Shown in pieces: positions 1-35,090 of a stretch of DNA of 35,090 nt; within the stretch, counting starts at the first letter, position 1, and each line of letters starts with the position of its first letter. The notes below the pieces were generated by a model, which was not told the DNA's origin, ran no database searches, and saw nothing but the letters and a program-made list of their open reading frames with translations. The stretch is taken from positions 1 through 35,090 of the forward strand of contig JACRGQ010000007.1 of the NCBI GenBank assembly GCA_016217735.1, in the 5' to 3' direction. Position numbers and translations under genes: made by a program. The stretch is from Nitrospinota bacterium. GTDB taxonomy: Bacteria > Nitrospinota_A > UBA7883 > JACRGQ01.

Positions 1-98
1 TAGAGCGGCAACACCGCCCCGCCCGGAAAGCCGAAAATGGTATCCACCCCTTCGGCGATAAGGCTTTCCACAACAATTTGCGCGCCTTTAAGTTTCAT
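1..98 (-). CDS. ilvB: Acetolactate synthase large subunit, N-terminal fragment
   Basis: Only the first 32 codons lie in the window; the gene runs off the left edge. The translation begins [18 protein letters not shown] and continues into [11 protein letters not shown], the opening of the ThDP-binding N-terminal domain of acetohydroxyacid synthase, with the glutamate-free GxxFGFPGG turn typical of the family. The enzyme condenses two pyruvates, or pyruvate and 2-oxobutyrate, in the first common step of branched-chain amino acid synthesis. The start at 98 is supported by GAGG eight bases upstream; the ATG at 103 meets a stop after two codons. Other ThDP enzymes such as glyoxylate carboligase or sulfoacetaldehyde acetyltransferase start similarly, so the exact member is not certain. 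Confidence 0.75.
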
Positions 99-394
99 AT
101 CATTACCTCACTTGTGCTGAATTTAAAATGATAGTCGGTTTCTTAATGCGGAGTCAATAAATCGGCGTTTTTTCGGGGTCGCCCCCGACGACACTACGAA
201 TGGCGGTTTTGATGCAAAACCGGATGGCGATGGCCGATAAAGCGGATGAACGTGCCGCTCGCGCGGTTGCCGGAATGGCTCCGGCGGGCAAGGTCACGTC
301 ACGCTTGAAGGTGAACTATTGCCGTACTCCTTAAATTTAGAAAAAATTGTAACATACCCCGCCGTTTTGGCAAAATCGCGGTTACGGGAAGAAT
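99..394. other. Intergenic region upstream of ilvB
   Basis: About 300 bases between the ilvB start and the end of the YhcH-family gene. A short GC hairpin lies near 177-192, but it is flanked by T's on its 5' side on the plus strand, so it does not form a usual terminator in either direction. No leader peptide with runs of branched-chain codons or T-box was recognised on the minus strand. The segment from 190 to 300 is GC-rich and may be decayed coding sequence, but no family was recognised. Confidence 0.4.
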
Positions 395-929
<535 letters not shown>

Positions 930-936
930 CGCCTTC

Positions 937-2283
937 TCATGCGGCCCACGCCCTGTAGAACGCGAAATAGGCGTCCAGCAGCTTCGCGTGCTCCGCGTCC
1001 ATATCGATAAACTGGACGGCATATTCAGATTTGCCGCCAAGGCGATTCACCCGCATCAGACGCATTTTCAGCCGGTCTATAAAACCAATCCCGCCGAGAT
1101 GGAAACTCATCGACAGTTCATCGCCCGGCCCGGCTTGCAGCGAATCGCCGGTGACGAATCGGAGCCCCCCTTTGCCGAGGTTGACAATTACGCCGGTTCC
1201 CGGCGTGGCGGCCTGGTTTTTGGCGTGGTGAACGGCCGCCAAAAGCTGGCACTGAATCCGTTCCTCACCCCGCAGCGAGTGGGCGATCACATCGTCCTGA
1301 AAGGGAAAATAACAGAGATCGGTCTTTTTCAGGAATTCCTTGTAGGTGACGGCCATGCCATATATCGTCCCCCTGTTTTCCACGCGGATGACGGCCCCCT
1401 GCCCGGGCGAAAGCGGTGGAAGCTGACCTTGCGGTTTCTCGGTGAGGAGATACCCGTTCTCCCCCGCCTTCCAGCCGCGCATCATCACCTTGCCGTTTTT
1501 CCTGGCGAACTCGATCACCGCTTCTTTTTCCACTCCCAGCATTGCGGCGCTCCCGGCGGAGGCGGCACCCACGGCAAAATCCGCGCACTCACGGCAATAA
1601 CCGCCCACCGCGGCGTCATGGCCTAAAAATCCGATCCCCAGCAAATACTTGCCGCCTTCCTCGCTAACGCTCCGCACAGCCGCGGCCAATTGGTTCACCG
1701 CCGCGCCATTGGAGAGGGTGAATGAAAGGCGGAGCGTCGCCCCCACGCTGAATCCATTTATCGCTTCAAGCCCGATCCGGGCGCCCGTGTCGGAGATATC
1801 CAGCACCGCCCCCGATTTGACCGCCGACCCGCCGTTTTCGGATATGCGCGCGGGAGAAACGATGCTGACCCGCTCGTTGCTCCGCATGTTGTAACGTTGC
1901 ACCTCGCTTGGATACTCCAGCACCAGGATTGGCGGGTGGTTATGCACCCGCATCAGCATCGTCTTGAAGGCGTATACCGAGCCGTCGAAAAGAAACCGCA
2001 CAGTCAGCGGCGAATTGTACTCGAAGCCGGCGGTGGCATACTCTTTGGGCATATCGACGATAAAGAAACTGGTATCCGGCAGGATGGTAATACGGGACTT
2101 GCCACCCATTATATTGGTGGTGATAAACTCCGCTTTCGCCCCCCGCATCAGGGTGTGATAACGCTTTCCCTTCCATTCGATGCTCAACGGGCTGCCAATG
2201 GCGCAGAACTCCTCAACCGGGTTGTTGGCGGTTGAAAACGTGGTAAGCCCCGCCGGAGGCCTGATAGAAGCGTTCGTATTCAA
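937..2283 (-). CDS. Fused double PilZ-domain protein (YcgR-like, cassette 1)
   Basis: 448 residues made of two YcgR-like halves. Each half has a beta-rich N-terminal region and then a PilZ domain with the two c-di-GMP-binding elements. In the first half these are Arg residues in RSNERVSIVSPAR (about residues 140-155) and the DISDTGA [D/N]xSxxG motif. In the second half they are RGEERIQCQLLA and NLGKGG, where Ser is replaced by Gly. In cassettes 2 and 3 the same halves are separate genes; here they are joined by a short Ala/Gly/Ser linker. The TTG start at 2283 is favoured by AAGGAG six bases upstream. An internal ATG at 1542 with GGGAG before it would give a 201-residue second half, exactly the length of the separate paralogues. 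A perfect TTGACA lies upstream (2400-2395), but its -10 is weak. The proteins are probably cytosolic c-di-GMP receptors; flagellar-brake function is only a family analogy, as no flagellar gene is near. Confidence 0.8.
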   Translation of the reverse strand: MNTNASIRPPAGLTTFSTANNPVEEFCAIGSPLSIEWKGKRYHTLMRGAKAEFITTNIMGGKSRITILPDTSFFIVDMPKEYATAGFEYNSPLTVRFLFDGSVYAFKTMLMRVHNHPPILVLEYPSEVQRYNMRSNERVSIVSPARISENGGSAVKSGAVLDISDTGARIGLEAINGFSVGATLRLSFTLSNGAAVNQLAAAVRSVSEEGGKYLLGIGFLGHDAAVGGYCRECADFAVGAASAGSAAMLGVEKEAVIEFARKNGKVMMRGWKAGENGYLLTEKPQGQLPPLSPGQGAVIRVENRGTIYGMAVTYKEFLKKTDLCYFPFQDDVIAHSLRGEERIQCQLLAAVHHAKNQAATPGTGVIVNLGKGGLRFVTGDSLQAGPGDELSMSFHLGGIGFIDRLKMRLMRVNRLGGKSEYAVQFIDMDAEHAKLLDAYFAFYRAWAA

Positions 2284-2594
2284 AACCGACTCCTTCCGTT
2301 ACTGTTTTTCACAATTAAACACGCCACAAATTATCAGTAAGCATTGGCATACCACACCTTGGTTATGATTCATTTTCAACTTGATAGCATAAAATGTCAA
2401 GACTGGCCGGATATATCAAAACATTAAAATTATGATACATAATTTTACATATAAACAACATAAGCCATGAGCTGATGGGGAAGCAGACCTTTGCCACAGA
2501 AAAAACAAAATGTTCGCTTTAGAAAAAGCCGGATATATGGCAATCCCCGCGGACGGGGGACGCAAGAAAAACCCTGAAGAATTCCTATATTTGC
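2284..2594. other. AT-rich upstream region of fused PilZ gene
   Basis: About 310 bases, distinctly AT-richer than the genes around it, holding the probable promoter of the fused PilZ gene. On the minus strand TTGACA at 2400-2395 is a perfect -35 element, but no good -10 lies 16-18 bases further; the nearest is GAAAAT. The SD AAGGAG is near 2295. The rest, about 2440-2590, has no recognised gene. Confidence 0.4.
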
Positions 2595-2711
2595 CGAATT
2601 ATGCCGCGGATGGCACAGCCGGTATGCGCGCTTAGGGATTCATGCTGGCGGCGCTATCCGCCAGCCTGCTCCGCCAACAAAGCTGGCGCGGTGCGGACTT
2701 TCTTTAATCAT
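2595..2711 (-). pseudogene. Joined remnants of HD-GYP start and small Cys gene end (cassette 2)
   Basis: Seven bases after the stop of the cassette 2 PilZ gene, an ATG at 2711 begins a segment nearly identical in bases to the start of the intact HD-GYP gene but shifted by a one-base insertion. The remaining HD-GYP body is missing. From about 2665 down to 2595 the sequence matches the 3' end of the small cysteine gene of 5899-6171 and encodes HTGCAIRGIIRQI before a TAG, matching YAGCAIYGAVREV of the intact gene. The simplest reading is a single internal deletion of about 1.4 kb that removed most of HD-GYP and the front of the Cys gene. The 54 bases at about 2612-2665 are nearly identical to 4447-4500. 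Confidence 0.6.
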
Positions 2712-2718
2712 CGCCCTC

Positions 2719-3324
2719 TCAAACGGCCCATGCCTTGCAAAACGCGAAATAATCGTCCAGCAGATTCTCGCGCTCCTTATCCATATCGATGAACTGCGCG
2801 GCATATTCAAATTGTCCGCCGTTACCGCTCATCCGTATCAGGCGTATTTTCTGCCGGTCCATGCAACCGATCCCGCCCAGATGAAAACTCGCCAACAGCG
2901 GATCGCCCAGCTCGACGTACATCGGAACGCGGGTGACGAACCGGAGCCCCCGCTTGCCGAGGTCGACGATCAGGCCGGAATCCTGAAAAGAGGATTGGGT
3001 ATCCGGGCGGTTGACCGTCACCGGGAGCAGACAGGGAATCCGCTCATCTTCCCGCAGCGACCGGGCGATCACATCATCCTGAAAGGTGAAAAAGCAGAGA
3101 TCGGTCTTTTTCAGGAATTCCCTGTAGGTGACGGCTATACCATACAGCACGCCTTTATGTTCCATACGGATAACGGCCTCTTGACCCGGCGTGAGCGGCG
3201 AAACAGGGCCGCGCGGTTTCTCGGTGAGGAGGTAGCCCTGCTCCCCCGTCTTCCAGCCGCGCACAATAACCTGGCCCCTCTTTTTCGTGTACTCGATTAA
3301 CGCCTCTATTCCCAATCTCAACAT
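2719..3324 (-). CDS. PilZ-domain protein, C-half type (cassette 2)
   Basis: 201 residues beginning MLRLGIEALIEYTKKRGQ. It corresponds to the second half of the fused protein at 937-2283. The PilZ elements are Arg residues in REDERIPCLLPV and the DLGKRG motif, in which the usual Ser is Gly; c-di-GMP binding may be weaker than in the cassette 3 copy, which has DLSKGG. The ORF is open further upstream to 3426, but that extension is only the neighbouring gene read in a shifted frame. The true start at 3324 has GGAG just upstream, overlapping the stop of the N-half gene, from which it is separated by four bases. This predicts translational coupling and roughly equal amounts of the two halves. Confidence 0.75.
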   Translation of the reverse strand: MLRLGIEALIEYTKKRGQVIVRGWKTGEQGYLLTEKPRGPVSPLTPGQEAVIRMEHKGVLYGIAVTYREFLKKTDLCFFTFQDDVIARSLREDERIPCLLPVTVNRPDTQSSFQDSGLIVDLGKRGLRFVTRVPMYVELGDPLLASFHLGGIGCMDRQKIRLIRMSGNGGQFEYAAQFIDMDKERENLLDDYFAFCKAWAV

Positions 3325-3328
3325 AGCG

Positions 3329-4039
3329 TTACTCCAGACATTCCAGGCAATTACGGCAAAATTCCGCCACTGCGGGATCGTGACCCGATAAACTGATGCC
3401 GAGCAGATATTTTCCGTTTTCTTCATTGATGTTCCGAACGGCCGCGGTCAATTGGCTCACCGCCACGCCGTTGGGGAGAATGAAGGAAAGGTGGAGCATC
3501 ATCCCCAGATCGATGCCCTCCACCGTATCGAGGCCAAGCTTGGCGCCGGAATCGGAGATATCCAGCAATGCCCCCATCTGATGGTCCGAACCGCCATTTT
3601 TGGATACTCGCGCGCGGGTGACGATGCTTATCCGCTCGTTGCTTCGCAGATTGTAGCGTTGCAACTTTTCCGGATACTCCAGCACCAACACCGGCGGCTG
3701 GCTATGCAGCCGCATCAACTTCGCATGGAAGGCGTACACCGAACCGCTGGAAAAAAACCGCACGGTGAGGGGCGAATTGTTCAGAAAGCCCGCGGCGGCA
3801 TACCCCTTGGGCATATCGACAATGAAAAAGCTGACATCAGCAAGAACGGAAATGCGCCCCTTTCCTCCCAAGGTATTGGTGGCGATAACCTCCGCTTTCG
3901 CCCCCCGCATCAGGGAAGGATAACGCTTTCCTTTCCATTCGATAATCAGCGGGTCGCCAACGGCGCAGAACTTTTCCACCGGGTGGCTGGCGGTATAAAG
4001 CGTGATGACCTCCGCCGCAGGTTTAATGATGCGGCTCAC
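3329..4039 (-). CDS. PilZ-domain protein, N-half type (cassette 2)
   Basis: 236 residues from a GTG at 4039, exactly the length of the cassette 3 homologue (8009-8719). A GTG at 4045 is a possible start two codons earlier; neither has a strong Shine-Dalgarno sequence. The protein has a YcgR-N-like first part (about 1-130) followed by a PilZ domain with RSNERISIVTRARV and the complete DISDSGA motif. It ends CRNCLECLE, with a CxxC pair near the C terminus that is also present in part in the other copies (CRECVDCLE in cassette 3). It pairs with the C-half gene immediately downstream. It probably senses c-di-GMP in the cytosol; the partner and output are unknown. Confidence 0.75.
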   Translation of the reverse strand: MSRIIKPAAEVITLYTASHPVEKFCAVGDPLIIEWKGKRYPSLMRGAKAEVIATNTLGGKGRISVLADVSFFIVDMPKGYAAAGFLNNSPLTVRFFSSGSVYAFHAKLMRLHSQPPVLVLEYPEKLQRYNLRSNERISIVTRARVSKNGGSDHQMGALLDISDSGAKLGLDTVEGIDLGMMLHLSFILPNGVAVSQLTAAVRNINEENGKYLLGISLSGHDPAVAEFCRNCLECLE

Positions 4040-4045
4040 ATCCAC

Positions 4046-4422
4046 ACCCGTCTTGATTTGACGCCATCACCGACCTCTTGTTGAACAAAAGCCAGAATTA
4101 ATATCCAACTAACAGGCATGCCACAAGCTTGTTTCTTATTGTCAATCGCATAGATTGGTTTGTCAACCATTACTGCATGGAAAGGTGACACGATGATATG
4201 GTGCGTTACATATATCAATTGCCGCCACCATTTTACAACCAAATAAAACAGCGTACTGGCCGGGAAAAATGCAAACCAACGCGATGATTTTTAAAAAGTC
4301 GGCGGTTTCCGGATTATGAACGGCAATGCGGCGAATAATGCCGGAATTGGGTACGTGAACGGGCAGGCGTTTACCGCGTGAAAAAAATAACGGGATACCG
4401 CGCAATACCGGCATGGCGGGTT
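4046..4422. other. AT-richer intergenic region before cassette 2
   Basis: About 380 bases between the start of the cassette 2 PilZ gene and the repeat copy at 4423. It is AT-richer than its surroundings, carries several short ORFs with no family resemblance, and presumably contains the cassette 2 promoter on the minus strand. I recognise no gene, RNA or terminator here. Confidence 0.35.
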
Positions 4423-4503
4423 TTTATATTTTCCGGATGGCGCCATAGATGGCGCAGCCGGTATGCGCGCTTAAGGATTCATGCTGGCGGCGCTATCCGC
4501 CCG
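4423..4503 (-). pseudogene. Remnant of small Cys gene 3' end
   Basis: On the minus strand just after the DUF4116 gene, the sequence matches the last ~25 codons of the small cysteine gene at 5899-6171. It encodes HTGCAIYGAIRKI then TAA, against YAGCAIYGAVREV, with a TAA stop interrupting the frame earlier. It shares a 54-base block, two mismatches, with the copy at about 2612-2665. The location suggests that the DUF4116 gene interrupts or replaces part of an ancestral cassette. The alternative is that this block is a small dispersed repeat in its own right, since it contains a short GGCGG/CCGCC palindrome. Confidence 0.5.
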
Positions 4504-4509
4504 CCGCCG

Positions 4510-5862
4510 TCAACGCCGAATGTCGATATCATCGAAGTTTGACTGAACAAAAAAGTCGTCCTTGCCTATCCAATCGGCGACAAGGTTCACATCCATCCGG
4601 AACATCAGCATTTTTTCCAGAAATGCCGCGTCTCCGCGAAGTTCGCCGCCCGCGCAATTGAACAGAACGTATGCGTCATGCCGCCCATCCTCGAGCTTCT
4701 TTGACCTCTTTTCCATGAGCGCGAGAACGAAGCCGGGATTGTTGCGGATATTCATCCCTATTCTTTTGGGGATGCTGTTCGTTTGGCCGATCCTGCCCCA
4801 TATAAAATCCTCATTGTCCCAGACAGGATGCCCTTCGATAAAGTAGTCCAGTACCCGCGGAAATTTAATCCCGATTTCCAGAATGGCTTTCGCGTCGATC
4901 CTGGTTTCGGCGCTGGCGGCGGGAGCGGGTATGGCTGGCGCGGGCGCCACCTCATGCTCCCCATGCTCCCGCGCGAATAGCGGATATTCGTCCCAAGGCA
5001 TGGAGAAATAGTCCCTGCCGCCGACAACCCCCTCCCCGGCATAAACAATGGCTTGGGGATTTTGCCCAATAGCCGCCATGATAACTTCCCAGTCTTCCGA
5101 TTGTTTCAGTCGCTCCCCCACATATCGAAGGGCCAGCCCATTTTGCCGGACCGCCGCAAGCGCTATCTCCTTGTCATCGCGGAGGCCCGCGGCGGCATAC
5201 TGCAACGCCAAGCCATCGTTCTCCAATGCGGCCAGCACGACCGCGCGATCCAGTTTGAATTCATCATCCATGTGCCTTAAAAGAGAGCCGCTGAATCTTA
5301 CGGCGTCCATGGCGGTCTTCCGGTCTTTTTTATACGCATCGGGCACATAAGGGATAATGCAGGGGTCTTTCGACAATAACCGCCCGATAAACGCGGCGTC
5401 CTCCTTGAGAAACCGGGGGGCGACCCTCAGGTTGTCCAATTGGGGGATGATGCAGTTGTCCAGATCGCCGATGACCCGCACCTCCCAATACTTCGCCACC
5501 TCGATCAACCGGCCATAAACATCTTTTGCATCCGCATAATACCGTTCAACCGCCTGAGCCATCTTCCGCTTGCCGTCTTCTTCACCGCCGTCCTTTAAAA
5601 AACCGCCGAGGCGGTTGCGGAATTCGCTGTAAAACGCCAATTTTTCATTCTTGATTTGCGGCCCGTATTGCCGCTGTTCATCGGGTGTCATTTCTCCCGC
5701 AGGCTTTGTCCCGCGCTCCGTGGGAGTCAGCCACAACCGGCAACGGGGCAGAATAATTTTTTCCGGAACGGAGGACGGCGTAACCGGAGCCGCCGCGTCC
5801 GGCGCCCCGCACGGCGGCATTGCCCCTTTCAGCGGGTAGTCAATATTGGGAATATTATTCAT
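4510..5862 (-). CDS. DUF4116-repeat protein
   Basis: 450 residues. The middle section (about 150-290) carries DUF4116-type repeats, recognisable by lines such as DRAVVLAALENDGLALQYA and DKEIALAAVRQNGLALRY, each a helical unit of about 48 residues. The N-terminal ~100 residues are Pro/Ala-rich, then charged and helical; the C-terminal ~110 residues are another helical region ending IDIRR. No signal peptide or membrane segment is seen. The family has no established function and its repeats resemble leucine-rich-variant-like protein-interaction scaffolds. The ATG at 5862 is preceded by AAGGCA and a run of 12 G's (see separate entry), which makes expression potentially variable. It lies between the small Cys gene and a decayed copy of its 3' end, within the PilZ block. 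Confidence 0.7.
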   Translation of the reverse strand: MNNIPNIDYPLKGAMPPCGAPDAAAPVTPSSVPEKIILPRCRLWLTPTERGTKPAGEMTPDEQRQYGPQIKNEKLAFYSEFRNRLGGFLKDGGEEDGKRKMAQAVERYYADAKDVYGRLIEVAKYWEVRVIGDLDNCIIPQLDNLRVAPRFLKEDAAFIGRLLSKDPCIIPYVPDAYKKDRKTAMDAVRFSGSLLRHMDDEFKLDRAVVLAALENDGLALQYAAAGLRDDKEIALAAVRQNGLALRYVGERLKQSEDWEVIMAAIGQNPQAIVYAGEGVVGGRDYFSMPWDEYPLFAREHGEHEVAPAPAIPAPAASAETRIDAKAILEIGIKFPRVLDYFIEGHPVWDNEDFIWGRIGQTNSIPKRIGMNIRNNPGFVLALMEKRSKKLEDGRHDAYVLFNCAGGELRGDAAFLEKMLMFRMDVNLVADWIGKDDFFVQSNFDDIDIRR

Positions 5863-5868
5863 TGCCTT

Positions 5869-5880
5869 CCCCCCCCCCCC
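5869..5880 (-). repeat. Poly-G(12) tract before DUF4116 start
   Basis: Twelve consecutive C's on the plus strand, i.e. G12 on the coding strand, separated from the ATG by the six bases AAGGCA. Tracts of this length mutate by slipped-strand mispairing and in this position would change the spacing between upstream elements and the ribosome binding site. It is the longest homopolymer noticed in the window. Confidence 0.8.
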
Positions 5881-5898
5881 TGTCCCGCATTCCGGTTC

Positions 5899-6171
5899 CT
5901 ACACTTCCCGGACGGCGCCGTAGATGGCGCAGCCGGCATACGCGCCGGGGTTCACGCAGGCGGCGAGTATCTGACAGCCGACGTCATCGGCAAGTCCCGC
6001 GCGGTGCTGTTCCGCCATAAACCAGCAAAAACAGCTCACCGACAGTTCTTGCCGCGCGCCGTATTTGGCGGGGCTGACGGCGAACGGGCAGATAAGGCGC
6101 ATTTTCCGCAAGTGTCCGAGCAGGGGATCGTGGGAGGAGGCCGTTTCCCGTTCCGCCCTCCCGCTGGCCAT
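5899..6171 (-). CDS. Small cysteine-containing protein downstream of HD-GYP
   Basis: 90 residues from an ATG at 6171 that overlaps the HD-GYP stop (TGATG), so it is very likely translated by coupling. It contains seven cysteines in spaced pairs: RLICPFAVSPAKYG, SVSCFCW, GCQILAAC and YAGCAIYGAV. This looks like a small metal- or cofactor-binding or disulfide-bonded fold, but I recognise no family. No signal peptide is obvious. Two partial copies of its 3' end, at 2595-2665 and 4423-4503, keep the GCAI core, which shows the gene has a history in this locus. Because it is always linked to the PilZ/HD-GYP cassette, a role in the same c-di-GMP pathway is a reasonable inference. Confidence 0.6.
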   Translation of the reverse strand: MASGRAERETASSHDPLLGHLRKMRLICPFAVSPAKYGARQELSVSCFCWFMAEQHRAGLADDVGCQILAACVNPGAYAGCAIYGAVREV

Positions 6172-7391
6172 CAGCCAATATCCATATACTGGAGCGGGTT
6201 GATCCCCCATTTGGCGGGAGCTTCGTAGCCGATTATCCGGTCGCTTACGCCGGCCCCGGAAAGGAAAAGGTCGCGCGGCGCTATCTTACTGCCGCTTTTT
6301 GTATCGTATATCAGGCGCACCATCGGCTTGACCATGCTCCCCTCGGCGGGACGCACCACCACCGCCAGATAGCCGCTTTCCATCCGCACCATCGTGCCAA
6401 GCGGATAGACGCCGACGCATTTAATAAAATACTGCACCAGCTCGCGGCAAAAGTGGAATTCACTCCACTCGTACAATTTGCGCAGCGCTTCGGCGGGGTC
6501 GATGCCCTTGTGATAGCAACGGTCGGAAGTGATGGCGTCGTACACATCCACGATGGCGGCCATCTGGCCGATCCGGGTGATCTTATCCCCTTTGAGGCCG
6601 AGCGGGTAGCCGGTGCCGTCGTGCCGCTCGTGGTGCTCGAAAGCCACGGTAATGGCGCTAAGGGGTATTCCGCCCTCCTCCTTAAGCACCTGGAAACTGT
6701 GCATGACGTGCGATTGCATCAGCGCAAATTCCTCTTCACTGAGCCGCGCCGGTTTGTTGAGGATGTCCTGCGGCACCTTCATCTTGCCCACATCGTGCAA
6801 CAACGCCCCCACGCCGACTTCGGTGGTGCCGGCGCGGTCAAACCCGATCGCGCGGCAGAAAGCGATCATGAAGATGCAGACGTTCACCGAATGCTGGAAG
6901 GTGTATTCATCCCGCGTCTTAAGGCGGCTCAGGCACATCATGGCGCTCTGGTTGTGGAACACCGAATCAATCATCCCCTCCACCACGGCATCCACCTGGG
7001 CGATGTTTATCCTCTTTCCCACGCGGACATCGTGCATAACGGTGCCGATGACCCGTTCGGCCTCTTTGCGCACACCCTTGGCCCGCGTCAGCTCTTCCCG
7101 GCGGAGGGCATCGGGATCCTGCTCCCCGCCGCTCTTCTCCACCATGAGCTGCTCGACCGCGGTCTCCACCACCCGCGCGACTTCATCCCGCGTGGGGGCA
7201 TCGGCCACATCCAGCCCTTTGTCGGTGTCGATATAGACTTCCCTGATGCCATGCTTGATGATCTTGTCGATCATCAGCTCATCCTCGATTTCAAGCGACC
7301 GGCGCAAGAACGGTATCTCCAGCCAGCCGCAGTCGAAGTCGTGGACGAACATCCCCGGCTTGAGCCGCGCGGTGCGAACCTTCTTTATCAT
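6171..7391 (-). CDS. HD-GYP domain c-di-GMP phosphodiesterase with DUF3391 N-terminus
   Basis: 406 residues from the ATG at 7391. Residues 1-60 (RTARLKPGMFVHDF...) match the DUF3391 module common at the N-terminus of HD-GYP proteins. A helical linker follows, then the HD-GYP domain from about 145 to 330. The metal-binding HD pair is in LLHDVGK (H199, D200), and the signature HHERHDGTGYP is at 253-263, so the catalytic set looks complete and active hydrolysis of c-di-GMP to pGpG/GMP is expected in the cytosol. A short beta-rich tail follows. A longer ORF reaching 7502 only reads through the end of the PilZ gene. The start lies 7 bases after that gene's stop, so PilZ-N, PilZ-C, HD-GYP and the small Cys gene form one operon pairing receptors with a degrading enzyme. 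Confidence 0.9.
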   Translation of the reverse strand: MIKKVRTARLKPGMFVHDFDCGWLEIPFLRRSLEIEDELMIDKIIKHGIREVYIDTDKGLDVADAPTRDEVARVVETAVEQLMVEKSGGEQDPDALRREELTRAKGVRKEAERVIGTVMHDVRVGKRINIAQVDAVVEGMIDSVFHNQSAMMCLSRLKTRDEYTFQHSVNVCIFMIAFCRAIGFDRAGTTEVGVGALLHDVGKMKVPQDILNKPARLSEEEFALMQSHVMHSFQVLKEEGGIPLSAITVAFEHHERHDGTGYPLGLKGDKITRIGQMAAIVDVYDAITSDRCYHKGIDPAEALRKLYEWSEFHFCRELVQYFIKCVGVYPLGTMVRMESGYLAVVVRPAEGSMVKPMVRLIYDTKSGSKIAPRDLFLSGAGVSDRIIGYEAPAKWGINPLQYMDIG

Positions 7392-7398
7392 CGCCTGC

Positions 7399-8004
7399 TC
7401 ACACCGTCCACGTTTTGCAAAACGCGAAATAGGCGTCCAACAGCTTCGCGTGTTCCTTGTCCATGTCGGCGAACTGGGCGGCATATTCAAACCGGCTGCC
7501 AAAACCGGACACCCTCATCAGGCGCATTTTCTGCCGGTCCATAAAACCAATCCCGCCCGGATAAAAGCTCACCGACAGCATGTCGCCCGGTTCGGCGTGC
7601 ATCGGGGCGCGGGTGACGACCCGGATTCCCCCCTTGCTGAGATCGACGATCATGCCGGACCCCAGCGCGGAAGCTTGGTTGTCGGCGCGGCGGATCGTCG
7701 CCGGAAGCAGGCACTGAAACCGGTCCTCGTCCCGCAACGAACGGGCGATCACATCGTCCTGAAAGGTAAAAAGGCAGAGTTCGGTCTTTCTCAGGAATTC
7801 CTTGTAGGTGACGGCCATTCCATAGACCACCCCTTTCTTCTCCATGCGGATGACGGCGCCCTGTCCCGGCGTGAGCGGCGGCAGGGGGCCGCGCGGTTTC
7901 TCGGCGAGGAGGTAGCCTTGCTCTCCCGTCTTCCAGCCGCGCACCATCACCTGGCCGCTTTTTCTGGCAAACTCGATGGTCGCTTCTTTTCCCAATCCTA
8001 ACAT
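7399..8004 (-). CDS. PilZ-domain protein, C-half type (cassette 3)
   Basis: 201 residues, the same length as the other two C-halves. It begins MLGLGKEATIEFARKSGQVMVRGWKTG. The PilZ domain occupies about 95-200, with Arg in RDEDRFQCLLPATIRR and a complete DLSKGG motif, so of the three C-halves this one best fits a c-di-GMP binder. The ATG lies four bases after the stop of the N-half gene and has GGAG overlapping that stop, so translation is probably coupled. HD-GYP follows after 7 bases. Function is inferred from family only. Confidence 0.8.
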   Translation of the reverse strand: MLGLGKEATIEFARKSGQVMVRGWKTGEQGYLLAEKPRGPLPPLTPGQGAVIRMEKKGVVYGMAVTYKEFLRKTELCLFTFQDDVIARSLRDEDRFQCLLPATIRRADNQASALGSGMIVDLSKGGIRVVTRAPMHAEPGDMLSVSFYPGGIGFMDRQKMRLMRVSGFGSRFEYAAQFADMDKEHAKLLDAYFAFCKTWTV

Positions 8005-8008
8005 CGTG

Positions 8009-8719
8009 TCACTCCAGGCAATCCACGCACTCGCGGCAAAACCCGCTCACCGTGGGGTTATGACCCCAAAAGCTGGTTCCCAGCAGGTACTTGCCGCTTT
8101 CTTCGCTGATGTTCCGCACGGCCGCGGCCAGTTCGTTCACGGTCGCGCCGTTGGGAAGGGTGAACGAAAGATGGAGTTTTGCCCCCACGCCAATGCCGTT
8201 TATCGCATCGAGGCCGATCCGGGCGCCAGTGGCGGAGATGTCCAGCACCGCCCCCGTTTTGCACACCGAGCCGCCATTTTCGGATATGCGCGCGGGGAAG
8301 GTGACGTTTACCCTCTCGGTGCCGCGCATATTGTAACGCTGCACCTTGTCCGGATACTCCAGCGCCAGGATCGGCGGCTGGCTATGCACCCGCATCAACG
8401 TCGTTTTGAACGCGTACACCGAGCCGCCGGAAAGAAACCGCACGGTCAGCGGCGCATTATGCTCGAAGCCGGCGGCGGTATACCCCTTGGGCATGTCGGC
8501 GAGAAGAAAACTGGTCTCCGGCAGGATGGAAAGGCGGGGTTTTTCCCCCATGATGTTGGTGGTGATGATCTCCGCCTTCGCCCCCCGCAACCGGGTGTGG
8601 TGGCGCTTTTCCTTCCATTCGATGACCAGCGGCTCGCCGACGGCGCAGAGTTTTTCCACCGGATTGCTGGCGGTGAAAAGCGTGATGACCTCCGCCGAAG
8701 GTTTAATGGAAGCGTTCAT
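8009..8719 (-). CDS. PilZ-domain protein, N-half type (cassette 3)
   Basis: 236 residues. A YcgR-N-like beta-rich region (about 1-130) is followed by a PilZ domain with RGTERVNVTFPARI and DISATGA. It is first in the four-gene operon PilZ-N, PilZ-C, HD-GYP, small Cys protein. The ATG at 8719 has AGGCGG about eight bases upstream. It ends CRECVDCLE; the matching point in cassette 1 reads through into the C-half via an Ala/Gly/Ser linker. Separate N and C proteins probably assemble with each other, since the fused version exists nearby; that is an inference. Confidence 0.8.
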   Translation of the reverse strand: MNASIKPSAEVITLFTASNPVEKLCAVGEPLVIEWKEKRHHTRLRGAKAEIITTNIMGEKPRLSILPETSFLLADMPKGYTAAGFEHNAPLTVRFLSGGSVYAFKTTLMRVHSQPPILALEYPDKVQRYNMRGTERVNVTFPARISENGGSVCKTGAVLDISATGARIGLDAINGIGVGAKLHLSFTLPNGATVNELAAAVRNISEESGKYLLGTSFWGHNPTVSGFCRECVDCLE

Positions 8720-8900
8720 ACCCCAAACCGCCTATCTTTTACAATTCCTCCCGGCCCAAAAGCCGGTTCCCCATTATTACCGGGAACTCCCACCCCCGGA
8801 GACACAACCCAATTACTCCAGCTTATTTTGTCTCGTATGTTGACAAATATTTCGGGCGGCATCAATCGGCCACCCGCCAGCATTAGAACATTATATTACA

Positions 8901-9875
8901 TTATTCCGTTTCCAGCAGTTTCATGAACTGCGCCACCAGCTCCATCCGCTTGTTGATGCCGATTTTCCGGTAGATGTTCTTGGCGTGCTGTTTGACGGTG
9001 TTAAGGCTGATATGAAGCTCCAGCGAAATATCCTGATTCGAGCGGAAATGGAGCATGCACTCCACCACCCGCCCTTCCTGCGGGGTGAGGTTGTACCGCT
9101 TGAGATACTCGCAAAATTCGGCGCGCACCATCTGGATGGTGCGGCCATCCCCCTTCGCGGCCTGTTTTCTCCGCACGGCATCGCCCGAAATAAAGGCGCT
9201 GTCGGAGGCGAGAAACACCCCCGGGTCGAGGTAATAGGGGTTCTTCCCCGCCATCCCCCTTTTCAGCGTCACGGGATGGGTCTGCATGGCGTTAAAAACG
9301 ACTTCCTTGGGAAAAAGCCCCCGGTGGTAATTGCACACGGTGATGGCGTTGAGCGCGCGGGAGAAGTAGTTGAAGCGCGATTCATATTCCATGAACGCCT
9401 CGGCCCCCGCCACCGGCCCCATGGCCCAGCTCATATCGGCCGCCACGCGAACCCCGCTGAAGCCGGCCGCCAGCGCGTCGAGAACCATCCGGCGGTGCTC
9501 CGCCAACGCCCCGTCGGGGCTGAACCGGTTATTGGGAAAAAACACCTGGCGGCAATCGATAATATCCAATACGCCGCCGCCCATCAGCCTCCGGGCCGCA
9601 AGGCCGAACTGCTCGAGGAACAACGCCGCATCTTCCTCTTTCTGCTCGTGGAGGCAGAACACCAGCTTTTCCCCTTTCGCGACCCCTTCATCGAAAAAAC
9701 CGGCCAGAAAACCGAACTTTTCCTCGCTCCGGTCATACACCAGCGCCGCATGATCCCCCGGCTGCAAGCCGGTGCCGGCGCCGATGCCTTGCGGAAGCAT
9801 ATCGAGAACCGCCCCCTGAACGCCGAATTTTCCTTGAACTACGTTAACGCCGCCACTGCTTCCCATAACCGTCAC
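8901..9875 (-). CDS. MEDS-domain LuxR-type transcriptional regulator
   Basis: 324 residues. Residues about 30-195 match the MEDS (DcmR-like sensory) fold, a RecA/KaiC-like domain: GDHAALVYDRSEEKFGFLAG, GEKLVFCLHE, then ADMSWA and ITVCNYHRGLFP. A linker carrying FISGDAVRRKQA follows, and residues about 255-320 form a LuxR/GerE helix-turn-helix (LTPQEGRVVECMLHF...ISLNTVKQHAKNIYRKIGI). Such proteins sense a small molecule or redox-related signal and bind DNA. The GTG at 9875 overlaps the stop of the upstream gene (GTGA); an ATG at 9866 with GGGGTGA upstream is also possible. The gene ends 180 bases before the PilZ-N gene of cassette 3, so it may control that operon, although this is only suggested by proximity. 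Confidence 0.85.
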   Translation of the reverse strand: MTVMGSSGGVNVVQGKFGVQGAVLDMLPQGIGAGTGLQPGDHAALVYDRSEEKFGFLAGFFDEGVAKGEKLVFCLHEQKEEDAALFLEQFGLAARRLMGGGVLDIIDCRQVFFPNNRFSPDGALAEHRRMVLDALAAGFSGVRVAADMSWAMGPVAGAEAFMEYESRFNYFSRALNAITVCNYHRGLFPKEVVFNAMQTHPVTLKRGMAGKNPYYLDPGVFLASDSAFISGDAVRRKQAAKGDGRTIQMVRAEFCEYLKRYNLTPQEGRVVECMLHFRSNQDISLELHISLNTVKQHAKNIYRKIGINKRMELVAQFMKLLETE

Positions 9876-10171
9876 CCCAACCCCTTGTTACTGTTATCAA
9901 TTTCTCCGCCCGCGCCTAACGGAAGCATACCGCCGCCGAAATCCACGAACGCGACACTTCTCTTAATCCCCCCATCTATCCGGACGGAAAGACGCTCTAT
10001 CAAACTGTGGTCAAGGGTGCTCAATGCCCGCCGCTCTTCCCCGGTAAAAACAAACCCCTCGGCCGCGCAAGCCTTATCGAAAGACCGGGCGGCATCACGC
10101 CGGAACAGGTCGTCGGTTAAAATTCTTCCGATATATCTCTCAACTGAATCTTGCCCCATAACATTATTCAT
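9872..10171 (-). CDS. Small Os1348-like (NHLP-clan) protein with Gly-rich tail
   Basis: 99 residues from the ATG at 10171. A GTG at 10198 and an ATG at 10159 are alternatives; the last gives the family-like opening MGQDSVERYIGRILTD. The pattern VERYIGRILTDDLFRRD, then EGFVFTGEERRALSTLD and IERLSVRID resembles the short Os1348/Franean1_4349-type domain found as a leader-like unit in some ribosomally made peptides and in small stand-alone proteins. After the domain comes a 25-residue tail, FVDFGGGMLPLGAGGE then IDNSNKGLG, glycine-rich and without Cys. No modifying enzyme or exporter is adjacent. Its stop overlaps the start of the MEDS-LuxR regulator, so the two are translated together and probably act together. 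Confidence 0.6.
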   Translation of the reverse strand: MNNVMGQDSVERYIGRILTDDLFRRDAARSFDKACAAEGFVFTGEERRALSTLDHSLIERLSVRIDGGIKRSVAFVDFGGGMLPLGAGGEIDNSNKGLG

Positions 10172-10504
10172 TGCATTATCCGAGCCACAATATGTCACAT
10201 TTAATCAACGCACTATAAATACCGAACAAGTCGAGCGTGTTGCATTATTCAACATATGCTGAAAATAGCAACACACATCATGCGCTGAAGTTCAAAAGTG
10301 GAATTATTTATTGCAATAAAAAGTTCGCCGTATTGAGCCGGAGCATGAGTGCTTCGAAATTTTGGGTAGCGGGTCAGTTTGAAATTCTAAATGTTCCCCC
10401 CCTTTTCGCCCATGGCGAAGGGGAGGAAATATTTTCAATGATGCACCGCCTCAAGCTGAAAGTATTGACCGGACAACCCGGCCCGGTGTTACTATTATGG
10501 CGTG
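10172..10504. other. Divergent intergenic region with repeat copy
   Basis: Region between the minus-strand Os1348-like gene and the plus-strand SCO-like gene. It is AT-rich at 10190-10360, where promoters for both directions are expected; TATAGT near 10212-10217 on the minus strand is a possible -10. A 29-base block at about 10364-10392 recurs at about 34203-34231 and in part at 16867-16890. A run of C's lies just after it near 10396-10403. Confidence 0.45.
10364..10392 (+). repeat. Dispersed repeat end (GTCAGTTTGAAATTCTAAAT)
   Basis: The block around 10372-10391 (GTCAGTTTGAAATTCTAAAT), preceded by TGGGTAGCGG, recurs almost unchanged at 34203-34231 (TGGGCAGTGG then GTCGGTTTGAAATTCTAAAT). The palindromic element at 16871-16993 begins with GTGCCTCAGTTTGAAATT after GGGCA. 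The three therefore share one terminal sequence, as expected of ends of a small non-coding mobile element. Only the element at 16871 has both ends. Confidence 0.55.
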
Positions 10505-11200
10505 ATGAAAAACACGCTCGTTGTCCTTATTGCCGCGCTGGCGCTGGCCGCCCCCGCTCCCGCCCCAGCGGCGGAGCACGCCCACGGCGGCGGCGAAGAC
10601 CTCACGCACATGCATGACGTGCCGGTGATCCCCAACAAGCAGAATGAATATACGGACAAGCTGCAGTACGGATTCCGCGACAAGAACGCCGACCTCTCCA
10701 AAAAAAACGGCTACTTCCTCGACCAGGCGGGGAACAAGGTGCGGCTGGCCGGCTACCGGGGCAAGCTGGTGCTGATGGATTTCATTTACTCCGATTGCAA
10801 ACACGGCATCTGCCAATACCTCAACAAGAAGATGAATTTTGTGGCGGGCAAGCACAAGGATCGTTTGGGAAAAGACCTCGTGCTGGTCTCCTTGAGTTTC
10901 GACGACAAGGATACCCCCAGGACGTTGTCCGCTTTCGCCGCCAACTGGGAAAGCGACCCGGCGAAGTGGGCCTACCTTTCGGGGCTGGCGGGGGATATCA
11001 TTGAAACCTGCAAAGAGTACGGCGTCGCGGTCCGCTGGAACGAAAAGGAAGGTTTTTTTGAGCACACGGTCCGGACCATCCTGATCGGCCGCGACGGCAA
11101 GGTGCTGAAGACCTATCGCGGGCGCGACTACAAGATGCAGGAAGCGGTGGATGACATCGCCAACCTGCTGGCGGGCAAGCCGGTCTCGCCGCCGCAATAA
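10505..11200 (+). CDS. SCO1/SenC-like periplasmic thioredoxin-fold protein
   Basis: 231 residues. The first ~21 residues are a signal peptide (MKNTLVVLIAALALAAPAPA), then a His-rich stretch EHAHGGGEDLTHMHD that could bind metal. The thioredoxin-like domain starts about residue 65: GYFLDQAGNKVRLAGYRGK, then MDFIYSDCKHGIC and the late EHTVRTILIGRDGKVLKTYRG. The last fits the copper-ligand His and strand of SCO proteins, which deliver copper to cytochrome oxidase CuA or reduce its cysteines. The active-site pair is CxxxxC here, one residue wider than the usual SCO CxxxC. No oxidase genes are near, so the client protein is unknown. A GTG three bases earlier is the only alternative start; no clear SD is seen. 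Confidence 0.75.
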   Translation: MKNTLVVLIAALALAAPAPAPAAEHAHGGGEDLTHMHDVPVIPNKQNEYTDKLQYGFRDKNADLSKKNGYFLDQAGNKVRLAGYRGKLVLMDFIYSDCKHGICQYLNKKMNFVAGKHKDRLGKDLVLVSLSFDDKDTPRTLSAFAANWESDPAKWAYLSGLAGDIIETCKEYGVAVRWNEKEGFFEHTVRTILIGRDGKVLKTYRGRDYKMQEAVDDIANLLAGKPVSPPQ

Positions 11201-11211
11201 AGGCACCTCTT

Positions 11212-11306
11212 CCCAGTAGGTGCGAATTTATTCGCACAATCGGCCCAACGGGCCGACCCTTCTTGGCGCTCCGCGCCAACGTGCGAATAAATTCGCACCT
11301 ACTGGG
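11212..11306. repeat. Palindromic repeat element at convergent junction (member A)
   Basis: A perfect 26-base inverted repeat (11212-11237 and 11281-11306). Each arm is itself a hairpin of the form GTGCGAAT-TT-ATTCGCAC preceded by CCCAGTAG. The centre has two more hairpins, TCGGCCCAACGGGCCGA and TTGGCGCTCCGCGCCAA. It lies between the convergent SCO-like and DUF475 genes and contains the DUF475 stop codon. It is related to elements at 14221, 20006 and 26335. It can fold strongly in either strand's RNA and may end transcription from both sides. Confidence 0.85.
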
Positions 11307-12222
11307 GAAGGCTGGCGCGGGTGTGCAGCACCGACTTCCAAAAGAAGAAGCCGATGATGCCGAATGTGCAGACCGGCGATACCCAGTGCGGGATGTGATG
11401 GCCGAAGGCGTCCGCCAGCATGATGATGCCGAGCACGAGGATGGAGTACATCGCGCCGTTTTTCAGATAGGCGTAGCTCTTGATGGCTTCCACGTTCCGC
11501 ATGGTCATTTCCCGCACCACAAAAGCTCCCAGCCCCGTTCCCAGTATGATGAGCGGCACCGAAAGGGTGAAGGCAAACGCCCCCAGCACGCCGTCGATGC
11601 TGAACGTGGCGTCGATCACTTCAAGATAAAGGACTTTGCTGATGTCGGACATGTTTCCCTTCATCAGTTTTTTCTCGCTCTCTTCGGCGTGTTCCTTGAA
11701 TCCGTGGGTGATGAAAAAGGCGCTGGAGCCGATCACCGTGCCGAGGGCCATGTAGGGGTTTACCTTCACGCACATCCAGACGATGATCACCAGCAGCACC
11801 GACACCACCGCGTAGAACCACACCCCCTGATCCATGAAGAACCGCTCGCCGGGGAGGCCGATGTTCTTGTCCTCAAGGAAGAGCCAGTGGAAGAAAAGAA
11901 AAATGAGGAACGTTCCGCCGCCGGCAAGGAGTATCGGCGCGGCGCTTTCCACCGCGGTCATGACGGACGGGTCGCTGCTGAATGTGGCGGTGAGGGCCTG
12001 CACCGGCCCCAATCCCGGCGTGGCAAGCCAGACGATGAGCCACGGCAAAAGGCCGCGGACGAGGAAGACGGCGAAAAAAAGCCCCCAGGTGAGAAACCAG
12101 CGGCGCGCCCGCGCGCCCATGGTTCCCAACACTTCGGCGTTGATGACCGCGTTGTCGATGCTGATGATGGATTCAAAAGCGCAAAGTCCGGCCACTGTCA
12201 GGGCCATCCCAAAGATGTCCAT
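11299..12222 (-). CDS. DUF475/TerC-superfamily integral membrane protein
   Basis: 307 residues from the ATG at 12222, chosen because AAGGGG stands four bases upstream; a longer frame to 12252 adds MIRTSFLRGY with no SD. The protein has about eight hydrophobic segments and the TerC-type acidic motifs: FESIISIDNAVINAEV near the N-terminus and EVIDATFSIDGVLGAFA in the second half, each with Glu and Asp in a membrane helix. These are the residues expected to handle a metal ion, and some relatives export manganese or are tied to tellurite resistance. DUF475 proteins have no settled function. The stop codon lies in the right arm of the repeat at 11212-11306. Upstream it diverges from the sigma-factor operon. 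Confidence 0.85.
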   Translation of the reverse strand: MDIFGMALTVAGLCAFESIISIDNAVINAEVLGTMGARARRWFLTWGLFFAVFLVRGLLPWLIVWLATPGLGPVQALTATFSSDPSVMTAVESAAPILLAGGGTFLIFLFFHWLFLEDKNIGLPGERFFMDQGVWFYAVVSVLLVIIVWMCVKVNPYMALGTVIGSSAFFITHGFKEHAEESEKKLMKGNMSDISKVLYLEVIDATFSIDGVLGAFAFTLSVPLIILGTGLGAFVVREMTMRNVEAIKSYAYLKNGAMYSILVLGIIMLADAFGHHIPHWVSPVCTFGIIGFFFWKSVLHTRASLPQ

Positions 12223-12382
12223 ATAACCCCTTAAAAAACTTGTCCGAATCATACTATAGCGGACGGTATTTGAAAGCGAAAAACTTTGTCCGTCTAATTA
12301 TTGTCGATGGGAAAATATTGTTTTGAGATGGACGTACGGGGGAGCGGTTTAGCCCCGAATCGGGTTAGAATGGCCCCCTTGT

Positions 12383-12793
12383 ATGGAAATAACGGAAAAG
12401 GGGACGCCCCGGGACGACCTGCTGCTGGTAACCCGTATCGAACGGGGAGATGCCGATGCGTGGGAATCCTTTGTGAATGCCTATACCGCGTGGGCGCTTT
12501 ACCGCGCGCAACGGTGGTGCCGCGAGCATTGCCCGAATCGCCGCGCGGGGGCGTCCTGCGCCCTGATAACCGTCGCGCGGCGGATGGAGGGAACCGGCGT
12601 CTCCCGTCCCGATGGGGACGAATGCGGCGATGGGCTGGACAGCTACATCTGGATACTGGAGCAACTCCGGAAAAAAATCCGGCGCTACACGGGAAAGAAC
12701 GACAGCCGTCTTTCCACATACATCTGGACCGTGCTGAACTCGCGGGAGCTGTACGTGGATTGGCTTAGGTGGAAATATGGCCGCGTTTTTTAG
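12383..12793 (+). CDS. Sigma-70-like protein, region 2 part (ORF 1 of split sigma)
   Basis: 136 residues beginning MEITEKGTPRDDLLLVTRIE. The part RGDADAWESFVNAYTAWALYRAQRW looks like the start of sigma region 2.1 of ECF-like factors, and RLSTYIWTVLNSRELYVDWLRWKYGR resembles region 2.3-2.4, which binds the -10 element. The ORF stops right after this at a run of six T's, and region 4 follows in another frame (12777-13376). It may be one subunit of a two-part sigma factor or the front of a gene broken by a one-base T-run change. No good SD precedes the ATG. Confidence 0.65.
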   Translation: MEITEKGTPRDDLLLVTRIERGDADAWESFVNAYTAWALYRAQRWCREHCPNRRAGASCALITVARRMEGTGVSRPDGDECGDGLDSYIWILEQLRKKIRRYTGKNDSRLSTYIWTVLNSRELYVDWLRWKYGRVF

Positions 12794-13376
12794 CCACACG
12801 GCCTATCAGCGGCTGCCGGCCGCCGTCCGGAAGATGGCGAAAGAGGCGCAAACGGTCTGCATCTATCTCCGCCTGCGGAAAAGCGAGGAGACCATCCGCG
12901 AGGAGATGGCCCTGCCGCCGGACGAGGTTGCCCGCCTTGTCGCCGAGGTGAAGCGGACGCTGATCGTCAACGGCAACTACGATATTATCGCCGACCCGTC
13001 GTTCGTGCCGCTGGAATATGCGGATGGCGCCGTGGCGGACGGTTCCGGCATGGAAGAAACCGTGTTGGCCCGCAATTTTTTACGCGCGTTGCGCGATGCG
13101 CTGGGCAGCCTTGGGCGGGACGAGCGCCGGTTGCTGCACCTTTTCTTTGAGCGGCATATGACCGCGGCGGAGATCGCCGGGTTTCTAAAGGGAACCGGCG
13201 TGCGGCTGGAGCACGGGGATGCGGCGGCCACCAGCCCGGCGGAAGTGTTTTATATGATCGACCGCGCGGTGAAGAAGCTGCTCGATGCCGTGGCGGAGGC
13301 GACCCCCATCGGGCGCGGAACGTTGACGGTGAAGGGGCTGAAGGACGTGCTGCATCAAACGGGGGTGGACGGATGA
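12777..13376 (+). CDS. Sigma-70-like protein, region 4 part (ORF 2 of split sigma)
   Basis: 199 residues. It starts inside the end of ORF 1, overlapping by 17 bases, at an ATG with AGGTGG four bases upstream, so independent, coupled translation is plausible. The C-terminal half resembles sigma region 4 (NFLRALRDALGSLGRDERRL and HMTAAEIAGFLKG, a helix-turn-helix that would bind -35 elements), and the N-terminal part resembles linker and region 3-like helices (REEMALPPDEVARLVAEVKR). Removing one T of the T6 tract at 12787-12792 would join the two frames into a single ~325-residue protein. Its stop overlaps the next start (ATGA). It is followed by an anti-sigma-like gene, which supports a sigma role. 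Confidence 0.65.
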   Translation: MAAFFSHTAYQRLPAAVRKMAKEAQTVCIYLRLRKSEETIREEMALPPDEVARLVAEVKRTLIVNGNYDIIADPSFVPLEYADGAVADGSGMEETVLARNFLRALRDALGSLGRDERRLLHLFFERHMTAAEIAGFLKGTGVRLEHGDAAATSPAEVFYMIDRAVKKLLDAVAEATPIGRGTLTVKGLKDVLHQTGVDG

Positions 13377-14212
13377 ACCACTGGGAATCCACGCGGCTGT
13401 GGGAACGGCTGCGGCGCGAAAATCCGCCCGCCGGCCACCTGAACGATTGTCCCGCCTGCGCCGACCGGCTGATCGAATTGAAGGAACTGGAATCGCGGCT
13501 GGCCGGGCTCCGTTTTCTCGGCGCGGCGTCTTGCGATGGCCACATCGCCCCGGACGAGTTGGCCGATTTCATCGAATACCGCCATGCCGGCCGGCAACGG
13601 ATCAAAGAGCACTTGCAACAGTGCGACCGCTGTTTTGAAGACGCCGCCTACTACTATAGCGAATCGGTCCGGATGAAAGCGGCCGCCGGGGAGCCGGCCC
13701 CGGAAGCCGTGCGGCGGGCGGCGCTTGCCGTCATTCCCCGGAAAAGCTGGATGCAGCGCTGGCTTATCGTTCCGCTGCCGGCCTATGCAACGGCGGCGGT
13801 TTTTTGGCTGGTGTTCTCCCTCACCGCGCCGTCGCCCCAGGTTACGCTCACGCGGGAATCCCCGTTCTATGGAATTTACGAGAAGGAATTTAACGCCCTG
13901 CCGTACTTCTATTTCAGCGGCGACGGCCGCCGGGTGGGGAACGAAGTTGCAGGCATGCGGATCACCGCCACGCGGGGGAAAGTGCTTTTCCGCTGGAACG
14001 GGATGGCGGGGGCCGACGACTATTATTTCGTGCTGCAGGAAATCCGCGACGGCGCGCCGCGCCGGATCGATGAAAAATTCCTGAAGGAGACCAGTCTCTG
14101 GATCGACGGCGCCGACCTGCCGCCCGGCTCTTCCTACCGCTGGATCGTGGCGGGCCGCCTGCCGGAAAACCGCTACTTCCAGGGGACGATGGAATTTCAC
14201 CTCCCGCGGTGA
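13373..14212 (+). CDS. Membrane anti-sigma-like protein
   Basis: 279 residues, start overlapping the sigma ORF stop (ATGA). The cytoplasmic part has HxxxCPAC (H22, C26, C29) and a second HLQQCDRC, like the zinc-binding anti-sigma fold, here possibly two such units. One transmembrane segment is near residues 125-145 (PLPAYATAAVFWLVFSL). The outside part (about 150-279) is beta-rich, with KVLFRWNGMAGADDYYFVL and PGSSYRWIVAGR, which reads like a fibronectin-III-type domain. Together with the two preceding ORFs it makes a sigma/anti-sigma operon that would respond to a signal at the membrane or in the periplasm. No protease partner is next to it. Gene end is at the repeat of 14221-14321. Confidence 0.75.
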   Translation: MNHWESTRLWERLRRENPPAGHLNDCPACADRLIELKELESRLAGLRFLGAASCDGHIAPDELADFIEYRHAGRQRIKEHLQQCDRCFEDAAYYYSESVRMKAAAGEPAPEAVRRAALAVIPRKSWMQRWLIVPLPAYATAAVFWLVFSLTAPSPQVTLTRESPFYGIYEKEFNALPYFYFSGDGRRVGNEVAGMRITATRGKVLFRWNGMAGADDYYFVLQEIRDGAPRRIDEKFLKETSLWIDGADLPPGSSYRWIVAGRLPENRYFQGTMEFHLPR

Positions 14213-14220
14213 TCTTTCCC

Positions 14221-14321
14221 GGTAGGTGCGACACTCCTGTCGCACACAATAATATTCCATATTCCCCGTAACTCGGTGTTGGCACTCCGCGCCAATGTGC
14301 GACAAGAGTGTCGTATCTACT
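14221..14321. repeat. Palindromic repeat element at convergent junction (member B)
   Basis: Left arm 14221-14245 and right arm 14297-14321 are inverted repeats with about four mismatches. Each arm is a hairpin: GTGCGACA-CTCC-TGTCGCAC on the left and a GTGCGACA/TGTCGTAT stem on the right. The interior holds TTGGCACTCCGCGCCAA, a variant of the core hairpin of member A, and an AT-rich stretch. It lies between the convergent anti-sigma gene and the gene at 14333-14623. Confidence 0.75.
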
Positions 14322-14332
14322 GAAGAAGCGGG

Positions 14333-14623
14333 CTACTTCATATCCGCCAGCTTCTTTTCCAGAAATTCGCGGGAGCGGGCAAGGCCGTTTTGGTACGCCT
14401 CCGGCGAGAACGACTTGGCGTAAAACCCCATGACCTTTTTGTAATCGTAAAACGGGATGTCCTTGAACACCATCCACGCTTCGTCCGGAAAAAATTCCTT
14501 CACCGCCGACACCGCCTCGTGCCGCCAGCGGACGAATTCCCGGTGGTTGGGGGAAAGCGCTTTCAGCCCCTCGATGCGGGCCAGCAGCGCCTCGATAACT
14601 TCGCGGGGGGATTTTTCGGCCAT
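14333..14623 (-). CDS. Small hypothetical protein
   Basis: 96 residues, mostly helical and charged, without signal or membrane segment. It contains HREFVRWRHEAVSAVKEFF and DIPFYDYKKVMGFY. A W-R-x-E...F...F-x-x-I-x-(F/Y) layout of this kind occurs in many short prokaryotic helical domains, but no function is known to me. It lies downstream of RidA, beyond a strong terminator (14629-14658), so it probably has its own weak promoter or is read through. No SD is visible before the ATG at 14623. Confidence 0.55.
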   Translation of the reverse strand: MAEKSPREVIEALLARIEGLKALSPNHREFVRWRHEAVSAVKEFFPDEAWMVFKDIPFYDYKKVMGFYAKSFSPEAYQNGLARSREFLEKKLADMK

Positions 14624-14628
14624 GATTT

Positions 14629-14658
14629 AAAAACCCGCGGGGCGGAAAACCCCGCGGG
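14629..14658 (-). terminator. Rho-independent terminator of the amrA-amrS-rubredoxin-ridA operon
   Basis: On the minus strand, a 9-bp perfect GC stem (CCCGCGGGG / CCCCGCGGG at 14650-14658 and 14634-14642) with a 7-base loop is followed by five T's (14633-14629). It begins 12 bases after the ridA stop. Confidence 0.9.
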
Positions 14659-14669
14659 CGCTGTTCACA

Positions 14670-15050
14670 TTACGAAACGATGGCGTCCACTTCGATCTCC
14701 ACCAGCATGGCGGGATCGATGAGCGCCTTCACCACAACCAGCGTGGTGGCGGGGCGGATTGCCGAAAAAACCGCGCCGTGCGCCTTTGCGGCCTCTTCCC
14801 AGTCCTCGGCTTTCGTAAGATAGATGCGGGTACGCACCACGTCCTTGAACGAGGCCCCCGCCTCCTTCAGCGCCCCTTCGATGATCTGGAGCGCCCGCAC
14901 CGACTGCTGGTGGGCGTCGCCTTCCAGCTTGCCGTTGGCCGAAACGCCGGCGGTGCCGGAAACGCTGATGTGATTGCCCACGCGCACCGCGCGGGAGTAA
15001 CCGATGATCGGTTCCCATTTGGAGCCGGCTGAAATATTTTTGCGTTCCAT
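14670..15050 (-). CDS. ridA: RidA/YjgF/YER057c family protein
   Basis: 126 residues from the ATG at 15050. The family pattern is clear: IGYSRAVRVGNHISVSGTA, QSVRALQIIEGALKEAGAS, DVVRTRIYLT and the C-terminal LIDPAMLVEIEVDAIV. The Arg in VVRTRIYL is the residue that binds the imine or carboxylate in active RidA. RidA hydrolyses reactive enamines/imines made by PLP enzymes; this sequence also resembles the related Rid subfamilies, so substrate is open. The ORF continues upstream to 15203, but that stretch is the rubredoxin gene in another frame. The start lies two bases after the rubredoxin stop, so it is coupled to it. Confidence 0.85.
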   Translation of the reverse strand: MERKNISAGSKWEPIIGYSRAVRVGNHISVSGTAGVSANGKLEGDAHQQSVRALQIIEGALKEAGASFKDVVRTRIYLTKAEDWEEAAKAHGAVFSAIRPATTLVVVKALIDPAMLVEIEVDAIVS

Positions 15051-15052
15051 CT

Positions 15053-15211
15053 CTACATCCGGCTGAAACGGTTTTTGGGGGCTTTGCACTTCGGGCATGT
15101 CCAGACTTCCGGGAGCTTTTCGAAGTCGGTGCCCTTTTTGATCAGCCGCGAGATGTCCCCCTTTTCGGGGTTGTACACGTAGTCGCACGTGTTGCATTTC
15201 CACTTTGCCAT
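15053..15211 (-). CDS. Rubredoxin
   Basis: 52 residues, a small gene. It reads MAKWKCNTCDYVYNPEKGD, then a middle with FEKLPEVWTCPKCKAPKNRF. The two iron ligand pairs C-x-x-C (C6/C9 and C39/C42) are intact and the length is normal for rubredoxin. It would carry single electrons in the cytosol by means of an Fe(Cys)4 site. The middle segment ISRLIKKGTDFEKLPEVW is the type with the slightly altered WxCPxC context and lacks the usual aromatic DD-x-C residues, so it may be a rubredoxin-like subfamily. GGGAGG precedes the ATG at 15211. The gene follows amrS by 43 bases and precedes ridA by 2. Confidence 0.9.
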   Translation of the reverse strand: MAKWKCNTCDYVYNPEKGDISRLIKKGTDFEKLPEVWTCPKCKAPKNRFSRM

Positions 15212-15254
15212 ATTCCCTCCCTTGGATTAGGTATGTTTGCCGTTTCGCCGGCCG

Positions 15255-16256
15255 TCAGCCCACTATTTTTACCGCTTCGCCGCACGATAGGCAATGTCCC
15301 TTTTTCACGCCGGTCACCGACACGGCGTAGCCGTGCCGTTCGATGAGCATGTGGCCGCAGAAGGGGCAGAGGCTGTGGCTGAACTCCTCCACGTCGGCGT
15401 TGCCGATGAAAACGTATTTGAGGTGTTGCTTGGCTATCCGCGCGGCGCGGACCAGCGTCTCCACCGGCGTGGCGGGGATATCCAATTTGTACATGGGATA
15501 GTACCGGGAGAAGTGCAGCGGCATGAACGGGTCGACGGAGGCGATAAAGCGGGCCAGCTTTTCAAAATCCCCGTCGGCGTCGTTGAGCGTGGGGATGACC
15601 AAATTGGTGATCTCGATGTGGGCTTTGCCGGCGGTGGCCGCCACGTTGCGCAGGACGGGGGGGAGCCACCCCTTGCATATGTGCCGGTAGAAGGTTTCGT
15701 TCATCGATTTGATGTCGATGTTGAGCGCGTCGATAAGCGGCAGCAGTTCGTCATACGGTTCCGGCTGCAAGTGCCCGTTGCTCACCAGCACGTTCACCAT
15801 TCCCGCCTCTTTCACGGCGCGGCAGGCGTCCAGCAGGTATTCGTACCACATCAGCGGCTCGGTGTAGGTGTAGGCCACTCCCACGCCGCCGCTCTCCTTC
15901 GCGGCGCGCACCAGCTCTTCCGGACTCAGGTAGCGGGTGGGGGCGGATTGCTGGCTGATCTGGTAATTCTGGCAAAAGCGGCAGCCGAAGTTGCAGGCGT
16001 TCGGCCCGGCGCTCAGTATCTCCGTGCCGGGATGGAAGTGGTAGAGCGGTTTTTTTTCCATCGGATCGAGGTTGAGCGACGTGGTGAGGCCGTAGGCGCT
16101 TGCGATCAGTTCGCCCCCTTCGTTTGTTTTCGCCATGCAGATGCCGGTTTTGCCCGGCTTCACGATGCAGTGGTGGGGGCAGAGGTGGCACGCGGCCGAC
16201 CCGTCCGGCCGTTTTTCCCAGTAGCGGGCCGTTACCCGCGGCGCGGCGGCGTTCAT
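15255..16256 (-). CDS. amrS: AmmeMemoRadiSam system radical SAM enzyme
   Basis: 333 residues. The radical SAM cluster motif is CNFGCRFCQNYQIS (CxxxCxxC). The N-terminus carries CHLCPHHCIVKPGKTGIC, a cysteine set typical of this PflA-like subgroup, and the C-terminus has a CPFCG...HCLSCG pair that could bind zinc or iron. The protein resembles pyruvate-formate-lyase activating enzymes but belongs with AMMECR1 and Memo partners. In this window only AMMECR1 is adjacent, and its stop overlaps this start by four bases (ATGA). No Memo gene is seen. Its substrate is not established. Confidence 0.9.
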   Translation of the reverse strand: MNAAAPRVTARYWEKRPDGSAACHLCPHHCIVKPGKTGICMAKTNEGGELIASAYGLTTSLNLDPMEKKPLYHFHPGTEILSAGPNACNFGCRFCQNYQISQQSAPTRYLSPEELVRAAKESGGVGVAYTYTEPLMWYEYLLDACRAVKEAGMVNVLVSNGHLQPEPYDELLPLIDALNIDIKSMNETFYRHICKGWLPPVLRNVAATAGKAHIEITNLVIPTLNDADGDFEKLARFIASVDPFMPLHFSRYYPMYKLDIPATPVETLVRAARIAKQHLKYVFIGNADVEEFSHSLCPFCGHMLIERHGYAVSVTGVKKGHCLSCGEAVKIVG

Positions 16257-16759
16257 TTGTGGCGCTCCACGGTGAAGCGTTGCAGGGTCACTTCCTCGTC
16301 CGGCCCGATGCCCGCCTTGCGGCGGCAGATGGCGATCTGCTCCCCCGCCGTATTCACCCCTTCGATGTCCGGCAGCAGCAGCCCGCGCCGCCGCCCGGCG
16401 CGGACGATGACGCCGTAGCGTTTCGGGTCGAGCGCTTCCGGCCCGGCGGCCGGCTCCGGCGGGGAGAGCACGTCGACGCTGATGTCGAGCGCGGCCAGCT
16501 CATCCGGCGATACCGGCGGGAAGCGCGGGTCGCGCGTACTGGCGGCGATGGCGTTATCGATGATCTCGCGGGCGAGGTTTTCATGCACCGGCTCGATGGT
16601 GCCGATGCAGCCGCGCAAGTCGCCCGCTTTTTTCAGGGAGACGAACGCGCCGGCCTTAAGCGCCATATTCTCCGGCACGGGATCGGGCGGAGCCGGTTTA
16701 CGCCCGGTGCGGATGTATTCCTCAATGGTCTGTTTTGCCAGCGCGGCGTATGGATGCAT
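16253..16759 (-). CDS. amrA: AMMECR1 domain protein
   Basis: 168 residues. The ATG at 16759 is preceded by a near-perfect GGAGGTGACC; an upstream in-frame GTG at 16765 is part of the SD and is rejected. The core motif GAFVSLKKAGDLRGCIGTIEP (split over LRGCIG) and TRDPRFPPVSPDEL are diagnostic of AMMECR1. The conserved Cys of LRGCIG is present. It is the partner gene of the AmrS radical SAM enzyme, overlapping its start, and this pair with rubredoxin and RidA forms one operon. Confidence 0.9.
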   Translation of the reverse strand: MHPYAALAKQTIEEYIRTGRKPAPPDPVPENMALKAGAFVSLKKAGDLRGCIGTIEPVHENLAREIIDNAIAASTRDPRFPPVSPDELAALDISVDVLSPPEPAAGPEALDPKRYGVIVRAGRRRGLLLPDIEGVNTAGEQIAICRRKAGIGPDEEVTLQRFTVERHK

Positions 16760-16870
16760 GGTCACCTCCGGGGATGCCGCCGGATGTTAAAAGACCGGCG
16801 GAAGAGACCGTTCTCTCATTTCAGAATAGCACAGGGGCGGCGCTATGGCGCGGCAAAGCCTTATTGGGCA

Positions 16871-16993
16871 GTGCCTCAGTTTGAAATTAATGTTGGAATG
16901 GAGTACGAGATTGCTTCGCTAACGCTCGCAATGACAGTAATTTGTCATTGCGAGGCCATCGAAGATGGCCGCGGCAATCTCAAACTGAGGCAC
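16871..16993. repeat. MITE-like palindromic element with 14-bp terminal inverted repeats
   Basis: Perfect 14-base terminal inverted repeats, GTGCCTCAGTTTGA at 16871-16884 and its complement at 16980-16993. Inside are GAGATTGC/GCAATCTC (16907-16914 and 16974-16981) and a 10-bp hairpin CGCAATGACA-GTAATT-TGTCATTGCG (16927-16952). No ORF. It sits five bases after the dsbD stop and about 110 bases before amrA, with both genes on the minus strand, so it may terminate dsbD or be a non-autonomous mobile element. Its left end is related to blocks at 10364 and 34203. Confidence 0.8.
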
Positions 16994-16997
16994 CGCC

Positions 16998-18833
16998 TTA
17001 TTGTCCGGCGGGTGCGGGCCGTAATGAGCCGCTAAAGACCGCGGCGTAGGCATTTTCCAATCTTTTCAAAAACTCGTCGGCGTTGATGAAGCCGGTGAAG
17101 CGGTCTTTCTCCAGCCCGTCCGGCCCGATCAGGATGACGGTGGGTACCCCCAGCACGTTGTACTCTTTTTTAGCGGCTAGTTCATCCGGCTCCACGGTGG
17201 TCAAGTCGACCGCGAAGGCGTCGAACGTCCCGTTCTTCGCCCGTACCCGATCGTCGGCGAAGGTGAAGCTCTTCAGTTCGCGGCAGGGGACGCACCAGTC
17301 GGCGGTGAAATCCAAAAGCACCGGGCGGCCCGCCGCCGCGGCCTTTGCCACCGCTTCTTTGCTGTAGGGCTTGAACGTTATTCCCTCTTTCGCCGGATGG
17401 GAAGAGGGGATGAGGAAAAATCCCGCCGCAATGAGGGCGAACCCGATGCCGAAGCGGAAGAAGGAAAAAACCGCCCCGCCCGTTCCTTTGCCGGCCCAGA
17501 GGAGATATATGCCCCCCGCCGCCGCCACGCCCGCCCCCAGCCAGCCGTAAAGAATCCCGTTGGGGATAAGCGGCCGGGCGAAATACAACGCCATGCCGAG
17601 AAGGACGACGCCGAACATTTTGCGCACCCAGACCATCCATACGCCGCTGCGGGGGAGCTTTTGCAGCGAGCCGCTGAAGATGGCCAGGAAGACGAACGGC
17701 GTGCCGAGGCCGAGCGCCAGCGTGAAGAAAAGGGTGAAGCCGAGCAGCGGGTCTTGCCGCTCGCCCACGAAGGTGAGCAGGCCGATGACGAACGGCCCCA
17801 CGCACGGCGCCGCCATGATGCCGACCGTCAGCCCCATCACGAAGGTGCCGAGGAATCCCCCGTAGATTTTGCACGCAAATTCCATGAGGACGGCCGGAAC
17901 CACGATCTCGAACGCGCCGAACATCGAAGCGGCGAGCAGCAGCATCACTCCCACGAGCAGGATCACCACCAACGGGTTTTGCATCAACTGCCCGAAGAGC
18001 GAGCCGGTGAGCGCCGCCGCCACCCCCAGCGCGGAGTACATCAGCGCCATGCCAAGCAGGTATACCAACGCGTGGGCCACGGTGTGGCCGCGCGAGCGGC
18101 CGGTGGCCGCGCCGAAAAAGCCGATGGTGACCGGGATGAGCGGGTAGACGCAGGGAGTGAGGGTAAGCCCCAGTCCGCCCAAAAAGACCAGCAGCAGCGC
18201 CATCGGCCCCAAGCCGCCCTTCAACGCGTCGAGCGCCGGGGTGGATGTCCCCGCCGCGTGCGCCGCATGGCGGGAAAACAGCTCCGGCTCCAGCGGTTTA
18301 CCGTCCGTTCCCAGCGCGAGCGGAACGGTGATGTCGGTTTCCACCGGGATCATGCAGGCGAAGTCGGTGCAGGCCTGGTATTGCAGGCGCGCGGTGATGG
18401 CAAGCGGCTCCTTGGCCCCCTCGGTAAAGCTGATGGAGGCGGCGATGTAGACGGTTTTTTCGTACACGCTGAGCGGCTCTTTGGCGAACTTGAATTTTTT
18501 CAGGATGGGATCGGGGAAGGTTACGCGCCCCACCGTCACCGCCGGGTCGCTCGCGAAAAAAATGACCGTGGTGGGGATGAGCGCCGGCTCCAGCGGTTTT
18601 GCGCTGTTGATGTGGAATCCTTCTTTAATGGCCAGTTCCAGCAGCACGGGGTAGCTGTTGCCCGTCGCGAATTTCGTTTGGGGCAGGACCAGGCGCGGGG
18701 CGACGGGCAACTCGGCGGCCTTCGGGGCGGCGGCCTCGGCGCCAAACGCGGAAAAGGCGTCGGCGGCCCATGCGGGTGCGGCCGGCGCAAGCGGAATGAG
18801 CATTGCTAGCAGGATGGCAAGGTGTTTTTTCAT
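16998..18833 (-). CDS. dsbD: Thiol:disulfide interchange protein DsbD
   Basis: 611 residues, full length for the family. A signal peptide (about 1-23) leads to the periplasmic alpha domain (about 30-190) with its redox pair in YQACTDFACMIP. The membrane core of about eight helices (about 205-470) carries the conserved Cys-Pro motifs LTLTPCVYPLIPVTIGFFGA and GIMAAPCVGPFVIGLL. The C-terminal periplasmic thioredoxin-like gamma domain has LDFTADWCVPCRELKSF with the active CVPC. All three Cys pairs needed to pass electrons from cytoplasmic thioredoxin to the periplasm are present. It may serve cytochrome c maturation or disulfide repair; no ccm genes are near. No SD is clear before the ATG at 18833. 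Confidence 0.95.
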   Translation of the reverse strand: MKKHLAILLAMLIPLAPAAPAWAADAFSAFGAEAAAPKAAELPVAPRLVLPQTKFATGNSYPVLLELAIKEGFHINSAKPLEPALIPTTVIFFASDPAVTVGRVTFPDPILKKFKFAKEPLSVYEKTVYIAASISFTEGAKEPLAITARLQYQACTDFACMIPVETDITVPLALGTDGKPLEPELFSRHAAHAAGTSTPALDALKGGLGPMALLLVFLGGLGLTLTPCVYPLIPVTIGFFGAATGRSRGHTVAHALVYLLGMALMYSALGVAAALTGSLFGQLMQNPLVVILLVGVMLLLAASMFGAFEIVVPAVLMEFACKIYGGFLGTFVMGLTVGIMAAPCVGPFVIGLLTFVGERQDPLLGFTLFFTLALGLGTPFVFLAIFSGSLQKLPRSGVWMVWVRKMFGVVLLGMALYFARPLIPNGILYGWLGAGVAAAGGIYLLWAGKGTGGAVFSFFRFGIGFALIAAGFFLIPSSHPAKEGITFKPYSKEAVAKAAAAGRPVLLDFTADWCVPCRELKSFTFADDRVRAKNGTFDAFAVDLTTVEPDELAAKKEYNVLGVPTVILIGPDGLEKDRFTGFINADEFLKRLENAYAAVFSGSLRPAPAGQ

Positions 18834-19016
18834 AAGCGGTAAGTGTAGCGGATGCGGCGGGCGTTGTCATCCTGAGCGCGGGGTTTCTCCCGGTAGATGC
18901 GACAGCGGCCTACTTATAAAAGAGCAGGGCGCAAAAAACACTTTTTTTGGCGTGATGCAATGTGTAATGGGATAGCATAGGAGCAATTTTAATAACAGCG
19001 GGGGAGGCTACGGAAA

Positions 19017-19994
19017 ATGGGCGATACGTGCAAATATCTGTTCCGCGATAACACGCCGTGCGCGGAACCCGTCCATCCCGGTTCCGGCGTATGTTTCTGG
19101 CACGATCCGAAGGCGGATAAAACAGGCCCGGAGATAAAAGCGCTGATCGAGGCAAAACACAAGCGCGGCGACAAGCTGGAAGGGGTCGTGCTCAAGGACG
19201 CCCAACTGGAGCAGGTTAAGCTTTCACGGGCAAACCTCTACGCCGCGAATTTCAAATGGGCGAATCTCAAAAACGCCCATTTGTATGGCGCGGACCTGAC
19301 CCATGCCGCGCTGTTTAAAACCGCGCTGGACGGCGCGAACATGAAAGAGGCGAAGCTGCGGGACGCCGAACTGCTGGGCGCGACGCTGGAATATACAAAG
19401 CTGGACTTCATCGGTTTCGGCGGCGAAGACGGGTATACGGTGAAAAACGAGACCGAAGGGGAAGCGCACGAAAAAAGGGGCGAGACCGATCAGGCCCACG
19501 CGAAATATTTCGAGGCCGAGGAGATATACCGCGCCATCAAGCTCAACCTGAAAAACAGGGGGATGGGTTTCGAGGCCGGCGAATATTTTTTCAAGGAAAT
19601 GGTGATGATCCGGAAACAGATACCGTTCTATTCGTTCAACCGGTTCTGGTCGAAGCTCATGAGCGTCTCCACCGGATACGGGGAAAAGCCCCACCGGATC
19701 ATCGGATTTTCGGTGGCGTACATGTTCCTGTGCGCCGCGATTTTCAGCTTTATCGGGATACATCACGCATCGGGAAATTTTTTCCGGTATTCATCGAACG
19801 CCACGGCGGCCGAAAATCTGCGGGTGTTTTACGATGCGCTGTATTACAGCGTGGTGACGTTCACAACGCTTGGATACGGCGATTTCACGCCCGTCGGCAT
19901 CGGGAAAATGATCGCCATCGTCGAGGCGTATTCAGGGGCGTTTTGCATTTCGCTGTTCAGCATCTCCACCTATAAGAGGTACATGGACAGGTAA
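19017..19994 (+). CDS. Pentapeptide-repeat protein with C-terminal K+ channel domain
   Basis: 325 residues. The N-terminus contains MGDTCKYLFRDNTPC and CFWHDPKAD, a Cys/His cluster that may bind zinc (C5, C15, C27 and H30 as counted by eye). Residues about 55-135 are pentapeptide repeats, A(N/D)LXX units such as SRANLYAANFKWANLKNAHL. A charged helical linker follows (about 140-220), then a two-helix ion channel: TM near 230-255, pore TTLGYGDFTP with the GYG potassium filter, TM near 300-320. The filter means it probably conducts K+, and the repeat part likely senses or anchors. GGGGGAGG lies nine bases before the ATG. The gene is alone on its strand and ends before the hairpin at 20006. Confidence 0.85.
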   Translation: MGDTCKYLFRDNTPCAEPVHPGSGVCFWHDPKADKTGPEIKALIEAKHKRGDKLEGVVLKDAQLEQVKLSRANLYAANFKWANLKNAHLYGADLTHAALFKTALDGANMKEAKLRDAELLGATLEYTKLDFIGFGGEDGYTVKNETEGEAHEKRGETDQAHAKYFEAEEIYRAIKLNLKNRGMGFEAGEYFFKEMVMIRKQIPFYSFNRFWSKLMSVSTGYGEKPHRIIGFSVAYMFLCAAIFSFIGIHHASGNFFRYSSNATAAENLRVFYDALYYSVVTFTTLGYGDFTPVGIGKMIAIVEAYSGAFCISLFSISTYKRYMDR

Positions 19995-20005
19995 TCCGTT
20001 TTTTG

Positions 20006-20035
20006 GGTGGGTACACAATTTATTGTGTACCCACC
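20006..20035. repeat. Hairpin element at convergent junction (member C)
   Basis: A perfect 13-bp stem, GGTGGGTACACAA/TTGTGTACCCACC, with a TTTA loop, between the convergent channel gene and cbpB (whose stop is at 20039). The arms match the pattern of the outer hairpin of member D at 26335 (GGTGGGTACCCC, ATTTATT, GGGTAC), but with a different stem that remains paired. A run of six T's precedes it on the plus strand. Confidence 0.75.
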
Positions 20036-20038
20036 ATA

Positions 20039-21457
20039 TCACAGCATAAGCGTGTCGAACGTGGTGCGGGCGCCTTTGTCCCATCCGTCCCACAGGTAAT
20101 CGTTATCCTTGCCGTCGGCGATGGCGCGCAGGGCGTACCGCGTCTGTTCCTCATAGAACTCGCAAAAGGAGCCGGTGGCTTTCATGCCGCCGTTCGCCTC
20201 GTGCGCTTCGGCGGGGCAGGGCGAGCCGCAGAAATGGCGGATGGCGCACTTGCCGCACGCTTTTATATCCTCCACCTTGCGTTCGGTCACCATTTTGAAC
20301 GCTTCGCTTTCCAGCACGGCGTCGACGCCATCCTTGAAAAGATTGCCGCCGTTGAACCGGGCCAGCCCGACAAATTCGCTGCACGGAAACAGATCGCCGT
20401 TCGGCGCCAGCGCGAAAAACGCGCGTCCGCCGCCGCAGGGGGAGATGTCGCACATCAGCCGCCGGGCGGTGGGGGCCAGAATACTTATCAGGATGTTGGC
20501 GAAATTCGCCACCACCAGCTTGCGCCCGGTCTTTTTGTACAGTTCGTGCGAGCGGTCCAACGCCGCGAGGAAATGCCGCGCCGAGGGTACATCGGCCGGC
20601 TTCACCGCCAGCGAGGGGGGCAGCGTGCAGCGCACGATGTTCAGCAGGCAGTTGGGGACGTGCCGCGCATGGAGGTAATCCACCATGCTGGAGAGGTGGC
20701 GCATGTTCCCGCTGGTGATGGTGCAGATGACGCTGAAGCCGTGATAGCCTTTCAGCTTTTCGATGGTCTCTTCGACTTTTGCGAAAACCCCTTTGCCGGT
20801 CCAGTTGGTCCGCGTTTTATCGGCGATGGCGGCGGTGTGGCCGTCCAGCGAAAGCCCGATGCTGACGTCCCGCGCGGTGAGGAAGGCTGTGGCTTCGTCA
20901 TCCAGCAGCGTGGCGTTGGTCTGTATGCCGAACTGGAAATCATCCCGGTACTTTTCGATGCCGCGGAACACCGCCTCGCGGTTCAGCATCGGCTCGGCGC
21001 CGTGGAAGATGATTTGCGGCAGGCGGCCTTTGGGCATGGTTTTGCGGAAATGGGTTTTCAGTTTCGCCAGCGCGGCGAGAAGCTCCTTCTCCGTCATGTG
21101 CCGCCCGTTTTTCCGCATGTCGCCCGGTATGTAGCAGTAGGCGCAGTTCAGGTTGCACTGCTCGGTGGAATTGAAATAGACGGCGGTCGGCTTCAGCCCG
21201 AACCGGAGCATGTTCATCTCATCGGCGAACTTCTTGCTTTTCTTTTTGTAGCCGGAGATGAACCGGGAGCTGGTAAGCGTATCGGCCAGCTTCTCTTTTT
21301 TCACCAGCGACCAGAACGCCGTATCCGGGTCGATCAGGCCGATGTACTCTTTGTGGCCGATGTCTATCGGCACGATGGAGGGGCCGGTGCCGCTGTTGAA
21401 ATAGAGGCCCCGCGAGGGGGCCTCCGCCACGGTGGCCTGCTTACGCGCCGCTGCCAT
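20039..21457 (-). CDS. cbpB: CbpB-type radical SAM/SPASM peptide maturase
   Basis: 472 residues. The radical SAM motif is CNLNCAYCYIPGDM near residue 120. The C-terminal SPASM region (about 345-440) has a spread of cysteines, CDISPCGGG, LFPCSEF, CGKCAIRHFCGSPC and GSFCEF, for extra iron-sulfur clusters. It should modify the 38-residue peptide encoded just upstream. The ATG at 21457 overlaps the cbpA stop (TGATG) and has AAAAGG in reach; a GTG three bases earlier is in frame. The gene pair and its cobalamin riboswitch match the CbpA/CbpB system that I know from family annotation; the chemistry and biological role of the product are not known to me. Expression is controlled through the riboswitch entry. 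Confidence 0.85.
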   Translation of the reverse strand: MAAARKQATVAEAPSRGLYFNSGTGPSIVPIDIGHKEYIGLIDPDTAFWSLVKKEKLADTLTSSRFISGYKKKSKKFADEMNMLRFGLKPTAVYFNSTEQCNLNCAYCYIPGDMRKNGRHMTEKELLAALAKLKTHFRKTMPKGRLPQIIFHGAEPMLNREAVFRGIEKYRDDFQFGIQTNATLLDDEATAFLTARDVSIGLSLDGHTAAIADKTRTNWTGKGVFAKVEETIEKLKGYHGFSVICTITSGNMRHLSSMVDYLHARHVPNCLLNIVRCTLPPSLAVKPADVPSARHFLAALDRSHELYKKTGRKLVVANFANILISILAPTARRLMCDISPCGGGRAFFALAPNGDLFPCSEFVGLARFNGGNLFKDGVDAVLESEAFKMVTERKVEDIKACGKCAIRHFCGSPCPAEAHEANGGMKATGSFCEFYEEQTRYALRAIADGKDNDYLWDGWDKGARTTFDTLML

Positions 21458-21573
21458 CACTTGGCCTTTTTGCTCGCCGAGAGGATGTAGTGCGACAGGC
21501 CGGTGCCTTTGGGGTCGCAGCTTTTGCGGCTGGCGATGATGTCTTTCCTGGGGGTTGCGGTTTTCTTTTTCAT
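21457..21573 (-). CDS. cbpA: CbpA-like modified peptide precursor
   Basis: A 38-residue peptide, MKKKTATPRKDIIASRK, then SCDPKGTGLSHYILSASKKAK. It is basic with one Cys and a GTGLSHY core. The start at 21573 has AAAGGGA eight bases upstream; the longer frame to 21642 runs into the terminator hairpin and is not translated sequence. Its stop overlaps the cbpB start. Radical SAM maturases with SPASM domains act on such precursors, probably at the Cys or nearby residues of the DPKGTG core, but the modification site is a guess. Confidence 0.8.
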   Translation of the reverse strand: MKKKTATPRKDIIASRKSCDPKGTGLSHYILSASKKAK

Positions 21574-21603
21574 AGTTAAGTCCCTTTCCAAATCAAAAAA
21601 GCC

Positions 21604-21650
21604 AAAAAAAAAGGGTTCCGACAAGTTCCCCATGGAACTCATCGAAACCC
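21604..21650 (-). terminator. Intrinsic terminator, expression platform of the cobalamin riboswitch
   Basis: On the minus strand a 17-base arm (21650-21634) pairs with 21629-21613, with G-U wobbles and few mismatches, across a four-base loop, and is followed by nine T's (21612-21604). It ends 30 bases before the cbpA start and lies directly downstream of the riboswitch, so it should stop transcription when the ligand is bound. Confidence 0.85.
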
Positions 21651-21674
21651 TTTACCATACGGATTCCGCACCCA

Positions 21675-21905
21675 ACCTTGACTACAGCAGGCCTTCTGGC
21701 TTTCGGATCGTCCGCCCGGTTGCGGCCTTCCCGCCAGGGTGTGCCCCGGCAGTGACCGTCCGCTTTATTGCTAAAGCGGCCTGTGCAACCTTGCGTCCCC
21801 GATTACAGCGGCGGGACCGCCACGGATTTACACCGTGTTTCGAGATGCTGAAATCTACTGGCTATTCGGGGCGACTATATCCGCCACGGCGGCGCCTTGT
21901 CAATC
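21675..21905 (-). promoter_or_regulatory. Cobalamin (B12) riboswitch
   Basis: Reading the minus strand, the core motif GGTGTAAATCCGTGGCGG (from about 21842 down) is followed by TCCCGCCGCTGTAATC and, further on, AGCCAGAAGGCCTGC (about 21707-21693). These are the conserved B12-box pieces (GGTGxAAxTCC...GCxGTCCCGCxxCTGTxA and GCCAGAAG-CCTGC) in the right order. The edges are approximate. Family knowledge: such switches shut down expression when adenosylcobalamin is plentiful, so cbpA/cbpB should be expressed when B12 is scarce. Confidence 0.9.
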
Positions 21906-22105
21906 CCCATGCGGAATAAGGAAAATAGTGGGGTGCACAAAAAAATATAAGTATACTGGTGCGGTTGTGAAAATGGATTGTGGCCGGGAATGCCCATGCC
22001 GGGCGCTGTGGCATGCGGCGGCCTGGTGGAATTCGAGGACGTGAGTGAACCTTTCTTCCCTTCCTTACGTCAAATTATGTCTTGATGGATAATCGGAGGA
22101 ATACC

Positions 22106-23251
22106 GTGATAATAACGTACCGCGTCCGCCCCTGCCTGCCCGTGCGCCATTGGGGTTTGGGTGTTCTGCTGGCGGTGGCGCTTGCCGCCTGCTCGAAGGA
22201 CGCGCAGCAGAACCAGAAAAAGCAGATGCCGCCCGCGCCGGTCAAGGTGGCGGCCGCCGCCAGAAAAGACGTTCCCCTGCGGCTGGAGGTGGTGGGCTCG
22301 GTCGAGGCGTATGCCACCGTGTCGATTACGGCGCAGGTAAACGGCCAGATTGAAAAGATTCATTTCAAGGAGGGGGAGCACGTGGAGAAGGGGGCCAAGT
22401 TGGTCACCATCGATCCGCGCCCCTTCAAAGCGGCGGTGGCGCAGGCTGAGGCGGCGCTCGCCCGCGATACCGCCCAGATGGAGAACGCCCGGCGCGATGC
22501 GGGCCGGTACGAGGCGTTGGCGCGCGAAGGGGTGGTGCCGCGGCAGCAGGCCGACCAGTCCGCCACGGCGGCCGATGCGCTGGCGGCGGTGGCGGCGGCG
22601 GACAAAGCGGCGCTGGAAAATGCCCGGTTGCAACTCGCCTATTGCCACATTCATTCCCCCATCGACGGGCAGACCGGCGCGGTGCTGCTGGACGAGGGGA
22701 ATCTCATCAAGGCCAACGACAAGGCCATCGTCACCATTTTCCAGGTGAAGCCGGTCTACGTGTCGTTCACGGTGCCGCAGGCGCATCTGGCGCCGATCCG
22801 TTCCCACATGGCGGAGGGGCGGCTGAAAGTGACCGCCACCCCCGAAGGCGTCCGTGCGGCCGAAGGCGTTCTGGTTTTCATCGATAACGGCGTGGATCCC
22901 GCCACCGGGACGATCCGGCTGAAGGCATCGTTCCCGAACAGCGGCGGACGCCTCGTTCCCGGCCAGTTCGTGAACGTATCGCTGACGCTGACCACGGAAA
23001 AAGGGGCGTTGACCATTCCCTCCCACGCTGTCATGAACGGCCAAAAGGGGGAATACGTGTTTGTGGTGAAAGACGGCACGGCGGAGATGCGCCCCATCGC
23101 CGTCCGCCGCGCGTTCGGCGGCGACGTGTTGATTGAAAGCGGCCTGGAGGAGGGGGAAACCGTCGTCACGGACGGCCAGATACAGGTCATACCCGGCGGA
23201 CCCGTAAAGGTGGCGGGAAGCGGAGAGAAGGCGAAGGAAGAGCGTCGATGA
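22106..23251 (+). CDS. RND efflux pump periplasmic adaptor (membrane fusion protein), lipoprotein
   Basis: 381 residues from a GTG at 22106 with GGAGG six bases upstream; a frame open from 22082 (TTG/ATG) lacks an SD and adds only NRRNT-type residues. The signal region ends in GVLLAVALAACSKDAQQ, a lipobox with the lipidated Cys. The hairpin of helices and lipoyl halves follow: VNGQIEKIHFKEGEHVEKG and LQLAYCHIHSPIDGQTGAV, then the beta-barrel (GVDPATGTIRLKASFPN) and membrane-proximal part. It belongs with the AcrA/MdtA adaptors and works with the pump gene that overlaps its end (ATGA). No outer-membrane channel gene is in the window, so a shared TolC-like protein is probably used. Confidence 0.9.
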   Translation: MIITYRVRPCLPVRHWGLGVLLAVALAACSKDAQQNQKKQMPPAPVKVAAAARKDVPLRLEVVGSVEAYATVSITAQVNGQIEKIHFKEGEHVEKGAKLVTIDPRPFKAAVAQAEAALARDTAQMENARRDAGRYEALAREGVVPRQQADQSATAADALAAVAAADKAALENARLQLAYCHIHSPIDGQTGAVLLDEGNLIKANDKAIVTIFQVKPVYVSFTVPQAHLAPIRSHMAEGRLKVTATPEGVRAAEGVLVFIDNGVDPATGTIRLKASFPNSGGRLVPGQFVNVSLTLTTEKGALTIPSHAVMNGQKGEYVFVVKDGTAEMRPIAVRRAFGGDVLIESGLEEGETVVTDGQIQVIPGGPVKVAGSGEKAKEERR

Positions 23252-26200
23252 ACATCTCCGGGCTTTTTATCCGCCGCCCGGTGATGACCACCCTCGTCAT
23301 GGCGGCCATTCTCCTGTTCGGCATCATCGCGTATAAAAAGCTGCCGGTCAGCGACCTGCCCAACGTCGACTTTCCGACCATCACGGTGAGCGCCAACCTG
23401 CCCGGCGCCAGCCCCGAAACGATGGCTTCCGCCGTCGCCACGCCGCTGGAGCGGCAGTTCTCCACCATCGCGGGCGTCGATTCGATGACCTCCACCAACA
23501 CGCAGGGGATAACGTCGATCACTCTGCAATTTAACCTTGACCGCAACATCGACGACGCCGCGCAGGATGTGCAGGCGATGATCGCCAAAACATCGAGGAA
23601 CCTCCCCGCCGATATGCCCAGCCCCCCTTCGTACCAAAAAGTTAACCCGGCCGACCAGCCGGTCATTTACATAGCGCTCAGTTCTCCCGTGTTGCCGCTC
23701 CCCCGCGTGAACGAATATGCCGATACCATGATCGCGCAGCGCATCTCGATGATAAGCGGCGTGGCGCAGGTGCAGATATACGGCTCGCAGAAATATGCGG
23801 TGCGGATAGGACTGAATCCGGACCGGCTGGCCTCGCTCGGCCTCGGGCTGGATGAAATATCCCGCGCGGTGGATCAGGGCAACGTGAACCTCCCCTCCGG
23901 GATCATCGACGGCCCCAAGCGCGCCTTTACCATCCAGACGGAGGGGCGGCTGCTCAACGCCGCCGCGTTCCGCCCCCTCATCGTCGCGTACCGCAACGGA
24001 CGGCCCGTGCGGCTGGAGGAATTGGGCAACGTGATAGACGGCGTGGAAAACAACAAGCTGGCGAGCTGGTATACCGACACGCGCGCCATCGTGCTGGCCG
24101 TTCAGCGCCAGCCGGGAACCAACACCATCGAGGTGGTGGACGCGATACGGACGCTGCTGCCGAAATTCCGCGCGCAGATGCCGGCCTCGGTGAAACTCGA
24201 CGTTATTTACGACCGCTCCGAGTCCATCCGCGCGTCGGTTCAGGATATCAAGTTCACCCTCGGCCTCACCGTGGCGCTGGTGGTGATGGTGATCTTTCTG
24301 TTCCTCAAAAACGTTTCATCCACCGTCATACCCAGCCTCGCGCTGCCGATGTCGATCATCGGCACGTTCACCTTCCTCTACCTGTTCGGTTACAGCATCG
24401 ACAATTTTTCACTCATGGCGCTCACGCTTTCGGTCGGATTCGTGGTGGATGACGCCATCGTCATGCTGGAGAACATCGTCCGGCACATGGAAAAAGGGGA
24501 AACGCCGTTCGAGGCGGCGGTGAACGGCTCGCGCGAGATCGGCTTCACCATCCTTTCGATGACGTTGTCGCTGGTGGCGGTGTTCATCCCGGTGTTTTTC
24601 ATGGGCGGCATTTTGGGGCGGCTGCTGCACGAGTTTGCCGTTACCATCGTGGTGGCCATCCTCGTTTCCGGCGTGATCTCGCTCACGCTCACGCCGATGC
24701 TGTGCAGCCGGTTCCTGCGCCACGAAGGGGCGGAAAAACACGGCAAGCTCTACTGGCTGCTGGAAAACGGGTTCAACCGGATGCGCGATGCCTATGAAAA
24801 AAGCTTGCAGTTCGTGCTGCGCCACATGCTGGCGGCGGCCGTCATCTCCGTGCTTATCCTTGTGGTCACGGTTGTTCTTTTCATGCGGATGCCGGGGGGC
24901 TTCCTCCCTTCGGACGATACCGGGCAACTGTTCGCCTTCACCGAGGCCCGGCAGGGGATAGGATTCGACGACATGATGGAGCACCAACGCCAGTTGGCGG
25001 CCATCGTCAAGGAAGACCCAAACGTGGAGGGATTCATGTCGAGCATCGGCGCGGGCGGGCCGAACTCGTCGGTGAACACCGGGCGCATGTTCATGCGGCT
25101 GAAGCCGCGCGATCAACGGAAATTAAGCGCCGAAGAAGTGGTGCAGGAGTTGCGTCCCAAGCTGGCGCGGGTGCCTGGCATACGGGCCTTCCTCCAGGTG
25201 CCGCCGCCCATCCGGATCGGCGGCAGCCTCACCAAAAGCCAATTCCAGTACACGCTGCAAGGGCCGGACATCGCCGAGCTGTACCGCTATTCCGCCGTGC
25301 TGGAAGAAAAAATGCGCGCGTTTCCGCAGTTGCAGGACGTGACCAGCGATCTCCAGATCGTCAACCCGCAGATCAACGTGGAACTCAAGCGCGATGAAGC
25401 CGCGTCGCTCGGCATCAACGCCGCGCAGATAGAGGATGCGCTCTACTCGGCATACGGCGCGCGGCAGATTTCCACCATCTACGCGCCGGATAACCAATAC
25501 AAGGTAATCATGGAGCTGGCGCCGGAGCATCAGCGCGACCCGTCGGCGCTTTCCGCGCTGTATGTACGCGCCGCCACGGGCCGCCTTGTGCCGCTGCGCG
25601 AGGTGGCCAACATCACGCTGGGGACGGGGCCGCTCTCCGTCAACCATCTGGGGCAGCTCCCGGCGGTCACGCTGTCGTTCAATCTGAAGCCGGGGGTCTC
25701 GCTGAGCGAAGCGATGGCGCCGGTCGAGGATGCGGCGCGGGCGACGCTCCCCGCAAGCATCAGCACCGGTTTCCAGGGATCGGCGCAGGCGTTCCAGTCC
25801 TCGTTCAAGGGGATGTGGATAATGATATTGATGGCGATATTGGTGATCTATATCGTGCTGGGGATACTCTATGAAAGTTTCATCCATCCGCTGACCATCC
25901 TTTCCGGCCTGCCATCGGCGGGGCTGGGGGCGGTGGTGACGCTGATGCTGTTCCACAAAGAGCTGAACATCTATTCGCTGGTGGGGGTCATTATGCTGGT
26001 CGGCATCGTGAAGAAAAACGCGATCATGATGATCGATTTCGCGCTGGCGGAACAGAAGAAGGGTGCCGTCACGCCGCTGGAGGCTATTTGCCAGGGGGCC
26101 ATCATCCGGTTCAGGCCCATCATGATGACCACCATGGCGGCGCTTATGGGTACGCTGCCGATAGCCTTGGGGATGGGGGCGGGGGCCGAATCGCGCCGCC

Positions 26201-26325
26201 CGCTCGGCATGGCGGTGGTGGGCGGTCTGCTCTTCTCGCAGTTATTGACGCTGTATATCACGCCGGTGGTATACGTCTATCTCGAAAAATTCCAGTCCGC
26301 CTTCAAGCGCCACTTCGCCTCCTGA
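23248..26325 (+). CDS. RND multidrug efflux transporter, inner-membrane pump
   Basis: 1025 residues, the usual size of HAE1-type pumps. It opens MNISGLFIRRPVMTTLVMAA, and the FVVDDAIVMLENIVRHME segment has the adjacent Asp pair of the proton relay in TM4 and GIVKKNAIMMIDF gives the TM10 Lys. These residues fit a proton antiporter. The two large periplasmic loops carry the trimer/funnel parts. It resembles MdtB/MdtC and related pumps more than the metal CusA type. It overlaps the adaptor gene and is the last gene of the pair; drug range is unknown. It ends ten bases before the repeat at 26335. Confidence 0.95.
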   Translation: MNISGLFIRRPVMTTLVMAAILLFGIIAYKKLPVSDLPNVDFPTITVSANLPGASPETMASAVATPLERQFSTIAGVDSMTSTNTQGITSITLQFNLDRNIDDAAQDVQAMIAKTSRNLPADMPSPPSYQKVNPADQPVIYIALSSPVLPLPRVNEYADTMIAQRISMISGVAQVQIYGSQKYAVRIGLNPDRLASLGLGLDEISRAVDQGNVNLPSGIIDGPKRAFTIQTEGRLLNAAAFRPLIVAYRNGRPVRLEELGNVIDGVENNKLASWYTDTRAIVLAVQRQPGTNTIEVVDAIRTLLPKFRAQMPASVKLDVIYDRSESIRASVQDIKFTLGLTVALVVMVIFLFLKNVSSTVIPSLALPMSIIGTFTFLYLFGYSIDNFSLMALTLSVGFVVDDAIVMLENIVRHMEKGETPFEAAVNGSREIGFTILSMTLSLVAVFIPVFFMGGILGRLLHEFAVTIVVAILVSGVISLTLTPMLCSRFLRHEGAEKHGKLYWLLENGFNRMRDAYEKSLQFVLRHMLAAAVISVLILVVTVVLFMRMPGGFLPSDDTGQLFAFTEARQGIGFDDMMEHQRQLAAIVKEDPNVEGFMSSIGAGGPNSSVNTGRMFMRLKPRDQRKLSAEEVVQELRPKLARVPGIRAFLQVPPPIRIGGSLTKSQFQYTLQGPDIAELYRYSAVLEEKMRAFPQLQDVTSDLQIVNPQINVELKRDEAASLGINAAQIEDALYSAYGARQISTIYAPDNQYKVIMELAPEHQRDPSALSALYVRAATGRLVPLREVANITLGTGPLSVNHLGQLPAVTLSFNLKPGVSLSEAMAPVEDAARATLPASISTGFQGSAQAFQSSFKGMWIMILMAILVIYIVLGILYESFIHPLTILSGLPSAGLGAVVTLMLFHKELNIYSLVGVIMLVGIVKKNAIMMIDFALAEQKKGAVTPLEAICQGAIIRFRPIMMTTMAALMGTLPIALGMGAGAESRRPLGMAVVGGLLFSQLLTLYITPVVYVYLEKFQSAFKRHFAS

Positions 26326-26334
26326 CCGTTGCGC

Positions 26335-26430
26335 GGTGGGTACCCCATTTATTGGGTACATCGGCCCAACGGGCCGACGCTCCCTTGGCGCTTCGCGCCA
26401 ATGTGCGGCTGAAGCCGTATCTGCCGGGGA
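26335..26430. repeat. Palindromic repeat element at convergent junction (member D)
   Basis: Outer hairpin GGTGGGTACCCC-ATTTAT-TGGGTAC (26335-26359) is followed by TCGGCCCAACGGGCCGA and TTGGCGCTTCGCGCCAA, both nearly identical to the centre of member A, and by GTGCGGCTGAAGCCGTATCTGCC on the right side, related to the right arm of member B. It lies between the convergent pump gene and zapA. Confidence 0.75.
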
Positions 26431-26436
26431 CGGGGG

Positions 26437-26778
26437 TTACAGGACGTTGGGGTTGATGGTGTGGGCCGGCTGTTCGGTCTCGGCCTCCGCGGCGTCCTTT
26501 TCGGCTTTGTCCAAAAGTTCCATGAGGCGGATGATTTCGGCTTCGGCGTCCGGCTGCGGCTTGCCGGCGGCGCCGCGTTGCTGGTGATAGTTGTGCGCCA
26601 GTTGCAGCAGGGTGAGCACCGAAAGGCCGAGGTAATCGGTGGAGCCGGTGGCGGCGGCGATGTCCTTCATTTTCTGGTCGCAATACTTTGCCAGCGTGCG
26701 GGTGTATTCTTCGCCGAACGGGCTTTGAATGCGGTATTCGCGCCCGTGGAGCGTGATCGTTACGTCTTTCGCTTCCAT
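26437..26778 (-). CDS. zapA: Cell division protein ZapA
   Basis: 113 residues from the ATG at 26778, with AGGA five bases upstream; a frame from 26802 is shorter in evidence. The N-terminal half MEAKDVTITLHGREYRI and the stretch FGEEYTRTLAKYCDQKMKD are typical of ZapA, followed by a coiled helix (LSVLTLLQLAHNYHQQ and AEIIRLMELLDKAEKDAA). ZapA binds FtsZ and stabilises the Z ring. The gene starts one base after the previous stop, so it is coupled to the coiled-coil gene upstream. Confidence 0.85.
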   Translation of the reverse strand: MEAKDVTITLHGREYRIQSPFGEEYTRTLAKYCDQKMKDIAAATGSTDYLGLSVLTLLQLAHNYHQQRGAAGKPQPDAEAEIIRLMELLDKAEKDAAEAETEQPAHTINPNVL

Positions 26779-26779
26779 C

Positions 26780-27055
26780 TCAATCCTGGTAGAACTTTTC
26801 AAGGCGCGCGGCCATTTTTTCCACCTTCTCCTTGATGACCTTCCGCTCCCCCTTCATCTTTTCGACCTGGCGGGTGAGGTCCAGCACGTTGGCGCCTTCG
26901 GCGCTGGACGCGCCGGGCATGGAGAGATTTTTGATTTTCACTTCGGCGGCCAGCAGCAGGCGCTTGAGCCGGGCGTTCTCGCGGCGGCAGACGACGTATT
27001 CCTTCGAAAGCCGTTCCACCTTTCCGGCCAGTTCTTTCAGTTTCGATTCGGCCAT
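26780..27055 (-). CDS. Coiled-coil protein next to zapA (ZapB-like)
   Basis: 91 residues, almost entirely heptad-like coiled coil with a weak break around NLSMPGASSAEG. Small coiled-coil genes directly upstream of zapA are common in several lineages and are often annotated as ZapB-like. The start overlaps the pheT stop by one base (TAATG), and the next gene starts one base after its end, so all three are one transcription and translation unit. Sequence identity with ZapB of Escherichia coli is not claimed. Confidence 0.65.
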   Translation of the reverse strand: MAESKLKELAGKVERLSKEYVVCRRENARLKRLLLAAEVKIKNLSMPGASSAEGANVLDLTRQVEKMKGERKVIKEKVEKMAARLEKFYQD

Positions 27056-29442
27056 TACGCCCTCAGTTCCGCGCCATGTTTTTCGCCCACCCGTTTCAGG
27101 ATGGCGGCCATGAGGTCGTCGCCCGCCTTGTCGGTCAGCGTCTGTTCCGGATTCTGGATAAAGAGCCGGAACGCGAGGCTTTTTTTCCCCGCCGGCACCT
27201 GCGGCCCCTGATAGAGGTCGAACAGGCGGCAGTGGCGTATCAGGGCGCGGTCGGTGTCCAGAATGGTTTCCACAATTCCCCCCGCTTCCGTCCGTTCATC
27301 GACTATCAGCGCCATGTCGCGCTTGATGCCGGGGAACCGCGGCAGCGGCTCCACAGGGGCGTACCCCTTGCCTCCGGATTGTATCAGAGCGTCCGCCGAT
27401 AATTCAAAGCAAACCATCGGCGCTTCAATGTCGAACCGTTGCAGCGCCAGCGGGTGCATCTGCCCCATCACGCCGATGACGGTACCGCCCAGGCGGATTT
27501 CCGCCTGCCGGTGCGTGTACAGATACGGCCGGCGGCCGGCGCCGGCCGGCCGGACGAACGCCGGTTCCGCGCCGGCAAGAGCTTTAACCACCTTCTGCAA
27601 AATCCCCTTGAGACGGAGGAAATCGCGCGGGATGCCGGTTCCGAGGATTTCCTCTTTCCCCACCGTCATGAGCGCGGCGCAGTGGAATTCCTCATGCACT
27701 TCGTTTGCCGCGCGGGAAAAGACCGCGCCGGTTTCAAACAGCGAGAGCGTCTCTTCCCCCCGGCGCAGGTTGAGCACGGCGGCGCCGAGCAGGCCGGGCA
27801 GCAGCGCGGTGCGCAGCTCGCACAGGTCGGCGTTGATGCGGTTTTCCATCGGCACCGGCTCTTTGCCCGAAAGGCCGAGCGCGGTGCGCCATGCGGGATT
27901 AATGAACGAGTAGCTCAGGGTCTCGTAAAAACCGGCGGCGGCCAGCAGATCGGCCATGCGGCTGCGAGCGCGGTAGGTTCCCCCGTCCGCCGTTTCATGC
28001 TGCGCCAGGCGCGGCGCGGTGGCGGGGATGTTCGCGTATCCGTGGAGGCGGGCCACCTCTTCGATGAGATCCATCTCTATTTTGACGTCGTGCCGCCATG
28101 ACGGCGCGGTTATGGCGAACAGCCCTTCCCCTTCCATCTTGCAATCGAAGCCGAGGGAGCCGAGATGGTCCAGTATCCGTTGGTCGCCGAGGGCGAGGCC
28201 GAGGGTGTCGTTCACTTTGGCGGTGCGCAGGCGGATGGCGGGCGGCTGCGCTTGCGTGGGATACACATCGGCGAAACCGCCGGTTTTTCCGCCGGCCGAT
28301 GCGCCGATCATCCGCGCCGCCAGCAAGCTGGCCGCCGCCACCCCCCGCGGATCGACGCCCCGCTCGAAGCGGTAGGATGATTCGGTGGATACCCCCAGCG
28401 CTTTGGCGGTCTTGCGGACGCAGACCGGGTCGAAATAAGCCGCTTCGAGAATGATCTCGGTGGTGTCCGGTTTCACTTCGCTGTTGAGGCCGCCCATGAC
28501 GCCGGCCAGCGCCACACCGCGGTTGGCGTCGGCGATGAGCAGCGCGGAGGCGGGCAGCTCATGCACTTTGCCGTCCAGCGTGGTGAACCGCTCGCCCGCG
28601 TGGGCATTGCGCACGATGATCCGGTCCCCTTGCAGGTCGCGCCGGTCGAAGGCGTGCAGCGGGTGGCCGGTTTCCAGCATGATGTAGTTGGTGGCGTCCA
28701 CCACGTTGTTGACCGGGCGGACGCCGGCGGCGAAGAGGCGGCGGCGCACTTTCAGCGGCGAGGGGCCGACCGTCACGCCGCGTATTTCGCGGGCGGTGTA
28801 ACGCGGGCAGCCGTCGTTGTTTTCCACATAGACGCTGAAGCCTTCAAGCCCGGTTCCCCATTCCCCCATCGTATCCGGGAGTTTCAGCTTTCCGCCGGAG
28901 ATGGCGGCCGCCTCGCGGGCAATGCCCCACACGCTCAGGCAGTCGCCGCGGTTCGGCGTGATATCCACTTCCAGGATCACGTCTTCCAACTCATACAGGC
29001 CGGCCAATTTCCCGCCGAGCGGGGCGCCGTGTTGCAGCACCATGATGCCGTTTGATTCGGCGCTGATGCCCAACTCCGCCTCGGAGCAGATCATCCCGGA
29101 CGATTCGACGCCGCGGAGTTTCCGTTTTTCGATAACCATGCCGTTGGGGAGTTTCGCGCCGATAAGCGCCACCGCCACCCGCTGATCCCGTTCCACGTTC
29201 GGCGCGCCGCAGACGATCTGCAGCGTGGCGCCGTTGATGTCCACCTCGGTCACGCGTATGTTGTCGGCGCCGGGGTGCGGTGAAACGGAGACCACCCGGC
29301 CGACGACCACGTTGTCGTACGCGCCGCGCAGATCCCGCACGATGTTTGTTTCAAGGCCGGCCGAGGTAAGCCCCGCCGCCAGCAGCTCGGGGGAGAGGCC
29401 GTGCTCCACCCAGTCGTTGAGCCAGAGATAGCTTAAGCGCAT
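27055..29442 (-). CDS. pheT: Phenylalanyl-tRNA synthetase beta subunit
   Basis: 795 residues, usual for bacterial PheT. The tRNA-binding OB-like domain is near residues 40-150 (VVGRVVSVSPHPGADNIRV), then B3/B4 editing domain (GHPLHAFDRRDLQGDRIIV), the B5 region with VSTESSYRFERGVDPRG, the core catalytic-like fold (ARLHGYANIPATAPR) and the C-terminal anticodon-binding FDX-ACB domain (PLPRFPGIKRDMALIVDE). It pairs with PheS to charge tRNA-Phe. It starts three bases after the pheS stop, with AAGGCAG about ten bases upstream. Confidence 0.97.
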   Translation of the reverse strand: MRLSYLWLNDWVEHGLSPELLAAGLTSAGLETNIVRDLRGAYDNVVVGRVVSVSPHPGADNIRVTEVDINGATLQIVCGAPNVERDQRVAVALIGAKLPNGMVIEKRKLRGVESSGMICSEAELGISAESNGIMVLQHGAPLGGKLAGLYELEDVILEVDITPNRGDCLSVWGIAREAAAISGGKLKLPDTMGEWGTGLEGFSVYVENNDGCPRYTAREIRGVTVGPSPLKVRRRLFAAGVRPVNNVVDATNYIMLETGHPLHAFDRRDLQGDRIIVRNAHAGERFTTLDGKVHELPASALLIADANRGVALAGVMGGLNSEVKPDTTEIILEAAYFDPVCVRKTAKALGVSTESSYRFERGVDPRGVAAASLLAARMIGASAGGKTGGFADVYPTQAQPPAIRLRTAKVNDTLGLALGDQRILDHLGSLGFDCKMEGEGLFAITAPSWRHDVKIEMDLIEEVARLHGYANIPATAPRLAQHETADGGTYRARSRMADLLAAAGFYETLSYSFINPAWRTALGLSGKEPVPMENRINADLCELRTALLPGLLGAAVLNLRRGEETLSLFETGAVFSRAANEVHEEFHCAALMTVGKEEILGTGIPRDFLRLKGILQKVVKALAGAEPAFVRPAGAGRRPYLYTHRQAEIRLGGTVIGVMGQMHPLALQRFDIEAPMVCFELSADALIQSGGKGYAPVEPLPRFPGIKRDMALIVDERTEAGGIVETILDTDRALIRHCRLFDLYQGPQVPAGKKSLAFRLFIQNPEQTLTDKAGDDLMAAILKRVGEKHGAELRA

Positions 29443-29445
29443 GGC

Positions 29446-30474
<1,029 letters not shown>

Positions 30475-30482
30475 GGTGAACC

Positions 30483-30851
30483 CTAGGCAGCCTTCTTGAC
30501 GAGACCTTCCTTGGCCTTTTTCACGACCTGGCTGAACGCCTGCGGTTCGCGCACGGCCATATCCGCCAGTATCTTGCGGTCCAGCTCGATCCCGGCGTGT
30601 TTAAGGCCGTTGATGAGTTGGCTGTAGCTCAAGCCTTCGGCGCGCGCGGCCGCGTTGATGCGGACGATCCAGAGCGAGCGGAAGTCGCGCTTGCGCACTT
30701 TGCGGTCGCGGTAGGCGTATACGCCGCCGCGGATGACGGTCTGCTTGGCGTGCTTGAATACGCCCCGGCGGGATCCGACAAACCCTTCGGAAGCCTTCAG
30801 TATCTTCTTTTTGCGTGCCCGTGAGGCGGGACCGCCCTTTACCCTTGCCAT
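30483..30851 (-). CDS. rplT: 50S ribosomal protein L20
   Basis: 122 residues, starting [19 protein letters not shown] and carrying [20 protein letters not shown] and [20 protein letters not shown], the unmistakable L20 pattern. GAGGAGG precedes the ATG. In many bacteria L20 represses its operon via the infC-rpmI leader; no space for a long leader exists here (see infC). Confidence 0.97.
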
Positions 30852-30867
30852 TGTTTTCCTCCTCGCT

Positions 30868-31071
30868 TCAGAACTGGTACGGCATCATTTTTTTAATTCG
30901 TTTCAGGTCGCCCGGATGTTCCACTATCGTGGTGCCGCGGGCCTGGCGTTTGCTTTTCGCGTTCTTATTGGACAACAGGTGGCGCGTATTGGCGTTTTTC
31001 TTCTTCACCTTGCCCGATCCGGTCACCCTGAACCGCTTCGACGCGGATTTCTTGGTCTTAATCTTCGGCAC
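30868..31071 (-). CDS. rpmI: 50S ribosomal protein L35
   Basis: 67 residues, [20 protein letters not shown] to the end, with the family's conserved N-terminus and C-terminal [11 protein letters not shown]. Its start overlaps the infC stop by 14 bases, so its translation is coupled to infC. rplT follows after 16 bases. Confidence 0.97.
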
Positions 31072-31753
31072 TGACTTCTCCTTCCTTCGGTTGGACTGGT
31101 TTCTTAACTTCTTCGGCCGCGGCCTTTCCCGCCGGCTTGGACGCCGCCGCTTTGGGCGCCGCCGGTTTGCCCTTCGCGGGCTTGGGCTCCAGCATGATGC
31201 TCATCGTGCGCCCTTCCAGCTTCGGCTGCTGCGTCACGAAGGCAAACTCGTCGGTGTCTTTCACGTACCGGTCCAGCATCGCCCTGCCGAGGTCGGCATG
31301 GTCTATCTGGCGTCCCTTGAAAAACACCGTCACTTTCGCCTTATTCCCTTCGCCCAGGAAGCGCATGATATGAACCAGCTTGAACTGGTAATCATGCTCG
31401 CTCGTCCGGGGGGTCAGTTTCACTTCTTTGACCTTTATTATTTTCTGGTGCCTCTTCGCCTCGTGCGCCTTTTTGTTCTTCCGGTACTTGAATTTTCCGT
31501 AATCCATGTACTTGCAAACCGGCGGCTTCGCCTGCGGCGACACTTCGACGAGGTCAAGCCCCCGCGAGTTGGCCTGGGCCACCGCCTCGGAGGTACGCAT
31601 GACGCCAAGGTTTTCACCCTTTTCGTCGATTACCGTTATTTCCGGCACGCGAATCTGATTGTTAACCCGTAACCCGTCCTTATCAACAACGCGGAAATTC
31701 TTGGACGCGCCAAAACCTGGTTTGGGCCCTGTACCTTCAGATCCAATCGGCAA
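31058..31753 (-). CDS. infC: Translation initiation factor IF-3
   Basis: 231 residues from a TTG at 31753. GAGGAGG lies six bases before this TTG; an ATT two codons later (31747) would also fit, since infC often uses a rare start codon such as ATT as part of its self-control. The frame is open to 31825, but that extension would pass through the tRNA gene. Family signatures: RVNNQIRVPEITVIDEKGEN, LVEVSPQAKPPVCKYMDYGK, and EGRTMSIMLEPKPAKGK. The C-terminus has an unusual Ala/Lys/Pro-rich tail of about 45 residues after the IF3-C domain. IF-3 binds 30S and checks the start codon and tRNA. Confidence 0.95.
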   Translation of the reverse strand: MPIGSEGTGPKPGFGASKNFRVVDKDGLRVNNQIRVPEITVIDEKGENLGVMRTSEAVAQANSRGLDLVEVSPQAKPPVCKYMDYGKFKYRKNKKAHEAKRHQKIIKVKEVKLTPRTSEHDYQFKLVHIMRFLGEGNKAKVTVFFKGRQIDHADLGRAMLDRYVKDTDEFAFVTQQPKLEGRTMSIMLEPKPAKGKPAAPKAAASKPAGKAAAEEVKKPVQPKEGEVSAED

Positions 31754-31780
31754 TGGCGTCCTCCTCAAAAAAAATAATAA

Positions 31781-31855
31781 TGGTAGGAACGGGCGGTCTC
31801 GAACCGCCGACCCCTTGCGTGTCAAGCAAGTGCTCTACCCCTGAGCTACGCTCCT
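31781..31855 (-). tRNA. tRNA-Val (anticodon GAC)
   Basis: On the minus strand, AGGAGCG at the 5' end pairs with CGTTCCT at the 3' end with one G-T pair, the D arm region is GCTCAGGGGTAGAGC, the anticodon loop TTGACAC sits between CTTGC and GCAAG so the anticodon is GAC, and the T arm has GGTTCGAGACC. The CCA end is encoded. The tRNA 3' end is only 27 bases before the infC start, so the two genes are probably on one transcript that is cut at the tRNA. Confidence 0.95.
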
Positions 31856-31867
31856 GACTATGTCGCA

Positions 31868-31873
31868 ATTATA
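31868..31873 (-). promoter_or_regulatory. Second candidate -10 box just before tRNA-Val
   Basis: A TATAAT lies 12 bases upstream of the tRNA 5' end on the minus strand. No convincing -35 box is seen at 16-18 bases upstream, so it may be a weak promoter or chance. Confidence 0.35.
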
Positions 31874-31925
31874 CAGCCTCTTCCCCGGCTTGCGGTAGAG
31901 TCCCCGCTCTCCGGATGAAGCGCGT

Positions 31926-31953
31926 ATTATACCGGGTTTACTTTTATTAGCAA
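31926..31953 (-). promoter_or_regulatory. Sigma-70 promoter of the tRNA-Val-infC operon
   Basis: On the minus strand TTGCTA (31953-31948) and a perfect TATAAT (31931-31926) are 16 bases apart, about 70 bases before the tRNA. It is the best promoter match noticed in the window and fits the start of the ribosomal/synthetase operon. Confidence 0.75.
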
Positions 31954-32009
31954 GCGCGTATTTGGCGCCGGCCGCGGGGATGCTTTTCCGGCATCCGCGG
32001 CTTCCCCGT

Positions 32010-34079
32010 TCAGTTTTCCACCGGGCGATAGGGGAGTGTGACGGTGAACTCCGACCCCCGCCCCTCCGCCGACTCCACGTTGATGGTTCCCCCCATCGCC
32101 GTTATCAGCTTTCGGGAGAGCGTCAGCCCCAGCCCCACCCCTCCCTGCGCGCGGGTGCTGCCGCCGTCGAGCTGGCGGAAGGCGTCGAATATCGCTTCGC
32201 GGTCCTTCGCCGGTATCCCGATCCCCTCGTCCCTCACGCGGAAGAGCAAATGCCCGTTCGCCGCCGCCGCGGTGGCGCGCACCTCGCCGCCGGCGCTGTA
32301 TTTGATGGCGTTTTGAATGAGGTTGTACAGCACCTGTTCAATCCGTGACGTATCGCCGAGGAAAAAAATGTCCGCGTCCCGCAGTTCGTCGATATTGGTC
32401 GTCAGCCGGATTTTTTTATCGCCGGCGGCCGCGGCCAGCCGGTTGGAGACGGAATGGAGGATCATCCGCGCGGACGAGATGTGTTCCTGCAATTTCAACT
32501 GGCCCGCCTCCAGCGAGCTCATATCCAACAGGTCGTTGACGAGCTGGAGCAGGCGTTCCCCCTGCCCCACCACCACCTCGTTGAACATGCTGATTTCCGC
32601 GGCGGCCTGTTCCGCGCGGCTCGACATTTCCTCCATCTCGTCCGGCGGCAGAGCCACCGTCACGCTCCGCTCGCCGCCCGGCGCGGCGCGGTGATGGATG
32701 GTTTTCAGCGCGCCCATCACCTCATCCATCCGTTCCCTGGCGATGCGGGAATATCCCAGCACGGAGGTGAGCGGCGTACGCAGCTCGTGCGACATGTTCG
32801 CCACAAATTCCGATTTCAGCCGGTTCGCCTCTTCCGCCTTCCTGCGTTCATCCCGCGCATCCTCCAGCGCCTCCACCGTCTGCCGCACCAGTTCCATCTG
32901 CGCCTCGGCCTGTTCCTTCATCAGTTTTTCATGCGCCCGTTGCGCCGTCATGTCGCGGTATATCCCCTGCACCAGGCGGCGGCCTTCCACCGCTATCACG
33001 GAGCAGCGAAGGTCCACCGGAATCTCAACGCCATCCCCGCGCCGGAGGATGATGCTTTTCGGGCTCTGGCCGGTTTCATCCGGCCCGCCGCGCGCCACCG
33101 TTTCGGCGAACATGGCCGCATACCGCTCCCGTTCGGCATCGGGAAAGAGCGCGGCATGGGGTTGTCCCACGATTTCCCCGCGCCGCATACCGAGCAGTTC
33201 TTCCCCCTTGCGGTTGATCTCCACCACCAGCCCGGTATCGGCGTCGGTGATGATGACCGTGTCCCCCGCCTGCTCCATCAGTTTTTTGTATTTTCCGCGC
33301 TCCTCGCCCAGCGCGCGGCTGACTATCGCGGCCCGTCCCGCGGCGGCCAACTCCATCAGCCCCATCAGAAAAACCAGCGTCTCCAGCAATATTACGCCCC
33401 TTGTCGCCTTGCTCCGCACGCTATTCCGCGCGCGGGAATCCGCTTCGGCGTAACGGTCGAAATCGGCCTTGAGGCGGCGTATTTCCGCGTTTATCCGCCC
33501 TCCCAGCTCATCATGGCGGCGCCGCAGGGAGGAAAGTTCATCAAGCATTGTTTCGATGTTGGCCGCTTTTGTGCCGTGCGGCCCGCCGCGCACCGTATTC
33601 AGCACCCGCGCCATGGCGGCTTCATACGCGGCGGCCTCGGCGTCAACCTCCTGGCGGAAACCGGGAGGGAGTCCGCCCCCTTTTTCATTTAAAAACCGCA
33701 GCAACGCGTTTCGCGCCTGTTCCGCCGCAAGCAATTCAACGTTGATATAACTTTCCGCCCGCGCGCGCGGGAGTCCCCCGCTTTTGAGCAACATGCCGTA
33801 GAACAGGATGTCGTGCGCGGGATTGAAGCTCTGTTCCATCAGCCCCAACGATTCGGTGAGGAGGGAGATTCCGCTGTTCCGCGCATTGCGCTCTTGGTCG
33901 CTATTCTCGATCTGCCGGAAGCGGAGCACATTGATGTAAAGGTACCCGGCGGCGAACGCCACCATCAGGAACAGGGTTAAGATGATGATGATCCGGCCCA
34001 CCGGTGTACGGCTCCCGGCGCGCAGCCACTGACCCACGCCCTCATGCCGGGATGATGATCCTGATACGCTGTTTTGCAT
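32010..34079 (-). CDS. PAS-domain sensor histidine kinase (orphan)
   Basis: 689 residues. Two TM helices, near residues 28-50 (IIIILTLFLMVAFAAGYLY) and about 230-250 (GVILLETLVFLMGLMELAA), border a helical periplasmic sensor part of about 180 residues. A PAS domain follows (about 265-380; TVIITDADTGLVVEINRKGE), then the HisKA part with FVANMSHELRTPLTSVLGYS as the H-box and the HATPase with VLYNLIQNAIKYS (N), DEGIGI (G1), FDAFRQLD (F) and GVGLGLTLSRKL (G2). All catalytic motifs are intact. The stretch between the H-box helix and the second HisKA helix is longer than usual, with extra sequence including ERSVTVALPPDEMEEMSSR. No response regulator gene is adjacent. No SD is clear. Confidence 0.9.
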   Translation of the reverse strand: MQNSVSGSSSRHEGVGQWLRAGSRTPVGRIIIILTLFLMVAFAAGYLYINVLRFRQIENSDQERNARNSGISLLTESLGLMEQSFNPAHDILFYGMLLKSGGLPRARAESYINVELLAAEQARNALLRFLNEKGGGLPPGFRQEVDAEAAAYEAAMARVLNTVRGGPHGTKAANIETMLDELSSLRRRHDELGGRINAEIRRLKADFDRYAEADSRARNSVRSKATRGVILLETLVFLMGLMELAAAGRAAIVSRALGEERGKYKKLMEQAGDTVIITDADTGLVVEINRKGEELLGMRRGEIVGQPHAALFPDAERERYAAMFAETVARGGPDETGQSPKSIILRRGDGVEIPVDLRCSVIAVEGRRLVQGIYRDMTAQRAHEKLMKEQAEAQMELVRQTVEALEDARDERRKAEEANRLKSEFVANMSHELRTPLTSVLGYSRIARERMDEVMGALKTIHHRAAPGGERSVTVALPPDEMEEMSSRAEQAAAEISMFNEVVVGQGERLLQLVNDLLDMSSLEAGQLKLQEHISSARMILHSVSNRLAAAAGDKKIRLTTNIDELRDADIFFLGDTSRIEQVLYNLIQNAIKYSAGGEVRATAAAANGHLLFRVRDEGIGIPAKDREAIFDAFRQLDGGSTRAQGGVGLGLTLSRKLITAMGGTINVESAEGRGSEFTVTLPYRPVEN

Positions 34080-34202
34080 ACTTTACGCGGTACGCATATT
34101 CCCGCGTCTCTCCCATTTTACAAAGTTGAGGCAATGTAACGGACTATTTCACCCGCCCATTATCCACCGAAAGCGGTCTGACAGCAACGGGCGGTCAAGC
34201 TG

Positions 34203-34231
34203 GGCAGTGGGTCGGTTTGAAATTCTAAATA
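34203..34231 (+). repeat. Dispersed repeat end (second copy)
   Basis: Matches the block at 10364-10392 with only a few changes (GTCGGTTTGAAATTCTAAAT against GTCAGTTTGAAATTCTAAAT) and shares its outer part with the MITE-like element at 16871. Confidence 0.55.
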
Positions 34232-34468
34232 TTTTCCCCCTTGTTCGCGGAGCGGACATAAGGAGACCCGGAAAGAAATGTTCAAACCGGGCCGGCTCCA
34301 CCGAAGTGGGAAGAGGGTGTGCGGGGGGACTCCCCCGAACAGGCGGGAATTAACCCCGCCCTATCGTGAATAACGCGGGTTAAATATCGGCTTCGAAGCC
34401 GGCGGCGTTCTCGGCTCTGTCATGCCCGCGCAGGCGGGCATCCAGCGTTCTTTCCCTTGAACTTTCTC

Positions 34469-34524
34469 GGCAGTGGCGACACTCTTGTCGCCATCCTTAC
34501 GGCGGCAAGAGTGCCGCCGCTACC
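34469..34524. repeat. Hairpin pair related to the convergent-junction repeats (member E)
   Basis: GGCGACA-CTCT-TGTCGCC (within 34469-34493) and GGCGGCA-AGAG-TGCCGCC (within 34500-34524) are two hairpins whose loops are complementary and match the CTCC loop and AGAG loop of member B. Outer flanks GGCAGT and GCTACC resemble the CCAGTAG/CTACTGG flanks of member A. Unlike A-D it is not at a convergent junction. Confidence 0.6.
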
Positions 34525-34558
34525 AATAAACAAAAGACGTGGTAATATCATTTACATC

Positions 34559-34702
34559 ATGCGAAAGAACATGAAGCTGAAAAAGCGCTCCTGCCCGCTC
34601 TGCAAGCCGCACAAAATGGGCTGGGAAAACCGCTGGAAGGCGAAGGAACAGGGCCGGATGAAAGCCGATGCCACAGAGATGCGGAAATATTTAATGCACT
34701 GA
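34559..34702 (+). CDS. Small CPLC-motif protein of unknown function
   Basis: 47 residues, MRKNMKLKKRSCPLCKPHKM, then GWENRWKAKEQGRMKADATE and a short tail. The CxxCKPHKMGxxNRWK core looks like that of short conserved bacterial proteins that I have seen in many genomes, often annotated only as hypothetical; a zinc or nucleic-acid role is only a guess. The longer frame from 34457 runs through the hairpin repeat and is rejected. The next gene starts 15 bases after its stop. Confidence 0.6.
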   Translation: MRKNMKLKKRSCPLCKPHKMGWENRWKAKEQGRMKADATEMRKYLMH

Positions 34703-34717
34703 TTTAAAGGCGGACAG

Positions 34718-35090
34718 TTGCGGACAATAAACAGAATCCAAGAAATTAAAGAAGAACTCTTCCAGTTTGACCCGGCTATTGCAAATAATTTTAAGAAGCA
34801 TTTTTCCGCCGAAATTGACAAGTTTGCCGAAAAAACCAACAAGGCGTTAACGGCATATGAGCAGCTAGACTCCACAAGCACCAGCAACGAACAGAACGCG
34901 TATATCGCCGCATTTATTTTCTACGCAATTCATTGTCTAATTGCTTCTGAAAAACTGCTTATTCATGGATATCCAGTTCCCTCTGGAAACCAAATGAGGA
35001 CGGCGATGGAATCGCTTGCAATGGCCATTTTGTGTTCGGCGAAGAATATGCCCTATTACAATGAAATCAAGGATGACAAATTCAAAACTA
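34718..35090 (+). CDS. Partial protein of unknown function (cut by right edge)
   Basis: At least 124 residues, open to the window end. The frame starts after a stop at 34700; TTG at 34718 is the only sensible start, with AAAGG about eight bases before it. The sequence is helical and charged, with one hydrophobic helix (AYIAAFIFYAIHCLIA) and KLLIHGYPVPSGNQMRTAMESLAMAILCS. I do not recognise the family. Its DNA is clearly AT-richer than the rest of the window, which suggests a gene gained by transfer. Confidence 0.6.
   Translation, partial: MRTINRIQEIKEELFQFDPAIANNFKKHFSAEIDKFAEKTNKALTAYEQLDSTSTSNEQNAYIAAFIFYAIHCLIASEKLLIHGYPVPSGNQMRTAMESLAMAILCSAKNMPYYNEIKDDKFKT

Follow-up and report, generated by a model that had tools for sequence, protein, structure and literature searches.

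The locus described here raises a question of sign and one of purpose: when a cobalamin riboswitch precedes the genes for a very short peptide and a putative peptide-modifying radical SAM enzyme, does vitamin B12 turn those genes off or on, and what might the product do? The genes lie in a 35,090-nucleotide stretch of DNA from a Nitrospinota bacterium (contig JACRGQ010000007.1), the whole of which is referred to as the window. We read the locus as a two-gene RaS-RiPP cassette, that is a radical SAM enzyme with its own precursor peptide, of the CbpA/CbpB family and under a corrinoid-sensing transcription-termination switch. Taken jointly with the activating mechanism, cysteine link and corrinoid role proposed below, this reading is modestly favoured by the evidence.

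The elements follow one another on the minus strand in the order promoter-like site, cobalamin riboswitch, terminator, Shine-Dalgarno sequence, cbpA and overlapping cbpB. The sigma-70-type promoter-like sequence TTGACA-N18-TATAGT (21903-21874) has 11 of 12 consensus matches. The aptamer scores 59.3 bits against Rfam RF00174 (21841-21691; gathering score 31.5, E 2e-12), with both B12 box and core present, and 129.4 bits against our own covariance model R1 (21850-21689); the sequence of its loop L5, the kissing-loop partner, is UCCCG (21812-21816), which equals the published L5 consensus (PMC10653944). A P13- or antiterminator-like hairpin, CGGAAUCC[GUAUGGUAAA]GGGUUUCG, occupies 21643-21668. The intrinsic terminator has a perfect 17-bp stem (21650-21634 with 21629-21613) enclosing an AUGG loop, and a T9 tract (21612-21604) comes directly after the stem. 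Compared with their own shuffles, the terminator segment folds 5.1 sd lower and the leader as a whole 6.0 sd lower. A Shine-Dalgarno-like GGAAAGGGA (21589-21581) then stands 7 nt before the ATG of cbpA (21573-21457), which encodes a 38-residue precursor peptide, MKKKTATPRKDIIASRKSCDPKGTGLSHYILSASKKAK, whose conserved unit comprises residues 10-36. The gene cbpB (20039-21460) starts at ATG 21457, overlapping the cbpA stop, or at the alternative GTG 21460, and ends at 20039. The cobalamin core, T9 terminator, Shine-Dalgarno sequence and 38-residue peptide picked out by the sequence-only reading are thus all present. The presence of the listed parts is far beyond chance, and dozens of genomes across many phyla have the same arrangement of genes and leader.

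Other parts of the window encode proteins of separate interest. A plus-strand gene convergent with cbpB (19017-19994) specifies a protein in which pentapeptide repeats are joined to an ion-channel pore domain. On the minus strand lie a DsbD-like protein with a thioredoxin domain (16998-18833), its top match being the TsoB model, at a score under the TsoB cut-off, and an AmmeMemoRadiSam-system radical SAM enzyme (15255-16256; 294 bits against a cut-off of 220).

The naming of the pair as CbpA and CbpB proved right, and its membership of that family (NCBIfam TIGR04164 and TIGR04163, 'cobo_pep' and 'rSAM_cobopep') is virtually certain. CbpA, whose gene adjoins cbpB, scores 44.9 bits against a TIGR04164 cut-off of 35, and CbpB scores 691 bits against a TIGR04163 cut-off of 375, residues 31-456 aligning with positions 3-428 of the model. 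The window pair is like the NCBIfam family in gene order and single-cysteine peptide, with no structural difference. A literature search for CbpA/CbpB, the TIGR numbers and B12-linked RiPPs found, in the library covered, no paper describing the family, which is named only. A single scan of GTDB genomes gave 423 encoding stretches, from which the best 80 loci were taken; these show 58-94% identity and come from more than 10 phyla. On the CbpB protein tree the phyla are scattered, with 26 changes against a minimum of 12, which suggests that cbpAB has been transferred between phyla, binning errors being a possible contributor. Within Nitrospinota, CbpB occurs in 8 of 24 genomes and CbpA in exactly those eight; CbiC presence does not set cbpAB-positive apart from cbpAB-negative members. 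Tandem units aside, no orphan or second CbpA was present across 58 genomes searched. One copy is plasmid-borne (Methylovirgula sp. HY1 plasmid pHY1, locus L097), near pqqADE and with no cobalamin riboswitch nearby.

Comparison of the peptides from 77 loci, the window included, yielded 74 distinct units with the consensus R-x-x-C-x3-G-x-G-L-S-H-[YF], in which seven residues (R, C, G, G, L, S and H) are invariant. The sequence-only reading had regarded a conserved GTGLSHY core and the single Cys as likely modification targets. The cysteine, residue 19 of the window peptide, stands: being invariant, it is the best candidate for modification in CbpA. The threonine fares less well, since V, A, I or M replaces it in 17 of the 74 units, Thr being retained in 57, so that threonine is not needed as a target. 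The final Tyr gives way to Phe in four units. Three gammaproteobacterial peptides (L037, L040, L078) carry two tandem core units, and the only loci to lack a full unit are those cut by a contig end. In the shortest precursors, of 29 residues (L055, L065), the unit begins nearly at the initiating Met with almost no leader, indicating that a long leader is unnecessary.

The Pfam domains of CbpB are Radical_SAM and SPASM, and its cysteines are those of a radical SAM/SPASM maturase: a CX3CX2C motif (C102/C106/C109) and seven SPASM cysteines (C342, C360, C402, C405, C411, C415 and C433), all invariant in 50 sequences. Judged by these cysteines, we infer three [4Fe-4S] sites as in CteB and PapB. The predicted structure (pLDDT 86) has CteB and anaerobic sulfatase maturases as its closest folds, with TM values of 0.67-0.75 to the nearest solved structures, and by sequence also CteB (PDB 5wgg) is the nearest solved relative (E 6.8e-21). 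N-terminal strands and helices are modelled at residues 30-87, and a search for RRE families gave no match. The nearest other family is PapB (model NF047865), at 141.8 bits against a cut-off of 340. PapB, a ranthipeptide maturase (PMC9413430), and the SCIFF maturase CteB share the radical SAM and SPASM domains of CbpB and form thioethers; CbpB differs in scoring under their cut-offs, and CbpA in having a single Cys and, in some members, almost no leader. By analogy with these enzymes, CbpB would join the invariant CbpA cysteine to a residue close by, within the equally invariant G-x-G-L-S-H segment. We consider such a cysteine crosslink fairly likely; a Cys-derived crosslink into GxGLSH would be the most economical chemistry given homology to CteB and PapB, other chemistries being possible.

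The connection of cbpAB with B12 is real and takes two forms. Searching with a covariance model built from 37 cbp leaders and with Rfam scans placed a cobalamin riboswitch directly upstream of cbpAB in 56 of the 73 relatives having enough upstream DNA. Thirteen of the remaining 17 loci sit inside B12 synthesis or salvage clusters, among cbiB, cobD, cobS, cobT, cobU, cobQ, cbiA, cbiC, cbiM, btuFCD and btuB. Three loci that at first looked unlinked proved otherwise: L076 has its own riboswitch, L054 lies in a cluster headed by one and, in our own reading, cbpAB of L083 directly follows cbiC. No B12 link was seen for L022, L048, L053 and L057 within the DNA examined. Riboswitch-led and cluster-embedded arrangements interchange at least six times on the CbpB tree, so that the B12 association arose repeatedly. 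Five Omnitrophota-type genomes whose operons are of the salvage type (L051, L060, L063, L081 and L085) keep cbpAB, and CbiC was not detected in them; allowing for possible incompleteness of these genomes, the pair is thus not tied to corrin ring synthesis. A PF01902 (DUF71-type) gene neighbours cbpAB in L051, L063 and L085. The DUF71-B12 subgroup, which has a predicted role in B12 salvage (PMC3541065), offers a parallel in being known only by its clustering with btuCDF and cbiB, although the protein itself is of the PP-loop ATPase type and unrelated to CbpA or CbpB. An asparagine-synthase-like gene adjoins cbpAB in the B12 salvage operons of L051, L060, L063 and L085. Among the loci examined, no exporter, peptidase, receptor, immunity or other non-B12 gene recurs beside cbpAB; two recurring neighbour clusters (7 and 19) were rejected as genes, being antisense shadow ORFs of cbpB and cbpA.

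The sign of the switch can be approached through the layout of its expression platform. Mutational analysis has shown that a repressing corrinoid switch has P13 as a separate element whose 3' side pairs with a terminator arm, and that in the activating cobT switch of Alkalihalobacillus halodurans P13 and terminator share an arm, P13 being stabilised by L5-L13 kissing; this rule relating layout to sign is experimental but is based on one tested activating riboswitch (PMC10653944). In the window, positions 21650-21643 form the 3' side of the P13-like hairpin and also open the 5' arm of the terminator. The same holds for the family: between B12 box and terminator the leaders conserve GGAAUC-[UGAUGGyAAA]-GGGUUCC..., where GGGUUCC serves both as 3' side of the small hairpin and as terminator 5' arm. 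Both structures covary, the terminator in 299 of 342 pair cells (262 in shuffles) and the competing hairpin in 209 of 234 (198 in shuffles). The identification of a terminator switch by the sequence-only reading is right. The layout persists where the arms have changed, entirely so in L021 and, judged by eye, in L055 and L065. Three alphaproteobacterial leaders (L049, L059, L073) keep the hairpin and lack the U-tract. Cultured carriers of cbpAB include the alphaproteobacteria Rhodopseudomonas rhenobacensis DSM 12706 and Blastochloris sulfoviridis DSM 729, whose leaders are without a U-tract.

A terminator was detected in 41 cbpAB leaders, and in 39 of them the most stable GG-loop hairpin is the one that overlaps the terminator arm. 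The same genomes supplied a control set of 60 other B12 riboswitches; of its 20 terminator-bearing members, 5 scored as overlapping (Fisher p 2e-8). Loop types also separate the groups: of 52 cbp leaders, 45 have a hairpin with an AUGGyAAA loop and 5 one with a CG.GG loop, the corresponding numbers among the 60 controls being 5 and 33. Four of the overlapping controls (L158, L162, L163, L176) were set aside as probably not activating, on account of an extra upstream CG.GG-type hairpin, found by motif in L162 and L163 and by eye in L158 and L176. The fifth (L171/L192, genome G038) combines a AUGGUAAA / GAUGGUAAA loop with P13/terminator overlap and stands upstream of cobT, the same gene as that of the tested activating switch (PMC10653944). 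Another control, a cobalamin riboswitch with an activating-like platform of cbp type (L181/L191; G040:C154:2680-3318) lies before a zinc-type alcohol dehydrogenase-like gene, followed by a trpD-like one in our own reading.

With the A. halodurans cobT switch the cbp leaders have in common the shared arm, an xCCCG sequence in L5 and a 9-10-nt L13 containing UGG; they differ in controlling a modified-peptide cassette and in often lacking the fourth kissing pair. UCCCG of L5 can form three pairs with UGGU, the GG-CC bases being invariant and so without covariation, and the variable fourth L5-L13 pair does not covary across the cbp leaders. The repressing metE switch of Priestia megaterium (PMC10653944) is of the same aptamer class as the cbp leader and likewise termination-based, but its P13 stands apart from the terminator arm, to which it is complementary. 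By folding energy the cbp hairpin (about -8 kcal/mol) is far weaker than the terminator (about -28 kcal/mol), so that it can prevail only if something stabilises it. We envisage that, with corrinoid bound, L5 would kiss the AUGG loop of the P13-like hairpin and hold it closed, the terminator could not form and cbpAB would be transcribed; with no corrinoid, the far stronger terminator would win and cbpAB would be off. As the cbp hairpin shares the terminator arm, in the published activating layout, B12 probably turns cbpAB on, the sign being judged from layout, conservation and contrast with the controls.

The most serious competitor is an ordinary repressing riboswitch, by which B12 would turn cbpAB off and the peptide would be made in B12 limitation, for instance as a corrinoid scavenger. 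Nearly all known cobalamin riboswitches do repress, some cbpAB pairs (L085, L043) stand in operons led by other riboswitches, and L077, L081 and perhaps L047 have the CG.GG-loop hairpins typical of non-cbp controls, those of L077 and L081 counting as repressing-type. Salvage operons of the L085 type place cbpAB after a switch of that same CG.GG kind. By their sequences, cbpAB regulation is not uniform, L077, L081 and the plasmid copy lying off the main pattern. For the family at large, however, repression needs a separate upstream P13 whose 3' side acts as antiterminator arm. At least 18 of the cbp leaders lack any further GG-loop hairpin that could act as P13, and in most of the rest such hairpins are very weak. 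The unaided hairpin is also unlikely to serve as antiterminator against so strong a terminator. As for scavenging, the window's genome has CbiC and only two cobalamin riboswitches, the cbpAB leader and one heading a large cbi/cob operon, so that the host appears to make B12 itself, and the neighbourhood survey provided no recurrent exporter, receptor or peptidase. Repression is, on balance, distinctly the less probable sign. The suggestions that the peptide helps cells under B12 limitation and perhaps scavenges corrinoids consequently fare poorly: the first is unsupported, the leader having the published activating layout, and the second is less obvious in such a host.

If the switch is activating, a B12-sparing or starvation role for the peptide becomes less likely. 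The short product would most likely remain in the cell and act in corrinoid handling, salvage or late assembly; an intracellular corrinoid role is suggested because cbpAB also lies inside cob/cbi/btu operons, some of them in genomes where no corrin-ring marker gene was detected. cobT supplies a precedent for control with either sign, since CobT acts on corrinoids that arrived or were made. Corrinoid handling, suggested by this analogy, is the least certain step, a tentative assignment falling short of an even chance.

Three further functions seem improbable, in increasing degree. In the first, the modified peptide would mature into a small redox cofactor replacing a B12-dependent reaction: the peptide/radical-SAM pair does resemble the logic of PQQ and mycofactocin, and B12-independent substitutes such as NrdDG are often riboswitch-controlled (PMC545781), yet no partner oxidoreductase recurs near cbpAB, the Tyr is replaceable by Phe and an ON switch has the wrong sign. 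Slightly less probable is a cobalt metallophore or cobalt-insertion helper for corrin ring synthesis; cbpB is immediately upstream of cbiM (cobalt uptake) in L067, L072 and L069, against which stand the five salvage-type genomes without detected CbiC. Least probable is an antimicrobial or signalling RiPP under incidental B12 regulation, for although many RaS-RiPPs are secreted in such roles (PMC8326336), the peptide varies extremely little between phyla, immunity and export genes are missing nearby and the pair occurs inside B12 operons.

The two-fold B12 link, the refined peptide unit and the activating-type leader layout are new relative to the sequence-only reading. The fullest reading, that the leaders of cbpAB are a family of activating corrinoid riboswitches, widespread and spanning phyla, which switch on a modified mini-peptide for corrinoid handling when corrinoids are present, seems to us as likely as not. 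If the switch is activating, peptide production would be expected in the presence of B12 rather than in B12 starvation, deciding the condition in which to look for it, and the cbp leaders would make a large natural set for studying reversal of riboswitch sign. A B12-linked peptide kept almost constant from Nitrospinota to Alphaproteobacteria and Planctomycetota suggests that some part of B12 biology is still missing.
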